Source of the DNA: Hydrogenophilales bacterium CG_4_10_14_3_um_filter_63_21
GTDB lineage: Bacteria > Pseudomonadota > Gammaproteobacteria > Burkholderiales > Thiobacillaceae
NCBI GenBank assembly: GCA_002784045.1
Contig: PFJX01000081.1
Span: 38,566 to 102,565 of the forward strand
DNA length: 64,000 nt
Direction: 5' to 3'
Shown here: positions 1 to 64,000 of the stretch, in pieces
Numbering within the stretch: the stretch's first letter is position 1
Layout of the letters: the number at the start of each line of letters is the position of its first letter
The notes under the pieces: generated by a model
The model's input: only the letters and a program-made list of their open reading frames with translations
The model's database searches: none
Told to the model about the DNA's origin: nothing
Position numbers and translations under genes: made by a program

Positions 1-1
1 C

Positions 2-742
2 CTTCCGCTTTCCGGCCAGATTCTGCCGGGTGACCTCCAGAACATTGCCCCCTTCGGGCAGGAAACCGTGGCCAACAGCCAGGCGGTGGTCATCAACAAC
101 AAGTTGCAGGAGCTGAAGAACAGCATTGAGGCCACCCGCGAGTGGCAGCGTGTGGGTGCCCTGCGCGGCAAGATTCTGGATGCCGATGGCGCGGTCATCT
201 ACGACCTGTACGACGAATTCGGCGTGGCCAAGAAGTCCATCAACATCGCCTTCGGGGTCGAGGCCACCGATGTCCGCAAGTTCTGCCTGGATGCCAAGCG
301 CCATGCCGAGAAGAAGCTCTCCGGCGTGATGGTCACCGGCTTCCGTGCCTTCTGCGATGCCGCCTTCTTCGATGCGCTGACTGGCCATGCCAATGTGCAG
401 AAGGCTTACGCGGCCTACCAGGAAGCGCAGGATCGCCTCGGTGGCGACATGCGTAGCGGCTTCCGCTACGGCGACATCGAGTTCGTGGAATACGACGTCA
501 CGGTATCCGGCCAGAAGTTCATCCCGGAAGGCGTGGCTCAGGTGTTCCCGGTGGCTCGCGGTGCCTTCGCCATGTACAACGCCCCGGCCAACTACAACGA
601 GACCGTCAACACCATCGGTCAGCCGTACTACGCCAAGGCCGAAGCCCGCAAGATGGGCAAGGGCTGGGACTTGGAAGTACAGGCCAACCCGCTGGCCCTG
701 TGCCTCTTCCCCGAAGCCCTGGTCGAGCTGAAGGCAGCCTAA
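2..742 (+). CDS. Phage major capsid protein (lambda gpE family), 5' partial
   Basis: The frame is open from base 2 with no stop, so the gene continues off the left edge; the GTG at 68 is internal. The visible 246 residues show features of the lambda gpE-type capsid family: a helical stretch followed by RVGALRGKILDADGAVIYDLYDEFG, quoted here as the blocks RVGALRGKILDADG and VIYDLYDEFG, then a C-terminal half rich in beta strands ending in a polymer-contact region (GQPYYAKAEARKMGKGWDLE). The protein forms the procapsid shell. It sits directly upstream of the gp36-type gene, a usual capsid-connector order. A gpE-type capsid with Mu and P2 modules indicates a mosaic phage. Confidence 0.88.
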   Translation, partial: LPLSGQILPGDLQNIAPFGQETVANSQAVVINNKLQELKNSIEATREWQRVGALRGKILDADGAVIYDLYDEFGVAKKSINIAFGVEATDVRKFCLDAKRHAEKKLSGVMVTGFRAFCDAAFFDALTGHANVQKAYAAYQEAQDRLGGDMRSGFRYGDIEFVEYDVTVSGQKFIPEGVAQVFPVARGAFAMYNAPANYNETVNTIGQPYYAKAEARKMGKGWDLEVQANPLALCLFPEALVELKAA

Positions 743-745
743 CCC

Positions 746-1189
746 ATGCGCTACTGCACCCTCGAAGACCTGACCCTGGCGATTCCGGCCCGGACGCTGG
801 CGCAGTTGTCCAACGACACTTCGCCCGCCACCGAGCCGAATCTCCCGGTCATCGAGCGTGCCGTGGCGCACGCCGAAGAGGTGATCGACGGCTACCTGCG
901 AAGCCGCTACGAGCTGCCGCTCAAGGATGTGCCCACGGTGGTGCGCGAGCTGACCGTCAACATCGCCAGGCACTGGCTTTACGCCCGCCGCCCGGAGGGC
1001 AAGGATGATCTGCCTCCGGCGGTGGTGCGGGCCTACAAGGCGGCAATGGACATGCTCGCGGCCATCCAGAAAGGAGCGCTGACCATCGGTGTCCAGGCTT
1101 CGCTTGGCTCCCAGCCGGAGCCAGGAAAGATGCGGGTGAAGACCAGCGGCTCACGTCTCTTCGGACGATCCACCCTGGACAAGTACTGA
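746..1189 (+). CDS. Mu gp36-like head-tail protein (DUF1320)
   Basis: 147 residues. The start MRYCTLEDLTLAIPARTLAQLS, read as YCTLEDL followed by IPARTLAQL, is typical of the DUF1320/gp36 family: an N-terminal 'y-t-dl' helix, a central A..EEVIDGYLRSRYELPL segment, and a C-terminal tail with R/K and GSRLFGRSTLDKY. In Mu, gp36 lies between the capsid and tail sheath genes and probably acts at the head-tail connector. The gene starts 3 bp after the capsid stop and is followed 1 bp later by the gp37-like gene, so all three are probably translated in series. Family call is by pattern recognition. Confidence 0.85.
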   Translation: MRYCTLEDLTLAIPARTLAQLSNDTSPATEPNLPVIERAVAHAEEVIDGYLRSRYELPLKDVPTVVRELTVNIARHWLYARRPEGKDDLPPAVVRAYKAAMDMLAAIQKGALTIGVQASLGSQPEPGKMRVKTSGSRLFGRSTLDKY

Positions 1190-1190
1190 C

Positions 1191-1664
1191 ATGAGCGACA
1201 CGTTGATTCCCAACACCAGCGAGGCCCTCGAAGAGGCTGTGATTGCCCGACTGAAGGCCCGCTTTCCCGATCTGGAAGTGGAAGCCTTCCCCGATGACCC
1301 CGACGAATACCGGCTGAACCATCCCCTGGGTGCGCTGCTGGTGCGCTATCACGGCAGCAAGTTTGGCCCCCTGCTGGATACCGACCTGGTGGTACAGGAT
1401 CGGGTGATGGCAGTGGAGGTCACGCTGGTCTTCCGCAGCCTCAACGGCAAGGAAGGCATCTACGCCTACCTGGAAGCGGTACGGCTGGCGCTGGCGGGCT
1501 TCAAGCCGCCTGCCTTCGCAAAACTCAAGCCCATCGGCGAGGAATTCCTCTCCCAGGGCGGCGGCGAGTGGCGGTACGCCATCGACTTCGCCACGACCAC
1601 CACGGTGATCGAGGAAGGCGAACCCGACCTTGACCCGCTATCCACCCGAATCTCGTTCAAGTGA
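1191..1664 (+). CDS. Mu gp37-like protein
   Basis: 157 residues. The N-terminus is helical (EALEEAVIARLKARFPDLEVEAFPD). A mixed alpha/beta core with LGALLVRYHGSKFG and the strand MAVEVTLVFRSLNGKEGIY follows, then an acidic C-terminus. This layout matches the Gp37 family that follows gp36 in Mu-like genomes and is thought to help in tail completion or the head-tail joint. Start ATG follows the gp36 stop by one base. The next small gene starts just beyond its stop, again as one transcription unit. No enzyme motifs are seen. Confidence 0.8.
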   Translation: MSDTLIPNTSEALEEAVIARLKARFPDLEVEAFPDDPDEYRLNHPLGALLVRYHGSKFGPLLDTDLVVQDRVMAVEVTLVFRSLNGKEGIYAYLEAVRLALAGFKPPAFAKLKPIGEEFLSQGGGEWRYAIDFATTTTVIEEGEPDLDPLSTRISFK

Positions 1665-1672
1665 GGAGAACC

Positions 1673-1909
1673 ATGAAATACCGTTATCAAGGGCCGGTCG
1701 ATTCGAGCGTCACGCTCAAAGTCGACGGCAAAGAGCAAGACGTGATGCTGTTCCGGGGCAAGCCTGTCGAGTTGCCCGAAGGCCACGACTACGTCCAGAT
1801 GCTGGTTGCCCTGGACTACCTGGTGCCGGAGAACGAAGCGCCCGCTGTGGCCGACGCCCAAGCTCCGGCTGACGCCCCCGACTCCACCCTCAAGAAAGGA
1901 GCCAAGTAA
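1673..1909 (+). CDS. Small phage protein, gp38 position
   Basis: 78 residues. ATG 1673 is preferred over GTG 1661 because GAGGAG (1663-1668) lies at proper distance and the GTG would overlap the gp37-like stop. The first 45 residues are beta-like (YRYQGPVDSSVTLKV, then VMLFRGKPVELPEGHDYVQ); the C-terminus is Ala/Pro-rich. It occupies the slot of Mu gp38, a small protein of unknown role before the sheath gene. The stop overlaps the sheath ATG by one base (TAATG), which suggests translational coupling. Function unknown. Confidence 0.7.
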   Translation: MKYRYQGPVDSSVTLKVDGKEQDVMLFRGKPVELPEGHDYVQMLVALDYLVPENEAPAVADAQAPADAPDSTLKKGAK

Positions 1910-3345
1910 TGGCCGCCAACTTCCTGCATGGCGTTGAGACCATCGTAATCAAGGATGGCCCGCGCCCCGTCAAGCTGGTCAAGTCGGCAGTGACCGGCCT
2001 GATCGGCACCGCACCTACCGGCCCGGTGAATGTGCCGACGTTGGTCGCCGCCGACAAGGATGCCGCCCAGTTCGGCAGCGACCTGCCGGGTTTCACCATC
2101 GCCTCGGCGCTGGATGCCAACTTCGACCAGGGCCGCCCCACCTCCGGCGTGGTGATCGTGGTCAACGTGCTCAACCCCGCCATCCACAAGAGCAGCGTGG
2201 CCAATGAGTCGCTGACCTTCGGCGTGAATGATCGCGTCAAGCTCGCCTACCCGGCAGTGGCCAACCTGGTGCTCAAGAGCAACGATGGTGCGACCGCCTA
2301 CGCGGCAGGCACCGATTACACCCTGGATGCCGTGACCGGCACCCTGGTGCGCGTGGCTGGCGGCGGGATCGCCGTGGGGGCCACGGTCAAGGCTGTCAGC
2401 TACGACTATGCCGACCCGACCAAGGTGACTGCTGCCGACATCATCGGCGCGGTGGATGCCGCCGGTAAGCGCACTGGCATGCAGGCGCTGCTGGACAGCT
2501 TCACCCTGATGGGCTTCTTCCCCAAGCGCCTGATCGCGCCGGTGTACTGCACCCTGAACAGCGTCTCCACCGAACTGATTGCGATGGCCAACCGGCTGCG
2601 CGGTCGCGCCTATATCGATGCGCCCATCGGCATCACCCCGGCCCAGGCGATTGCCGGTCGCGGCCCGGAGGGAACCATCAACTTCAACACCTCCAGTGGC
2701 CGGGCGCGGCTGTTCTACCCCCACGTCAAGGTCTATGACGCCACGGCCAATACCGACCGCATGGAACCGCTCTCCCAGCGTGCGGCGGGCCTGGGCAACG
2801 CCATCGACATCGAGAAGGGCTATTGGTGGAGTATGTCCAACCAGGAGATCGTGGGCATCACCGGGATCGAGCGCACCATCAGCGCCATGATCAACGATCC
2901 CAACTGCGAGGCGAACCTGCTCAACGAGGTGGGCATCACCACGGTGTTCAACTCCTTCGGTACCGGCCTGCGCCTGTGGGGCAACCGCACGGCGGCCTGG
3001 CCGACCGATACGCACCCCTCGAACTTCGAGAACGTGCTGGCGGTGGGCGACATCATCGACGAATCCATCGAGTACTTCTGCCTTCAGTTCATCGACCAGC
3101 CGATCACCAATGCCTGGATCGACTCGGTGTCCGAGAGCGTCAATGCCTTCCTGCGCAAGCTGGTGGCCGATGGCGCGATCCTGGACGGTCGCTGCTGGTA
3201 CGACCCGGCGGACAACGAAGCCACCGAACTGGCGGCAGGCCATGTCACCTTCCGGCGCGACTACATGCCGCCCACCCCAGCCGAGCGCATCACCCACAAG
3301 ACGCGGGTGAACATCGACTACCTCAAAAACCTCGGCAAGAAATAA
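1909..3345 (+). CDS. Contractile tail sheath protein
   Basis: 478 residues, usual length for P2 FI / Mu L-type sheath. The N-terminal segment with GPRPVKLVKSAVTGLIGTAP is the standard sheath opening (a linker strand, then 'aV.glIGTAP'). An inserted beta domain (about residues 80-160) follows, then the conserved core and the C-terminal sheath domain with SVSESVNAFLRKLVADGAILDG and TFRRDYMPPTPAERI. Subunits polymerise round the tail tube and contract on infection. It is followed 9 bp later by the tube gene, the normal pair. This gene shows that the tail is a contractile myovirus type. Confidence 0.95.
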   Translation: MAANFLHGVETIVIKDGPRPVKLVKSAVTGLIGTAPTGPVNVPTLVAADKDAAQFGSDLPGFTIASALDANFDQGRPTSGVVIVVNVLNPAIHKSSVANESLTFGVNDRVKLAYPAVANLVLKSNDGATAYAAGTDYTLDAVTGTLVRVAGGGIAVGATVKAVSYDYADPTKVTAADIIGAVDAAGKRTGMQALLDSFTLMGFFPKRLIAPVYCTLNSVSTELIAMANRLRGRAYIDAPIGITPAQAIAGRGPEGTINFNTSSGRARLFYPHVKVYDATANTDRMEPLSQRAAGLGNAIDIEKGYWWSMSNQEIVGITGIERTISAMINDPNCEANLLNEVGITTVFNSFGTGLRLWGNRTAAWPTDTHPSNFENVLAVGDIIDESIEYFCLQFIDQPITNAWIDSVSESVNAFLRKLVADGAILDGRCWYDPADNEATELAAGHVTFRRDYMPPTPAERITHKTRVNIDYLKNLGKK

Positions 3346-3354
3346 GGAGGCCCC

Positions 3355-3870
3355 ATGAGCGTCAGCATCAATCGCATCACCAACGCCAACGTCTACCTAG
3401 ACGGCGGCACCCTGCTAGGCAAGGCCGAGGAAATCAAGCTGCCCGATGTCACCGCCAAGATGTCCGAGCACAAGGCCCTGGGCATGGTCGGCACCATCGA
3501 ACTGCCCTCCGGCTTCGACAAGATGGAAGGCGAGATCAAGTGGTCATCCTTCTACAAGGACGTGATGACCAAGGTGGCCAACCCCTTCAAGTTCGTGTCG
3601 CTCCAGGTGCGTTGCAGCGTGGAGACCTACACCAGCCAGGGGCGTACCGAGCAGAAGTCGCTGGTCACCTTCCTGACTGTCGCCTTCAAGAAGAACCCAG
3701 GCGGCACCTTCAAGCAGCACGACAACGCGGAATTCCCGACCGGCTTCGCCTGCTACTACATCAAGCAGGTGCTGGACGGCCAGGACATCCTGGAATTCGA
3801 CCCCATGTCGAACATCTACAAGGTGGCGGGCGAGGATCAACTCGCCAACTATCGCGCCAACATCGAGTAA
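3355..3870 (+). CDS. Major tail tube protein (P2 FII-like)
   Basis: 171 residues, matching the ~170 of P2 FII. Recognisable pieces are NVYLDGGTLLGKAEEIKLPDV near the start (quoted in part as NVYLDGGTLLGKAEE), LGMVGTIELPSGFDKMEGEI, and a C-terminal VLDGQDILEFDPMSNIYKVAGED block, cited here by its core LEFDPMSNIYKVAGED. The protein forms the inner tube through which DNA passes. An AAGGAGG-type ribosome site (AATAAGGAGGCCCC) precedes ATG 3355. It is downstream of the sheath gene and upstream of the tail chaperone gene, the canonical order. Confidence 0.94.
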   Translation: MSVSINRITNANVYLDGGTLLGKAEEIKLPDVTAKMSEHKALGMVGTIELPSGFDKMEGEIKWSSFYKDVMTKVANPFKFVSLQVRCSVETYTSQGRTEQKSLVTFLTVAFKKNPGGTFKQHDNAEFPTGFACYYIKQVLDGQDILEFDPMSNIYKVAGEDQLANYRANIE

Positions 3871-3884
3871 GAAAGGACTGACAC

Positions 3885-4172
3885 ATGGCTGAAACTGCAA
3901 CCCAGAAACCGGGCGTACTCAAGGAAGTCAAGCTCCCCAGTGGTGCCCAGGCGATCTTCTACCGCCGCAAGGGTGTTGCCCTCATCAATGCCCAGCGCAA
4001 GGCCGGTGGCGACTCCTCCCGCGTGGCCTTTGCCCTGCTGTCGGAAATCGTCGAGGTCGACGGCAAGCCCTGCCTGATGGAAGACTTCGACGAAATGGAT
4101 CTGTTCGACGTGATGCGCCTCTCCGAGGAGCTGGGTGAATTGGGAAAGTCTGGCCAGACGCCCAAGCCCTGA
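3885..4172 (+). CDS. Tail assembly chaperone, short (zero-frame) form
   Basis: 95 residues, acidic and mostly helical, with VKLPSGAQAIFYRRKG near the start and DFDEMDLFDVMRLSEELGELGK near the end. Position between tube and tape measure is that of the P2 E / lambda G chaperones that coat the tape measure during tail assembly. The codons LGK-S lie on a GGGAAAG slippery heptamer at 4142-4148, in the exact phase for -1 slippage (G GGA AAG). The same heptamer is used by lambda G-T. Non-slipping ribosomes stop at 4170-4172; slipping ribosomes read into the overlapping frame annotated next. Confidence 0.85.
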   Translation: MAETATQKPGVLKEVKLPSGAQAIFYRRKGVALINAQRKAGGDSSRVAFALLSEIVEVDGKPCLMEDFDEMDLFDVMRLSEELGELGKSGQTPKP

Positions 4173-4312
4173 TCCAGATGGCCGAGACCGTGCATACCGG
4201 TCTCGACCGCCTGGCTGAGATGGACTTGGCTGACCTGGCCTACTGGTGCCTGGAGACCAGGCGATACCTGGAGGCAAAGGCCGAGGCCATGCAAGCCCAG
4301 ATGCAAAGATGA
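4148..4312 (+). CDS. -1 frameshift extension of the tail chaperone
   Basis: The frame one base back from the chaperone is open from the GGGAAAG site to the TGA at 4310-4312. It adds about 54 residues after the shift point, giving a fusion of about 142 residues. The extension reads VWPDAQALIQMAETVHTGLD, then a helical region with LADLAYWCLETRRYLEAKAE. An internal ATG at 4178 could also make a 44-residue protein, but no good ribosome site precedes it. Programmed -1 shifting of this gene pair is widespread in tailed phages; the extended form binds tail tube subunits in lambda. The shift is inferred from site, phase and open frame. Confidence 0.75.
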   Translation, partial: VWPDAQALIQMAETVHTGLDRLAEMDLADLAYWCLETRRYLEAKAEAMQAQMQR

Positions 4313-4314
4313 AG

Positions 4315-4350
4315 ATGCCCGCCCAGGGTGACAACTGAGGCGGGCATTTT
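4315..4350 (+). terminator. Intrinsic terminator after the chaperone gene
   Basis: ATGCCCGCC (4315-4323) pairs perfectly with GGCGGGCAT (4339-4347/8), and the stem is followed by TTTT. It begins 3 bp after the frameshift product's stop, so it would end the capsid-to-chaperone transcript. Confidence 0.75.
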
Positions 4351-4363
4351 ACGTTCACCACCG

Positions 4364-4391
4364 ACCGCCGCTCAGGCGGTTTTCTTGTTTT
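4364..4391 (+). terminator. Second tandem terminator
   Basis: ACCGCC, loop GCTCA, GGCGGT, then TTTCTTGTTTT. A compact 6-bp GC stem with a T-rich tail, 13 bp after the first terminator. Two terminators in a row separate the head/tube genes from the tape measure gene. Confidence 0.65.
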
Positions 4392-4430
4392 AAAGCGGAT
4401 TAAAAGACGGTCTCGACCGACATGAGGAAA

Positions 4431-4688
4431 CTACCGCCATTGATGCCAAGCGGTAGGTCTCGGATGACGGCGGCGGACTGGCGAAAGGCGGTTCTTCAAG
4501 CAGCGCCAGCCCAACACAGCCATCGGTCGGACTAGGGCGGCGGCGAGCAGGACAGCAGCGGCCAGGGCCACACCGATGATGGCGGCGCTGAACGTCAGCC
4601 CGAAGGCCACCGCGAGCACAACGGCAACTCCACCCACCAAGGATGGAGCCAGCCAGTACGCGAAGCCAAGTTTCAGCAAGTTGTCCAT
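4431..4688 (-). CDS. Possible small membrane protein, antisense to the tail operon
   Basis: 85 residues on the minus strand, the only minus-strand candidate gene in the prophage part. The protein has two long hydrophobic runs (about residues 8-34 and 35-56, e.g. APSLVGGVAVVLAVAFGL and AALAAAVLLAAALV-like) followed by a basic tail rich in Arg, Pro and Trp. No convincing ribosome site lies upstream of its ATG at 4688. It fills an otherwise empty 392-bp gap behind two terminators, the usual place for a moron gene, but an Ala-rich open frame can also arise by chance at this GC content. No family recognised. Confidence 0.35.
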   Translation of the reverse strand: MDNLLKLGFAYWLAPSLVGGVAVVLAVAFGLTFSAAIIGVALAAAVLLAAALVRPMAVLGWRCLKNRLSPVRRRHPRPTAWHQWR

Positions 4689-4704
4689 GTCAGGAGTTTA
4701 GATC

Positions 4705-7467
4705 GTGTCCACCAGTCTGATGACCATCGGTCTGATGCTCAAAGCCTACGACCAGATGTCGGCGGTGGTGTCATCAGCATCGAGCAAGTCTATTGCCAGT
4801 TTGGGCCAGGTACAGGAGAAGTTCAAGAACCTCTCCGACCAGGCGGAACAGTTTGGCCGCGCCACCCTGGCCAGCGGCATGATTGCGGCGGGTTCTGTCG
4901 CCAAGCCCCTGCAAGCCTTCGCTCAGTTGGAAGACGCCACCACCAGCCTGAAGGTGGCGATGATGAACAACTTGGGGCAGGTTCCGCACCAGTTCGAGGC
5001 CATCAACAAGCAGGCCATCCAATTGGGGAACATCTTGCCTGGTACCACGGCTGACTTTATCGGCGCAGCCCGCGCCCTAAAGGAACAGGGTACGGAGTTG
5101 GACACTATCGTCAACGGCGGCCTCAAGTCTGCGTCCTATCTCTCGGTGCTGCTCAAGATGCCCGCCCAGGAGGCCGCCGAAATGGTGGCCAAGCTGCGCG
5201 AGTCTTACGGCCTGGCCGACAACGAGTTGGAGAAGATGGCCGACCTCACCCAGCGGGCGCGGTTTGCCTTCGGCATGACGCCGCAGGACATCAAGATCGC
5301 CTCCAGCTACTCCGGGGCCACCCAGAACATCCTCGGCCTGACTGGACTGGAAAACGCCAAGAAACTGTTGGCCATGCAGGGCCTAGGGGCCGGGGTGTCG
5401 CTGGAGGGGTCGAGCTGGGGCACGAACTTCTCCATGCTGTTGAGCCGCACGGCGGAATCGAAAGACCGGCTGGCCAAGAACAGCAAGGAAATGCGGGCTA
5501 TCAACGAGGAGATGAAGGCATACGGGATCAACCTTCAATTCTTCGACGACAAAGGGAAGTTCATGGGCCTGGACAACCTGGTCAAGCAGTTAGAGAAGAC
5601 CAAGGTTATGCAGGATGTAGATCAGATCAACATGTTCAAGAAGCTGTTCGGGGTGGAAGCTGGCCGCCCTGCACAAATAATCGCTCAAAAGGGATTCACG
5701 GGTTATCAGGAAGCAATCCAGAAAATGGAGCGGCAGGCCAGCCTTCAACAACGCATCGAGTTGTCGCTCACCACCATCAAGAACAAGTGGGAGGCGCTGA
5801 CCGGCACGCTCACCAATGCACTGGCAGCGGTCGGCGAGCCGATTGCCAACTTCATCGCCCCGGCCATCGTGGCGCTGAATGAATTCGTCGGCGGGCCCAT
5901 GATGGACTTCATCGGGCGGAATCAGACACTGGTCGGCGTGATCGGAACCTCTGTCCTGGTCATCGGTCTGCTGGCGATTGCGCTAGGCACATTGGGCCTG
6001 GTGGCAGGCACGGCGGGAAAATTCATCGTGGGCGGCATGGGGGCCATCCAGGGCATGGCAGCCGCGTCACGTTTCGCCATTGGATGGCTGGCTACGCACC
6101 GCCTGGAGATTCTGCGGCTGATGGGGGTGCAACGCGCCCAGATTGCCATCCAGAACCTGCAAAACGCGGTCGTCTACCGGGGAGGGGTCTGGCAGGCGAT
6201 CCAGTACGCGCTGCTGACCACCCGTTACCGGATGCTGGCGATGGTGGCCGCCACCCGCGCCTGGATCGTGGCCATGTCCGGCCAACTCGTGGCGGGCATC
6301 GGCGCTGCCGTGACGGCGATGCGAGCATGGGCAGTTGCCTCGCTGGCTTGGATACGCACCAACCTGCTGACCGTGGCCGGGCTGCGGGGCTTGGCAGCAT
6401 CGTTTGCCGGTTCCCTGGTGACAGGCATCAAGGCGGCCATCATGGCTGTCAGGGCGTTCTCGGTGGCGCTGCTGGCCAATCCCATCGGTCTCATCGTGGC
6501 CGTGGTGGCTGGTGCTGCTTTCCTCATTTACAAATACTGGAAACCGATTGCAGCCTTCTTCTCTGGCCTGTGGGCGGGCCTCAAGGCGGGACTGGCTCCA
6601 CTGGCCCCCGCTTTCCGCCAGTTCGCCGCCCTGGCCACGACGGCGCTGTCGCCGATCACGACACCCTTGCGTGCCCTCTGGAATTGGCTGTCGCGCATCT
6701 TCGGGCAGGTTGAGGATACCGGCGGTGCGGCCCGCAACCTGGGCGTGGCCGTGGGTCAAGGCGTGGCGCGTGCCATCCTCTGGGTGGGCCGCTTGGTCAA
6801 GTCGGTTTTCGAGCTGCCAGGCAAGTTCTTTGATGCAGGCGCAGCCATCGTGCAAGGGCTATGGCGTGGCATCGAGTCGCTGGCCAGCAAGCCTATCGAG
6901 GCCATCAAGAAGATTGGCACCGACGTGGCCGGGGCGTTCAAGAGCCTGCTTGGCATCCGTTCACCGTCCCGTGTCTTCATGGGCTTCGGCGCGAACATCG
7001 GCGAAGGTGTGGAAGTGGGCATGGGGCGGACGGTGGACAAGGTGCGCCAGGCCGCCGGAGCTTTGGCGCTGGCCGGTGTGGCTGGTTTCGGCCAGCCTGC
7101 GCTGGCAACGCCTGCTCCGTACAAGGCCACGGTGTCAGCCGTCGCTCCGGCGGTGGCGGCAGGCCGTGTGCCCGATGTGCCCTCGCTGGCATCCCCCGTG
7201 GTGCCCGTGGTTCCGATGCCAGCAGTGGCTGCGGGTGGCGTGCGGGGCAGTGTCAGTGCCGTTGGGCCGGTACGCATGCCTGCCCAGGCGGCCGGGCAAG
7301 GTGCGGCGTTTGGTGGCGCGGTCACGGTGCATTTCAGTCCGACCATCCAGGTCAATGGCGGTGGCGATGTGGGTGGCCAGGTGAAGACCGCCCTGGCAGA
7401 CGGCTACCGTGAATTCGAGGCATTCATGCGCCGGTTCATGGCCGAGCAACAGCGGAGGAGCTTCTGA
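4705..7467 (+). CDS. Tail tape measure protein
   Basis: 920 residues starting at GTG 4705 with AGGAG 8 bp upstream. The N-terminal third is helical and coiled-coil-like, with the TP901-type core (FGMTPQDIKIASSYSGATQN, LLAMQGLGAGVSLEGSSWG). The middle holds long hydrophobic helices (about 400-440 and 585-620, e.g. ANPIGLIVAVVAGAAFLIYKYW, quoted as NPIGLIVAVVAGAAFLIYKY). The C-terminal part carries the typical LLGIRSPSRVFMGFGANIGEG motif (LGIRSPSRVFMGFG) and an Ala/Pro/Val-rich tail. Length of this protein sets tail length. Its stop overlaps the U gene start (TGATG), so the two are coupled. Confidence 0.93.
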   Translation: MSTSLMTIGLMLKAYDQMSAVVSSASSKSIASLGQVQEKFKNLSDQAEQFGRATLASGMIAAGSVAKPLQAFAQLEDATTSLKVAMMNNLGQVPHQFEAINKQAIQLGNILPGTTADFIGAARALKEQGTELDTIVNGGLKSASYLSVLLKMPAQEAAEMVAKLRESYGLADNELEKMADLTQRARFAFGMTPQDIKIASSYSGATQNILGLTGLENAKKLLAMQGLGAGVSLEGSSWGTNFSMLLSRTAESKDRLAKNSKEMRAINEEMKAYGINLQFFDDKGKFMGLDNLVKQLEKTKVMQDVDQINMFKKLFGVEAGRPAQIIAQKGFTGYQEAIQKMERQASLQQRIELSLTTIKNKWEALTGTLTNALAAVGEPIANFIAPAIVALNEFVGGPMMDFIGRNQTLVGVIGTSVLVIGLLAIALGTLGLVAGTAGKFIVGGMGAIQGMAAASRFAIGWLATHRLEILRLMGVQRAQIAIQNLQNAVVYRGGVWQAIQYALLTTRYRMLAMVAATRAWIVAMSGQLVAGIGAAVTAMRAWAVASLAWIRTNLLTVAGLRGLAASFAGSLVTGIKAAIMAVRAFSVALLANPIGLIVAVVAGAAFLIYKYWKPIAAFFSGLWAGLKAGLAPLAPAFRQFAALATTALSPITTPLRALWNWLSRIFGQVEDTGGAARNLGVAVGQGVARAILWVGRLVKSVFELPGKFFDAGAAIVQGLWRGIESLASKPIEAIKKIGTDVAGAFKSLLGIRSPSRVFMGFGANIGEGVEVGMGRTVDKVRQAAGALALAGVAGFGQPALATPAPYKATVSAVAPAVAAGRVPDVPSLASPVVPVVPMPAVAAGGVRGSVSAVGPVRMPAQAAGQGAAFGGAVTVHFSPTIQVNGGGDVGGQVKTALADGYREFEAFMRRFMAEQQRRSF

Positions 7468-8384
7468 TGCAATTCGCACTCCTGGGCGATGTCCAGTTCG
7501 AGCTGATCACCTATTTCGACGGCCTGGAGGGGCGCTTTGCCTCGGACTATGCCGAGCACGCCCTGATCGAAGGCAAGCCCCGCTTGCAGTGGATCGGCGA
7601 GCGCCTGGACGAATGGACGCTCAAGCTCAAGTTCCACCAGCTTTTCTGCGACCCGGAACTGGAGCTGGCCCGGCTGCGGGATGCGATGGCAACCCACGAT
7701 CCTCTGCCCTTCGTGCTGGCCACGGGCGAGTACAAGGGGGAATTCGTCATTGCCGAGATTTCGGCGGTGTCCGAGCAGACGGATCGCCAGGGCGGCCTGG
7801 TCGAGGTGGCGGCCACCCTCAATCTGAAGGAATGCCCCGACCCGGAGGGCGAGCGCAGCGCCGAGTCCCGGTCTTCGGCAGTGGCGTTGTGGCGTGCTGA
7901 TCGCCCCTTGCCCCCCGCCGTCAAAACGGGGCTGCTGGATCAGGCCAAGCCGAACATGGCCAGCACCTGGCTGAAGGATGCGATGGTGGCCGGGCGCGAT
8001 GTGGTGGGGGCTTTCCGCGCAGCCAGCGATATCGTCTCGCTGGGTCGGCAGTTGGCTTCCAATCCTTTTATGGCCGTGGAGCGGTTGGCCTATGGCGTGC
8101 CCAGCTTTGACGGCCTGGCCAGGGCGGCGGATCGCTTTGGCGTCAGCCTTCAGCCGCTGACCAGCACGCTGGCGGAAGCCAGGCCACTCATGACGGTGGC
8201 CAGTCGGGTGGCGGGTGAAGCCCGCAGCGCATCCGGCGCATTGGGCGGGCTGACCACGGGCAACCTGGTGGGCCGTCTCGATGCCCTGGGCGGCAACCTC
8301 TCCAACATGGGGCGGCACCTGGATGTTGCCGCGCCGCAGCTTGCCCGGCTCTCTGCCCGTGTGGCGGTTCGGGAGGTGGTATGA
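7467..8384 (+). CDS. P2 gpU-like tail protein, extended
   Basis: 305 residues. The first ~135 match the gpU family: LLGDVQFELITYFDGLEG, GKPRLQWIGERLDEWTL, then FVLATGEYKGEFVIAEIS. This domain caps or joins the tube to the head in P2-like tails. The remaining ~170 residues are an extra helical, Ala-rich region not present in the ~160-residue P2 protein, with ASRVAGEARSASGALGGLTT as an example. Extended U proteins occur in Mu-like and Burkholderia phages. It overlaps both neighbours by a few bases: tape measure upstream and gpX downstream. Confidence 0.85.
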   Translation: MQFALLGDVQFELITYFDGLEGRFASDYAEHALIEGKPRLQWIGERLDEWTLKLKFHQLFCDPELELARLRDAMATHDPLPFVLATGEYKGEFVIAEISAVSEQTDRQGGLVEVAATLNLKECPDPEGERSAESRSSAVALWRADRPLPPAVKTGLLDQAKPNMASTWLKDAMVAGRDVVGAFRAASDIVSLGRQLASNPFMAVERLAYGVPSFDGLARAADRFGVSLQPLTSTLAEARPLMTVASRVAGEARSASGALGGLTTGNLVGRLDALGGNLSNMGRHLDVAAPQLARLSARVAVREVV

Positions 8385-8596
8385 ACCATATCCGCCACAT
8401 CACCACGGAAGGGGAACGCTGGGACTTGCTGGCGTGGCGCTACTACGGCGATGCCACGGCCTACGAGCGGATCATCACGGCCAATCCTGCCGTGCCATTC
8501 GTTGAGACCTTGCCGGGCGGGATTGAGTTGGCCATACCCGTGATTGAGGTGAGCGCCACGATTTCACCAGAGGAGCTGCCGCCGTGGAAAGTGTGA
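8381..8596 (+). CDS. Tail protein X (P2 gpX-like)
   Basis: 71 residues. The sequence is the compact tail-X fold related to LysM: GERWDLLAWRYYGDATAYERI, cut here to WDLLAWRYYGDATAYERI, then ANPAV and ELAIPV. It is thought to sit in the tail tip or baseplate hub region next to gpD. The ATG overlaps the U stop by 4 bp (ATGA), and the D gene starts inside its last codons, so the U-X-D block is translationally coupled. Confidence 0.92.
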   Translation: MNHIRHITTEGERWDLLAWRYYGDATAYERIITANPAVPFVETLPGGIELAIPVIEVSATISPEELPPWKV

Positions 8597-9612
8597 CCCC
8601 CAAGACCCGTAAGCCGGTGCCGCACCCGGTGTTCAAAGTGCAGATGAACAACAAGGACGTGACCGCCGTGCTGACCCCTCATTTGCTGTCCGTCAGCTAC
8701 GTGGATTTTCTCGAAGGCGAGGCAGACACCCTGGATGTTCGAGTGGAGGATGTCGATGGGCGTTTCCGTGGCAAGTGGTACCCAGCCAAGGGCCAAACGC
8801 TGGAGTTGGAGTTCGGCTACGAGGGGGAAACCTTGCAAAAGGCCGGGCTGTTCGAGATCGACGAAATAGAAGGCGAAGGCCCGCCCGATGTGGTGGTGAT
8901 CCGTGCCATCGCCGCCGGGGTCAAAAGCCCTCAGCGCACCCACCAGGGCAAGGCTTACGACAACACCACGCTGGCCGCCATCGCTCAACAGGTGGCCCGC
9001 CGCTTGAAGTTGCAGCTCAAGGGCAAGATCGAACCGATCAAGATCACCCGCGTCACGCAAATCCACGAGAACGATCTGACCTTCATGCGCCGCCTGGCGG
9101 GGGAGTATGGCTACGCCTTCAGCGTCAAGGGCAGCAAGATGGTGTTCTTCAAGAAGGCCGAGCTGCGCCAGTGCAAGCCGATCCTGGTGCTCAACCGTAC
9201 CGACCTGACCCGGTATCACATCCGCGACAAGATCATGGGCGTGCCGAAGGATGCCCAGGTGGCTTACCACGACCCGAAAACCAAGCGGCTGAAGCATTAC
9301 AAGGTACGCAACACCGACGTTGCGACCAGCGATGACCGGATCAAGCTGAACGTGCGGGCGGAAACCGATGAGCAGGCCAGGGTCAAGGCACAGGCCGCCC
9401 TGGACGATGCTAATGCCGACGCCACCCAGCTTGAGCTGACGGTAATCGGCAACCCCAAGCTGGTGGCCGGGATCAACTTCTCACTGGATGGCATGGGGCG
9501 CTTCGGCGGCACCTACCAGGTGGTCAGGAGCCGCCACGACATCGAGCGCGGTAGCGGCTACCGTACCGAGATCGAGGCCAAGCGGGTGCAGGAGGGCAAG
9601 GCCAATGGCTGA
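8584..9612 (+). CDS. Baseplate hub protein (P2 gpD-like)
   Basis: 342 residues from GTG 8584, overlapping gpX by 13 bp. Conserved features of the gpD / gp27-like hub family are visible: VDFLEGEADTLDVRVEDVDG, LELEFGYEGETLQKAGLFEID (quoted as LELEFGYEGETLQKAGLFE), TLAAIAQQVARRLKL, and VTQIHENDLTFMRRLAGEYG. It forms the central hub ring of the baseplate onto which the spike docks. Older annotations call this family 'late control D', a name carried over from a transcription phenotype; the structural role is the better supported one. The spike gene follows with an 8-bp overlap. Confidence 0.93.
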   Translation: MESVTPKTRKPVPHPVFKVQMNNKDVTAVLTPHLLSVSYVDFLEGEADTLDVRVEDVDGRFRGKWYPAKGQTLELEFGYEGETLQKAGLFEIDEIEGEGPPDVVVIRAIAAGVKSPQRTHQGKAYDNTTLAAIAQQVARRLKLQLKGKIEPIKITRVTQIHENDLTFMRRLAGEYGYAFSVKGSKMVFFKKAELRQCKPILVLNRTDLTRYHIRDKIMGVPKDAQVAYHDPKTKRLKHYKVRNTDVATSDDRIKLNVRAETDEQARVKAQAALDDANADATQLELTVIGNPKLVAGINFSLDGMGRFGGTYQVVRSRHDIERGSGYRTEIEAKRVQEGKANG

Positions 9613-10207
9613 GAATACCGGCGGCGTGTCGTTCAAGGTGGGGGTTATCCATGCCTCGCGCCCTGGCTTTGCACAGGTGACCTTCCCCGATCTGGATGGC
9701 CTGGTCAGCGCCTGGCTGCCGGTGGTGATGCGAAAGTCGCTCAAGGACAAGGAATGCTTCACCCCCGATCTTGGCGAGCATGTGGCCTGTGTGCTCGATG
9801 AGAACTTCGAGAATGGGGTGGTGCTGGGCGCGGTGTATTCGGATGCCGATGCGCCGCCAGTGGCCAGCCACGACAAGCTGCACTTCCGCTTTTTCGACGG
9901 CGGCAGTTTTGAGTATGACCGCAGCAGCGGCACGCTGACCATCGTGACCACCGGGCCGGTAAATGTGACGGCCGCAGGGCCGGTGACGGTGAAAGCGCCC
10001 AGTGTGACCATTGACGCGCCGGAGACCACCATTACTGGCAACCTGCTGGTGAAGAAGAAACTGACCTACCAGGGAGGGATGGCCGGTAGCGGTGGTGAGG
10101 GCGGCGCGTCAGCCGTCATTGATGGCGGCGTGCAGGTCAATGGCGACGTCAACGCCACGGGCAGCGTCATGGACGGTAGCGGAAACTCGAACCACCACAG
10201 CCACTGA
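9605..10207 (+). CDS. Baseplate spike protein (gpV-like)
   Basis: 200 residues. ATG 9605 is chosen because it overlaps the gpD stop in the usual way and starts the OB-fold domain (GVIHASRPGFAQVTFPDLDG, then WLPVVM). The middle has a short-repeat beta helix (GPVNVTAAGPVTVKAPSVTI), and the C-terminus ends in NSNHHSH. In P2-like spikes a terminal HxH from three chains binds iron at the needle tip; HHSH gives such a motif at the very end. The protein pierces the host outer membrane. An 86-bp gap follows before the W gene. Confidence 0.92.
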   Translation: MAENTGGVSFKVGVIHASRPGFAQVTFPDLDGLVSAWLPVVMRKSLKDKECFTPDLGEHVACVLDENFENGVVLGAVYSDADAPPVASHDKLHFRFFDGGSFEYDRSSGTLTIVTTGPVNVTAAGPVTVKAPSVTIDAPETTITGNLLVKKKLTYQGGMAGSGGEGGASAVIDGGVQVNGDVNATGSVMDGSGNSNHHSH

Positions 10208-10293
10208 GGCGGCCTGATCCGTCCGTTTTGGGGCGGATCAAACATTAAAGCCCTTTAATATCCGGCAGGCGAGGCGGTGGGCATCCTACGCCC
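10208..10293. promoter_or_regulatory. Gap with hairpin and motif shared with 4387-4404
   Basis: GATCCGTCC (10217-10225) and GGGCGGATC (10231-10239) can pair, but no T-run follows, so a terminator is not supported. The stretch GTTTTGGGGCGGATCAAA (10225-10242) matches 14 of 18 positions of GTTTTAAAGCGGATTAAA at 4387-4404. These are the two largest gaps in the tail genes, which suggests a shared control element, possibly for late transcription. Confidence 0.35.
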
Positions 10294-10656
10294 ATGAGCC
10301 GCGTAGACCGCATTACCCATCAAGACTGGCAGCCCGCCCTGGGCACCGATGACATCGTCGGTGGCCTGGAGGATATCGACCAGTGCATTCGCATCATCCT
10401 GGGCACGCCCCTGGGGAGCGATCCGCACCGTCCTGACTTCGGCTCCAACATCCACCGTTACATCGACTGGCCGCAAGACCGTGCCGTGACCTACCTGGTG
10501 CGCGAGGTTTTCCGGGCTGTGCGCCGTTGGGAAAAGCGCGTCGGCGAGATGGATGTGCGGGTCAGCCATGAAGTTGCGGCCTTGGTGATCACGGTGGTCT
10601 GGCGGCCTGCCAGTGGTGGCAGCGAGAACACGACTGCGCTGAGGTTCGACCAATGA
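10294..10656 (+). CDS. Baseplate wedge protein W (gp25-like)
   Basis: 120 residues, typical of the GPW/gp25 family: DQCIRIILGTPLGSDPHRPDFGSNI (cut here to IRIILGTPLGSDPHRPDFGS) with the conserved 'T..GsrphrPdfG' signature, then VREVFRAVRRWEKRV and beta strands near the C-terminus. It forms part of the inner baseplate wedge and nucleates sheath assembly. The stop overlaps the ATG of the J gene by 4 bp. The start at 10294 is the first ATG after an 86-bp gap; no strong ribosome site is seen. Confidence 0.92.
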   Translation: MSRVDRITHQDWQPALGTDDIVGGLEDIDQCIRIILGTPLGSDPHRPDFGSNIHRYIDWPQDRAVTYLVREVFRAVRRWEKRVGEMDVRVSHEVAALVITVVWRPASGGSENTTALRFDQ

Positions 10657-11804
10657 GCACGCTGCCCGAGCCGAACTTCATCGACCGCGATCCGCAAGCC
10701 ATCACTGCGGAAATGGTGGCCAGCTACGAGGCCATGACCGGCAAGACGCTCCAGCCCGCCCAGGTGGAGCGATTGATTGTTGACCTGTTCGCCTACCGGG
10801 AAAGCCTGGTTCGCATCGGCATCCAGGAGGCTGCCAAGCAGAACCTGGTCGCTTTTGCCAGAGCGCCCATGCTGGATTACCTGGGCGAGTTGGTCGGGGT
10901 CTATCGGCTGGCAGCCAAGACCGCCCGCGCCGATGTGCGCGTGGTCTTCGCCCAGCCCTTGGCCACAGCCTTGGAGATTCCGGCAAGCACTCGGTTCGAA
11001 GCTTCCGGCATCCAGTTTCAGGCGACCGGCAAACAGATCGTGGCGGCTGGCACCGTGGAAGTGGATGTGCCGGTCGAGGCGGTTGAGTCCGGCGTGTCGG
11101 GCAATGGCTTTCTGCCTGGCCAGATCAATACGCTGGTCGATGAATTGGGGGTCGATGTCGCCTCGGTGGCCAACGTCGGCATCACCTACGGCGGGAGCGA
11201 GGCGGAAAGCGATGACCGCCTGCGCGAGCGCATCCGCCTGGCTCCTGAAGCCTTCACGGTGGCGGGTTCCTTCGGGGCCTATCGCCACCACGCCATGAGT
11301 GCCCATCAGGACATCGTCGACGTCGCTGTCATGGGGCCGGACTTGATCCTTGCGGACGGTCTTCTGGTGTCGAGCAATGACATCCCGCCCGGCGTGGTGC
11401 GCCTGTTTCCCCTGGCCAAGACGGGCTTGCCGCCCCAGGTGATCCTGGATGCGGTAGCAGTCACCTGCACGGCGGACAAGGTGCGCCCCCTGACTGACTT
11501 GGTGGAAGTGCGCGTGCCGGTCGAGGCTCCCTTTGCCATCGTGGCCCGCCTGACCTTGTACCGCGACCAGGAGGCGGCCCCGGTGCTGGCCGCTGCCCGT
11601 GCCGCTGCCGACAGCTATGTCGCAAAGCAGCAGGCCAAGCTGGGGCGCGACGTGGTGCCGTCGCAGATCGTGGCCGCGCTGTCCGTGCCGGGGGTGTATC
11701 GCGTCGAACTGGTCAGCCCGGCCAACCTGATCCAGGTGCCGATGGAAGGCTGGGCGCACTGCACCGGCATCGATATCCAGTTCGCGGGAGGGGCCGATGG
11801 CTGA
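10653..11804 (+). CDS. Baseplate wedge protein J (gp47-like)
   Basis: 383 residues. Family features are PEPNFIDRDPQAITAEMVASYE near the start (core FIDRDPQAITAEMV), AKQNLVAFARAPMLDYLGEL, the 'P.GTrf' equivalent IPASTRFEASGIQF, GVSGNGFLPGQINTL, and the conserved ESDDRLRERIRLAPEAFTVAGSFGAYR (core DDRLRERIRLAPEAFTVAGS). It joins the hub to the sheath and fibres. It overlaps the gpI gene by 8 bp. Length is slightly above P2 gpJ (about 300) because of C-terminal beta domains, as in many Burkholderia phages. Confidence 0.94.
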   Translation: MSTLPEPNFIDRDPQAITAEMVASYEAMTGKTLQPAQVERLIVDLFAYRESLVRIGIQEAAKQNLVAFARAPMLDYLGELVGVYRLAAKTARADVRVVFAQPLATALEIPASTRFEASGIQFQATGKQIVAAGTVEVDVPVEAVESGVSGNGFLPGQINTLVDELGVDVASVANVGITYGGSEAESDDRLRERIRLAPEAFTVAGSFGAYRHHAMSAHQDIVDVAVMGPDLILADGLLVSSNDIPPGVVRLFPLAKTGLPPQVILDAVAVTCTADKVRPLTDLVEVRVPVEAPFAIVARLTLYRDQEAAPVLAAARAAADSYVAKQQAKLGRDVVPSQIVAALSVPGVYRVELVSPANLIQVPMEGWAHCTGIDIQFAGGADG

Positions 11805-12543
11805 CCTGACGCCCCCGGTCATTTCGACCGACCCGAAGCTGAAGGCGCTGGCCGCTCTTTCCGAGCGGCTCTCGACGCTTGATTTGACCCCGGTGTTGAC
11901 CAACCTGGTCGATGCGGTGGAGGCCGACGTGCTGCCCTGTCTGGCCGACCAGTTCCACGTCATGGGCGATGAGGGCTGGTTGCTGGCCAACACCGATGAG
12001 CGCCGCCGCAAGCTGATCAAGCAGTCCATCGAGATTCACCGCCACAAGGGCACGGTGTGGGCGGTCAAGAGCGTGCTGGAAGCCTTGGCCGTTTCTGCCG
12101 AAGTGACCGAGTGGTGGCAGACCGTGCCGCGTGGTGCGCCGTACACCTTCGACCTGCTCGCCTGGGTGAATGACAACCTGAGTGACACCAGCGCGGTGCT
12201 GTCTCCGGAGACTTACCAGCGCCTGCGCCGCCTGGTGGATATGAACAAGCCCGTGCGCAGCCACTTCAGCTTCCGCGTTGGGGCACGTTTCGACGATGCC
12301 CTGGGAGCCGCTAACGCCAGCCAGGTAGCCGCCGTGGGGCGCTGGCCAGCCGATGCCGTTGCCGTACAGCCGCCCCCGGCGGCCAACCCCATCCAGGTCG
12401 CCGGGGCTGCCGATTCGCAGGCCCTGGGGCGCTGGACAGGTGTCCCGGCTGCCGTGCAGCCGCCGCCTGCCATCCATCTGTTGCGTGCGGCCTCTGCCGC
12501 CCGTTCCTTAACCGTGATTCGCATCTCAATGGAGGCTCGATGA
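11797..12543 (+). CDS. Tail protein I (P2 gpI-like) with C-terminal repeat
   Basis: 248 residues. Residues 1-165 show the gpI family pattern: LPCLADQFHVMGDEGWLLAN, RRKLIKQSIEIHRHKGTVWAVK (core KLIKQSIEIHRHKGTVWAVK), and EWWQ. It links wedges to tail fibres. The last ~60 residues hold an imperfect tandem repeat of about 26 residues, both units containing GRW.(..)AVQPPPA (VGRWPADAVAVQPPPA and LGRWTGVPAAVQPPPA). That repeat is unusual for the family and may be a flexible fibre-docking arm. ATG of the fibre gene overlaps its stop by 4 bp. Confidence 0.9.
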   Translation: MADLTPPVISTDPKLKALAALSERLSTLDLTPVLTNLVDAVEADVLPCLADQFHVMGDEGWLLANTDERRRKLIKQSIEIHRHKGTVWAVKSVLEALAVSAEVTEWWQTVPRGAPYTFDLLAWVNDNLSDTSAVLSPETYQRLRRLVDMNKPVRSHFSFRVGARFDDALGAANASQVAAVGRWPADAVAVQPPPAANPIQVAGAADSQALGRWTGVPAAVQPPPAIHLLRAASAARSLTVIRISMEAR

Positions 12544-14678
12544 GTACGCCTTTACAACCGGTCATCCTCGAAGCGGGGCTTGCCGCCGTCTGGCGGGCCA
12601 CCAATGACGGCGTGGCCGCCCAAATCACCCACATTGCCCTCGGCGATGCTGGGTATGTGCCGTTCCAGTCCCAGGTGGGCATGCGCTCCGAGCGCGTCCG
12701 CTACCCGGTGGCCGATGGCTCCCGCGTCTCACCCCGGCAAATCCACCTGACCGCCCTGGCCGATGGCGCTACCGAGTTCTGGGTGCGCGAGGCCGCCTTC
12801 ATCCTTTCGGACGGCACTGTGTTCGCCGTCTGGTCGCACCCGACCACGGCGCTGGCCTACAAATCCGCCAACGTCGATCTGCTGCTGGCTTATGACCTGG
12901 AACTGACTGCCGTCCCGGCGGGATCGGTGGTGGTGGAAAGCACCGGCGCCGGGCTGAATCTTGCCCTGTCTGCCGAACTGGCCGCGCTGGCTGCCGCTCA
13001 GGTTTCCGGCATGCTGCGCGACCTGCACCAGCAGGATCGCCTGACCGCCGTCGAGGGCCGGGCCGGTGGCCTGGAGCAAGCCCGCGACCAGATGCGGACT
13101 GATCTGGAGAAGGCCCGCGCCTACACCGCCAAGGTGGAAGCCGAAACCGACACCCTGGGCAAGGTCGCCGCCTGGCAGTCCGAATCCCAGGCCGAGGTGC
13201 TGCGCGGCATGGGGCAATCCGGCCTGTACCTGACGCGGGGCTACACCTTCGGCGGCAATGCGGCCTTCGACCGCCCCTTCGCCGAGAACTGGAACCCGGC
13301 AGGCATCCACAACCATCCCAACTATGACGGCATGCCCGGTACCGCCGAGTTTTCGACCATCGTCAACGGCTACTACCTGCGCACCCGCCACAACGACTAC
13401 CTGCTGCGCCGCCCGGCCAATGCCGGTTCGGCCTTCCTGGCCACCGAGGCGGTGTCCGCCCCGGCGCTGCCTGCCGCCGTGGCCAATGCGGGCGACGTGG
13501 CCGCGCAGATCGCCGCGATGCGTGGCCTGTTCGCCGACTACGCCGCCGGGCAGTGGCCTGCTGGTTTCGGCTGGACGCTCTCCTACGTCGAGTTCTGGTT
13601 CGAGCCGCTGTCCGCCGCCTTTGGCGACACCTTCGACAGCTTCCGCCACCAGCAGCGCATTTCCGACCTGGACAGCGCATTCCGCGAGGCCATGCGCTAC
13701 AACGCCGGGGGCTACAAGGATCGTTTCGAGAACGTCCCCTACGAGCCGCCCGTGGTGCGTTGGATCGAGAACGGCAAGCCGGTACTGGCCCGCCTGCGCT
13801 ACCGCATCGCCGCCGTCGATGTCTCGCACCTGGGCGACCTGCGGCCCCACATCGAGACTGTCGATGACCCGGCCTACCGGCAGGGCTTCGGACGCGACTC
13901 GGGGCGCTTCCGGGTGCTGGAGGGCGACAACGCCCCCGGCAAACTGGATGAGCTGATGGCCGCCATTCCCGGCCTGGACGGCGCTGGGGCCAACCTCGCC
14001 GAAACCTACCGGGAATACGGCATCGACACCACGATCCGCCGCTGGGACGGCGCGGCAGCGACCAACGCGGCCTACTACAACCGCTTCGCCCGCGCCTGGG
14101 CCGATGCCGCCAACCGCGATGCCTTCCACCGGGGCTTCAACGATCCGACCCTGTTCGCCGCGCTGACCACCCGTGGCGAGGTGCTGCCGATGGGCATGGA
14201 TGGCCGGGTGTATCGCTTCAGCTACGCCATCCCCTTCGAGCTGGTGCTGCGCACCCCGCTGGAAGGCTGGAATCCGCATGGCCTGCCCGAGGCCGGGAAC
14301 CTGAGCGGCGCTGGCAGCCAGGCCGACCCGTACAACGGCTGGCGGCGCGACGGCACCTTCTACCGCGTGCCGACCGCCTTCTATTCCGGCGGTGCGCCGG
14401 GCGATGCCGCCGACACCGGCATGGCCGATGCCTGGGTGAGCGACGGTGGCGGCACGGCCCGCAGCGTCAAGGGCAGCGGCATCTACGTCGGCCTACCGGA
14501 AATCGCCGGTATCGGCTCCATTCGGGTACGCCACCCGATCTACCCGGTTTTCCACGAAGGCAGCCATGCCTTTGCGGAATTGCAGGGGCTGCGCCGGGAG
14601 CAGGGGGAAACCCTCGCTTCTCTGGCCACCAGCCTCATCGACACCCAGCGTCGGCAAATCGCCCCGCTGACCGTTTAA
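12540..14678 (+). CDS. Tail fibre protein with P2 gpH-type N-terminus
   Basis: 712 residues. Residues 1-160 resemble the tail-collar fibre N-domain (AGLAAVWRATNDGVAAQITHIALGDAGY, core GVAAQITHIALGDAGY; EFWVREAAFILSDGTVFAVW), which anchors the fibre to the baseplate. A helical coiled-coil-like segment follows (about 175-225). The large C-terminal part (about 240-712) has no recognised family but is rich in Tyr, Trp, Asn, Asp and His, as expected for a receptor-contacting region. It is the main candidate for host recognition. A ribosome site AAAGGAG for the next gene follows its stop. Confidence 0.85.
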   Translation: MSTPLQPVILEAGLAAVWRATNDGVAAQITHIALGDAGYVPFQSQVGMRSERVRYPVADGSRVSPRQIHLTALADGATEFWVREAAFILSDGTVFAVWSHPTTALAYKSANVDLLLAYDLELTAVPAGSVVVESTGAGLNLALSAELAALAAAQVSGMLRDLHQQDRLTAVEGRAGGLEQARDQMRTDLEKARAYTAKVEAETDTLGKVAAWQSESQAEVLRGMGQSGLYLTRGYTFGGNAAFDRPFAENWNPAGIHNHPNYDGMPGTAEFSTIVNGYYLRTRHNDYLLRRPANAGSAFLATEAVSAPALPAAVANAGDVAAQIAAMRGLFADYAAGQWPAGFGWTLSYVEFWFEPLSAAFGDTFDSFRHQQRISDLDSAFREAMRYNAGGYKDRFENVPYEPPVVRWIENGKPVLARLRYRIAAVDVSHLGDLRPHIETVDDPAYRQGFGRDSGRFRVLEGDNAPGKLDELMAAIPGLDGAGANLAETYREYGIDTTIRRWDGAAATNAAYYNRFARAWADAANRDAFHRGFNDPTLFAALTTRGEVLPMGMDGRVYRFSYAIPFELVLRTPLEGWNPHGLPEAGNLSGAGSQADPYNGWRRDGTFYRVPTAFYSGGAPGDAADTGMADAWVSDGGGTARSVKGSGIYVGLPEIAGIGSIRVRHPIYPVFHEGSHAFAELQGLRREQGETLASLATSLIDTQRRQIAPLTV

Positions 14679-14704
14679 CCCACCCCTCAAAGGAGTAACA
14701 CCTC

Positions 14705-15397
14705 ATGAGTCTCGAAACTCAAATCGCCAACCTAGTGGCGGCGACCAACCAGCTTACCGGCGAGGTGAGCGGGAAGATGACCCAGATCGATCAGCGGGTC
14801 GAACAGAAGCGCGGCGAACTGGATGCCTGGCGATCTGCTGCTCGCCACGAGTTTGTGTTCCCGACGACGATGCGCTACGGAAACGTTAGCCACAACAAGG
14901 CCGAGTTGCTCGTGAATAACGCTGCCAACGTCAGTGCCGACCCGGCAAAAAGTAAGTGGGTTCGTTGCGGCATGAACCTCGACTCGAAATCACGCGGATA
15001 TTTCTCCGAGGGTTCTCTCGTTGTCGTCTGCCTTGATCGCGCCATTACAGCCCCTCCGGGTCACTATCAGAACCCACCTTACTCCAGTGATTGGAGCGCA
15101 ACGTATATGCAGTTCGTGATCGCGAACGAGTCTGCGACGTCCGAAGGTATCGATGCTCGGCTGGCCGCTTTGGGCATTACTCCTGAATTGGCCGGTGCTT
15201 GGTCGGATCACTCACATCGCGTGCGTACTACGGCTGTGAGCGTTCCCTCCCTGCATCCCTATTCGCAGCTATTTGTCCGATTCGTCAATCTGAGTTCCTA
15301 CGATCCTCAAGGTCGTGTGCCTCAGGACATTTTGAGCTTTGGCGGCGATGGCATTTTTGCCATCGACCATGTTGCGGCCTATCCGTTTTCCTTTTGA
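14705..15397 (+). CDS. Putative small tail-fibre or spike protein
   Basis: 230 residues; AAAGGAGTAACACCTC precedes ATG 14705. The first ~50 residues form a short predicted coiled coil (QIANLVAATNQLTGEVSGKM, then QIDQRVEQKRGELDAW), a trimerisation-like stalk; the rest looks beta-rich with many Tyr, Ser and Asn. The DNA is visibly less GC-rich than neighbouring tail genes, a common sign of recent exchange in host-range genes. No family is recognised. Position right after the main fibre gene supports a fibre-tip or second fibre role, by inference. Confidence 0.6.
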   Translation: MSLETQIANLVAATNQLTGEVSGKMTQIDQRVEQKRGELDAWRSAARHEFVFPTTMRYGNVSHNKAELLVNNAANVSADPAKSKWVRCGMNLDSKSRGYFSEGSLVVVCLDRAITAPPGHYQNPPYSSDWSATYMQFVIANESATSEGIDARLAALGITPELAGAWSDHSHRVRTTAVSVPSLHPYSQLFVRFVNLSSYDPQGRVPQDILSFGGDGIFAIDHVAAYPFSF

Positions 15398-15402
15398 GGT
15401 GC

Positions 15403-15669
15403 ATGATGAAAGAACAGACTGTTGACACGACGATTCCTCTTGACCCGGTTGCTATCAAAGAGTTGGCCGATTCCATTAATGCGGATGTAATCCGCCGAAT
15501 GTGCGGTGCCCACATCGAGCGCCACTACCCGACCTACAAGCAGCTCAACCTCATGCGCTCCGGCACCAAGGCCGAGCGGGACAAGTTGGACGCCTTCATC
15601 AACGCCTGCCGGGACTGGAGCAACGGCGAGAACCCCGATCCCGCCTCCCTTGAGGCCATTCAGCCGTGA
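15403..15669 (+). CDS. Small phage protein after the fibre genes
   Basis: 88 residues from ATG 15403 (or 15406), preceded by TTGAGG; an upstream reading frame exists but overlaps the previous gene. Mostly helical and charged, with DPVAIKELADSINADVIRRM and a C-terminus of KAERDKLDAFINACRDWSNG. It lies where Mu-like and P2-like phages place fibre-assembly chaperones, but no conserved chaperone motif is seen, so function stays open. Its stop overlaps the ATG of the next gene by 4 bp (GTGA context at 15666-15669), which suggests co-translation. Confidence 0.6.
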   Translation: MMKEQTVDTTIPLDPVAIKELADSINADVIRRMCGAHIERHYPTYKQLNLMRSGTKAERDKLDAFINACRDWSNGENPDPASLEAIQP

Positions 15670-16100
15670 AGTGGCCATACCTGACCCGTTACACCGATGA
15701 ACTCCCCGAGGGCGTCGGTGGCGAGGCGCGTGGCCCCCTGGTGCGTATCCGCACGAAATACCGGGATGACCAGGGTATCCACGCCCACGAGTACGAGCAT
15801 GTGCGCCAGTGGTGGACGGCGGGGCTGGTCGGGGCGGCGCTGATCGTGGTGTTCGCATTGGCCATCCACATGCCGCAAGTCGCCAGCCTGGCTGCGCTGG
15901 GCTTTCTGGCCCACCCGTTGGGTTACGCCCTCTGGCCACGCCACCGGCTGTGGTGCGAGGTGCAGGCGTATCGGGAACAGATGCGGCACCCCGACTGCAA
16001 CGGCGGCTTTTTGACGCTGGAGGATGCCGCCGAGCGGCTGGCCAATCCGCGTTATCGCTTGGGGATCACGGCAGCCGATGCACGTCGGCTGCTGGCCTGA
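15666..16100 (+). CDS. Small membrane protein with HExxH motif
   Basis: 144 residues. A HEYEHVRQWW stretch (HExxH, about residues 41-50) is followed by two hydrophobic segments (about 52-70 and 75-95, e.g. GLVGAALIVVFALAIHMPQV) and then WCEVQAYREQM, a Glu in the 'E-x-x-A-Y' setting that supplies the third zinc ligand in gluzincin-type peptidases. The C-terminal helix carries LTLEDAAERLANPRYRLG. Seen: the motif order. Inferred: a minimal membrane-linked zinc peptidase. It could act in lysis or on tail fibres. It could also be a motif by chance in a structural protein. Confidence 0.6.
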   Translation: MKWPYLTRYTDELPEGVGGEARGPLVRIRTKYRDDQGIHAHEYEHVRQWWTAGLVGAALIVVFALAIHMPQVASLAALGFLAHPLGYALWPRHRLWCEVQAYREQMRHPDCNGGFLTLEDAAERLANPRYRLGITAADARRLLA

Positions 16101-16140
16101 CAGGAGGAATCGACGATCAACTGAGAAAAGAAGGAAGCGA

Positions 16141-16241
16141 CCGCCTGGTGTTAGAGCACCGGGCGGCCCCGCAGAACTTGCAGCCGTAACTGCAAACCGT
16201 TGGCCAGGGCTTCCCCCACCTGTGCACAGGCATAGGAAGTC
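16141..16241 (+). ncRNA. Candidate structured RNA upstream of the com-like gene
   Basis: Three stem-loops occur in series. (1) CCGCCTGGTG (16141-16150) pairs with CACCGGGCGG (16157-16166), 10 bp with one T-G pair. (2) TTGCAG (16178-16183) pairs with CTGCAA (16190-16195) around CCGTAA. (3) GGCTTCC (16208-16214) pairs with GGAAGTC (16235-16241), enclosing the palindrome CCTGTGCACAGG (16219-16230). No reading frame covers the stretch. It could be a 5' leader controlling com or methyltransferase expression, or part of the phage right-end control region. Found by eye; no Rfam match is claimed. Confidence 0.45.
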
Positions 16242-16276
16242 TAAGGCGGTTTTGACAATACGAAAATGTTTTGCAA

Positions 16277-16474
16277 ATGCTGCAAGAAGATATCCGCTGC
16301 GGCCAGTGCCAGAGAAAGCTGGCAGTGGGCCGCTACATCGAGATGGAAATCAAGTGCCCGCGCTGCGGCACCATGAATCACCTGAAGGCCACGAGCCTCA
16401 CGCCTGAACGCCATCGAGCGTCTGACTTTGGAGATGACGATGAGCGAAATCCCGCAACGAGTGATGCCGGGTGA
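16277..16474 (+). CDS. Com-like zinc-finger translational regulator
   Basis: 65 residues from ATG 16277 (a TTG at 16271 is an alternative). The core IRCGQCQRKLA, then IEMEIKCPRCGTMNHLKA, is the Mu Com family pattern: two CxxC pairs forming one zinc finger. In Mu, Com binds the mom mRNA and opens a stem that hides the mom start region. Here the gene overlaps the following methyltransferase by 35 bp, as com overlaps mom, and a stem covering the methyltransferase start is present (16409-16446). The inferred role is translational activation of the DNA modification gene. Confidence 0.85.
   Translation: MLQEDIRCGQCQRKLAVGRYIEMEIKCPRCGTMNHLKATSLTPERHRASDFGDDDERNPATSDAG
16409..16446 (+). promoter_or_regulatory. 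RNA stem masking the methyltransferase start (Com target candidate)
   Basis: CGCCATCG (16409-16416) can pair with CGATGAGCG (16438-16446) with one bulged base. The pairing buries the ATG at 16440-16442 in the stem and places GGAG (16430-16433) in the loop. This resembles the translation-inhibitor stem of Mu mom. Eight base pairs can occur by chance; function is inferred from context. Confidence 0.45.
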
Positions 16475-17294
16475 CATCTGGCATATTGGCAGGCACCGGT
16501 TGGCCTGCCTGGACGCAACCGACCCCTGGGGGGTTGCCAGGCTGTTCGGCAAGGAAACCTGGGACGTTCTGCTGACCAGCCCGCCGTATGCCCACCAGCG
16601 CACCTACGGCCTGCCCAACTTCGACTGGTCGCGGCTGATGGTCGGGGCGACAGAAGCCGCCCTGCGCCATGCGTCGGAGCGGTTCCATGCGCTGTTCAAT
16701 CTGGGCCTGGTGCATCGGCATGGCCGGGTGGATGAATACTGGCGAGCCTGGCTGATCGCCTGTCGGCGGCTGGGGCTGCCGCTCTACGGCTGGTATGTCT
16801 GGGACAAGTGCTTCGGCTTTCCTGGAAACCATCATGGCCGCCTCAGCCCCTCCCACGAGTTCATTTTCCACTTGGCCCGCAATCCGTGGTCACCCGCCAA
16901 GTGGCTCAAGAAGAAACACCTGGCAGTGCGCGGTGGCCAGGGTAGCCGGACTTGTGACGGTCGGCTGCGTCCCTGGTCAAGCCCCCAGGCTTGCGCCCAG
17001 CCGACGAAGATACCGGACAGCGTAATCCGCTTGCCCAGCGAGCGACGGCGTGGCATCCATACCCGGCACCATCCGGCAGTGTTCCCGGTCGATCTGCCAT
17101 TGTTCCTGCTGCGGACGTTCGGCCAAGCGGGTTGCGTGGTCTATGAGCCGTTCGCGGGCAGTGGCACCACCATCCTGGCCGCCGAGCAGCTTGGCATGAC
17201 GGTCAGGGCAGTCGAGATCAGCCCGCACTACTGCGACCTGATCCTGACCAGGGTCGAACAAGAAACGGGCATCCAGCCTGTGAAGGAGGTGTGA
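16440..17294 (+). CDS. Phage DNA methyltransferase, beta-class (TSPPY)
   Basis: 284 residues. ATG 16440 is chosen for GGAG 6 bp upstream; ATG 16434 and TTG 16428 are alternatives. Motif IV TSPPYA lies near residue 47 and motif I FAGSGTT near residue 240, the permuted beta-class order (IV, recognition region, I) of N4-cytosine and N6-adenine amino-methyltransferases. SPPY is compatible with either base. No restriction gene is nearby, so it is an orphan that probably protects phage DNA from host restriction, filling the role that Mom has in Mu. The Com-like gene and the stem over its start suggest late, Com-dependent translation. Confidence 0.88.
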   Translation: MSEIPQRVMPGDIWHIGRHRLACLDATDPWGVARLFGKETWDVLLTSPPYAHQRTYGLPNFDWSRLMVGATEAALRHASERFHALFNLGLVHRHGRVDEYWRAWLIACRRLGLPLYGWYVWDKCFGFPGNHHGRLSPSHEFIFHLARNPWSPAKWLKKKHLAVRGGQGSRTCDGRLRPWSSPQACAQPTKIPDSVIRLPSERRRGIHTRHHPAVFPVDLPLFLLRTFGQAGCVVYEPFAGSGTTILAAEQLGMTVRAVEISPHYCDLILTRVEQETGIQPVKEV

Positions 17295-17295
17295 C

Positions 17296-18060
17296 ATGGC
17301 CACACCTATCGTTCCCTGGATCGGCGGCAAGCGTCGGCTGGCCAAGCGGATTCTGCCCATCTTCCCGGCCCACGAATGCTATGTGGAGCCGTTCGCAGGC
17401 GGTGCCGCCCTGTTCTTCTTGAAGGATCAGTCCGATGTCGAGGTGCTCAATGACATCAACGGCGAGCTGGTGAATCTCTACCGGGTCGTGAAGCACCACC
17501 TGGAAGAGTTCGTCAGGCAATTCAAGTGGGCGCTGATCAGTCGGCAAATCTACGGCTGGCTCAAGCAGACACCGGAGGAAACGCTGACAGATATCCAGCG
17601 GGCAGCCAGGTTCTATTACCTCCAGAAGATGGCCTTCGGCGGCAAGGTGGCCAATCAGACCTTCGGCACGGCCACGACCTCGGCACCGCGCCTGAACCTC
17701 CTGCGGATCGAGGAGGAACTATCAGCCGCCCACCTGCGGCTGTCCCGTACCTACATCGAACACTTGCCCTGGGATGAGTGCATCCGGCGCTACGACCGGC
17801 CCCACAGCCTGTTTTACCTCGACCCGCCCTACTGGGGCACCGAGGGGTACGGCGTGGGCTTCGGCCTGGATCAATACGCCCGGATGGCGAGCCTGGCCAA
17901 GTCCATCAAGGGCAAGATGGTCATTTCGGTGAATGACATCCCGGAGATGCGCCAGGTGTTCGATGGACTGGAGATGGAGCGTCTGGAGATCAGCTACACC
18001 GTGGGCGGTGCTGGCCGCAGCAAGGCCGTCTCCGGGGAGCTACTGATCCGCAACTGGTGA
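17296..18060 (+). CDS. Dam-type DNA adenine methyltransferase (D12 class)
   Basis: 254 residues with strong AAGGAGGT before ATG 17296, one base after the previous stop. The order is PWIGGKRRLAKRI (SAM-binding N-end), FAGGAALFF (motif I), a recognition region with RFYYLQKMAFGGKV, and DPPYWGTEGYG (motif IV), diagnostic of alpha-class N6-adenine methyltransferases of the Dam/D12 family. The target site cannot be read from sequence. It is paired with a beta-class enzyme, so the phage may modify two sites. Its GC content and codon use match the neighbouring phage genes. It is the last phage gene. Confidence 0.92.
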   Translation: MATPIVPWIGGKRRLAKRILPIFPAHECYVEPFAGGAALFFLKDQSDVEVLNDINGELVNLYRVVKHHLEEFVRQFKWALISRQIYGWLKQTPEETLTDIQRAARFYYLQKMAFGGKVANQTFGTATTSAPRLNLLRIEEELSAAHLRLSRTYIEHLPWDECIRRYDRPHSLFYLDPPYWGTEGYGVGFGLDQYARMASLAKSIKGKMVISVNDIPEMRQVFDGLEMERLEISYTVGGAGRSKAVSGELLIRNW

Positions 18061-18076
18061 TCCAGCACAGACGACA

Positions 18077-18100
18077 AAGGGGCCGATGGCCCCTTGTCTC
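18077..18100 (+). terminator. Hairpin after the last phage gene
   Basis: AAGGGGCC, loop GAT, GGCCCCTT (18077-18095), then TTGTCTC-type tail. An 8-bp GC-rich stem 17 bp after the Dam-type stop; the tail is only moderately T-rich. Confidence 0.6.
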
Positions 18101-18145
18101 TGCGTCGATAGAATGAAAATGTGTTTGAGCCGGTACAAACGATCA

Positions 18146-18195
18146 GGCCGGTGATTTATCCTGAGATTTCGCGTGAGTTTTCGCGGCGCGCTTCA
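18146..18195. repeat. Mu-like right end / attR junction
   Basis: Read on the minus strand from 18195 inward, the sequence starts TGAAGCG, has CGCGAAAAC and ACGCGAAAT at spaced positions, and GATAAAT at positions 36-42. The phage Mu right end starts TGAAGCG, has two CGAAA units and GATAAAT at the same positions 36-42. About 25 of the first 42 bases agree by hand count. The terminal dinucleotide is CA on the plus strand, as needed for Mu-type ends. CCAGA (18196-18200) would be the 5-bp target duplication if the left end is intact. Confidence 0.8.
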
Positions 18196-18204
18196 CCAGA
18201 CACC

Positions 18205-21054
18205 ATGAACAAACCACACCGACGTTCATCACGTTCAAAACGCTCTTTCATGAAGCGTTTGGCGGGACAAAGACGCTTGCTCGCGCCGGCCGCCCTGGTC
18301 CTTCTCGCCGGTCTCGGAGGCGGCGCCTACTACCTGGCGCGTGGCCATGCCAGCCCGGAACAGCGCATCGCGAGCGCGAAACAACTGGAACTGGCTGGGG
18401 ACCGCAAAGGAGCCGCCATCGAGATCAAGAATGCCCTTCAGCAAACGCCAGACAATGGCGAGGCACGCTTCCTGCTCGGGCGTATCCATTACGCCAACAA
18501 CGATTTCGTTAACGCGGAAAAGGAACTGCGACAAGCAATGAGCAAGGGCTACCCAGCGCCGGAAGCGTCAATCCTGCTGGCACGTACCCTGCTGGCATTA
18601 CGCCAGCCCAAGAAAATTCTTGCTGAAATCAAGGTATTGCCGGGCGCCACCGCCGACGCCAATGCCGCGATTCTGGCGCTTCGTGCCCAGGCTTACGCCC
18701 TGTCGGGTGACAAAGCCAGCATGGAAAACAGCCTGCGCCAGGCGGACGGCCTGGTCGCTGAGCATCCCGACACCTTGGCATTCCGCGCCGGGCAGGCCTA
18801 CGCCAGCGGCCATGCCGAAGAAGCTCTGGCGGCGGTGGAGAAAGCCATCGCCAAGGCGGGCAAGCGCGTTGACCTGCACGTCATGAAGGCTGATCTGCTC
18901 CGCGCCTCGAAGCGTCGCGAGGAAGCATTCAAGGCTTACAGCAAGGCGCTGGCGCTCGATCCCAGCAATCTGCCTGCCCGGCTTGCTGTCGCTCAACATT
19001 ACCTAACGGCCGCGAACCTCGACCAGGCGCAGGCTGAACTGAAGACGTTGCAAGGCTATGCGCCGAATAACCTGATGGGGCGCTATCTCGAGGGTTTGAT
19101 CGAATTCCGGCGCAAAAACCTCGACGCGGCCAATAACAAATTGCAGGAAGTGCTACGCAGCGCACCGGACTTCGCCCCCGCCAATCTACTGGCGGGGGCC
19201 ATCGCCCTTAGCCAGGGCAAGCGTGAGAGCGCCATAAGCCACCTGAATCGGGTTCTCGAAGTCGCGCCCGACCATATTCTGGCGCGTAAATTGCTCGCTA
19301 CCGCCATGCTCGAATCCGGCCAGGCGAAGCGCGCGCGCGAATTGATCGCCAACATCAAGGACGATGATCACGATGTCCAATTGTTGTCCCTGCAAGGCAA
19401 CATTGCCTTGCGCCAGGGCTCGTATCAGGAGGCTCGCAACAAACTTGAAAAGGCCTCCGCGCTGGCGCCAGACAACACCGCGCTGACCCGCGAACTGGCG
19501 GCCAGCCGGCTGGCGAGCGGCGATGAGCGGGGCGCGATCGAAGCGCTCACCCAGTTGGCCGAAAAGGACACCACAACCCACCAGGCCGATGTGCTGCTGG
19601 TCATGACGCACGCCAAGGCCAAGCGCTATGACGAGGCGCTCAAGGTGGTGGCCGAACTTGAGCGCAGGCACCCTCGCCTCCCGCTGGCCGAAAACCTGCG
19701 CGGCACGATTTATCTATTACGCAATGATGCCGCTCTGGCGCGGAAGTCCTTCACCAAGGCTTTGGAAATCGATCCCGGGTATCTGCCGGCGGCAAGCAAT
19801 CTGGCGCGCCTCGACCTGGTCAACAAGGACATCAAATCAGCACGCGCGCGCTTCCAGAAAGTGCTCCAGAAAACTCCAAAAAACGCGCGTGCCCTCATCG
19901 CCCTGGCGCAACTGGCGGCACTCGAAAAGAACGAGCCCGAGTTTCTCAGCTTGCTCGAACAGGCCAAGAAAGCCGCGCCATCCGACGCAACCTCACGGCA
20001 AATGCTGGCGCGTTACTGGCTGAGCAAGCGTGATGCTGGAAAAGCGATGGTGGAAGCGCGCTCCGCCCTCGATGCCACCGGCAAACCGGAGTTCCTGGAC
20101 GCGATCGGCGCCGCCCAGTTGCTGCAGAATGACACGGCCAATGCGCTGGCGACCTACCAAAAATGGGCCAACAGCAACCCAAACAACCCCCTTGCGCATT
20201 ACCGGCTTGCGCTGGTCCAGAACCTGGCCAAGGATCGCCCGGGCGCGCTCAAGTCCCTGGACAAAGCCTTGGCGCTTTACCCAGGCTTTGCCGACGCCAG
20301 TATTCAGAAGGCGCTTCTGCTGGGTCTGGAAGGAAAGCAGGAGGAAGGCATCAAGCTCGCGCGTGCCCTTCAGGCCCGTACCCCCAACTCGGCTGCCGGC
20401 TATATGGCCGAGGCGGAGATTCTATTTGGCGCCAAGCGCTATCTCGATGCTGGCAAACTCTTCGCCAAGTCGGCGCAAATAGCCGGGCAGGGCCAACCTT
20501 TGGTGCGAGCCCAGCAGGCCTATGCCGCCGCCGGCCAGGCGGTTGAGGGCGAGAAACTGCTCGAGCAATGGCTCAAGGCCCATCCCAATGATCACGCCCT
20601 GCGCCATGTCCTGGCGCAGGCCCAACTCAACGGCAAGCGCCTGAAGGAAGCTGCCGACAACTACCGCATCTTGATCCGCGCGAATCCGCGTGATCTGGTG
20701 GCCTACAACAATCTGGCGTGGCTACTGGGTGAATTGAAGGATCCGCAAGCCCTGGCGATGTCCGAGCAAGCGTACAAACTGGCGCCCAAGAACGCCGCCG
20801 TTATCGACACGTATGGTTGGCAGCTCGTACTGGCAGCCCAGGCCAAACGCGCCATTCCCTACCTGCGGGAGGCACTCAACATGGTTCCCAACAGCCCTGA
20901 GATTCGCTGGCACCTTGCGACAGCTCTGGAGAAAGCGGGCGACAAGAACGGAGCGATAACCGAGCTGGATCGCTTGCTGTCCAGTCATATGGCCTTTCCC
21001 CAGGAATCGCAGGCACGCGTCTTATTGCAGCAATTGAGGAAGGCGGGAGGCTGA
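18205..21054 (+). CDS. prsT: PEP-CTERM system TPR protein PrsT, first copy
   Basis: 949 residues. ATG 18205 is chosen because the upstream open frame (from GTG 18121) is prophage end sequence. N-terminus: a basic stretch, one hydrophobic anchor (about 30-50, LLAPAALVLLAGLGGGAYYL), and no lipobox Cys. Then about 20 TPR units run to the end, the first being ASPEQRIASAKQLELAGDRK, of the type seen in PrsT (TIGR02917). PrsT proteins go with exosortase/PEP-CTERM sorting and polysaccharide export and act in the periplasm. The prophage end is 9 bp before the ATG, so the native promoter and ribosome site have been displaced; expression is doubtful. The first codons may also be lost. Confidence 0.85.
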   Translation: MNKPHRRSSRSKRSFMKRLAGQRRLLAPAALVLLAGLGGGAYYLARGHASPEQRIASAKQLELAGDRKGAAIEIKNALQQTPDNGEARFLLGRIHYANNDFVNAEKELRQAMSKGYPAPEASILLARTLLALRQPKKILAEIKVLPGATADANAAILALRAQAYALSGDKASMENSLRQADGLVAEHPDTLAFRAGQAYASGHAEEALAAVEKAIAKAGKRVDLHVMKADLLRASKRREEAFKAYSKALALDPSNLPARLAVAQHYLTAANLDQAQAELKTLQGYAPNNLMGRYLEGLIEFRRKNLDAANNKLQEVLRSAPDFAPANLLAGAIALSQGKRESAISHLNRVLEVAPDHILARKLLATAMLESGQAKRARELIANIKDDDHDVQLLSLQGNIALRQGSYQEARNKLEKASALAPDNTALTRELAASRLASGDERGAIEALTQLAEKDTTTHQADVLLVMTHAKAKRYDEALKVVAELERRHPRLPLAENLRGTIYLLRNDAALARKSFTKALEIDPGYLPAASNLARLDLVNKDIKSARARFQKVLQKTPKNARALIALAQLAALEKNEPEFLSLLEQAKKAAPSDATSRQMLARYWLSKRDAGKAMVEARSALDATGKPEFLDAIGAAQLLQNDTANALATYQKWANSNPNNPLAHYRLALVQNLAKDRPGALKSLDKALALYPGFADASIQKALLLGLEGKQEEGIKLARALQARTPNSAAGYMAEAEILFGAKRYLDAGKLFAKSAQIAGQGQPLVRAQQAYAAAGQAVEGEKLLEQWLKAHPNDHALRHVLAQAQLNGKRLKEAADNYRILIRANPRDLVAYNNLAWLLGELKDPQALAMSEQAYKLAPKNAAVIDTYGWQLVLAAQAKRAIPYLREALNMVPNSPEIRWHLATALEKAGDKNGAITELDRLLSSHMAFPQESQARVLLQQLRKAGG

Positions 21055-21143
21055 CCGATTTGCCAAACTGCTTTCCTGGATGATTGGTTTTCCCATTGAT
21101 ATTTGAGCATTTGAGCAAGAAATTCAGATAAAGGATTTTCCCG

Positions 21144-23930
21144 ATGCATCAACCTTCCAACTTGATTACGACTTTGGTCTTTACCGCTGCTGTCACGCTG
21201 ACCGCCTGTGGCGGCAAGAGCCCGGAAGCACATATCCAATCCGCCAAAGAAGCCATCCTGGCGGCGGATTACAAGGCTGCAACCATTGAGCTGAAGTCCA
21301 CGCTGGAAGCTGCACCTAGCAACGTAGAAGCGCGCCTGCTGCTAGGGCAGTCATTTCAGGCTCAGGAGCATTGGGCGAACAGCGAAAAGGAATTCAGAAA
21401 GGCTTTGGAACTCGGGGCTTCGCCCGAGCAAGTTCTGCCCTCCTTGGCCCGTGCACTGGTCCATCAAGGGAAATACCAACAGGCTCTCGACTTGGCGCTA
21501 CCCGACTACGGACTAGGTGCACAGGCGTTAGCCTCTGTAAAGGCTGAACGTGCCAATGCGTACATGGCGCTCGGCAAGCCTCAGGAAGCCGCTCAGGCTA
21601 TTGAAGAAGGCGAGAAATCACTGGCCGGGCTCGGTCCGACCGATATTTCAAAAGACCTGTATTTGGCCAAGGCGTATCTAGCGTTGATAAACAAGCAGCC
21701 TGGCGAGGCATTGTCGCTCCTGGATGCAATCCTGAAAAAGGACAGCAAATTTATCGAGGCCATGGATATGAAGGCCCAATTGCTGCTGGGAGACAAAAAG
21801 GTCGCTGAGGCATTCAAGGTCTATGAACAGATTGTGGCCACAAATCCGAAACATTTCAGTGCGCATCTTGCCATTGCCGGCCTGCACCAGAGAAAAGGGA
21901 ATCTTGATGCGGCGGACAAATCGGTCCAGGCCGCTGAAAAGATTGCGCCGGGTTCTCCTTTTGTTCTATACGCCCGAGCCAGCATTGAATTTAGCCGCGG
22001 CAATACCCGCAAGGCGAATGAAGCCATCCAGCAAGTTCTAAAGATAAGACCGGACCATCTGGCCAGCCGGCTGATCAGAGCTACCACCAGCCTTGAACTG
22101 GGCAATTACGAACAAAGCCAGAAGGACGCCGAATACTTCCTGGCTCAGCAGCCAGGCAATGCCTTTGCCGCCAGGGTACTGGCGGCAAACCAGTTGAAAT
22201 CGAATAACTTCCAGGGAGCCTTGAATACGCTCACGCCTCTGCTCAAGGCCAATGCGAATGACGTGGCACTGCTGGCCCTGCTTGGCGAGGCGCACCTCAA
22301 GGCACGTGACTACAACAAGGCTATGGAATATCTCGACCGGGCATCCAAATTGGACCCAAAGAATGCCTATATCAAGAGCCAGCAGGCTACCGGCCTGCTG
22401 TATCAAGGAGAAACCGAACAGGCCATCACCATGCTGGAACGGGCCGCCAATCTGAGCGAAAAGCCGGGGCAGGCGGACATAACCTTGATTCTGCTGAAAC
22501 TGAGTAAACAAAATTACGACCAAGCACTGCAGGCCATCGAGGTTTTCGAGAAAAAGTTGCCGAACAATCCGGTCACGCACAGCCTGCGCGCTTCCGCATA
22601 CCTCGGTAAGAAGGACCCCGCCTCCGCGCGCAAATCATTGGGAAAGGCACTGGCCGCCGATCCCAAGTTCTTTCCTGCCGCCGCCACCCTGGCCACCCTG
22701 GACTTGCAGGACAAGAACCCCCAAGCAGCACGTAGCCGCTTCGAATCCATACTGGCGCATGACCAAGCCAATGTATCGGCCATATTGGCCTTGGCCGAGT
22801 TGGCACAAGCCGGCAAGCACGATGAAGAGTATCTCAATTGGCTGATGAAGGCGGTCAAGACGAATAGCAAGCTCGTGCAGCCACACCAGTTGCTGATCAG
22901 CTATTACCTGTCCAAGCAGCAAAATGCCAAGGCTCTGGCGCAAGCGAGAGACGCGGTTCAACAGCATCCTGAAAGTCCCGTTGCCCTCAAACTGCTCGGC
23001 GCCACCCAACTTGCCACGGGCGACACCAATGCCGCACTGGTTACCTTCAAGCAGATGGTAGTGAAGGCGCCTGATTCCTCGGACACCTATTACCGTCTGG
23101 CAATGGCTCAAGTCGCGGCCAAAGACAGGCGATCAGCGCGTATTAGTCTGCAAAAAGCGATTCACTTGCAGCCAGGCTTCATCCAGGCTCAGGACGCACT
23201 GATTCGGCTTGAAATGTCAGAAGGAAAATCGGGGGCGGCCCTGGCGGTAACCAAACAAATGCAAATGGAAAGCCCCAAAGCCACTCTCGGCTTCGAGCGA
23301 GAGGGCGACATACACCTGGCCCAAAAACGTCATTCCCTAGCCATCCATGCCTACCAACGGGCTATTGACCTGGGGGCGGGCACCACCGGCCAAATCAAGT
23401 TGCTTCATGCACTTAATCTCTCAGGTGACACACGAGGTGCTGAACAACGCTTGACGACCTGGATCAAGCAGCATCCCACAGATATCCTCGCGCGCAATTT
23501 CGCCGCGGAGTTTTACACGCAGGCTGGGCGCGACCAGGAAGCTATCATCCAATACGAGGCAGTACAGCGTTTAGCTCCACCCGAAGCCGCCCTTCTCAAC
23601 AATCTTGCCTTGCTCTACCAGCGTATGAATGACAAGCGGGCGCTGGGAACAGCCGAACAGGCCCTCAAGCTTGCTCCCGATCAACCACCGATGCAGGATA
23701 CCCTGGGCTGGATTCTGCTGGAACAGGGGCAGATTCCGCGTGCTTTGGAACTCCTGCACAGCGCGGCGAGTAAAGCACCCAAGTCAGCAACGCTACGTTA
23801 CCACTATGCAGTTGCCCTGGCCCGCTCCGGCAAGAAGGCGGAAGCGAAGAAGGAGCTGGAAGCCGCCATCGCCAGTGGCCAGAAAATACGTGAACTGGAA
23901 GCTGCCAAGGCCCTACTCAAAAGCCTGTGA
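21144..23930 (+). CDS. prsT: PEP-CTERM system TPR lipoprotein PrsT, second copy
   Basis: 928 residues. A signal peptide with lipobox LTACGGKS (Cys about residue 23) predicts a lipoprotein, the usual PrsT form. The body is a long TPR array (SPEAHIQSAKEAILAADYKA at the start; DTLGWILLEQGQIPRALELL near the end), the same architecture as the upstream copy. The two are tandem paralogues 89 bp apart; base composition here is lower in GC. A short AAAGGA precedes the ATG. It likely scaffolds export or sorting in the periplasm or at the outer membrane, by family knowledge. Exosortase itself is not in the window. Confidence 0.88.
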   Translation: MHQPSNLITTLVFTAAVTLTACGGKSPEAHIQSAKEAILAADYKAATIELKSTLEAAPSNVEARLLLGQSFQAQEHWANSEKEFRKALELGASPEQVLPSLARALVHQGKYQQALDLALPDYGLGAQALASVKAERANAYMALGKPQEAAQAIEEGEKSLAGLGPTDISKDLYLAKAYLALINKQPGEALSLLDAILKKDSKFIEAMDMKAQLLLGDKKVAEAFKVYEQIVATNPKHFSAHLAIAGLHQRKGNLDAADKSVQAAEKIAPGSPFVLYARASIEFSRGNTRKANEAIQQVLKIRPDHLASRLIRATTSLELGNYEQSQKDAEYFLAQQPGNAFAARVLAANQLKSNNFQGALNTLTPLLKANANDVALLALLGEAHLKARDYNKAMEYLDRASKLDPKNAYIKSQQATGLLYQGETEQAITMLERAANLSEKPGQADITLILLKLSKQNYDQALQAIEVFEKKLPNNPVTHSLRASAYLGKKDPASARKSLGKALAADPKFFPAAATLATLDLQDKNPQAARSRFESILAHDQANVSAILALAELAQAGKHDEEYLNWLMKAVKTNSKLVQPHQLLISYYLSKQQNAKALAQARDAVQQHPESPVALKLLGATQLATGDTNAALVTFKQMVVKAPDSSDTYYRLAMAQVAAKDRRSARISLQKAIHLQPGFIQAQDALIRLEMSEGKSGAALAVTKQMQMESPKATLGFEREGDIHLAQKRHSLAIHAYQRAIDLGAGTTGQIKLLHALNLSGDTRGAEQRLTTWIKQHPTDILARNFAAEFYTQAGRDQEAIIQYEAVQRLAPPEAALLNNLALLYQRMNDKRALGTAEQALKLAPDQPPMQDTLGWILLEQGQIPRALELLHSAASKAPKSATLRYHYAVALARSGKKAEAKKELEAAIASGQKIRELEAAKALLKSL

Positions 23931-24014
23931 GCAGAAGTCGAGTATCTCCTGAGCAGTGCTTCCACGGACTGAGTCCATGCATCCGGGCGGCTAACAATCA
24001 GACACACCTAACCC

Positions 24015-24035
24015 CACTCTAGCGAAGAGTGTTTT
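24015..24035 (+). terminator. Weak hairpin after prsT
   Basis: CACTCT (24015-24020), loop AGCGA, AGAGTG (24026-24031), then TTTTC. A 6-bp stem only, 85 bp after the prsT stop. Confidence 0.4.
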
Positions 24036-24083
24036 CATCGCCAGTTCCGCGGGGTTTTGGAGACAGGGTTAAAAAGATCAAGA

Positions 24084-24215
24084 ATGAGCCCGCATTACTG
24101 CTACTTGCGGTTTGTCTGCCCGCAGCCTGTGGCATGGCCGCAGCCCATTGATTGCCCATTCAAGAATGCACTCGCTATGCTTCGGCAGGCGCTCATTTGC
24201 AGCACAGGAAAATGA
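24084..24215 (+). CDS. Possible 43-residue leader peptide
   Basis: Open from ATG 24084; the stop TGA (24213-24215) overlaps the ATG of the following permease (ATGA), the pattern of translational coupling. The peptide has four Cys (YCYLRFVCPQPVAWPQPIDC is its early part). No clear ribosome site is seen and no family is known. It may be chance. Confidence 0.25.
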   Translation: MSPHYCYLRFVCPQPVAWPQPIDCPFKNALAMLRQALICSTGK

Positions 24216-25456
24216 CACCAACGATCACCGCCAACACGCTCCTGGTCGACTTTCGCCTGGCCCAACGCAACATCCTGCGTCAGCGGCGTCGGAGTGCTAT
24301 CGCCATCGCCGCGATCGGCTTTGGTGTCATCGCCATGATGCTTTCCGTCGGCTACATGGAATGGGTCTATTGGGCCAACCGCGAGCTTGCCACGGTCAAC
24401 CAGCTAGGCCACGTGCAGGTGGCAAAACCTGGCTACCACGAAGATGGGCTGGCGGACCCCTATCACTATCTGATGCCGGCACAGTCTCCTGCCCTGCAGA
24501 CCCTGCAGCGGCTTCCCGAGGTGCGCAGCGTAGCACCACGATTGACTTTTAACGGCCTCATCAGCCATGGCGATAGCACGCTGTCGTTCATCGGCGAGGG
24601 GATCGATCCAGCGGTAGATCCCTCCTCGCGTAACCTGGTGGTGATCGCGGGGAAACTCCCCTCCAACCAGGAGCCCAAGGGCATCGTCATGGGCGCGGGC
24701 CTGGCGGCCAATCTCGGGGTGAAAACCGGCGATACCGTCATCCTCCTCAGCAACACCGCATCCGGCGGCATCAACGCCATCGAGGGCAGGGTTCGTGGCC
24801 TGATCTCCACCTCCATGAAGGCTTTCGATGACAGCATCCTGCGTGTGCCCATCGAGGCGGCACGTGAGTTGCTCCGTACCAAAGGGGCCCACCTCTGGGT
24901 GGTGACCCTGCATAACACGGACATGACCGGCCAGGTCATGGCTCATCTGAAGAACGAGCCGGCTCTGGCTGGCTATGAGGTGGTGCCCTGGACCAGGCTA
25001 GCGGACTTCTACAACAAGACCGTGGCCTTGTTCTCACGCCAGATGGGCGTGGTCAAGCTCATCATCGCCGTCATCATCGTACTCAGCATCAGCAACACCA
25101 TGACCATGAGCGTGATGGAACGTACCGTGGAAATTGGCACCGCCATGGCACTGGGCGTACGCCGCCAGCGCATTCTGGTTCTCTTTCTTCTGGAGGGGGG
25201 GCTGCTCGGTGCCATCGGCGGGATTTGTGGGGTGATTCTGGGCTACCTGGCCGCCCAAGCCATCTCGGCGGTGGGCATCCCCATGCCACCCGCCCCAGGC
25301 ATGTCGCGTGGCTTCGTTGCCGGCATCATCGTGACGCCGTCGATTGTCTTTGATGCCCTGCTGCTGGCCGTGTCCACCACCCTCATCGCCAGCATCTACC
25401 CGGCCTGGCGCGCATCCCGGCTGGTTATCGTCGACGCCCTCCGCCACAACCGTTAA
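24212..25456 (+). CDS. ABC transporter permease, FtsX/MacB type (1)
   Basis: 414 residues from ATG 24212; a longer frame from 24152 exists, but the N-terminal DFRLAQRNILRQRRRSAIAI is the normal beginning of this family. One N-terminal membrane helix (about 25-50), a large periplasmic domain (about 60-265), and three C-terminal helices follow, with SNTMTMSVMERTVEIGTAMA as the characteristic FtsX cytoplasmic turn. This is the LolC/E-MacB topology that moves lipoproteins or lipids by mechanotransmission, not by transport through a pore. It is 13 bp from a second permease. The ATPase is on the opposite strand at 28424-29176. Confidence 0.88.
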   Translation: MTPTITANTLLVDFRLAQRNILRQRRRSAIAIAAIGFGVIAMMLSVGYMEWVYWANRELATVNQLGHVQVAKPGYHEDGLADPYHYLMPAQSPALQTLQRLPEVRSVAPRLTFNGLISHGDSTLSFIGEGIDPAVDPSSRNLVVIAGKLPSNQEPKGIVMGAGLAANLGVKTGDTVILLSNTASGGINAIEGRVRGLISTSMKAFDDSILRVPIEAARELLRTKGAHLWVVTLHNTDMTGQVMAHLKNEPALAGYEVVPWTRLADFYNKTVALFSRQMGVVKLIIAVIIVLSISNTMTMSVMERTVEIGTAMALGVRRQRILVLFLLEGGLLGAIGGICGVILGYLAAQAISAVGIPMPPAPGMSRGFVAGIIVTPSIVFDALLLAVSTTLIASIYPAWRASRLVIVDALRHNR

Positions 25457-25469
25457 ATACGCCAGACCC

Positions 25470-26681
25470 ATGTGGAAGCTCGCTCTTCGCAATGTCCTGC
25501 GCCACAAGGCCCGCACCGGCATGACGCTGCTTGCCATCATCGCGGGGGTAGTCGGCCTGATCCTGAGCGGCGGCTTCGTGCATGACATCTTCACCCAGCT
25601 CGGCGAGGTTCTGATCCATTCCCAGTCCGGCCACCTGCAAGTCGCCAGAACCGGCTATTTCGAGCGGGGCGCGCGTAGCCCGGAGAAATACCTGCTCATG
25701 GATGCTGAGCCGCTCCGCAAGAAGATCATGGAAAACCCCGCTGTCGAGGACGTATTGGGGCGCTTGTATTTCGCCGGACTACTCAACAATGGGCGTTCCG
25801 ATCTGCCGATTATCGGGGAAGGGGTGGAGCCGGATCGGGAAGCCACGCTGGGCAGTGGCATGGCCATCACCGCGGGGCAACGCCTGCGGGGCACCGATGA
25901 ACACGGCATGATGGTGGGGCACGGCCTCGCCCATGCGCTGAAACTGGTGCCAGGGAACTGGGTGACCTTGGTGATCAATACCCCCGAGGGCGCCCTGAAC
26001 AGCCTGGAGTTCCAGGTGATTGGCACGTTTCAAACTTTTTCCAAGGACTACGATGCCCACGCGGTACGCATCCCTTTAGTCGCGGCGAGAGATCTGCTCG
26101 CCACCACCGGCATCAATACCCTGGTCGTCTCCCTGAAACAGACGCGGGATACCGAACCCATCGCGGCCTCGCTGGAAAAAGCATTTTCCAGGTCAGGACT
26201 GGAGGTGAACACCTGGCTGAAGCTGAATGACTTCTATGCCAAAACGGTAAAAATGTACGACGTACAGTTTGGCGTCCTGCGCATCATCATCCTGCTGATG
26301 GTGCTGCTGAGCGTGGTCAACAGCGTCAATATGAGTGTGTTCGAACGGGTGGGGGAATTCGGCACCATGATGGCCCTGGGCAACCGGAGCAGTCGCGTGA
26401 TCGAACTCATCATTGCGGAAAACGTCATTATCGGACTGGTGGGTGCCGCATCCGGCGTCATTCTGGGCATGGCCCTGGCGCTGGCCATCTCGGCCATCGG
26501 CATCCCCATGCCGCCCCCCCCTAACGCCGACCTCACCTATATCGCCCACATCCGCATCGTTCCTTCGGTTGTGGCCGGCGCTTTCGCCGTTGGCCTCATC
26601 GCGACGGTCATGGCCGCCTGCCTGCCCGCGCTGCGGGTCCGCCGTATCCCCATCGTCGATGCGCTGCGCCAAAGCATTTGA
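25470..26681 (+). CDS. ABC transporter permease, FtsX/MacB type (2)
   Basis: 403 residues from ATG 25470, the first in-frame start after the previous stop; it begins MWKLALRNVLRHKARTGMTL. The layout is the same as in the first permease: one N-terminal helix, a periplasmic domain with GHLQVARTGYFE, and three C-terminal helices with NSVNMSVFERVGEFGTMMAL. Both permeases share an AISA(V/I)GIPMPP segment in the last helical region, so they are paralogues and probably form a heterodimer as LolC and LolE do. The substrate is unknown; neighbours suggest a lipid or lipoprotein going to the outer membrane. Confidence 0.88.
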   Translation: MWKLALRNVLRHKARTGMTLLAIIAGVVGLILSGGFVHDIFTQLGEVLIHSQSGHLQVARTGYFERGARSPEKYLLMDAEPLRKKIMENPAVEDVLGRLYFAGLLNNGRSDLPIIGEGVEPDREATLGSGMAITAGQRLRGTDEHGMMVGHGLAHALKLVPGNWVTLVINTPEGALNSLEFQVIGTFQTFSKDYDAHAVRIPLVAARDLLATTGINTLVVSLKQTRDTEPIAASLEKAFSRSGLEVNTWLKLNDFYAKTVKMYDVQFGVLRIIILLMVLLSVVNSVNMSVFERVGEFGTMMALGNRSSRVIELIIAENVIIGLVGAASGVILGMALALAISAIGIPMPPPPNADLTYIAHIRIVPSVVAGAFAVGLIATVMAACLPALRVRRIPIVDALRQSI

Positions 26682-26727
26682 CGATGTGTGCATAGCCGCC
26701 AGCCTTGGGAAATCACGCCGCTTCAAT

Positions 26728-26817
26728 TAGCGCCGGTTTCCAGCCGGCTGCCTTGAGAGCCGGCAAGGATTACCGAAGGGTAGGGGCTTCATCAGCCGGC
26801 GCTACAAAGGCGTGAAA
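26728..26817. repeat. Dispersed intergenic repeat, copy near 26.7 kb
   Basis: TAGCGCCGG (26729-26737) and, 60 bp on, CCGGCGCTACA lie in opposite orientation, enclosing AGCCGGCTGCC-type sequence. The ends match the core TGTAGCGCCGG of the repeats at 41.5, 53.1 and 55.8 kb. It fills the gap between the permease and the minus-strand outer-membrane gene. Confidence 0.5.
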
Positions 26818-26825
26818 GCGCTCTT

Positions 26826-28427
26826 TCAGAAATCGTGGCGGACTTCCGCGTAGGCGCGATCCTGCTGGTCGTACTGGCCGAACAAGCCGGTGGGCGGGCC
26901 ACCGAATACATCCAGGCCGAAGGTCACTTTCCAATTGGGCTGGAATCCCCAACTTGCCTTGGGACGGAACATCCAGTCGCTGCGATTGAGGCTATGCACG
27001 AGTAGCGCCTCAGCTTTCCAGTTGCCAGGGAAACTGTGGCTGACCAGCAATGACATGCCGTTTTCCGCCTTGGCCGGGATGATGTCCGGGTTGTGATCGA
27101 AGAAATAGCGCTGGAATAGCTGGGTATTCACTCGGGTATCGCTGCCGGGATTGAAGTCCAGCCCCACCGCCCAATCCAGGGTATTTTGCTTGACCACGCC
27201 GTCTGGGTCCGGAACCAGCAGATTGAAACGACGGCCGTTGGTGTAGACCGCCTCAGCCTTCAGCACCACTTCACCCAGGTCTTTGCCCAGGGTGCCACCG
27301 GCCTGCCAGATGCGGTCGTGGCGGGGGGTGAAGACATTCGGGGCAAACTGGTAGAAGGTGGGTGAGCTGTTCATGCTGCTATAGAAGAAACCGGACATAT
27401 CCCAGCCCTTTGTGAGCTGCGTCAGCCGTACCCCGAAATTGCCGTGATCAATACCGGTGCCGGGCTTCACCTCATCGAGAATAAGGGGCCTGATCGCCGG
27501 CGGATAGGGATAGAAATCGGCGCCCGATCCGGGACGCGTGAAATCGCTCGGCTTGCCGATTCGGTCGTAACTTGGAAAGGGAATCCAGGCTACTTCCGCA
27601 TGGAAATCGCCCGCGAAGTATTCGGCGCGCGCCGCCCATTGCGGGATACGCAGCACCTGGAAGTCGGGCAGGATGAATTCGCGCAAATCCTTGGCCGAAA
27701 CCACATCGGCGAAGAACAGGCCAACCATCTCGCCCCACACGATGTGCTGGCGGCCGAGCCGCCAGTCCCAGCCTCCGGCCGATAAGTCGAGATAGGTCTC
27801 GCGCAACTGGAATTCGGCCCGCTGGTCGTCGCGTACCGCCTGCTGGTAAAAATCATTCAGGTCATAGATGGCGTTGTAGTCGAGACGGCCACTCAATTTC
27901 CACTGGATGCCTTGGCCAAGATGGCCTTGCGTGCCCAACTCCAGCCTGCCCATCGCCTTGGAGCCATGATCGGGCCTGGCGTAGGTATGCGCCAATTCAG
28001 CCTGGGCAAAACCCCGCACCCTGGAGGGGCCGCCTCTTGCACTGGCGGATTTGTGCGGGCGGGGAAATTCATCCTTGGTGGCCATCTCCTCACTGAACAA
28101 GGTCTCCTTGGAAAGCGGCAATGCCTCTTCAACTTTGCCGCCGTCGACTTTGCCACCAACTGGCTTGTCCAGGGCCGGCTCCAGCGCAAACAGATCCTCC
28201 TTGGAGGCAGGCAAGGACGGAGCTTCTGTCACGCTTACCGGACTGTCTTTGTGCTCTTCAGGCGCCGTGTCGAATAGCGCATCCCTGGACAGGGGGAGAT
28301 CGTTTTCAGCCAGGCGCACCGGCGCGTTCCCTTCCGCTGCGCCGATGGCTTCCGCGCCCGCCAGTGAAGCCCATAGCGAGGTTCCCAGTAACGCGGCTGC
28401 CAGTATCCCAACCGGACGAAAAATCAT
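26826..28427 (-). CDS. DUF1302-type outer-membrane protein with N-terminal repeats
   Basis: 533 residues. ATG 28427 is chosen for AGGAG 8 bases upstream. Signal peptide at 1-25 (ILAAALLGTSLWASLAGAEA). Residues 44-111 contain three copies of a 9-residue motif: LPLSRDALF, LPASKEDLF and LPLSKETLF. The rest (about 150-533) is a beta barrel-like chain (GRLELGTQGHLG, WRLGRQHIVWGEMVGLFFAD) ending in a C-terminal Phe (YAEVRHDF), as outer-membrane proteins do. It resembles the DUF1302 family. ATG overlaps the stop of the ABC ATPase gene (ATGA), so the barrel and the ATPase are co-translated and probably belong to one export path. Confidence 0.8.
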   Translation of the reverse strand: MIFRPVGILAAALLGTSLWASLAGAEAIGAAEGNAPVRLAENDLPLSRDALFDTAPEEHKDSPVSVTEAPSLPASKEDLFALEPALDKPVGGKVDGGKVEEALPLSKETLFSEEMATKDEFPRPHKSASARGGPSRVRGFAQAELAHTYARPDHGSKAMGRLELGTQGHLGQGIQWKLSGRLDYNAIYDLNDFYQQAVRDDQRAEFQLRETYLDLSAGGWDWRLGRQHIVWGEMVGLFFADVVSAKDLREFILPDFQVLRIPQWAARAEYFAGDFHAEVAWIPFPSYDRIGKPSDFTRPGSGADFYPYPPAIRPLILDEVKPGTGIDHGNFGVRLTQLTKGWDMSGFFYSSMNSSPTFYQFAPNVFTPRHDRIWQAGGTLGKDLGEVVLKAEAVYTNGRRFNLLVPDPDGVVKQNTLDWAVGLDFNPGSDTRVNTQLFQRYFFDHNPDIIPAKAENGMSLLVSHSFPGNWKAEALLVHSLNRSDWMFRPKASWGFQPNWKVTFGLDVFGGPPTGLFGQYDQQDRAYAEVRHDF

Positions 28428-29176
28428 GGTGTCATCTCCTGTGGCCTGGGTTCTGATCGACCCGCCCTGGCCGCTTTCCATTTGTCATCCACTTTCATGG
28501 CCAGCATGGCCACATGGCCGTCCTCGATGCGCACGAGACGGTCGGCCATCGACATGACGTGGCGATCATGGGTGGAAAAAATGAAGGTAGTACCGAATTC
28601 GCGGTTGATCTGTTTCATCAGGGCCAGGATGCCCTCGCCCGTCTTGCTGTCCAGGTTGGCCGTGGGCTCGTCCGCCAGCACGATGCGGGGGTTGATAGCC
28701 AATGCACGGGCGATGGCTACCCGCTGGCGCTGTCCTCCACTCAGTTGGCTGGGGGTATGGTGGGCGTATTTTTCCAGACCCACGACAGACAGGTAACGCT
28801 TGACCCGCTTGCGGCGCGCCTCCTTGCTGATCTCGGGCAACTGCAGCAACGGGTATTCCACGTTCTCCGCGGTCGTCAGCACCGGAAACAGGTTGAAGGT
28901 CTGAAAGATGAAACCTGTGGTGCGCGCACGCAAGTCAGCAAGTTCGTTGGAGGAAAGACCCGAGACCTCCCTGCCGTCGATGAATACCTTGCCCTGAGTG
29001 GGCGTATCGATACAGCCGATGATGTTCAGCAGGGTCGTCTTGCCACTGCCGGAGGGCCCAGCGATGGCCAGGAACACGCCTTCCTCGAAGGAAAGTGTAA
29101 TATCGTGAAGCGCAACAACTTTTTGCTCCCCCAGCATGTATTCCTTGGTAACGCCTTCAACGCGGACAAGACTCAT
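28424..29176 (-). CDS. ABC transporter ATP-binding protein, LolD/MacB type
   Basis: 250 residues. Walker A GPSGSGKTT, signature LSGGQRQRVAIARAL, Walker B IVLADEPTANLDS and the H-loop STHDRHVM are all intact. DEPTANLD and the YPLLQLPEIS-type insert are typical of the LolD/MacB/FtsE branch. It must pair with the two FtsX-type permeases at 24212-26681 on the other strand, since no other permeases are near. Its stop overlaps the start of the DUF1302-type gene. The divergently read LolA-like gene starts only ~40 bp away, so both likely share one promoter region. Confidence 0.92.
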   Translation of the reverse strand: MSLVRVEGVTKEYMLGEQKVVALHDITLSFEEGVFLAIAGPSGSGKTTLLNIIGCIDTPTQGKVFIDGREVSGLSSNELADLRARTTGFIFQTFNLFPVLTTAENVEYPLLQLPEISKEARRKRVKRYLSVVGLEKYAHHTPSQLSGGQRQRVAIARALAINPRIVLADEPTANLDSKTGEGILALMKQINREFGTTFIFSTHDRHVMSMADRLVRIEDGHVAMLAMKVDDKWKAARAGRSEPRPQEMTP

Positions 29177-29221
29177 GGCAGGGTTTCCGTGTGGGGTTGC
29201 GACATTGGATAGGTGGCCGAC

Positions 29222-29998
29222 ATGTCCGTTTTAACGTTGTTATGCACTCGTTTCTCGCTGGTCAACCTGTGCCTTGTGATGGGGGTTGCCATCCCGGCCC
29301 TGGCCGAAAGCCCACAAGGGGAGGATGCCTTCGCGCGCAACCTGCTGGAACGTTCGGACGAGATCCGATTTCCACGGAAAGGCTTCCAGGTGGACATCAA
29401 CATTGCCAGCTCCGGGCCGGAACAGGATATGGAAACCCGAAAATACCGCGTTCTGTCCAAAGGCAACGAAAATACGGTCATCATGATACTTGAACCGGCC
29501 TCCGAGCGGGGCCAGATCATGCTCATGAAGGGGCACGACCTGTGGGTTTTCATGCCCAACGTGTCGCAACCCATCCGCCTCGGGCTGGCGCAGCGCCTGA
29601 CTGGCGAGGTCGCCAACGGCGACCTGGCGCGCGCCAATTTCGCGGGTGATTACAACCCCAAGTTGCTGCGCAGTGAACGGCTCGACGGCGAGGAGCACCA
29701 TGTGCTGGAGTTGTTGGCGGTGGATCGTGGGGTGACCTACCACCGCGTGCTGTTGTGGATCAACAAGGCCAACACCCGGCCGCGCAAGGCGGAGTTCTAT
29801 TCCTTATCGAACCGCCTGATGAAGACCTGCGCTTATGAACAGTTCCGGAATATGGCCGGCAAACGCCGCCCGACCCGGCTGGTCATGCAGGATGCCCTGC
29901 GGCCTGGAGAGCAATCAGTCCTCGAATATGGACAGATGAAATTGCGCGACCTGCCCGACAAGGTCTTTTCCAAGGACTACCTCAAAAAGCTGCAATAG
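29222..29998 (+). CDS. LolA-like outer-membrane lipoprotein-sorting protein
   Basis: 258 residues from ATG 29222 (29213 is an alternative). Signal peptide to about residue 27 (LVMGVAIPALA). The mature part shows the LolA-like pattern: RKYRVLSKGNENTVIMIL, ERGQIMLMKGHDLWVFMPNV, then LTGEVANGDLARANFAGDYN. This family is an open beta-half-barrel that carries a hydrophobic cargo across the periplasm. With the LolCDE-like ABC parts and the outer-membrane barrel next to it, a complete inner membrane to periplasm to outer membrane route is encoded. Cargo not known. Confidence 0.85.
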   Translation: MSVLTLLCTRFSLVNLCLVMGVAIPALAESPQGEDAFARNLLERSDEIRFPRKGFQVDINIASSGPEQDMETRKYRVLSKGNENTVIMILEPASERGQIMLMKGHDLWVFMPNVSQPIRLGLAQRLTGEVANGDLARANFAGDYNPKLLRSERLDGEEHHVLELLAVDRGVTYHRVLLWINKANTRPRKAEFYSLSNRLMKTCAYEQFRNMAGKRRPTRLVMQDALRPGEQSVLEYGQMKLRDLPDKVFSKDYLKKLQ

Positions 29999-30023
29999 GG
30001 TGCTGCGCACAACGCTACCCGCT

Positions 30024-30899
30024 TCAGGCAAAGGGGTCGTGCCGCAAACCGCCGAGGCGGAAGAATCTGCGCAGATCATCCAGATCGCGGCGATACCTCG
30101 GTTTCAGGGCTTGCCGCATGGTCTTGAGCCGTTCACGCAACGATGCCGGCAGGGGCTTGTCCGCGGTCTTGATAATGACCAGAAACGGCACTTTGAAGGT
30201 GGCGACCAGGCTGGCATCGCCGGGCAGCAGGCGGCGGGTCAGGTCGGCAAACTCTTCCTTGAGGAAAGCGGCGCGTAGCGAGCGCTCGTAATCCAGGGAA
30301 AAGAGGTGGGGCTGGAAGCGGGCGTTCATGTAGGCGAAGAAGATCACGGATTTCAGTGATTTCAGCCGTCCGAAGTCCGTCAGATAGAGGGCGCCCCCGG
30401 GTTTCAGGACGCGCCGCACCGCTTTGAAGGTGTTTTCCAGATGCTGCAAGGTGGGCAAATGGTGCAGCGCCACGGTACTGATCACGGCGTCCACGCTCTG
30501 ATCGTCGACCACCTCCAGCGTCGTGATATCACCCTGACGGAACTGGACATTGGTCAGGCCCAATTTCAGGATGTGTTTGTTCGCGTCGGCCAGCATCGTT
30601 GACGATAAATCCACCCCAGTGAAGTGGACGTCGGGGTTGAGTTCCGCGATCTGTGCCAGTTGGGTGGCCGGGCCGCAGCCCAGGTCGAGTACGCTTTTGC
30701 AACGCTGGATGACCTGGCTGGCCTGCGCGGAGTGAAACAGGTAGGCGGCGGCCATGACGCCGTCGATGCGGCCTGCTTCCACATAGGCGGCCACTTGCTC
30801 GGGGTCGGCCATCACCAGGTCGGGTTCCGGCTCCCGTGGCAGGGTGCGTTCGACGACCAGTTCGCGGATAAAGGTGGGGATCAGGGCGGGATTGGGCAT
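30024..30899 (-). CDS. Class I SAM-dependent methyltransferase
   Basis: 291 residues. Motif I is VLDLGCGPATQL (about 70-81), followed by FTGVDLSSTML and the post-motif VISTVALHHLPTLQHL and VLKPGGALYLTDFG, all standard for a class I small-molecule methyltransferase. The C-terminal 90 residues are helical and basic. The substrate is not readable. It ends tail-to-tail with the LolA-like gene (25 bp gap) and is separated from the PEP-CTERM gene by a strong terminator, so it must have its own promoter or rely on read-through. Confidence 0.88.
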   Translation of the reverse strand: MPNPALIPTFIRELVVERTLPREPEPDLVMADPEQVAAYVEAGRIDGVMAAAYLFHSAQASQVIQRCKSVLDLGCGPATQLAQIAELNPDVHFTGVDLSSTMLADANKHILKLGLTNVQFRQGDITTLEVVDDQSVDAVISTVALHHLPTLQHLENTFKAVRRVLKPGGALYLTDFGRLKSLKSVIFFAYMNARFQPHLFSLDYERSLRAAFLKEEFADLTRRLLPGDASLVATFKVPFLVIIKTADKPLPASLRERLKTMRQALKPRYRRDLDDLRRFFRLGGLRHDPFA

Positions 30900-30914
30900 A
30901 TCCGCTTTATAAAT

Positions 30915-30948
30915 GAAAAAAGCCCCGCCTGGCTAGCCAGGCGGGGCT
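30915..30948 (-). terminator. Strong terminator after the PEP-CTERM gene
   Basis: A 28-bp perfect palindrome (30921-30948, arms AGCCCCGCCTGGCT) followed on the minus strand by TTTTTT. It lies between the PEP-CTERM stop and the methyltransferase start. Confidence 0.9.
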
Positions 30949-30968
30949 TGGTTGTCGCGGCCGTGAAC

Positions 30969-31817
30969 TTAGGCCTTGCGGCGATGGGCCAGACCCAGAC
31001 CCATCAGACCCAGACCCAGCAGGCCCAGCGTGGCGGGCTCGGGAACGCGGGACACGTTGACGGTGAAGTCGACGTTGTCGAAGGTTTGGTAGGGGGTGAT
31101 CGCGCCGCCTTTGGCCAGCACACTGCCGGAATCACAGACATCCACCATGACTATCGATGACGTAACCGTATTGAAGCAGGGCACATTATTGAATGTCAGG
31201 CCGGCGGCTGCGGGGCCCTGGGACAGGATGCCCAGGCCGGAGTTGAATGTACCGCCATTACCCGGTGCAGGCAGACTGCCGATGAAGGCAATGTCGTTGC
31301 TGATTGTCTGGGCAGCCCAGAAGTTGGACGAACCCGTCACACCCAGCACCAGGAAAGGGGTACCGCCCGTGGCCGTCGCCTCGAGGGTGGCGATGGGAAC
31401 CGCACCGACGCGGCTGTAGTTGTTCGCGGGGTCATCGAAGGTAGCGATCATGGCACCCGTGCCATAAGTTGCCTCGAAGGCAACCGACGGAGCAAACGTG
31501 TAGAAGTGCTGCCCCCCAAAGGTGAAGTAAGTACTGACGACTGCCTCGAAAATCCCGGTCAGTTCGTTATTGCCCGAGGCGGCACCGATTTGATGCGTGG
31601 TGGGGGACTGCTCGATCGTCTCGATGGTGAAGATGCCGCGCAGGATGTCGTCTTTGCCCAGGAGACCATCTCCGTTGGCATCAAAGGCCTGATACTCGGC
31701 GCTGTTATCCGACAGTTGTTGGAACCCGGTGAAGAGCTGGCTGGCCACGGTATCGGCTTGGGCGGCGCCGGCGGCGAAACTCATCGCCAGGGCGGCTACT
31801 AGATATTTGACTTTCAT
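30969..31817 (-). CDS. PEP-CTERM surface protein with EF-hand-like loop
   Basis: 282 residues. ATG 31817 has GGAG at good distance; an upstream TTG is less likely. Signal peptide to about residue 22 (LVAALAMSFAAGAAQA). Residues 48-59 read DANGDGLLGKDD, a calcium-binding EF-hand loop. The middle is a low-complexity beta-rich region. The end is VPEPATLGLLGLGLMGLGLAHRRKA, cited as VPEPATLG, a hydrophobic span, then RRK: the classic PEP-CTERM sorting signal cut by exosortase. This is direct evidence that the organism runs the exosortase system served by the PrsT proteins. Confidence 0.93.
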   Translation of the reverse strand: MKVKYLVAALAMSFAAGAAQADTVASQLFTGFQQLSDNSAEYQAFDANGDGLLGKDDILRGIFTIETIEQSPTTHQIGAASGNNELTGIFEAVVSTYFTFGGQHFYTFAPSVAFEATYGTGAMIATFDDPANNYSRVGAVPIATLEATATGGTPFLVLGVTGSSNFWAAQTISNDIAFIGSLPAPGNGGTFNSGLGILSQGPAAAGLTFNNVPCFNTVTSSIVMVDVCDSGSVLAKGGAITPYQTFDNVDFTVNVSRVPEPATLGLLGLGLMGLGLAHRRKA

Positions 31818-32090
31818 GTCGATCTCCAAAAAAGAGTTAACTGATCACATTCGAAAACTGATTTGCGACTTGCGAATCATATAAAGCACGTTGCGTGCCA
31901 ACTCATAAATAATGATGCAACTCGTTGAATTAACAATGTTCAATGTTTATCAATCGGGCGCCACACGGCACTGTAGCGATGGCGATGTAAAAAATCCCGA
32001 CATATGAGATCGGGCTGTTTACGTGAACGATCTCGCGCCTCCACTGTAGCGCCCAGTTTCATCATCCGCGGCGGTCGCAATCCATGCCCG
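31818..32090. other. Upstream region of the PEP-CTERM gene with repeat copy
   Basis: 273 bp, AT-rich in 31818-31960 (likely promoter of the PEP-CTERM gene; no single clear -10/-35 chosen), then a degenerate copy of the dispersed repeat at 32018-32094 with CTCGCGCC, CACTGTAGCGCC and GTTTCATCATCCG, all in the order seen at 41.4 kb. Confidence 0.5.
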
Positions 32091-33152
32091 CTAACTTGCC
32101 GCACGCCAGTAATCGGCCAGCGCGCGCCGCCCGGGGGTCACCGCTGGCACTTGGGCATGTCCCATGCGGAACAGCATCAGCGGAATCTCCCCTGGCAGGA
32201 TCGTCTGCCAACCCGTGGCCAGGATCTGCCGCAAATCAGCGGTAATACCTTCCTCGCAGGCGCCAGGCAAAGCGTATAGGGCCGATGCCGGCATCGGTTG
32301 CAAGACCTGCCCCTGTTGTGTCGCCCTCAGCCAAAGGCGCTGGAATGCCCGTCCGGCGGCGAGAATCGTCACAGTGTCGGTATTCTTTACAGCCAGTAAG
32401 CCCAGATTAGGGGCCAGCCGGCAGGGCAAGGCACAGGCGCGCCAGCCCAGAATGTAGTGGGCGCCCACGAGGTTGGCCAGGTGCATGACGGGCCAATGCC
32501 GCAACTGGCTGAAGAAGGGGCGCAACAGCGGCTCAACGCCCAGTGCGCCCGGTGGCAGGCCCTCTGGACAGCTGGTCCGCCAGCCTACGTCGAAGCGGAT
32601 GGCGGAGAACAGCTCCGCGTGCAGGAGGCGGTTATGGAAGCGTTCGGTTTCCGCGCGGCGCATCAGGCGCAACGCCTGCCTGCGTCGCGCGGGCTGGTCC
32701 AGCCAGTGCAGTTGGCTGGTTGGGTAGATATGCGCGGCTGCCTCCAGTTCGCCGCGCTCCGCAGCGGTCATGCTGGGGCCGTGAAAACGCACCTGGCGGT
32801 TGGTGTGGCGTAGGGGAATGGCCTCCCACAAGGGATCGACCGCCGCCTGACCCGGTTGCAAACGGATCTGCATGATGAGATCGGGCTGTGCCGGGTCGGG
32901 TAACAACACAGTCTGTGTCCCTATACCGAAGCGGCTGGCGGCGATGGCCAGGTTTTCCGCCACAGCGCCGAGGGAGAGCAGCGCCAGTACCCTTTTGTAT
33001 CCGCCCTCGGGCGGCAGTTCGGCCTCGGTGTAGCGTATGCGGAGCCCGTCATCGGTGATTTCGAAGCGAAAGCGATGCTGGTTGTCCGCCGAGGGTGCCA
33101 GGATGGCGCTTTCCAGAACAAAATGAAGCTGATCCTGATCCAGTGTTTTCAT
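32091..33152 (-). CDS. Nitroreductase-family oxidoreductase
   Basis: 353 residues. It begins LHFVLESAILAPSADNQHRF, the usual nitroreductase opening in which 'aPSa.N.qpw' binds FMN phosphate. RHTNRQVRF is the family's 'R.t.R.f' segment, and the C-terminal part has LPGEIPLMLFRMGHAQ, near the canonical 'p...lRiG' FMN contact. It is a longer, TOMM/Rv1355c-like member and not the short NfsA/B type. It lies 102 bp after the ThiF-like gene. ThiF plus nitroreductase occurs as one fused protein in mycobacterial MoeY/Rv1355c, as I recall. Role: probably redox step on a small molecule or peptide. Confidence 0.82.
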   Translation of the reverse strand: MKTLDQDQLHFVLESAILAPSADNQHRFRFEITDDGLRIRYTEAELPPEGGYKRVLALLSLGAVAENLAIAASRFGIGTQTVLLPDPAQPDLIMQIRLQPGQAAVDPLWEAIPLRHTNRQVRFHGPSMTAAERGELEAAAHIYPTSQLHWLDQPARRRQALRLMRRAETERFHNRLLHAELFSAIRFDVGWRTSCPEGLPPGALGVEPLLRPFFSQLRHWPVMHLANLVGAHYILGWRACALPCRLAPNLGLLAVKNTDTVTILAAGRAFQRLWLRATQQGQVLQPMPASALYALPGACEEGITADLRQILATGWQTILPGEIPLMLFRMGHAQVPAVTPGRRALADYWRAAS

Positions 33153-33254
33153 GTCAGCCTAGGCATTGTTGATGGTGGCACGGTGATGGCAGGTCAATTG
33201 AGAGGGGGATACTTGCCATCTCGATTACGTCAGGCATTCTTCATCCCTGACCCC

Positions 33255-34115
33255 TCAAATACCCAATTGCCTGCGAGCAATGGCGATGGTCAGGCGATTG
33301 ATGGGGTGGCGATTGCCGCCCGGCCGCCAGGTGTGGGCCAACTCGTTGCGGTAGCCGTCGAACTGGATGCCGTGCGGCGCGGCCCAGACTTTGCCGCGCC
33401 CAAGCAGAATCTTGAGCGCCTCGCTGGCGGCGACGCCGGCGCAGAGTTGGCAGGCCATGATGGTGGACGGCCCCTTGCGCGCTTTGAGATCGACGCGGGT
33501 CTTGTCCACCAGGTAATGGCGATGCAGCAGGGCGGGGGCCAGCCCAACCAGGAAGCGAATGGCTTTTTCCAGTTCGGGACGGCCCGCCAACTGGAAATAG
33601 TCCTCGAAACTCAGGTGGCCGGGCAGGAAGTTGAGCAGGGCGGCACTCATCCCTAGCGGCGCGACGGTGGTGGCGGGAATGCGCCGTTCATGGCAGTGCG
33701 CGAAAACCATTTCGCGCGCGGCGAAGGCGAAGAAATCCAGGCCGTCCACATACAAGTCCACCCCTGTAAAGAATTCCGACAGATTGTCCTGGGTGACCCC
33801 GCTGGGAAACACGGTGATTGTCGCCTCGCTGTTGATTTCCAATACCCTTTCCGCCATGGCTTCGGCTTTGTGTCGGCCGAGACTGCCCAGGCTGGCACCG
33901 GCCTGGCGGTTGAAATTGGCCAGCTCGAAGATGTCAAGGTCGGCGATATGAAAATGCTGGATACCCAAACGGGCCAAGGTCAACAGATGAAAACCGCCAA
34001 CCCCGCCCATGCCGGCGATGGCGACCCGCTTGGTCGAGAGCGTGTGTTGTTCGTCTTCGCTAACCCAGCCGATGTTGCGGGAAAAAGCGGTGCCGTAATC
34101 GAAGGCGGCGGTCAT
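33255..34115 (-). CDS. ThiF/E1-like adenylyltransferase
   Basis: 286 residues. The nucleotide-binding motif is VAIAGMGGVGGFHLLTLARLG (core AGMGGVGG, about 32-39), followed by IADLDIFELANFNRQAGA, the 'D.D.v...NlnRQ' signature of E1/ThiF/MoeB enzymes that adenylate a C-terminal carboxylate. A single CQLC near residue 237 replaces the two CxxC zinc pairs of MoeB. No ubiquitin-like partner is in the window, so the substrate may be a small acid or the FeeM product. Start is 6 bp after the FeeM-like stop: one operon. Confidence 0.88.
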   Translation of the reverse strand: MTAAFDYGTAFSRNIGWVSEDEQHTLSTKRVAIAGMGGVGGFHLLTLARLGIQHFHIADLDIFELANFNRQAGASLGSLGRHKAEAMAERVLEINSEATITVFPSGVTQDNLSEFFTGVDLYVDGLDFFAFAAREMVFAHCHERRIPATTVAPLGMSAALLNFLPGHLSFEDYFQLAGRPELEKAIRFLVGLAPALLHRHYLVDKTRVDLKARKGPSTIMACQLCAGVAASEALKILLGRGKVWAAPHGIQFDGYRNELAHTWRPGGNRHPINRLTIAIARRQLGI

Positions 34116-34121
34116 CGGCGC

Positions 34122-34910
34122 TTACTTGGGTTCGGCGCGCAGCAAGCGGTCAGTGATGCGTGCTTCTTCCTCGGCCGGGAAGAAATAGGGGTAAAGCGTT
34201 TTGTCCTGCCTGGCGAGTTCATGGTGCCCAGCGACGGCATGCATCAGTTTTTGTTTCTCAATCAGATTGAGCCAAAGCAGGACCGCCGGTGCATTCACCC
34301 GAGGGCAGTTGCGCTCGCCGCCGATGACTTCAAATCCCAACATCCGAATGTAAAAAGGCGCATGCGCGGGGTTGACCTCGATGACCAGATCGGTATAGCG
34401 CCACAGATTGCAGAGATAGAGGTAAGCCACATTGAACATCGCGGCCAGGAAACGCTTCGAGGTCATTTTGGTGTCGAGCGCGAACTTGGTGATCTCGGCA
34501 ACCCTGCCCCCCCGCGCGCGCACGACGTCGATTTCGGCCTGGTAAAGTTCGTCGGCCAGAAGACCCTTGCCCACATCGAAACCCAAGGTCAGTGTGCCGA
34601 TGACCTGTTCGCCATGGTAGGTAGCCAGGGTAATGCTGTCGGGACAACTGGGTGATCCCGTGCCGCCAAGGCCTTGGTAACCCACCTCGCCGTAGCGCTT
34701 TTCCACGAAAAACTTGGCATCCCGCGTGCGCTCTTCGTTATGCGCCAGACGGATCTTGAACTGATCCTCACGGACCACCTGGCCGCCGCTATCCTGCGCG
34801 GGCCCAACCCCTTTTCCGCCCACCTCACGCAGTCGCTGCGGTGACTCGAAGGCCACGATGGTCTTCGCCCAGCTCCGACTTGCATTTTTGAAGTGATCCA
34901 TTATTCCCAT
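34122..34910 (-). CDS. N-acyl amino acid synthase, FeeM-like acyltransferase
   Basis: 262 residues from ATG 34910, selected for GGGGAG 8 bases before it; the frame is open to 35018. The GNAT-type core carries IRLAHNEERTRDAKFFVEKR, VIGTLTLGFD, the FeeM signature (LYQAEIDVVRARGGRVAEIT, then KFALD), and VNPAHAPFYIRMLGFEVIG with NAPAVLLWLNL. FeeM enzymes join an acyl chain from acyl-ACP to an amino acid such as tyrosine; a subclass is linked to PEP-CTERM/exosortase systems. It is first in the operon FeeM-ThiF-nitroreductase, and it likely makes the lipid precursor which the next two enzymes modify. Confidence 0.82.
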   Translation of the reverse strand: MGIMDHFKNASRSWAKTIVAFESPQRLREVGGKGVGPAQDSGGQVVREDQFKIRLAHNEERTRDAKFFVEKRYGEVGYQGLGGTGSPSCPDSITLATYHGEQVIGTLTLGFDVGKGLLADELYQAEIDVVRARGGRVAEITKFALDTKMTSKRFLAAMFNVAYLYLCNLWRYTDLVIEVNPAHAPFYIRMLGFEVIGGERNCPRVNAPAVLLWLNLIEKQKLMHAVAGHHELARQDKTLYPYFFPAEEEARITDRLLRAEPK

Positions 34911-34959
34911 TAGTCCGACTCCCCATCTTGGGGCTTGATGAAATAACCGCGCGCCATCG

Positions 34960-34988
34960 ATATATGGCTTTCGCAGTATAGAGTTCAA
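34960..34988 (-). promoter_or_regulatory. Candidate sigma-70 promoter of the FeeM operon
   Basis: On the minus strand TTGAAC (34988-34983), 17 bp, then ATATAT (34965-34960), 50 bp before the chosen ATG. The -35 is good, the -10 is moderate. Confidence 0.45.
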
Positions 34989-35035
34989 CCGATGCGATCT
35001 CAAACAGGGCGGGTACATGCCGATACAATATAGCC

Positions 35036-35770
35036 ATGAAAATCGAACTGCTTACCAGCGAGGATGCCGACCGCTACCTGGTTCGTCACACCGATGAAAT
35101 CGAGCGTGTCCTCCGTGACGTTATGCAAGACAAGGCCATCGTCGCGGCGTATGGGGAGAATGGCAAAGACTTCCTGCTGACTGCTATCGTTGCCGTCGAG
35201 CCCAAGGAAAACGCCATTTATCTGGGCTATGGGCCGGACGAAAGGCTGAACACTCAACTCCTCGAAGCCGGCAATGCCACGTTCGCCACCACCCATAACC
35301 AGGTGCGCGTGCAGTTCTCCTGCAATCACATCGAACGTGTCGTCCAGGGCCATGCGCCGGCGTTTCGGGTCGCCATGCCGCGCGAACTCCTGCGCTTGCA
35401 GCGGCGCGAGTATTACCGCCTGGTCACCTCCGTGGTCAACCCGGTGAAATGCCTGATCAATACTGAACGGGGGATGCTGGAAACCCTGGTGGTGGACATC
35501 AGCATCGGTGGCGTCGGCATTCTGGCCTATCAGGAAAATGGCGAACTGATCGCGGGCGAGACCTATCACGGTTGCCGCATTTCCCTGCCCGGCTCCGGCG
35601 AATTCGCCTTGAGCCTGGCCGTGTGCACCACCTTTGAAATCACCCTGAAAAACGGCCGCCACACCCACCGGGCGGGCTGCCAGTTCATCGACTTGCCGGC
35701 CAGCGTGGAAACCGAGATTCAGCGCTACATCATCCGCGTCGATCGGGAGCGCCGGACGCGCTACATCTGA
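35036..35770 (+). CDS. PilZ-domain flagellar-brake type protein (YcgR-like)
   Basis: 244 residues. N-terminal YcgR-N-like domain (about 1-110), then the PilZ domain with LQRREYYRLV (RxxxR) and DISIGGVGIL ((D/N)xSxxG), the two sites that bind cyclic di-GMP. YcgR proteins slow flagellar rotation when cyclic di-GMP rises. No flagellar gene is adjacent. The gene is divergent from the FeeM operon with 125 bp between the starts; a TACAATATAG sequence sits just ahead of the ATG as a possible -10, which would give a very short leader. Confidence 0.88.
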   Translation: MKIELLTSEDADRYLVRHTDEIERVLRDVMQDKAIVAAYGENGKDFLLTAIVAVEPKENAIYLGYGPDERLNTQLLEAGNATFATTHNQVRVQFSCNHIERVVQGHAPAFRVAMPRELLRLQRREYYRLVTSVVNPVKCLINTERGMLETLVVDISIGGVGILAYQENGELIAGETYHGCRISLPGSGEFALSLAVCTTFEITLKNGRHTHRAGCQFIDLPASVETEIQRYIIRVDRERRTRYI

Positions 35771-35779
35771 GCCGCTGGT

Positions 35780-36895
<1,116 letters not shown>

Positions 36896-36925
36896 CTACT
36901 CCCTGAGCGGGGCCTTGATGCAATA

Positions 36926-37654
36926 TCAAGGCGTACTTTCCCCGGCCTCTTCCCCTTGGGCCGGGGTTTTTTTCGCCACCCCCAGCCAGCCGCGCACCAC
37001 TGCTTCCGCCTCGTCGACGCCTTCGCGCTTGGGGGAGGAAAACAATTGCACCGAGGCCGCGAAACCGGCATCGAGCAATTCCGCGCGCACTTGGCGCAAC
37101 ACCGGCAAAGCCTGGCCGCGCGATAGCTTGTCGCTTTTGGACAGCAGCACATGCACCGGCCGGCCGGACGGCCGAAACCAGTCCAGCAGGGAGCGATCCA
37201 GTTCGGTGAGTGGGTGGCGGATGTCCATGATCAAGACCAGGCCGGCCAGTTGCGGGCGGCGACCGAGATACCCCCCGATCAGCGCCTGCCAGATATGTTT
37301 TTGATCCTTGGGCGCGCGCGCATAACCATAGCCGGGCAGGTCAACCAGATAGCGGCTGTCTTCCACGCGGAAGAAGTTGAGGTGTTGCGTGCGCCCCGGC
37401 ATTTTGCTCACAAAAGCCAGCCGCTTGTGGTTGCATAAGGTATTGATGGCGCTGGACTTGCCGGCGTTGGAGCGGCCCGCGAACGCCACTTCGGCCAGGC
37501 TGTCGGCGGGGAGGTCGCGCAGTTGCGCGATGGTGGTATGGAAGGCGGCGTTGAGCACGGCAGTGTGTTGTGTGGCCCGGTGGGGAGCCCAAGTGTCCCG
37601 CTCGAAAGGCTGGCATGATAGCAAACGGGCCGCTAAAATATTGCGGTTTCCCAT
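36926..37654 (-). CDS. ysxC: Ribosome biogenesis GTP-binding protein YsxC/EngB
   Basis: Up to 242 residues. G1 is [17 protein letters not shown]3 [11 protein letters not shown], and G4 LLSKSDKL, all typical of YihA/YsxC, a GTPase needed for 50S subunit assembly. The family normally begins about 20 residues before 'fhtt...L.dLP'; thus the long N-terminus from ATG 37654 may be excessive and the GTG giving VLNAAFHTT (near 37558) is an alternative. It is divergent from the cytochrome c4 gene with only 30 bp between, an arrangement common in betaproteobacteria. Confidence 0.93.
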
Positions 37655-37684
37655 GCTGCCAACCCGGATTTAGGAGCATCAACC

Positions 37685-38323
37685 ATGAAACTTCACGCGC
37701 TGATTACTGGCTTGCTGTTTGCCGCTACGTTTGCAGCCAATAGCTGGGCCAACACGCCCGCGCCGGCCCCCGCCGCCAAAGGCGACGCCACCCGCGCGCA
37801 GAAGATCGTCAACGACGTGTGCGCCGCCTGCCATACGTCTGACGGCAACAGCACCAATCCAACCTATCCCGCGCTGGCCGGCCAATCGCCCGAATACCTC
37901 GCCAAGCAATTGCATGAGTTCAAATCCGGCGCCCGCAAAAATGCCATCATGGCCCCCAACGCCGCCAAGCTGTCCGAGGACGACATGCTCAACCTGGCGG
38001 CCTACTTCAGTGCCCAGAGCCCCAAGCCGCGCCAGGCCAAAGATGCCAGCCTGATCGCCGCGGGCCAGAAGGTCTTCAAAGGCGGCAATGCCGGCAGCGG
38101 CGTTCCCGCCTGCGCCTCCTGCCACGGCCCCAGTGGCGCCGGCATCCCGGTACAGTTCCCGCGCCTGGCCGGACAGCACTCCAAGTATGTGTTCACGCAG
38201 CTCAAGAACTTCCGCAGTGGCGATCGCGCCAACGATGGCGGCAAGATGATGCAAGTCATCGCCCGCAAGTTGACCGATCAGGAAATGAAAGCCGTGGCCG
38301 AGTACGTCAACGGCCTGCGCTGA
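37685..38323 (+). CDS. Cytochrome c4 (di-heme, periplasmic)
   Basis: 212 residues with signal peptide (ITGLLFAATFAANSWA). Two CxxCH heme sites: CAACH (about 57-61) and CASCH (about 145-149), each in a homologous half of about 95 residues, with distal Met candidates in the following helices (NAIMAPNA; GKMMQVIA). This duplicated layout is cytochrome c4, which passes electrons to terminal oxidases. TTAGGAGC precedes ATG 37685. A hairpin follows the stop. Confidence 0.93.
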   Translation: MKLHALITGLLFAATFAANSWANTPAPAPAAKGDATRAQKIVNDVCAACHTSDGNSTNPTYPALAGQSPEYLAKQLHEFKSGARKNAIMAPNAAKLSEDDMLNLAAYFSAQSPKPRQAKDASLIAAGQKVFKGGNAGSGVPACASCHGPSGAGIPVQFPRLAGQHSKYVFTQLKNFRSGDRANDGGKMMQVIARKLTDQEMKAVAEYVNGLR

Positions 38324-38341
38324 TCCCGCTCTTTCTTGATG

Positions 38342-38367
38342 ACGGCCCGCCTCGCGCGGGCCGTTTG
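38342..38367 (+). terminator. Hairpin after cytochrome c4
   Basis: ACGGCCCGC, loop CTCGC, GCGGGCCGT, then TTTGC. A 9-bp stem with a short T tail, ending 6 bp before the rep start. Confidence 0.55.
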
Positions 38368-38372
38368 CATTG

Positions 38373-40379
38373 ATGACCGCATCCCATCTAGCCGACCTCA
38401 ACCCGCAGCAACGAGAAGCCGTGAAATATCTCGACGGCCCCTTGCTGGTGCTGGCTGGCGCCGGTTCCGGCAAGACCCGGGTGATCACCCGCAAGATCGC
38501 CTATCTCGCCAGCGAATGCGGCATCGACGCCCGCCACATCGCCGCCATCACCTTCACCAACAAGGCCGCGCGGGAAATGCGCGAGCGGGTGGGCGAACTG
38601 CTCCCCGGTAAACAGGGGCGCGGCCTCACGGTTTCCACCTTTCATGCCCTCGGCCTACAGATCCTGCGCCAGGAAACCCGGCGCATCGGTTACAAGCCGC
38701 GTTTCTCGGTGCTCGACGCCGCCGATGCCCAGCAGATCCTCTCCGACCTCCTGAAAACCACCGACAAGAGCAGCCTGCGCCAGGCGGCCAGCGTGGTGTC
38801 GAACTGGAAGAACGCCCTGCTGCCGCCCGCCGCCGCCCTGAAAGCCGCCACGGACGAAGCCGAGCGGCAATATGCACTCGCCTATCAAGCCTATCAGGAC
38901 ACCTTGCGCGCCTATCAGGCGATGGATTTCGACGACCTCATCCGCCTGCCGGTGCAGTTGTTCCAGGAGCACCCCGAGGCGCTCGCCACCTGGCAAGGCC
39001 GCCTGCGCTACCTGCTGGTGGACGAATACCAGGACACCAACGGTGCCCAGTACGCCCTGATGAAGTTGCTCGCCGGCCCCGCCGGGCGCTTCACGGCGGT
39101 GGGCGACGACGACCAGGCGATCTATGCCTGGCGCGGCGCCGACGTGGAAAACCTGCGCCGCCTGGGGCAGGACTACCCGACCCTGAAAATCATCCCGCTC
39201 AACCAGAACTACCGCTCCAGCCAGCGCATCCTGGCGGCCGCCAACAGCATCATCCGCAATAACCCGCGCCTGCACGAAAAGAACCTGTGGAGCGATCACG
39301 GCCTCGGCGACCCCATTGAACTGCTGCAATGCCGCGACGACCGCCATGAGGCGGAATCTGTCGCCCTGCGCATTTCCGCGCACAAGTTCGAGTACCGCAC
39401 CCGCTTCGCCGACTACGCGATCCTCTATCGCGGCAACCACCAGGCGCGGCTATTTGAGGAAGCCCTGCGCGAAGCCAAGATTCCCTACGTCCTCTCCGGT
39501 GGCCAATCGTTCTTCGACAAGGCCGAGATCAAGGACCTTTCCGCCTACCTGCGCTTGATCGCCAACCCGGACGACGACCCCGCCTTCATCCGCGCCTCCA
39601 CCACGCCGCGGCGCGGGGTTGGCGCGGCGACCCTGGAAAAGCTCGGCGACCATGCCGGGCAGCGCCATATCAGCCTGTTCGAAGCCGGCTTCGAAGCCGG
39701 CTTCCAGACCCAGTTACCGCCCCGGCAATTGGAACCGCTGCTGGCGTTCCGCGACTTCATCAACCGCCTCGGCGACCGCGCGGAAAAAGAACCGGCCGGG
39801 CAACTGCTGGAAGAACTGCTCGCCGCCATCCACTACGAGGAATGGCTCTACGACTCGGAAGACGACCGCGCCGCCCGCGCCAAGTGGGCGAATGTGCGCG
39901 AGTTTGTCGACTGGCTGAGCAAGAAAGGCGAGGGTGAGAAAAACGAAGGCGGCAAGACCCTGATCGAGCTCAGCCAGACCATCACGCTGATGAATTTGCT
40001 GGAAGGGCGTGAGGACGCGGCCCCCGACGCCGTCCGCTTATCCACCCTGCACGCCCCCAAGGGCCTGGAATATCCCTACGTCTACCTGGTCGGCGTGGAG
40101 GAGGACATTCTTCCGCACCGGGAATGCCTGGACGGCGCGCGCCTGGAAGAAGAACGCCGCCTCATCTACGTCGGCATCACCCGCGCTCGCCGTGGCCTGG
40201 TCATCACCTGGTGCGGCAAGCGCCGCCGCGGCGGCGAAATGGGGGAGTGCGAACCCTCGCGTTTCCTGAATGAAATCGACCAACTCGACATCAAGCGTTC
40301 CGGCACCCCGCCCGGCGGCGATGTCCGGGAAGAAGGCCGGCGGCGGCTTTCCGCGCTGAAAGCCCTGCTCGGCAAATAA
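38373..40379 (+). CDS. rep: ATP-dependent DNA helicase Rep
   Basis: 668 residues, the usual Rep length. ATG 38373 is preferred over TTG 38370. SF1A motifs in order: LNPQQREAV (Q motif), AGAGSGKTR (I), ITFTNKAAREM (Ia), VDEYQDTN (II), GDDDQAIYAWRGAD (III), LNQNYRSSQRIL (IV), LSTLHAPKGLEYPYVYLVGV (V), and EERRLIYVGITRARRGL (VI). Rep moves 3' to 5' and helps restart or push replication forks through obstacles. Nothing follows it on the same strand until glnE. Confidence 0.96.
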   Translation: MTASHLADLNPQQREAVKYLDGPLLVLAGAGSGKTRVITRKIAYLASECGIDARHIAAITFTNKAAREMRERVGELLPGKQGRGLTVSTFHALGLQILRQETRRIGYKPRFSVLDAADAQQILSDLLKTTDKSSLRQAASVVSNWKNALLPPAAALKAATDEAERQYALAYQAYQDTLRAYQAMDFDDLIRLPVQLFQEHPEALATWQGRLRYLLVDEYQDTNGAQYALMKLLAGPAGRFTAVGDDDQAIYAWRGADVENLRRLGQDYPTLKIIPLNQNYRSSQRILAAANSIIRNNPRLHEKNLWSDHGLGDPIELLQCRDDRHEAESVALRISAHKFEYRTRFADYAILYRGNHQARLFEEALREAKIPYVLSGGQSFFDKAEIKDLSAYLRLIANPDDDPAFIRASTTPRRGVGAATLEKLGDHAGQRHISLFEAGFEAGFQTQLPPRQLEPLLAFRDFINRLGDRAEKEPAGQLLEELLAAIHYEEWLYDSEDDRAARAKWANVREFVDWLSKKGEGEKNEGGKTLIELSQTITLMNLLEGREDAAPDAVRLSTLHAPKGLEYPYVYLVGVEEDILPHRECLDGARLEEERRLIYVGITRARRGLVITWCGKRRRGGEMGECEPSRFLNEIDQLDIKRSGTPPGGDVREEGRRRLSALKALLGK

Positions 40380-40493
40380 AAATGCCCCACGCGGGCCGAT
40401 CAGCCCGTTTGGCTTCCCATGCGAGCGTTTTTTCATGTGAAACAACCGCCCTGCCGTAGGTGGGTTTCCCGACACTGCCTCGGGCCATGCGTG

Positions 40494-41330
40494 TTATGCC
40501 CGCGGGGAAAGCCAGGGTTGCCTGAAGCCCAGGTCGCTGCCCAGTGGTTTTGCCGGGTAGTGGAAGGGCACCGGGCCGTCCGGTTCGGCGTGGATGAACT
40601 GGCGCACGAAAGGGTCATCCGATTCAAGGATTGCGGCGGTCGGTCCTTCGGCGATGATCACGCCCTCCGCGAGGAAGTAGACGTAGTCCACCACCTTGAG
40701 CGATTCCGAGACGTCATAAGTGACGACGATGCTGGAAACGCCGAGGGCATCGTTGAGGCGGCGCAGCAGGTTGGCGATGACATTGAGCGAGATCGGGTCG
40801 AGGCCGGCGAACGGCTCGTCGTACATGATCAGCATCGGGTCGAGCGCGATGGCGCGCGCCAGGGCGACGCGCCGCTCCATGCCACCGGAGAGTTCGCGCG
40901 GCATCATGGCGTGGGCGCCGCGCAGGCCGACGGCGTGCAGTTTCATCAAGACCAGATCGCGAATCATGCGTTCCGACAAGTCGGTGTGCTCGCGCATGGG
41001 AAACGCGATGTTCTCGTACACCGAGAGATCGCTGAACAGGCCGCTGATCTGGAACATCACGCCCATCTTGCGGCGCAACCGGTAGAGGCCATCGTTGTCG
41101 AGCGCGTGCACGTCCTCGCCATCGACCCATACCTGTCCACGCTCGGGTTTCAGTTGGCCGCTGATCAGGCGCAGCAGGGTGGTTTTGCCACAGCCGCCGG
41201 TGCCCAGCACGGCAACGGCCTTGCCGCGCGGAATGGTGAGGCTGATGCCGTTGAGGATTTTGCGGTTCTCGTAAGAGAAATGCAGGTCGCGGATTTCGAC
41301 GACGTTTTCGTTGGACAACTTCGACTCCAT
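40494..41330 (-). CDS. MlaF-like ABC ATPase, stand-alone, altered H-loop
   Basis: 278 residues. Walker A GTGGCGKTT, signature ELSGGMERRVALARAIALDP and Walker B MLIMYDEPFAGLDP place it with the MlaF (phospholipid traffic) group; DPISLNVI is also MlaF-like. The switch segment reads VVTYDVSES where MlaF and nearly all ABC ATPases have VxHDV, so the catalytic His is Tyr (codon TAT, one change from CAT). No mlaE/D/C/B is adjacent: rep lies converging on one side and repeats plus acs on the other. It may be a degraded copy, or a member working with a distant permease. Homologues should show whether Tyr is usual in this clade. Confidence 0.8.
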   Translation of the reverse strand: MESKLSNENVVEIRDLHFSYENRKILNGISLTIPRGKAVAVLGTGGCGKTTLLRLISGQLKPERGQVWVDGEDVHALDNDGLYRLRRKMGVMFQISGLFSDLSVYENIAFPMREHTDLSERMIRDLVLMKLHAVGLRGAHAMMPRELSGGMERRVALARAIALDPMLIMYDEPFAGLDPISLNVIANLLRRLNDALGVSSIVVTYDVSESLKVVDYVYFLAEGVIIAEGPTAAILESDDPFVRQFIHAEPDGPVPFHYPAKPLGSDLGFRQPWLSPRA

Positions 41331-41430
41331 TCAGGGTGGGGTAGCGGGGCGAAGGTAGGCGCGGCCACCTGCCCGGGTCAAGCAAACCGCATGTCCTGAT
41401 GCGCTTTGGCCGCCTGGTGAACGGCCATTT

Positions 41431-41503
41431 TTAGCGTGAAACAAGCTCGCGCCTTCACTGTAGCGCCGGTTTCATCATCCGGGGTGGCCTCAATCCATGC
41501 CCG
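41431..41503. repeat. Dispersed intergenic repeat, copy B
   Basis: 73 bp starting TTAGCGTGAAACAAGCTCGC, then CACTGTAGCGCCGGTTTCATC and TCCGGGGTGGCCTC (first given here to 20 bases). The first 23 bases recur exactly at 41504 and at 55776; a degenerate form is at 32018. Confidence 0.8.
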
Positions 41504-41612
41504 TTAGCGTGAAACAAGCTCGCGCCTCTGCTGTAGCGCCGGCTGGAAGCCGGCGCTACAGCAGAGGCGCGGCTTCATTCTCCGGGGCGGCTTTGCCGCC
41601 ATGCCGGTTAGG
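41504..41612. repeat. Dispersed intergenic repeat, copy C with long hairpin
   Basis: Starts with the same 23 bases as copy B. It then contains an inverted repeat with 23-bp perfect arms and a 3-base loop (41522-41570, outer end GCGCCTCTGCTGTAGCGCCG), followed by CGGCTTCATTCTCCGGGGCGG. The RNA would fold into a long stem; the arms repeat the TGTAGCGCCGG core in both directions. Confidence 0.8.
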
Positions 41613-41625
41613 CCAGATTATGGCT

Positions 41626-41653
41626 AAAAAAGAGCGGCCAGAGCCGCTCTTTT
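41626..41653 (-). terminator. Bidirectional terminator after acs
   Basis: AGAGCGGC (41631-41638), loop CAGA, GCCGCTCT (41643-41650), with A-run on the left (T-run for the minus strand) and TTT on the right. It lies 17 bp after the acs stop. Confidence 0.85.
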
Positions 41654-41670
41654 CCTCCCGCCGGCACCCC

Positions 41671-43656
<1,986 letters not shown>

Positions 43657-43821
43657 GACGAACGTCTCCTCAGACGGAAAATTGACGGGAAATCCAACGT
43701 TTTCCTCCCCCGTAAAGGGGACGCCGGATTCGTAAGTCGCTGAAGCGACAACGACTCCGCGGCCCCCAAGGAAGGGGCAAAATTAGGCCACTTCCAACCG
43801 TTGCGCATTTTGCACTGCAAT

Positions 43822-46521
43822 ATGACCACTTCGCCAGCCTCGGAAAGACTATCCCGCACTGCCGCATACAGCCGCTGGCTGGCGGCTCGCCTGAATGCCC
43901 GTGCCGAGTTGAGCGCGTGGTTGCTGGAAACCCTGGCGGAGCCGGTTTCCCGCCAGGAAATGACGGATTTCCTGGCGACCGGCATGACCTGTGAGGAAGA
44001 CCTCAAGCGCCAATTGCGCCGCTTGCGCGAGCGGATATTCGCCCGCGTGATGGTGCGTGACCTGAATGGCCTGGCCGATCTTGCCGAAGTCACCCGGACT
44101 CTGACCGACCTGGCGGAAGTCGCCGTGCAAGCCGCCCTCGCCTTCCACCACCGCGACCTGGCCGCCCTCCACGGCGAGCCGCTCGACTCTGCCTCGCAGC
44201 CGCAGCGACTGATCGTGGTGGGCATGGGCAAGCTGGGCGGCGGGGAACTCAACGCCTCCTCCGACATCGACCTGATCTTCGTGTTTCCGGAGGATGGCGA
44301 GACCGCCGGCCCACGCCGCATCGGCAACTTCGAGTTCTTTACCCGCCTGGGCAAGCGCCTGATCAATGCGCTCGACGACAAGACCGGCGACGGCTATGTA
44401 TTTCGCGTCGACATGCGTCTGCGCCCCTATGGCGACGGCGGCCCGCTGGCCTCCAGCTTCGCCATGCTGGAAGAGTATTTCTACACCCAGGCGCGCGAGT
44501 GGGAGCGCTACGCCTGGATCAAGGGCCGAGCGCTGACCGGCGGCATCGATGGCAAACGAATCGACGAGCTGGAAGCCTTGCGCCGGCCCTTCGTGTTCCG
44601 CAAATACCTCGACTTCGGCGCGTTCGCTTCCATGCGCGAACTTCATCTCCAGATCCGCCGTGAAGTCACCCGCCGTGACCTGGCCGACAACATCAAGCTC
44701 GGCCCTGGCGGGATCCGCGAAATCGAATTCATCGCCCAGGTGTTTCAGCTCATCCGCGGCGGCCAGCAGACTTCGCTGCAAATGCGCCCCACCCGCGCGC
44801 TGCTGCACCAGCTTGCCGCCCACGGCCTGATGCCGGAAACCCAGACCCGGGAACTGGAAGACGCTTATGTCTTTTTGCGCAATCTGGAACACCGCCTGCA
44901 ATACCTGGACGACGCCCAGACCCAGAGGCTGCCGGCGGGTAATGAAGACCGCCGGCGGGTGGCCGAGGCGATGGGCTTTCCCGGCTGGGCCGCCCTGCTG
45001 GCGCGGCTGGAGCCGATGCGCCGGAAAGTTTCCGGCCAGTTCGAACAGGTGTTCGGCGCGCCGCAGGAAGACCAGTCCAGCCACGCCCTTGCCAATTTGT
45101 GCGAGCAGCCCGATGCGGACGCGCTCGACCTGCTCAATGTGGCGGGCTATGGCGTCCACAGCCAGGCCGCGCTGGAGCGCCTGCGCGCGCTCAAGCTCGG
45201 CGGCCGTTACGCCAGCCTGCCGGCGCGGAACAAGTCCGCCCTCGACAGCCTGTTGCCCCCCCTGGTGGAAGTCGCCGCGCGCTTCCCCAACGCCCTGGAC
45301 ACCCTTTCGCGCATCCTCGACCTGCTGGAAGCGATCTGCCGCCGCGCGCCCTACCTCGCCCTGCTCAAGGAATACCCGCAAACCCTGATGCAACTCGCGC
45401 GCATCGTAAGCAGTAGCCCGTGGGCGGCCGCCTACCTGACCCGGCAGCCGCACCTACTCGATGAATTGCTCGATCCGCGCAGCCTCATGGCCGTACCTGA
45501 CTGGAATGCCGCGCGCGAGGAACTGCGCGCGGCATTGGGCAGCCTCGCGGGCGATGTGGAAGGCCAGATGGATGCCCTGCGCCACTTCAAGCAAAGCGAA
45601 ACCTTCCGCCTGCTCGCGCAAGATCTGGCCGGAGTGTGGAGCGTGGAAAAGCTCTCCGACCATCTCGCCGACCTCGCCGACCTGCTGGTCGACGCCACCC
45701 TGGGATTGGTCTGGAACACCCTCTCCGGCCGCCACCGCGAACAGCCCGGCTTCGCCGTCATCGCCTATGGCAAGCTGGGCGGCAAGGAACTCGGCTACGC
45801 CTCCGACCTGGACATCGTCTTCCTCTACGACGACCCCCATCCCGACGCGCGGGAGATTTATGCCCGCCTGGGCCAACGCCTCAACACCTGGATGTCCACC
45901 CTCACCCCGGCCGGCATTCTCTATGAAACCGATCTCCGCTTGCGCCCGGATGGCGCCTCCGGCCTCTTGGTGAGCAGCGTGGCAGCGTTCGCGGACTACC
46001 AACGGAACCAGGCCTGGACCTGGGAACACCAGGCCCTGACCCGCGCCCGCTACTGCTGCGGCGACACCCGCGTGGGCGATCGCTTCGCGGAAATCCGCGA
46101 AAACGTGCTGGCCAAAACGCGCGACCTGGAAAAACTGCGCGCCGAAGTCCTGGAAATGCGCCAGAAAATGTTCGACGGCCACCCCAACGCCAGCGGCCTG
46201 TTCGATCTCAAGCACGACCGCGGCGGCCTGGTGGATGTGGAGTTCACCGTGCAATACCTGGTGTTGGCCCATGCCTGCCGGCACCCGGAACTGCTCGCCA
46301 ATGTCGGCAACATCGCCCTGCTGAAACGCGCCGGCAACCTGGAACTGATCCCGGAAGATATCGCCCAGGCCGCCGCCGACGCCTACCGTGAACTGCGCCG
46401 CCGCCAACACGCCGTCAAACTGCAAGGCGCGGAGCACGCCCGTGCTGAACACGGCGGACTCGCCCAGGAAATCGCGGCGGTGAAAGCGCTCTGGAACGCG
46501 GTCTTCGGAGCGGGTGGCTGA
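43822..46521 (+). CDS. glnE: Glutamine synthetase adenylyltransferase / adenylyl-removing enzyme
   Basis: 899 residues from ATG 43822 (an in-frame TTG at 43801 is less likely). Two nucleotidyltransferase halves are visible: the adenylyl-removing site VVGMGKLGGGELNASSDIDL (about 130-150) and the adenylylating site AYGKLGGKELGYASDLDIVF (about 650-670), each with GxLGG...SDxD. FELDKHDRGGLVD-type sequence is present near the C-terminus as FDLKHDRGGLVDVEF. It tunes glutamine synthetase in response to PII; glnK lies 10 kb downstream. A terminator-like hairpin follows. Confidence 0.96.
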   Translation: MTTSPASERLSRTAAYSRWLAARLNARAELSAWLLETLAEPVSRQEMTDFLATGMTCEEDLKRQLRRLRERIFARVMVRDLNGLADLAEVTRTLTDLAEVAVQAALAFHHRDLAALHGEPLDSASQPQRLIVVGMGKLGGGELNASSDIDLIFVFPEDGETAGPRRIGNFEFFTRLGKRLINALDDKTGDGYVFRVDMRLRPYGDGGPLASSFAMLEEYFYTQAREWERYAWIKGRALTGGIDGKRIDELEALRRPFVFRKYLDFGAFASMRELHLQIRREVTRRDLADNIKLGPGGIREIEFIAQVFQLIRGGQQTSLQMRPTRALLHQLAAHGLMPETQTRELEDAYVFLRNLEHRLQYLDDAQTQRLPAGNEDRRRVAEAMGFPGWAALLARLEPMRRKVSGQFEQVFGAPQEDQSSHALANLCEQPDADALDLLNVAGYGVHSQAALERLRALKLGGRYASLPARNKSALDSLLPPLVEVAARFPNALDTLSRILDLLEAICRRAPYLALLKEYPQTLMQLARIVSSSPWAAAYLTRQPHLLDELLDPRSLMAVPDWNAAREELRAALGSLAGDVEGQMDALRHFKQSETFRLLAQDLAGVWSVEKLSDHLADLADLLVDATLGLVWNTLSGRHREQPGFAVIAYGKLGGKELGYASDLDIVFLYDDPHPDAREIYARLGQRLNTWMSTLTPAGILYETDLRLRPDGASGLLVSSVAAFADYQRNQAWTWEHQALTRARYCCGDTRVGDRFAEIRENVLAKTRDLEKLRAEVLEMRQKMFDGHPNASGLFDLKHDRGGLVDVEFTVQYLVLAHACRHPELLANVGNIALLKRAGNLELIPEDIAQAAADAYRELRRRQHAVKLQGAEHARAEHGGLAQEIAAVKALWNAVFGAGG

Positions 46522-46959
46522 AGCGGAAGGTTGCCGCGGAAACAGCGCTGTTTGGAAAGGTGGGCTATCAGATAAGCGGCAAGTTCCGACCCCGAAGGGG
46601 AACGCGTTACTGGCACTCGCGCACCCCATGCGGCCGCCGACGCTCGGCCGGCGGTTTTCCCGGCCAGTCCTGGGGTAGCGCCTACCAGGCTGTCATTTTC
46701 GCGGCAATTCTTCCGAGAGTCCGAAACGCACGCTTATTATGCGCAAATTCAAAAAATAGCCATTGTTAATCAATGGGTTGAACAGAAATAGCAAGAGGTG
46801 GAAGGGCCGGTTTCCTTGCCCGTAAGGGGTGGCTTCTGTCACTATTGACGGGTTTGTTGGCCGTTTTTCGGCCTCACGCGGATTTTCTTCCGAACCTACT
46901 GCCCGCCTATCCCGCTGCTGTTGCGCACGGCGCGGCCCTGTTTCAAGCCGAGATTGTGT
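46522..46959. other. 438-bp gap between glnE and the PEPCK-like gene
   Basis: No gene recognised. It holds the glnE hairpin and, at 46760-46776, an inverted repeat CCATTG-TTAAT-CAATGG in an AT-rich patch that may be an operator or leader hairpin for the next gene. Short open frames here lack ribosome sites. Confidence 0.5.
46634..46658 (+). terminator. Hairpin after glnE
   Basis: CCGCCG (46634-46639) pairs with CGGCGG (46649-46654), then TTTT. Placed about 110 bp after the glnE stop. Confidence 0.5.
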
Positions 46960-49900
46960 ATGGACAACGATATTTCCCGCCGCAGCCAGCCCACCCGGCC
47001 GGTTGCGCCGGAGCGGATGAAGCGCATCCGCCAGATCAATTTGCAGCTCGCCGCTTTCGGCCAGCCGGTGCCGCGAGAGGGCAGTGATGATCTGCTCGAT
47101 GTCGCCGCCGATCTCTTGCGCAATTATCGCCAGCACCGCCGCTTGCTGCGCGATTACCGCTGTCCGGCGGACCAGCGAATTCAGGACTTCGTCAACGCCA
47201 CCCTGGCGCGCAGTGGCGTCCTCAGTGGCATGGACTCGCGGGTGCAACTGCCCGCCGCGCCGTTCATCCTGGACCGCCCCGGCCTGGCTGCGGAATTGTC
47301 CCTGCCGCTGGATGGCGACCAGTTCGAGTCGCGCTATGTCACCTCTTATCGCGTTCGCCAAGGGGTACTGCATAACCCGAGCCGCGACCGCCGTACCACC
47401 GAGGGCGTGTTCCACATCGCCGAGGGCGGCCTGCCGATTCCCTGGGACAAGAAAGCGGTGCCCGTGGCCACTTTCGCCGCCCTGCTGCGTGCCGCGCTGG
47501 ATGCGCCGGACGATCTTTTGCGCCTGCCCTACACCGCCAACCAGCCGATCGGTGCGCATCTCTGGGTATCGCTGCTGCTGCGCCCGCGGGTTTCGCCGGA
47601 AGTGGCGGGGGTGATGCCCGCCAAGTCGATGGAAACCCGTTTCTTCGCGCCGGGCGGGCTGGTGTCCAACCTGGATTTCGTGGAGCGCATCTTCGGCAAT
47701 GCCGGCGACCCCTATCTGCCGGAAAACGACGCCGGCCTCGACGTGGAAGGCTGGAGCGGCCACACCGGCTGCGTCATCCTGGCGCCGCACCTCACCACCC
47801 TGCGCAAGAAAGCCCTGGGCCTGCCGCGCTGGGACGAGGCCAGTGAACGGCAACGCCGCGACGGCATGTGCTGGAAGGAGGCCGGCGAGCTATACAACGA
47901 TGGCCAGCCCTTCAAGCTGGTCTGCCGCGACATGGCGGGGGTGATCGTCACCCTGCTGGCCGACAACTACTTCGGTTACAGCAAGAAGGAAATCAAGTCG
48001 CAGATCAGCTATGCCGCCAACCTGTTCGGCGGCTGCGAGGAAGAACACTCCGGCGGCGCTCTGGCCTTCCCCAGTTTCAACCTGGGCGAAATCTACGCGC
48101 CCGACAGCCGCCTGCCGGATCGCGGCCATAGCCTGGCCGAGGTGCTGGCCCTGCTCGGCGACCAGGTGGAAATCCACCCGGAAGGCCATGCCAGCGACAA
48201 GCGCTACAAAAACATCCATTTCGTGCCGGAGGACGCCCGTTTCGACGTCAACACGCTGCGGGTGAACTGGGGAGAAGATCGCGGCATCAAGCTGCTGGCC
48301 GGCCACACCTACCTCTACCCCTGCGGCTACAAGATCGAGTTGCAGAAGCACCCGCAAGCGCCCACCTGGCGCCTGCTGGGCAGCGACGCGGAAGGCACCT
48401 TCTGCTACAAACCCTGCACCGTCTCCGGCGGTGGCAAATCGGAAATCTCCAAGTCCCTGGTCGGTTCCCTGCTCTCCGGCCCGTTCTTCGTGCAGGACAT
48501 CCAGGATGACCTGGATCAGGTGGCGGCCATTTTCAACCGCGACTATTCCACCCGCTTCAAGGTGGCCCCGCCGGAAGGGCGCGATAGCCGCAGCCTGCTG
48601 GGCGCGGACCGTTCCGTCGGCTCGGTGATCCGCCTGCTCACCCCCTCCTCCACCGAATACACCGCGGAATACAACGCCTGGCTGGAAACCATTCCGCAAC
48701 ACATCCGCGCCCTGGTGTTCGTCATCAAGCGCTTCTATCGGCCGGAGTGGGCCAACAAGGGGGAAAACGCGTGGCGCGAGCATTTCTCGGTGGACCTGGT
48801 CAACGGCCATCCCGCGCACGAACTCAAGTACCACGGCCGCAGCCTGGTGGCGAGCTACCTGCGGGTCGGCCGCATGCCTGACGGCGGCTGGCGCGTGCAC
48901 AAGCTGCGGCAGGACTTCGAGGACGCGCACAAAGTGCAACTGGCCGACGACATCGCCGTCGCCACCACCCTGCCGGCCAGCCAGCTCAGCCACCTCAACC
49001 CGGCCTGGCCGCACCCTTCGGTCAAACTGGTGGAGAACTGCGAGGCGCGCCTGTTCCAGCGCCCGGACGAGGCCCGGCACCGCGGCATGGACCCGCAGAG
49101 CGAACTCGATCTGACCCTGGCCGACAGCTTCATCTCCAACTTTGAACCGCTGTCTCGCCAGGACGCCCGCGACCTGGTCGACGACGTGGTGGATTTCTCG
49201 CAATACAGCGAGCCGATGCGCCAGTTCATCCAAGGTGCGGCCGATGCCCTCGAAGAGGGCTGGTTCGTCTCCTCCGCCCACCCGCGCATCGTCAACGGCA
49301 AACCCACCCCCAACGTGCGCTACCTGCAAGCATGCCCGGATCTGGCCCGCCCACGTGAACGCACGCTGGCGGAACTCGGCACCCGCTTGCAACGGCGTAT
49401 TCCGGCGGGGCAACCGGTGTATTTCCCGGTCAACGCCGTGCTGCCGGGGCGCCGCAACAACCCACGGGCGCCCGGCATCAAGCCGCTCGCCGTGTACGGG
49501 CCGATCCACTATCAGGAACTGCCCGAGTTGTTCATGGACTTCATCGCCAGCCTCTCCGGCAAGTCGCCCTCCACCACCGGCGCCGGCTCCGAAGGCGCGC
49601 TGACCAAGGGCCCGTTCAACGCGCTGTCCACCACCGCCGACCTCAATAACGCCCTGGTTTCGTTCATCCTGTGCGGCTACCCTGGCTTCACCTCCGCCGC
49701 CGGCTTCATTGGCCACGAGCGCCGGGTCGATCATGATGTCAGCTTCCTGGTCCCGGAAATCTGGAGCCGCCTCACCCCGCGCGAACAGGATCCAGCCTGG
49801 CTGATCGCGCGCGGCTACCTGGAAGCGCTGGAAGATTTCGACCACAACGGCCAGCGCGTCCTCGCCAGCCGCCTCGGCTACCGCATCACCAAGCGCTTCG

Positions 49901-50433
49901 CGCACGCCTTCCTCGGCAAAATCTTCGACAGCCCGATGGCGGTGTTCGACGAAGCCATGCTGAAACCGGAAACCCAGGACCGCGAAGCCTTTGTCGAAGC
50001 CATCCAGCACATCGTCGCCTCGCAGCGCCGGGTCGCCCAGGGTTATCTGGACGACGGCTCGATTGACGACGCCTGCCCGCCGCTGCAAGCGCTCCTCCAC
50101 ATCATGGCCCACGGCGAATACCAGGGGAAAGACCTCTCCCATTCGGAAATTCGCGCCCTGTTCACGCGCGAATCGCTGCTGGCGAGCGACTGGTATCGCG
50201 AGCGCCTGGACCTCAAACAGCAACGCGACATCGCCCTGGCGGAACGCCAGGTGGCCTACCTCAAGGCCTTCCTGGAAGCCGATGCGCGCGAACGCTGCGA
50301 CCCCGACCAGCTTGCCCCCTGCCGGGCGCTGCTCACCCAGGCCGAAGCCGAACTCGCCCGAGTCGGCGCCGCCGCCTACCGGGAAAGCCTGTGGGGCAGC
50401 CTGGGCGCGGACTGGGTGCATCGCGCGGGGTGA
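46960..50433 (+). CDS. Likely PPi-dependent phosphoenolpyruvate carboxykinase
   Basis: 1157 residues from ATG 46960 (an in-frame TTG at 46921 is less likely). The length and the central motif CYKPCTVSGGGKSEISKSLV fit the large PPi-type PEPCK known from Propionibacterium and Entamoeba, in which SGGGKSE marks the PPi/metal region. Other blocks are EEHSGGALAFPSFNLGEIYA and the C-terminal helical domain. The enzyme interconverts oxaloacetate and PEP with PPi and phosphate in place of a nucleotide. The call rests on recall of this motif and the unusual size; a hypothetical protein of unknown function is the alternative. No other gluconeogenic gene is adjacent. Confidence 0.65.
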   Translation: MDNDISRRSQPTRPVAPERMKRIRQINLQLAAFGQPVPREGSDDLLDVAADLLRNYRQHRRLLRDYRCPADQRIQDFVNATLARSGVLSGMDSRVQLPAAPFILDRPGLAAELSLPLDGDQFESRYVTSYRVRQGVLHNPSRDRRTTEGVFHIAEGGLPIPWDKKAVPVATFAALLRAALDAPDDLLRLPYTANQPIGAHLWVSLLLRPRVSPEVAGVMPAKSMETRFFAPGGLVSNLDFVERIFGNAGDPYLPENDAGLDVEGWSGHTGCVILAPHLTTLRKKALGLPRWDEASERQRRDGMCWKEAGELYNDGQPFKLVCRDMAGVIVTLLADNYFGYSKKEIKSQISYAANLFGGCEEEHSGGALAFPSFNLGEIYAPDSRLPDRGHSLAEVLALLGDQVEIHPEGHASDKRYKNIHFVPEDARFDVNTLRVNWGEDRGIKLLAGHTYLYPCGYKIELQKHPQAPTWRLLGSDAEGTFCYKPCTVSGGGKSEISKSLVGSLLSGPFFVQDIQDDLDQVAAIFNRDYSTRFKVAPPEGRDSRSLLGADRSVGSVIRLLTPSSTEYTAEYNAWLETIPQHIRALVFVIKRFYRPEWANKGENAWREHFSVDLVNGHPAHELKYHGRSLVASYLRVGRMPDGGWRVHKLRQDFEDAHKVQLADDIAVATTLPASQLSHLNPAWPHPSVKLVENCEARLFQRPDEARHRGMDPQSELDLTLADSFISNFEPLSRQDARDLVDDVVDFSQYSEPMRQFIQGAADALEEGWFVSSAHPRIVNGKPTPNVRYLQACPDLARPRERTLAELGTRLQRRIPAGQPVYFPVNAVLPGRRNNPRAPGIKPLAVYGPIHYQELPELFMDFIASLSGKSPSTTGAGSEGALTKGPFNALSTTADLNNALVSFILCGYPGFTSAAGFIGHERRVDHDVSFLVPEIWSRLTPREQDPAWLIARGYLEALEDFDHNGQRVLASRLGYRITKRFAHAFLGKIFDSPMAVFDEAMLKPETQDREAFVEAIQHIVASQRRVAQGYLDDGSIDDACPPLQALLHIMAHGEYQGKDLSHSEIRALFTRESLLASDWYRERLDLKQQRDIALAERQVAYLKAFLEADARERCDPDQLAPCRALLTQAEAELARVGAAAYRESLWGSLGADWVHRAG

Positions 50434-50584
50434 GACGCCACGGCGGCCGCGCCGCCTTTGCCTGAAGCTCTGCCTGAAACCCCGCCACGGCGGGGGGTTT
50501 TCTTGCCTGCGACAATTTGCCACATTCCCGGATCTGGGCACGCTTCCTACCATGCCGCGCCTATTTCGATCACGGAGTCCGGAA

Positions 50585-52645
50585 ATGAAGTCGCGCCTGA
50601 AACCCCTCGTCGCCCTGCTCGCCGCTTGCCCCCTGTATGGCCTCGCCGCCGAGATTCCGCTGCTGGACGAGATTTCTGTCACCGCGCAGCGGCCCGGTTT
50701 TATCCCGTTTGCCTCCAGCCGCGCCGCGCCCACCCCGCGGGACGCCGATCTGGCGGCTTCCCTGGCGGAACTTCCTGGCGTCGCGGTGGTGAAGAACGGC
50801 CCGCTCACCGGCATTGCCCAGGTGAGAGGCCTGTCCGGCGACCGCGTCAACATTCTGGTGGATGGCATGGACATCACTCCGGCCTGCCCCAATCACATGG
50901 ACCCGCCGTTGCACTATGCGGCACCAACCGATACCGAATCCATGACCCTGATCGCGGGCGCCTCGCCGGTCTCGGCGGGGGGCGACGCCCTCGGCGCCTC
51001 GATTCTGGCGCAATCCGTCAAACCGGCTTTCCAGACTGATGCCGCCTGGCGGCCAAGCGGCAAGATTGACGCGGGCATCAGCGGCGCCAATGACGGCTGG
51101 AACCTGGGCCTCAACGCCAGCACGGCCAACCAGGACAACGCCCTTTCCTACGCCGGCAACTTTGCCCAGGGCGATGATCTGAACTACGCCGGTGGCACGG
51201 TTAAAGACAGCGGCTACGACAGCCAGCGCCACAAACTCGCTTATGCGCGAGCCACCGGCTCCGGACGCTTCGATGCCAGCGTCAGCCAGCATCGGGTTCG
51301 CGACGCCGGCGACCCATCCTTGCCGATGGACATGATCAAGGACGATGCCGACGCGGTAAACCTGGCCTGGGAAGGCAAGCTGGGCGAGACCCGCGTCACC
51401 ACCCGTGTGTACTGGCATGACATCGAGCATTTGATGGACAACTACAGCCTGCGTGGCGGTGCTGGCATGTACGCCCCGGCCACCAGCACGGACGTGGGCC
51501 TGGTACTGGGCGGCAAGCGCAACATGGCGGGCGGGCGCGTGAGCTTGGGCGCGGAGTGGCTTGCCAACGATTTCGCTGCCTCGCAATGGACTTCTTTGGG
51601 CGTGTTCAACCAGGACATCCTGCGTGATGCCACCCGCGACCGCTTGGGTGTTTACGGCGAGTGGCAAGGCGCGCTGGGTGGCGCCTGGAGCGCCAACCTG
51701 GGCTTGCGTTCGGATACGGTGCGCATGAATACCGGAAACATCAACGCGACCGCGGGGGGTACGGTGGCGGCAGATCGCGCTACCTTCAACGCGCTGCCAC
51801 ATGAGAAAACCGACCACAACTGGGATTGGAATGCCCTATTCCAGTACGCTGCCGCACCTGATCTGGGTTACGAAATCGGCCTTACCCGCAAGACCCGTTC
51901 CCCCAGCCTGCTGGAACGCTATGAATGGACCCCGTCTTCCGCCAGTGCGGGCCAGGCGGATGGCAACACCTACATCGGCCAACTGGGCCTCAAGCCGGAA
52001 GTCGCCCACGCCCTCAGCCTTGCCGTACAGGGCAAGGCCAGCGGCCATGACTACAAGGTGGGCGCGTTCTACCAGCATGTTTCCGATTACATCGTCGGTA
52101 CACCTTATCTCTATACCGACCCAACTAAAGCCGCACCCTACAACGCCGCGACGAGCTACCGTCTGCAATACCAGAACCACGACGCCCGCCTCTACGGCCT
52201 GGATGGTTCCTGGGGCTACAAGAGCGGCGCCTGGCAGTTTTCCGGCGTGTTGAGCTACGTGCGCGGCCGCAATCTGGACAGCGACAGCGACCTGTACCGC
52301 ATCGCCCCGCTGCGTCTGACCTTGCAAGCAGAGCATCAGGCCGGCGCCTGGAACAACAGCGTGCGTATGCGTTCCGCCCAGGTCCAGGACAAGTTGGCAA
52401 CCTACAACCTGCCCGGCCTGACCAACGAACAAACCACTCCCGGCTACGCCGTATTCGACTGGCACGCCCAGTGGCGCGCGGCCAAGGGTGTGAAAGTCAA
52501 TTTCGGCATCGACAACCTGCTCGACAAGCTTTATTACGACCACCTCGGCGGCGTGAACCGGGTCACCGGCGGCGACGTGGCCGTCGGCGCGCGGCTACCC
52601 AGCGCCGGCCGCTTCGCCTTCGCGCAACTGGAATGGATTTTGTGA
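50585..52645 (+). CDS. TonB-dependent copper receptor (OprC/NosA-like)
   Basis: 686 residues. ATG 50585 gives a signal peptide (KPLVALLAACPLYGLAAE); the frame is open much further upstream but overlaps the PEPCK-like gene. TonB-box-like LLDEISVTAQR, then the plug with LAELPGVAVVKNG and GLSGDRVNILVDGMDI. The plug segment TPACPNHMDPPLHYA has the CxxxM pair which binds copper in OprC/NosA. It ends in the barrel residue run FAFAQLEWIL. It takes up copper across the outer membrane. The PCuAC chaperone gene follows 11 bp later, one operon. Confidence 0.92.
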   Translation: MKSRLKPLVALLAACPLYGLAAEIPLLDEISVTAQRPGFIPFASSRAAPTPRDADLAASLAELPGVAVVKNGPLTGIAQVRGLSGDRVNILVDGMDITPACPNHMDPPLHYAAPTDTESMTLIAGASPVSAGGDALGASILAQSVKPAFQTDAAWRPSGKIDAGISGANDGWNLGLNASTANQDNALSYAGNFAQGDDLNYAGGTVKDSGYDSQRHKLAYARATGSGRFDASVSQHRVRDAGDPSLPMDMIKDDADAVNLAWEGKLGETRVTTRVYWHDIEHLMDNYSLRGGAGMYAPATSTDVGLVLGGKRNMAGGRVSLGAEWLANDFAASQWTSLGVFNQDILRDATRDRLGVYGEWQGALGGAWSANLGLRSDTVRMNTGNINATAGGTVAADRATFNALPHEKTDHNWDWNALFQYAAAPDLGYEIGLTRKTRSPSLLERYEWTPSSASAGQADGNTYIGQLGLKPEVAHALSLAVQGKASGHDYKVGAFYQHVSDYIVGTPYLYTDPTKAAPYNAATSYRLQYQNHDARLYGLDGSWGYKSGAWQFSGVLSYVRGRNLDSDSDLYRIAPLRLTLQAEHQAGAWNNSVRMRSAQVQDKLATYNLPGLTNEQTTPGYAVFDWHAQWRAAKGVKVNFGIDNLLDKLYYDHLGGVNRVTGGDVAVGARLPSAGRFAFAQLEWIL

Positions 52646-52656
52646 AAGGAAACACC

Positions 52657-53076
52657 ATGCAACACGCCCTACTTCCCCTGCTTCTGGCCCTGGCCCTCCC
52701 CGCCCTGGCCGACACCGTGAAAGTGGACAACGCCTGGGTGCGCGCCACCGCCCCCGGCCAGCAGATCGCCGGCGGCTTCATGAACCTCACCGCCGATGCC
52801 GACATGGTTCTGGTGGGCGGCAGCAGCCCGGTATCGAAGACCTTCGAGCTGCATTTCATGCGCATGGAAAACGGCGTCATGGCAATGCGCCAGATGAAGG
52901 AAATCGCACTGCCCCGTGGCAAGACCGTGAGCCTGGAGCCGGGAGGCCTGCACGTCATGTTCATCGGCCTCAAGGGCCAGATCAGGCCGGGGCAGAAGGT
53001 GCCGATGACGCTGCTGGTCAGGGGCGTGGATGGCCGCGAACGGAAGCTGGCGGTGGCGGCCGAGGCGCGTCGCTGA
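52657..53076 (+). CDS. Periplasmic copper chaperone (PCuAC family)
   Basis: 139 residues; GAAAGGAA precedes ATG 52657. Signal peptide LLPLLLALALPALA. The copper site is the family pattern H-x-x-M ... H-x-M: LHFMRMENGVMAM and GGLHVMFIGLK. PCuAC carries Cu(I) to cytochrome oxidase CuA or keeps copper bound in the periplasm. Placed right after the copper receptor, so the pair forms an uptake-and-delivery set. Confidence 0.93.
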   Translation: MQHALLPLLLALALPALADTVKVDNAWVRATAPGQQIAGGFMNLTADADMVLVGGSSPVSKTFELHFMRMENGVMAMRQMKEIALPRGKTVSLEPGGLHVMFIGLKGQIRPGQKVPMTLLVRGVDGRERKLAVAAEARR

Positions 53077-53077
53077 C

Positions 53078-53095
53078 TGTAGCGCCGGCGCTACA
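53078..53095. repeat. Palindromic repeat core
   Basis: TGTAGCGCCGGCGCTACA, an 18-bp perfect palindrome just after the PCuAC stop; its half TGTAGCGCCGG is the core of the repeats at 41.5 and 55.8 kb. Confidence 0.75.
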
Positions 53096-53141
53096 AAATG
53101 CCGGCTGAACGCTGGCTTTTTTCGGCCCGCCAGCGGGTCTC

Positions 53142-53843
53142 CTACTGCAACTCGCGTTCCATCTCTTCGATCGTGGTGTGGCGCACATCCTTGCCCTTGA
53201 CCATGAACACCACATACTCCGACATGTTCTTGGCATGGTCGCCGATGCGCTCGATGGCTTTCACCACGAACAACAGGTCGATAAAGGTGGTGATGGTGCG
53301 TGGGTCTTCCATCATGTAAGTGATCAAGTTGCGCATGATCATCTGGAATTCTTCGTCCACCTCCCTGTCCTGGCGCGCCACGCCAGCGGCGCCGGAGGCG
53401 TCCAGGCGGGCAAAGGCGTCGAGCGATTCGCGCAACATCCGGGTGGCCAGGCCGGCCATGTATTTGATGTCGTTGTAACGCGGCGATGCGATGCGGTCGC
53501 TTTCGAATATCTTGATGGCGTAGCGGGCGATCTTGGACGCCTCGTCGCCGATGCGCTCCAGATCGGTGATGGTCTTGACGATGGTCAGGATCATGCGCAG
53601 GTCACCGGCGGTAGGCTGGCGTAGCGCGATGATATGGGTGCAGGCCTCGTCGCTGGCCACTTCCATGGCATTGACTTTGTGATCATTGACGATCACTTCT
53701 TCCGCCAGGGTGACGTTGCCGGAGATCAGCGCCTCCACCGCGCGGCCGACCTGCTCTTCCACTAGACCGCCCATTTCCAGCACGCGCGCACGCACGCCCT
53801 CCATGTCGGCATCAAATTGCTTGTAAATGTGTTCGCTGGACAT
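53142..53843 (-). CDS. phoU: Phosphate-signalling protein PhoU
   Basis: 233 residues from ATG 53843 (MSSEHIYKQFDADMEGVRAR); the longer frame adds an unlikely Arg-rich head. Two three-helix PhoU repeats with metal-binding ExxxD-type motifs are visible: DLERIGDEASKIA and KAIERIGDHAKNMSEYV. PhoU couples the Pst transporter to the PhoR kinase. pst and phoBR genes are not in the window, so it is isolated here. Confidence 0.96.
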   Translation of the reverse strand: MSSEHIYKQFDADMEGVRARVLEMGGLVEEQVGRAVEALISGNVTLAEEVIVNDHKVNAMEVASDEACTHIIALRQPTAGDLRMILTIVKTITDLERIGDEASKIARYAIKIFESDRIASPRYNDIKYMAGLATRMLRESLDAFARLDASGAAGVARQDREVDEEFQMIMRNLITYMMEDPRTITTFIDLLFVVKAIERIGDHAKNMSEYVVFMVKGKDVRHTTIEEMERELQ

Positions 53844-54056
53844 CAATCGTCTCCGTCGGTTACCGCGCTGGCGCCGCTTAGGTGCCAACCCGGCGGCGTG
53901 CGCGGATTATAGGCAAGTCGTGGGGTCCGTTTATGACAAGTCGATGACAGTTAGCGGTACTCCCGGGCGGGAAAATCGCCCGATCCGCCTGCCATGCGGG
54001 CCAAGTCATTCTTGGGACGACCCGGCGAACGACTTGAGCGCGGCGTTTACTCGGCC

Positions 54057-54482
54057 TTACAGATCGCTGCTGAATGGCACCTTGGCCACGGCGCCATCGA
54101 TCTCCACGGCCATGACCCAGTGGCGCCGGCCGCTGACGCAGATCGGCAGCGTCACGCGGGCGCGGAAGACGCCGTCGCCATCGGCGCGCAGGGTGTAGAG
54201 GTTGAAGCCCATGTCCATGCCTTCCATGGTGAAGCGTGCCTGTACTTTCCTGGCGCCGGCCGCCTTCACCCAAACCTGAAAGGGCTGCAGCGGTTTCACT
54301 GGGCCACTCAGGCCAATGCTGACTTCATGGCCCAGCAAACGGGTATGGCAACCCGCCACCAGATCGGCGCAGGGCAAGGTCAACGTGGCGGTCGGGACAT
54401 CCTCGCCACCGCGCCAGAGCACCACGGCGGCGAGGCCGATGATGAGCAGCGGCAGCACGGTCCACAGCGCTTTCATTTTCAT
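54057..54482 (-). CDS. Membrane-anchored FixH/YtkA-like protein
   Basis: 141 residues from ATG 54482 (GGAG upstream; a long Arg/Pro-rich extension of the frame to 54869 lies in the Nudix gene and is rejected). One N-terminal helix (ALWTVLPLLIIGLAAVVLW), then a beta-sandwich-like domain with FTMEGMDMGFNLYTL. The 'MxxMDM' strand resembles FixH/YtkA-type proteins, which often sit near copper or cytochrome oxidase genes. Two Cys (CADLVAGC) could form a disulfide or metal site. The ATG overlaps the Nudix stop (ATGA). The function is not established. Confidence 0.6.
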   Translation of the reverse strand: MKMKALWTVLPLLIIGLAAVVLWRGGEDVPTATLTLPCADLVAGCHTRLLGHEVSIGLSGPVKPLQPFQVWVKAAGARKVQARFTMEGMDMGFNLYTLRADGDGVFRARVTLPICVSGRRHWVMAVEIDGAVAKVPFSSDL

Positions 54483-55417
54483 GACGATCTCCATGCGGCG
54501 CTTTTCAGGGCGACACCCTGTGCGCCCGCCGCGCGAGCCCGTGCCAGCTCGTTGGGCGAAAGCCCGCCTAGGGCATAGACCGGAAGCGGGTAATCGGCCA
54601 ACCATGCCGCGAAGCGTTCCCAGCCGAGGCTTTCGGCGCCGGGATGGCTGGGGGTGGGCAGCACTGGCGAGAGCACCACGAAGTCGACGCCCAGTTGCGC
54701 CGCCCGTGCCAGTTCCTCGGGGCCGTGGCAGGAGGCTGCGAGCAGTGCGACTTCCGGGCGGGTCTCCAGGCGCATGAGTTGGGTGGCGCTGAGGTGCAGG
54801 CCGCAGCCCAGTTCCGCGGCCAGGGCGGCGTCGGCGTTGAGCATCAGGTCGGCGCCGTGGGCGCGGCAACGGGCGTCCGTTTCACGCGCCAAATCTTTGA
54901 ATGCTTCGGGCGCGAGGAACTTCTCGCGCAGTTGCAGCAGGCGCAGCCCGCCCGCCAAGCGTTGCTCCAGACGTTCCAGAAACACCTCGACGCCGAGATT
55001 TTCCACATCCGAAATGGCGTATTCCAGGGGCAGTTGCAAGGCTTTCAGAATGGGGCCGTTGGCGGACAGGATCGGCTCGACTTCGGGCTTGCGGGCTTGG
55101 CACCAAGCCAGCGCCTGGCCTTCGCGCGGATGCGGCTCGCCCAGCCATTCGCTCACCCGGAAGAAGCGCAGCATGACGTGGGCATGGGGGTAGCGATAAG
55201 CGCGCTTGAGCCAGGGCCAGGCCGTGGCCACCCGGATGCCGAGTTCTTCCCGCAATTCCCGATCCAGGGCGTCGCGCGCGGACTCGCCGGCTTCCACCTT
55301 GCCGCCGGGAAACTCCCACCAGCCGGCATAAGCCTTGCCGGCAGGCCGGCTCGCCATGAGAAAAGAGCCGTCCGGGCGTTCGATGACGGCGGCGGCGACT
55401 TCAACGAGTGGGGCCAT
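54479..55417 (-). CDS. Nudix hydrolase fused to a ThiE-like domain
   Basis: 312 residues. Residues 1-130 are a MutT-type Nudix domain with the box GGKVEAGESARDALDRELREELGI (core GGKVEAGESARDALDRELRE), which fits removal of oxidised dGTP. Residues 140-312 form a TIM-barrel-like ThiE/TenI domain (LRLLQLREK, LHLSATQLM, HGPEELARAAQLGVDFVVLS, YALGGLSPNE). The latter lacks clear proof of thiamine-phosphate synthase activity. Such fusions are common in beta- and gammaproteobacteria, where the role of the second half is uncertain. Confidence 0.9.
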   Translation of the reverse strand: MAPLVEVAAAVIERPDGSFLMASRPAGKAYAGWWEFPGGKVEAGESARDALDRELREELGIRVATAWPWLKRAYRYPHAHVMLRFFRVSEWLGEPHPREGQALAWCQARKPEVEPILSANGPILKALQLPLEYAISDVENLGVEVFLERLEQRLAGGLRLLQLREKFLAPEAFKDLARETDARCRAHGADLMLNADAALAAELGCGLHLSATQLMRLETRPEVALLAASCHGPEELARAAQLGVDFVVLSPVLPTPSHPGAESLGWERFAAWLADYPLPVYALGGLSPNELARARAAGAQGVALKSAAWRSS

Positions 55418-55491
55418 GTGCTGAGGTTGCGAGAAAGGAGTAAGCCAGATTGTGGAAGGCTACCTGGCGACTGGAGATGCCCGGCTCTAGC

Positions 55492-55740
55492 CTACAAGGG
55501 CTGCTCACCTTGCGTGCTTTCCAGGCGCGCCAGACGGGCTTCCAGTTCCTGCAATTTTTCACGGGTGCGCCCCAAAACCTGCGCCTGCACATCGAATTCC
55601 TCGCGGGTCACCAGATCGAGCCGGGACAGCCAGGCGGCGAGGCTCGCCTTGAGGTTCTTCTCCACATCGCGGGCCGGTGTCATGGCCAGCACTTCGGAGA
55701 CTTTGGCCGCCATATCAGCGGCGATCTTTTGTTTGAACAC
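55492..55740 (-). CDS. ubiK: Ubiquinone biosynthesis accessory factor UbiK
   Basis: 82 residues from GTG 55740 ([14 protein letters not shown]), chosen because GGGAG lies 6 bases upstream and the family begins 'mfnp'. The C-terminal coiled coil has the conserved [20 protein letters not shown], then [14 protein letters not shown]. UbiK binds UbiJ and lipids and helps the Ubi complex. The open frame continues upstream into repeat sequence, which is not coding. Confidence 0.93.
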
Positions 55741-55775
55741 GGCGCACTCCCAGGGGTTGAAATCACGCCGGAAGT

Positions 55776-55830
55776 TTAGCGTGAAACAAGCTCGCGCCCC
55801 CACTGTAGCGCCGGCTTTATGGCCCGAAGG
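55776..55830. repeat. Dispersed intergenic repeat, copy D
   Basis: Opens with the same 23 bases as the copies at 41431 and 41504 (TTAGCGTGAAACAAGCTCGC is the first 20), then CACTGTAGCGCCGGC. Beyond it, 55819-55915 has several GCCGG/CCGGC short inverted units such as GGCCCGAAGGGCC. Confidence 0.8.
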
Positions 55831-56043
55831 GCCGGTATCCTTTAGGGCCAGCCGGCTTCGTGGGCCTAATCAGGAAGACGCCGACTTACCGGCTTTATCA
55901 GGAAGCCGGCGCGACCAGGGCGCCCGTTTCCCGCCGCGCGAAGACAGTGCAATGGATGGAGCCGGTGCACCAATAAAGCGCGCGGTCCTGCATCAAGATC
56001 GAACATTTGTTTTCAATTGTTTGATTTTTAACAACTTTTTAAG

Positions 56044-56060
56044 TTGGCATGGCTCGTGCT
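56044..56060 (+). promoter_or_regulatory. Sigma-54 promoter of the TIGR02001-glnK-amtB operon
   Basis: TTGGCATGGCTCGTGCT against YTGGCACGRNNNTTGCW: GG at 56046-56047 and GC at 56058-56059 with the exact 10-bp spacing; 15 of 17 positions agree. It is 45 bp before ATG 56105 and precedes nitrogen genes, which are classic NtrC/sigma-54 targets. Confidence 0.75.
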
Positions 56061-56104
56061 TTAAGAGGACGTGCACCATCGCACCATTCCTCTGGAGAAC
56101 CGCC

Positions 56105-56869
56105 ATGAAAAAACTGCCTTACCTGCTCGTTCTGTCCGGCCTGATCTCCGCGCCCGCGCTCGCCGAAGACAGCCCCCATAGCCTGTCCGCCAACGTGAGC
56201 ATGACTTCCGACTATGTCTTTCGTGGCATTTCGCAAAGCAGTGGTGATCCTGCAATCCAGGGTGGCTTCGACTACTCGCACAGCAGCGGCCTCTATCTCG
56301 GCACCTGGGGTTCCAATGTCAGTTGGATCAAGGATTTCCAGGGCTATCAAAATGGCAGCCTGGAACTGGACCTGTACGGCGGCTTCCGCAATTCCATCGG
56401 CGATACCGGCGTCAGCTACGATGTTGGCGTCGTTAGCTACATGTATCCGGGTGAAAAGGCGGGCGCCACCGACGCCGATACCACCGAGGTCTACGCCTCC
56501 CTGGGCTGGAAGTGGTTCTCCCTCAAATACTCATACGCCACCAGCAGCGGCACCTTCGGCTTCGCCAATGCCCGTGGCTCGAACTACCTGGATCTGTCGG
56601 CCAGCGTACCCATCGGCGAGACCGGTCTGACTGCCGGCGCACATTGGGGCACCTTCAAGTTCAAGAACAATGGCCCGCAAGACTATGACGACTGGAAAGT
56701 CAGCCTTGCCTATGACCTGGGCCAAGCCTCCAAGTCCATGTCTGGCGTAACCATCGGTATCGCCTACACGGACACCGATGCAACCAGCGCCAATTGGCGA
56801 AACATCACTGCTGACGCCACCGATCTCAGCAAGAGCGCAACTTCGCTTTGGATCGCCAAATCCTTCTAA
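56105..56869 (+). CDS. TIGR02001-family outer-membrane protein
   Basis: 254 residues from ATG 56105 (CTGGAG upstream). Signal peptide LLVLSGLISAPALA, then SANVSMTSDYVFRGISQSSG, the family's hallmark start, followed by a barrel-like series of strands ending in WIAKSF. These proteins often precede glnK-amtB in proteobacteria, and the sigma-54 promoter in front supports nitrogen-limited expression. A pore role for ammonium or small N compounds is a guess. A frame open from 54644 is chance. Confidence 0.88.
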   Translation: MKKLPYLLVLSGLISAPALAEDSPHSLSANVSMTSDYVFRGISQSSGDPAIQGGFDYSHSSGLYLGTWGSNVSWIKDFQGYQNGSLELDLYGGFRNSIGDTGVSYDVGVVSYMYPGEKAGATDADTTEVYASLGWKWFSLKYSYATSSGTFGFANARGSNYLDLSASVPIGETGLTAGAHWGTFKFKNNGPQDYDDWKVSLAYDLGQASKSMSGVTIGIAYTDTDATSANWRNITADATDLSKSATSLWIAKSF

Positions 56870-57265
<396 letters not shown>

Positions 57266-57277
57266 GGAGAAACGATC

Positions 57278-58801
57278 ATGAAACGCTTATTTGCGACATT
57301 GATGTTGCTAGGCTCGCTGGGGTTTTCCGGTGTGGCCCTGTCAGAGGATGCGCCGGCGCCGGCCCTCGCCGCCACGGTCGACGCGGCTACCGCCCCCGCG
57401 GCGGATGCGAGCGCGCCCAGCGCCGCCCCGGTTGCCGCCACGCCAGCGCCAGCGGCCGCCGCCCCGGCTCCCGCGCCCACCCCGAACAAGGGCGACACCG
57501 CCTGGATGCTGGTCGCCACCCTGCTGGTGATCATGATGTCCATACCCGGCCTGGCGCTGTTCTACGGCGGCCTGGTGCGCAGCAAGAACATGCTGTCGAT
57601 TCTCATGCAGGTGTTCTCGATCTTCGCGCTGATCACCGTGCTGTGGGCCATCTACGGCTACTCACTGGCGTTCACCCAGGGCAATGCCTTCATCGGCGGC
57701 TTCGACCGGCTGTTCCTCAAGGGCATCTTCGACCCGGTGAGCGGCAGCGTCGCCAACGCCGCCACCTTCAGCAAGGGCGTGGTGATTCCCGAGTTCGCCT
57801 TCGTCGCCTTCCAGGCCACCTTCGCCGCCATCACCGTGGCGCTGACCGTGGGCGCCTTCGCGGAACGCATGAAGTTCTCCGCCGTGCTGCTGTTCGCGGC
57901 CCTGTGGTTCACCTTTGCCTACCTGCCGATGGCGCACATGGTCTGGTTCTGGCCCGGCCCGGATGCGTATACCGACGCCAATGCGGGCGCGGCCGCGACA
58001 GCGGTTTCAGGCTGGCTGTTCCAGAAGGGCGCGCTCGACTTCGCGGGCGGCACCGTGGTGCATATCAACGCCGGTATCGCCGGCCTGGTGGGCGCCATCG
58101 TGGTGGGCAAACGCATCGGCTACGGCCGCGAGGCCTACACCCCGCACAGCCTGACCATGACCATGATCGGCGCTTCCCTGTTGTGGGTGGGCTGGTTCGG
58201 CTTTAACGCCGGCTCCGCGTTGGAAGCGGGCGGCACGGCGGCGCTGGCCTTCATCAACACCCTCAACGCGACGGCCGCGGCGGCGCTGACCTGGACCTTC
58301 GCCGAGTGGCTGATGAAGGGCAAGCCCTCCATGCTGGGCGCGGCGTCCGGCGCGGTAGCCGGCCTGGTGGCGATCACCCCGGCCTGCGGCTGGGTGGGCG
58401 TCGGCGGTGCCCTGGCGATCGGCGCGCTGGCGGGGGTGGTCTGCCTGTGGGGCGTGACCGGCCTGAAGAAGATGCTGGGCGCGGATGACGCACTCGATGT
58501 GTTCGGCATCCACGGCATCGGCGGCATCCTCGGCGCGCTGCTGACCGGGGTGTTCAACACCTGGGCCCTGGGCGGCACCGGCATCATCGACTACGTCAAC
58601 AACAAGGTGATCGACACCGAAATCGGCGCGCAGCTCTGGATCCAAGCGCAGGCCGTCGGTACCGCGATCATCTGGTCTGGCGTGGTGGCCTTCGTCGTGT
58701 TCAAGCTGATCGACATGACCATGGGTCTGCGAGTCCCGGAAGAACAGGAACGCGAAGGCCTCGACACCGCCAACCACGGCGAGCGAGCCTACAACTACTG
58801 A
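57278..58801 (+). CDS. amtB: Ammonium transporter AmtB
   Basis: 507 residues. Signal peptide, then an Ala/Pro-rich spacer (about 25-80), then 11 membrane helices starting at GDTAWMLVATLLVIMMSIPG. The substrate path has the twin His (INAGIAGLVGAIVVGKR preceded by VVH; DVFGIHGIGG with the second His). WFGFNAGSALEAGG is the family signature. It conducts ammonium under limitation and is gated by GlnK. The Ala/Pro spacer before the first helix is longer than in E. coli AmtB but common in betaproteobacteria. Confidence 0.97.
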   Translation: MKRLFATLMLLGSLGFSGVALSEDAPAPALAATVDAATAPAADASAPSAAPVAATPAPAAAAPAPAPTPNKGDTAWMLVATLLVIMMSIPGLALFYGGLVRSKNMLSILMQVFSIFALITVLWAIYGYSLAFTQGNAFIGGFDRLFLKGIFDPVSGSVANAATFSKGVVIPEFAFVAFQATFAAITVALTVGAFAERMKFSAVLLFAALWFTFAYLPMAHMVWFWPGPDAYTDANAGAAATAVSGWLFQKGALDFAGGTVVHINAGIAGLVGAIVVGKRIGYGREAYTPHSLTMTMIGASLLWVGWFGFNAGSALEAGGTAALAFINTLNATAAAALTWTFAEWLMKGKPSMLGAASGAVAGLVAITPACGWVGVGGALAIGALAGVVCLWGVTGLKKMLGADDALDVFGIHGIGGILGALLTGVFNTWALGGTGIIDYVNNKVIDTEIGAQLWIQAQAVGTAIIWSGVVAFVVFKLIDMTMGLRVPEEQEREGLDTANHGERAYNY

Positions 58802-58884
58802 TCTTTCAGCGGCACGCGCTAACACCACGAAGCGCCGCAAGGACCAAGCGCCAAGTTAGCCTGAAATACCGCTAACGATCCACA

Positions 58885-58925
58885 AAATCCCCCATAAGCC
58901 TCAATGGCTTATGGGGGATTTCTCA
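58885..58925 (+). terminator. Strong terminator after amtB
   Basis: 16-bp perfect stem: AAATCCCCCATAAGCC, loop TCAAT, GGCTTATGGGGGATTT, then CTC. Placed 84 bp after the amtB stop; the T run is part of the stem. Confidence 0.85.
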
Positions 58926-59052
58926 TTGCCTGAAAATTCTTCCGCGGCAGCGGCAGCGCCCACCCCCGGCTACCCCGCCACGCCTCCAGCCTTCATTGGC
59001 ATCGGCGTCAGCTACTGCAAGAACCCGGCCAGGCCAAGAATCTACGAAAAAA

Positions 59053-59066
59053 TTGATCCACATCAA
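59053..59066 (+). promoter_or_regulatory. FNR/ANR-type box
   Basis: TTGATCCACATCAA is a perfect match to TTGATNNNNATCAA. It lies 134 bp before the AbrB-like gene's ATG. A class-II site would place the start of transcription near 59100. Anaerobic activation is inferred. Confidence 0.75.
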
Positions 59067-59199
59067 ATTTGATGTGTGATTTTCAGAACATGCAGCCCCG
59101 AGGTAAGACCCGAGGTACGAGTAACTTTCGACAGCCGGTAAGTTTGTACCGGAAACACCCCCCGCTCTTGCTTTGAAACGCGACATTGGAGGAGAAACG

Positions 59200-59412
59200 A
59201 TGCGCACCAAGCTCTTGTTCACCCTGGCCGCCCTTGGGCTGGCCGCCACATCCGCGCAAGCCCGTGGAGCCGTCACCGGAGAAAATGTCAAACTCTCAAG
59301 GCGTGGCCAGATCAGCATCCCCAAATGGGTGCGCGAAACAGCGCACCTTACCGAGAGGATGGAGTTCCTGGTGCCCTACCTGGACGGGCAAAGCTTTGGG
59401 CCACGTTATTGA
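59200..59412 (+). CDS. Secreted small protein with AbrB-like domain
   Basis: 70 residues from ATG 59200 with GGAGGAG at ideal distance. Residues 1-21 are a typical signal peptide with an AxA end (LLFTLAALGLAATSAQA). The mature part holds VKLSRRGQISIPKWVRETA, which closely follows the AbrB/MazE swapped-hairpin pattern 'l..kGQitIPk.vRe', then ERMEFLVPYLDGQSF as the second strand pair. AbrB domains normally bind DNA in the cytoplasm, so a secretion signal is odd. No internal start gives a cytoplasmic form. Alternatively the fold is reused for binding in the periplasm. No toxin gene is adjacent. Confidence 0.65.
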   Translation: MRTKLLFTLAALGLAATSAQARGAVTGENVKLSRRGQISIPKWVRETAHLTERMEFLVPYLDGQSFGPRY

Positions 59413-59427
59413 GGAAGGAGGAAACGC

Positions 59428-60222
59428 TCACTTAGCTGCCGGCTTGGCGGCAGAAGTTGCCTTAGCTTCAGCCACCATGTAATCCACCGCCACCTTGGTG
59501 TCGGCATCAGACAACTTTACGTTGCCACCCTTGGCGGGGCCACCAAAACTGCCGTTGATCGCGGCGTTGTACAGGTATTCCTTGCCTTCCTTGAGCAGCG
59601 GCGCCCAGGCCTTGGCATCGTTCAACTTCTGCGCGCCGGTCACGGCGGTGTCGTGGCAGGAAGCGCAGTTCTCGGCATAAACGCCCTTGCCGCGCACCAG
59701 GTCGGCGGCACTGGGCTCCAACTCCTTCTTCAGAATCGGCTGGAAATTTGCCCCAGCGGCATTGGCCATATGCACGATCCCACGCGCCACTTCAATGTCG
59801 GAAAGATCAGGGTCGCCGCCACGCGACGGCATCTTGTTGAAGCCCTTGAGCGCATGGTCGAGCAGCGTGCCATAACCCTGGGCGATCCGCTTGCCCCAGG
59901 CCGCCTTCTCCTTGAATTTGGGTGAACCCAGCGCGCCGGATTCATGGCAGCCGAAACAAACCTCGGCATACACGGCCTCGCCGGAACGCTCTGCGCGGGG
60001 AGCGTTTGGATCCACGGCCACGGAAACGCCGAATGGCTTGATCCGCTCGCGCACGGCTTTGTCTGCCAGGGGGGTCGGATCCGGCGTCCCCATACCGGCC
60101 CGCACGCCGAGCACCAGCATCACGATCAGGAAAATCGCCAGGCCCGGCGCGAACAATCCGCCCAACGTAGCCAACAAGAAATCCTTCGGCGTGGTTTTGG
60201 TCATTTCGATGTGATCGGACAT
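59428..60222 (-). CDS. Di-heme cytochrome c5-family protein, membrane-anchored
   Basis: 264 residues. N-terminal anchor helix (GLFAPGLAIFLIVMLVLGV) then two CxxCH sites: CFGCH (about 89-93) and CASCH (about 193-197), each followed by the 'KMPSRGG/aMp.kGg' Met ligand stretch (FNKMPSRGGDPDLSD; GGPAKGGNVKLSD). It resembles the cytochrome c5 (CytC555/CycB) group, which carries electrons to oxidases. Ala/Lys-rich end. It converges on the AbrB-like gene; the two stops are 16 bp apart. Confidence 0.9.
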   Translation of the reverse strand: MSDHIEMTKTTPKDFLLATLGGLFAPGLAIFLIVMLVLGVRAGMGTPDPTPLADKAVRERIKPFGVSVAVDPNAPRAERSGEAVYAEVCFGCHESGALGSPKFKEKAAWGKRIAQGYGTLLDHALKGFNKMPSRGGDPDLSDIEVARGIVHMANAAGANFQPILKKELEPSAADLVRGKGVYAENCASCHDTAVTGAQKLNDAKAWAPLLKEGKEYLYNAAINGSFGGPAKGGNVKLSDADTKVAVDYMVAEAKATSAAKPAAK

Positions 60223-60319
60223 GGCGAGCTCTTAGCCTGAATCAAGTTGAGTAACCGCGCGATTATAAGAGCAATGCCCCGCCGACCGAAAGGCTGCTGT
60301 GCTATCCTCACCGGCCTTC

Positions 60320-60396
60320 GCGCCCGTAGCTCAGATGGATAGAGTACTGCCCTCCGAAGGCAGGGGTCGCGCGTTCGAATCGCGCCGGGCGCACCA
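60320..60396 (+). tRNA. tRNA-Arg (anticodon CCG)
   Basis: 77 bases including an encoded CCA. Acceptor GCGCCCG pairs with CGGGCGC; D arm GCTCAGATGGATAGAGT; anticodon stem CTGCC/GGCAG around loop CTCCGAA, giving anticodon CCG; T arm GCGCG TTCGAAT CGCGC. It reads the CGG arginine codon, which is frequent in this GC-rich genome. Confidence 0.97.
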
Positions 60397-60597
60397 ATAG
60401 AATCAAAGAACGAACGGTTCTTGCCTGACGCAGGCCATTGCAGTGGATCACCGAGCCAACATCTGGCTTCTCTCGGCTTCATCGTGGAAATAAAACTGCG
60501 CGGCGGCAGGCCAATCGCACACGAAGCCGTGCATACACTGGCAAGGCGCGGTATTTCTGGCTAAGAATTCAAGCTTTCAACTTTGTTGAGTTGCGTC

Positions 60598-61959
60598 ATG
60601 TCGCGCCTTGTTTCATCACCTTTTCCCCGCTCCCTCGAAGACGCTCTGTCACGCCGCGATTTCCTCTGGCTCATGGGGGTGGCTGGCTCCGCCTTGCTGT
60701 TGCCGCTCTCCGGCTGCGCGGTTGACCCCGTAACCGGGCAGAAGACCTTGGTGGGGATGTCCGAAGACCAGGAAAAAAGCCTCGACAAAAGCCAGTCGCC
60801 CAGCCAGTTTTCTTCCGACCTGGGCGCGGTCCAGGATGCCGGCCTGAATGGCTACATGCAGGATGTCGGCACGACGCTGTGGAGCAAATCACATCGCCCG
60901 CAGATGCCTTACTCGGCGCGCGTGCTCAATGCCAATTACGTCAATGCCTATACTTTCCCCGGCGGCAGCATGGGGGTCACCCGCGGGATCATGCTGGAGA
61001 TGCAGAACGAGGACGAACTCGCCGCGCTGATGGGGCATGAGATCGGCCATGTGAATGCACGCCACGCGGCAGAACGCGCCGGCAAGGAAATGCTCACCAA
61101 TGTGGCGTTGGTCGTGGCCAACGTGGCCATCGCCAGTTCAGAAAATGGCCAGCAATACCTGCCCCTGCTGCAACCCCTGAGCCAGATCGGTGCCTCCGCT
61201 TTGCTCGCCAAATACAGCCGCGACAACGAGCGCGAGGCGGACAGCCTGGGGATGGATTACATGGTGGCGGGCGACTACAACCCGGACGGCATGGTCGGTC
61301 TGATGAACATGCTGCGCGGCGAAGCCCAGCAAAAACCCAGCCTGCTGGAAACCATGTTCGCCTCGCACCCGATGCGCGAGGAGCGCTATCAAACCGCCCG
61401 CCGTACCGCCGAACAGAAATACACCAGCCAGCGCGGCCGCCCGCCGAAGCGCGAACGCTACCTGGACAACACCGCCGGCCTGCGCCGCCTTCAGCCGACG
61501 GTGGAGGCCTGCCAGAAGGGCGAGGCGCTGATGGCGAAGAAGGAGTTGCCGCAGGCGGAAGGACAGTTCGGCCTGGCCCTGCGCCATACGCCCAGCGATT
61601 ACGCCGCGAACGTGTTGATGGCCAAAGCCCTGATGGCGCAGAAGAAAAGCCAGGAAGCCGACAGCTACCTGGCTACCGCCAAATCGATCTATCCCGGCGA
61701 GGCCCAGGCCGTGCATCTGTCCGGCCTCGCCAAGCTTGCGTTGCGCCAACCGGAAGCCGCGCTGGCCGAATTCCATGCCTACGACAAGCTGCTGCCGGGC
61801 AATCCCACCACGCAATTCTTCATGGGAGCAGCCAGCGAAAACATGGGCAGGAAGCGTGACGCGGCCAACTTCTACTACCGCTATCTACAGAGCGGCGCCC
61901 AGGGCGGAGAAGCCCAGTTCGCCGTGGCCCGCCTCAAAGATTGGAAGGTGATCAAGTAA
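60598..61959 (+). CDS. M48 metalloprotease with TPR tail (BepA-like)
   Basis: 453 residues from ATG 60598 (an upstream in-frame TTG is less likely). Basic head, then a hydrophobic core and lipobox LLPLSGCAVDP, so probably a lipoprotein. Zinc site HEIGHVNARH with downstream NEREADSLG (third ligand Glu). The last 140 residues are TPR-like (EGQFGLALRHTPSDYAANVL). BepA-type proteases check outer-membrane protein assembly. psiE follows 22 bp later. Confidence 0.93.
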   Translation: MSRLVSSPFPRSLEDALSRRDFLWLMGVAGSALLLPLSGCAVDPVTGQKTLVGMSEDQEKSLDKSQSPSQFSSDLGAVQDAGLNGYMQDVGTTLWSKSHRPQMPYSARVLNANYVNAYTFPGGSMGVTRGIMLEMQNEDELAALMGHEIGHVNARHAAERAGKEMLTNVALVVANVAIASSENGQQYLPLLQPLSQIGASALLAKYSRDNEREADSLGMDYMVAGDYNPDGMVGLMNMLRGEAQQKPSLLETMFASHPMREERYQTARRTAEQKYTSQRGRPPKRERYLDNTAGLRRLQPTVEACQKGEALMAKKELPQAEGQFGLALRHTPSDYAANVLMAKALMAQKKSQEADSYLATAKSIYPGEAQAVHLSGLAKLALRQPEAALAEFHAYDKLLPGNPTTQFFMGAASENMGRKRDAANFYYRYLQSGAQGGEAQFAVARLKDWKVIK

Positions 61960-61981
61960 GCCACCAGTCAGGAGAACAACC

Positions 61982-62380
61982 ATGCGCCAGAACACCTTCG
62001 CCCAGCATGCCCAGAGCGTCCTCGGCTTCATCGAGTATGTCGGCTTGACGGTCATCACCGTCGCCACCGTGATCGCGGGTTCCATCGAGGTCAGCCAGAT
62101 GGCGACCGCGGGCCTGGTCACATTGGCCGATCTGCTGCTGCTGTTCCTTTACCTGGAAATCCTGGCGATGGTGGCCATGTACTTCGAGTCGGGGAAATTG
62201 CCGGTACGCTTCCCCGTCTACATCGCGATCGTCGCGCTGGCGCGTTACCTGGTGCTGGACATGAAGAACCTGGACATGTGGCAAATGCTCGGCGTTACCG
62301 CTTCCATTCTTCTGCTCACCCTGGCGGTGCTGGCCCTGCGTTATGGCCATGTGCGCTTTTCCTACGGCGAGCACGAGTAA
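61982..62380 (+). CDS. psiE: Phosphate-starvation-inducible PsiE family protein
   Basis: 132 residues, four membrane helices (e.g. VGLTVITVATVIAGSIEVSQ; LADLLLLFLYLEILAMVAMY). EILAMVAMYFESGKLPVRFP, with the conserved 'E...m..yf..g..pvrf' core, and ALARYLVLDMK match PsiE. Its function is unknown; in E. coli psiE is controlled by PhoB and cAMP. It is likely co-transcribed with the M48 protease. Confidence 0.92.
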   Translation: MRQNTFAQHAQSVLGFIEYVGLTVITVATVIAGSIEVSQMATAGLVTLADLLLLFLYLEILAMVAMYFESGKLPVRFPVYIAIVALARYLVLDMKNLDMWQMLGVTASILLLTLAVLALRYGHVRFSYGEHE

Positions 62381-62412
62381 GCCCGAATTCGCGGGGCGCG
62401 CACTGGAACAGA

Positions 62413-63339
<927 letters not shown>

Positions 63340-63406
63340 CTACCCACTCAGTACCCATTCAGGCGGCTGGGGTTGAGCCTGTCACTTACCCCCCTCCGCA
63401 GAGTAC

Positions 63407-63432
63407 AAAAAAGGGGCGACCGTAGTCGCCCC
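63407..63432 (-). terminator. Terminator after the hsp20 gene
   Basis: GGGGCGAC, loop CGTA, GTCGCCCC; on the minus strand the stem is followed by TTTTTT. It lies 19 bp beyond the hsp20 stop. Confidence 0.9.
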
Positions 63433-63450
63433 CAGGGGAGGTTTCAACGC

Positions 63451-63885
63451 TCACTCGATGGCCAGTTTCCTGGCGGCGGTGGCCGTTTTCTTGGGCAACA
63501 CAAGTTCCAGCACGCCATTGTCGAATTTGGCGTGGGCATTGGCTTCATCCACTTCCTGGCCAAGTGCGAAGCTACGGTAGACCTTGCCGTAATAGCGTTC
63601 GCTGCGCAGCACCTTGTCACCCTCCTTCTTTTCAGAGGTTTTCTTGACCTCCGCGCTGATGGCCACGCTATTGCCTTCGATCGTGACATGGATGTCGTCC
63701 TTGCTCACGCCGGGCAGTTCGGCGTGCACGGTGTAATCCTTGTCGCCTTCCTTCACATCCATCTTGATCATCTGCATTTCGTGATGTTCGCTGGATAGCT
63801 GCATCGGGCGCACAAAATAACCTTTGAACAGATCGTCCAACATGTCGTCAATGGCGAATGGATCGCGTCGAACAATGTTGCTCAT
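63451..63885 (-). CDS. Small heat-shock protein, Hsp20/alpha-crystallin
   Basis: 144 residues from ATG 63885 (MSNIVRRDPFAIDDMLDDLF) with AAGGAG before it; the longer frame is not needed. The alpha-crystallin domain has YTVHAELPGVSKDDIHVTIE and VLRSERYYGKVYRSFALGQE, then the 'NGvLel.lPK' block FDNGVLELVLPKK. The C-terminal IxI motif is absent or reduced to LAIE. It holds unfolded proteins in the cytoplasm. Confidence 0.95.
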   Translation of the reverse strand: MSNIVRRDPFAIDDMLDDLFKGYFVRPMQLSSEHHEMQMIKMDVKEGDKDYTVHAELPGVSKDDIHVTIEGNSVAISAEVKKTSEKKEGDKVLRSERYYGKVYRSFALGQEVDEANAHAKFDNGVLELVLPKKTATAARKLAIE

Positions 63886-63934
63886 CTCTGGCTCCTTGCG
63901 AGGTTTGCCGGAAACCGCACGGCTCGGTAATTCC

Positions 63935-63962
63935 AATATCGCCTCTCTCGGGGAATATTCAA
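63935..63962 (-). promoter_or_regulatory. Candidate promoter of hsp20
   Basis: On the minus strand TTGAAT (63962-63957), 16 bp, GATATT (63940-63935). It fits sigma-70 moderately. No good sigma-32 pattern (CTTGAA, CCCCAT) or other heat-shock element is seen. Confidence 0.35.
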
Positions 63963-64000
63963 CCTAGAAAGCTCAGTTGGACGCGCCCGAGTGTGCGGTT

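Follow-up and report, generated by a model that had tools for sequence, protein, structure and literature searches.

Among described zinc peptidases, the M56 family of BlaR1/MecR1 (Peptidase_M56) is the one that the gene considered here appears to approach most closely. In BlaR1, H201, H205 and E242 are the zinc ligands of a cytosol-facing site, and residues 200-250 include a membrane re-entrant loop (PMC9834060). A second point of reference is offered by the mini-zincins Acel_2062 and mini-Glu-zincin, single-domain proteins with a minimum of structural features (PMC3890501). Our subject is a 144-aa open reading frame at 15666-16100 on the plus strand of a 64,000-nucleotide stretch of Hydrogenophilales DNA (contig PFJX01000081.1; the whole stretch is called the window below). 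On balance, sequence comparison and structure modelling suggest that this mini-gluzincin is probably an active, minimal gluzincin with a cytosol-facing site and a membrane hairpin, made as a late accessory enzyme of a phage. The family has not been described in any publication that we found.

The gene and its prophage

The reading frame runs without an internal stop from a GTG start, and a GAGG lies about 11 bases 5' of the GTG. This start and the stop of the 87-88-aa ORF directly 5' of it (15403..15669, +) have four bases in common (GTGA). In two other loci, L017 and L020, a 75-aa homologue of this small ORF precedes the peptidase gene with the same overlap. Further 5' on the plus strand lie the gene of a 230-aa phrog_8748-like protein (14705..15397) and that of a 712-aa tail-collar fibre protein (12540..14678); the initial annotation had placed the gene in a tail-fibre module, and the fibre gene bears this out. 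Downstream, on the same strand, follow a Com-like zinc-ribbon protein, named by eye (16271..16474, with the ATG at 16277 as the likely start), and, at the right end of the phage, two DNA methylases, N6_N4_Mtase and then D12/Dam (16428..18060).

By eye, the window from position 1 to ~18100 appears to lie inside a Mu/BcepMu-like transposable prophage of ~39.5 kb (G000:C161 ~17.2-56.7 kb). The prophage would be flanked, again with genes named by eye, by a PrsK/PrsR-like kinase-regulator pair (L067 13663-17173) and by two large TPR-repeat genes (window 18121-23930) that resemble a PEP-CTERM locus; a search for its target-site duplication gave no convincing 5-base repeat with terminal inverted repeats. 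The host has an M48 peptidase gene of its own, at ~60847-61407 of the window (G000:C161:99412-99972), which is unrelated to the mini-gluzincin.

The window protein falls into phrog_13761 of PHROGs v4 (E 7.2e-25, residues 3-143 on 5-145 of 149), a family that carries no function label and whose library description contains neither a division into soluble and hairpin forms nor the M56 kinship discussed below. Relatives occur in cultured phages (Rheinheimera phages Barba5S, 8S, 15A and 26A, Alteromonas phages PT15-A5 and AD45-P1 to P4, Riemerella phages, EBPR siphovirus 1), in Vibrio and Alteromonas plasmids such as the phage-plasmid p0908, and in several tens of metagenomic viral loci. Cellular genomes rarely have the gene: the single case among 120 sampled genomes of the phylum is the window's own. 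A further family, phrog_15610 of Riemerella phages, labelled 'protease', has the ligands in common and gives weak matches to some soluble members. We note that in this gene OQ791282.1 (Shigella phage Henu10) matches Riemerella phages at the same identity, so that its host may be mislabelled. In p0908-type Vibrio plasmids (L011, L013, L014) the next gene encodes a 216-244-aa protein with three predicted membrane spans, a partner different from that of the tail-linked members.

Conserved site, predicted fold and two forms

The order of elements from which the initial annotation had started, HEYEH, two hydrophobic spans and CEVQAYR within 144 residues, is present. HEYEH occupies residues 41-45 (15786..15800) and would provide two of the zinc ligands as well as the catalytic Glu; hydropathy places the spans at ~50-67 and ~72-88, separated by a loop free of charged residues (codons for residues 50-89, 15813..15932); and Glu98 (15957..15959), the proposed third ligand, stands within CEVQAYREQ. 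The motif around this third ligand is ExxAY, followed by Q, versus the classical ExxxD. H41, E42, H45, E98 and Q105 are the top-conserved positions in an alignment of homologues mostly only 23-60% identical, and Q48, Y102 and Y130 are, like Q105, near-invariant. Conservation of those five residues at such divergence is more than chance, and Y130 and Q105 may be regarded as candidates for active-site support.

Since seeding with HExxH returns HExxH by construction, conservation was controlled by retrieval in two directions, with seeds from the C-terminal half versus HExxH seeds. The C-terminal pattern retrieved HExxH in 55 of 56 distinct loci, and the HExxH pattern retrieved Glu98 in 34 of 34 aligned members. 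Thus the residues H, E, H and E, whose conservation the initial annotation had proposed to check, are kept, and the homologues lacking HExxH with the rest intact, which it had named as the refuting case, did not turn up. The sole homologue outside the pattern (L172, ~2470-2900) reads HEIQGH, with a one-residue insertion that might be either a natural loss or a sequencing error.

AlphaFold models the window protein with high confidence (pLDDT 96.1, pTM 0.89), with helices at 36-66, 72-89 and 91-105, and a soluble homologue of 114 aa (L040) equally so (pLDDT 96.6, pTM 0.88); the order of elements is the same in both models: strands, HExxH helix, Glu helix and two C-terminal helices. These two proteins represent two forms of the family, one of ~110 aa without spans and one with the hairpin. 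Over 92 rows, 76 of them different, the distance between the first His and the Glu falls into two classes, 29-32 in 45 of the 46 short forms (22 in the remaining one), which have no hydrophobic insert, and 44-62 in the other 46. A tree of the core columns needs five changes of form, four of them forced by supported branches; it rests on 97 columns with many forks open, and one of the changes involves a long-branched Riemerella row whose placement is unsure. As built from these sequences, the tree shows that the form switched repeatedly, and it does not give the direction. The initial annotation's reading of a minimal membrane protein with its ligands in gluzincin order therefore stands: the ligands are conserved, the fold is confidently predicted and the core matches M56 by profile, and the membrane part has proved optional, not a constant of the family.

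The two spans may then be viewed as an optional hairpin at the point of BlaR1's membrane re-entrant loop. Over 42 hairpin forms, the loop that joins the two spans has a mean of 0.07 K+R, versus ~5 on each flank. Because a loop so poor in K+R lies between K+R-rich flanks, the positive-inside rule predicts that both protein ends and the active site are cytosolic. The position of the re-entrant loop in BlaR1 leads to the same expectation, since an enzyme with its hairpin at that point would be anchored to the inner side of the cytoplasmic membrane, its active site exposed to the cytosol.

What the enzyme might do

The peptidase reading of the 144-aa protein is well supported by the conserved ligands and catalytic Glu, the structure models and the profile match to M56 taken together. 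In the mechanism that we consider, H41, H45 and E98 would hold one zinc, E42 would activate a water, and the substrate might pair, by analogy with BlaR1, with the strand ahead of the HExxH helix (residues 25-28, 15738..15749), resulting in zinc-dependent cleavage of a protein in the cytosol or at the inner leaflet. Expression would be late, because the gene is presumably translated with the distal tail genes. Within this best explanation, the role that we find most attractive, with a likelihood somewhat short of even, is that of an accessory enzyme whose target, a protein of the host or of an incoming phage, would be cut in the cytosol or at the inner leaflet; superinfection exclusion falls within this role.

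The neighbourhood of the gene across relatives bears on this choice. An upstream ORF lies on the same strand in 61 of 73 loci, overlapping by 4 bases in 15 and by 1 base in 7, and large fibre-like ORFs end directly at the peptidase gene in some loci. Upstream neighbours belong mainly to tail spike, tail fibre and fibre-assembly families, and downstream families are led by endolysins, followed by DNA methylases and Rz-like spanins; here the order of neighbours reflects a mechanical choice of ORFs, and the tallies count families, not loci. Mu-like relatives carry other genes in the same slot, lysis-like ones in Acidovorax phage Aval and unassigned ones in Curvibacter phage TJ1 and Shewanella phage MuM16-1. 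Because its content varies in this way, the slot behind the fibres is an accessory site.

Two further loci deserve mention as observations in their own right. In Pseudomonas phage Bise (L230 2975-4731), also a Mu-like relative, the same slot is taken by a reverse transcriptase together with a four-helix-bundle protein, which look like a diversity-generating retroelement. L027 (131-1832) has, immediately 5' of the peptidase gene, an Avd-like gene and a reverse transcriptase carrying YVDD, whose frame begins with a stretch resembling a template repeat.

In many unrelated phages, and in both forms of the family, the gene is tightly coupled to genes for tail fibres and for their assembly, which raises the alternative that the enzyme is a fibre-processing or assembly quality-control peptidase, cutting or clearing fibre, spike or chaperone polypeptides of the same operon; a cytosolic active site, as predicted, would suit such substrates, since fibres assemble in the cytosol. 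However, not all homologues have tail genes as neighbours: in Alteromonas phage PT15-A5 the gene adjoins HTH genes, in AD45-P4 it lies among unassigned genes, and in p0908-type plasmids amid a recombinase and unassigned genes. The post-fibre slot is variable in Mu-like relatives, and a membrane anchor would be unneeded for the task. We consider fibre processing unlikely, and we give the accessory role a modest preference over it because of the homologues found away from tail genes and the variability of the slot.

Lysis was among the roles that the initial annotation had envisaged, and a lysis accessory could act on a holin, a spanin or another inner-membrane lysis component to set the timing of lysis. 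Endolysins and Rz-like spanins are often found downstream, in Riemerella phage PT03 a holin gene overlaps one that encodes the same ligands, and the gene of EBPR siphovirus 1 lies two genes before a lysozyme; yet any gene placed behind the tail fibres is likely to have lysis genes close by. In the window's own prophage the lysis cassette, assigned by eye as a holin-like gene, an SLT endolysin and an Rz-like gene, lies elsewhere and on the minus strand (L068 3125-4603), and still the mini-gluzincin gene stands by the fibres. With these genes at hand, lysis there would have no need of the mini-gluzincin, and the predicted cytosolic site would be out of reach of peptidoglycan or the outer membrane. 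These points speak against a lysis role in this phage, and a lysis accessory in general seems to us distinctly improbable.

That the protein is a zinc-binding scaffold or an inactive relative without peptidase activity, as its missing ExxxD aspartate and unusually small size might suggest, is very improbable given that the catalytic Glu42, which is no ligand, varies as little as the ligands do, and Tyr130 and Gln105 are invariant too.

Kinship with M56 and comparison with known systems

The kinship of the accessory enzyme that we favour was sought by profile. Aligned to Peptidase_M56 by hhalign, the family reaches 91% (A2), 88% with the soluble members alone and 93% with 87 members, at E about 1e-6 to 4e-7, versus at most 42% in 30 column shuffles that kept HExxH. 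The alignment between the two families pairs the strand, HExxH, the (N/H)PL helix and the Glu. The shared distance of 14 from the Pro to the Glu is not independent evidence here, because the M56 loci, from a phylum-wide search for PF05569, were picked with a regular expression that requires a Pro 14 residues before the Glu.

Searches with general models returned little. The window protein matches no Pfam model at its cut-off and has no NCBIfam match of weight; none of 34 members matches PF05569 at E up to 1, its gathering score not being reached, and close relatives give sub-threshold matches to it only, several at the same places as M48 proteins. Against the PDB, Foldseek finds nothing significant by fold, BlaR1 being listed for both models at E 1.0 and 8.7, and sequence comparison gives chance matches only, that to 2kpn ending in a His tag. 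The eCIS core model PF13699 is weakly matched by 2 of 34 members (best E 0.1), and by the AD45-P4 homologue at E 0.0058, below the cut-off; no member of the 34 matches a PADLOC anti-phage defence model at E up to 0.1.

M48 (HtpX/Ste24), which has the same anatomy on paper, with HExxH, two hydrophobic regions and a Glu, was suggested by that order and is rejected at 0.5-4% by hhalign, a test in which M56 and M48 find each other at 97%. M78 (ImmA/IrrE) and SprT reach at most 0.8%; their controls comprise only 8 and 5 sequences and carry less weight than that of M48.

What appears new is the existence of two forms with 4-5 switches between them, the profile kinship to the M56 core and the predicted cytosol-facing site. 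An unannotated family beside the tail fibres of many phages can be read as a zinc peptidase that is probably active and whose active site is open to experiment, and the post-fibre accessory slot gains a defined candidate enzyme for host takeover, superinfection exclusion or fibre maturation. Through its kinship to the BlaR1/MecR1 core, the family hints at the smallest unit with which that protease could work, and the soluble versions of ~110 aa would be a far easier object of study than full-length BlaR1. More tentatively, one may imagine that phages carry a stripped-down regulated-proteolysis enzyme of BlaR1 type, its hairpin gained or lost, which is made late and cuts one particular protein of the cytosol or inner membrane, belonging to the host or to a rival phage. 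Should that speculative reading hold, the family would be among the smallest M56-like cores.

Compared with the known systems, the family resembles M56/BlaR1 in that the strand, the HExxH helix, the (N/H)PL helix and the zinc Glu fall into the same register when aligned. As in BlaR1, there is an insertion between HExxH and the Glu, a re-entrant loop there and a hairpin in the window protein, and the site faces the cytosol, as predicted for the window protein. Unlike in BlaR1, Y102 stands at the place of D246 (ExxxD) and W50 at that of D210, the Asp five after the second His; because these two places are so occupied, we describe the window protein as M56-like and not as a member of M56. The four-helix membrane scaffold and the sensor domain of M56 are absent, with two spans in the hairpin form and none in the short form, and the proteins are of 110-144 aa, with soluble members among them. 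With the mini-zincins the family shares the format of a single-domain, minimal zincin, and no match to them was found in sequence or fold comparison; Acel_2062 differs by a motif of the Asp-zincin type, HExxHxxGxxD, and the phage context and the membrane hairpin are new relative to the mini-zincins.
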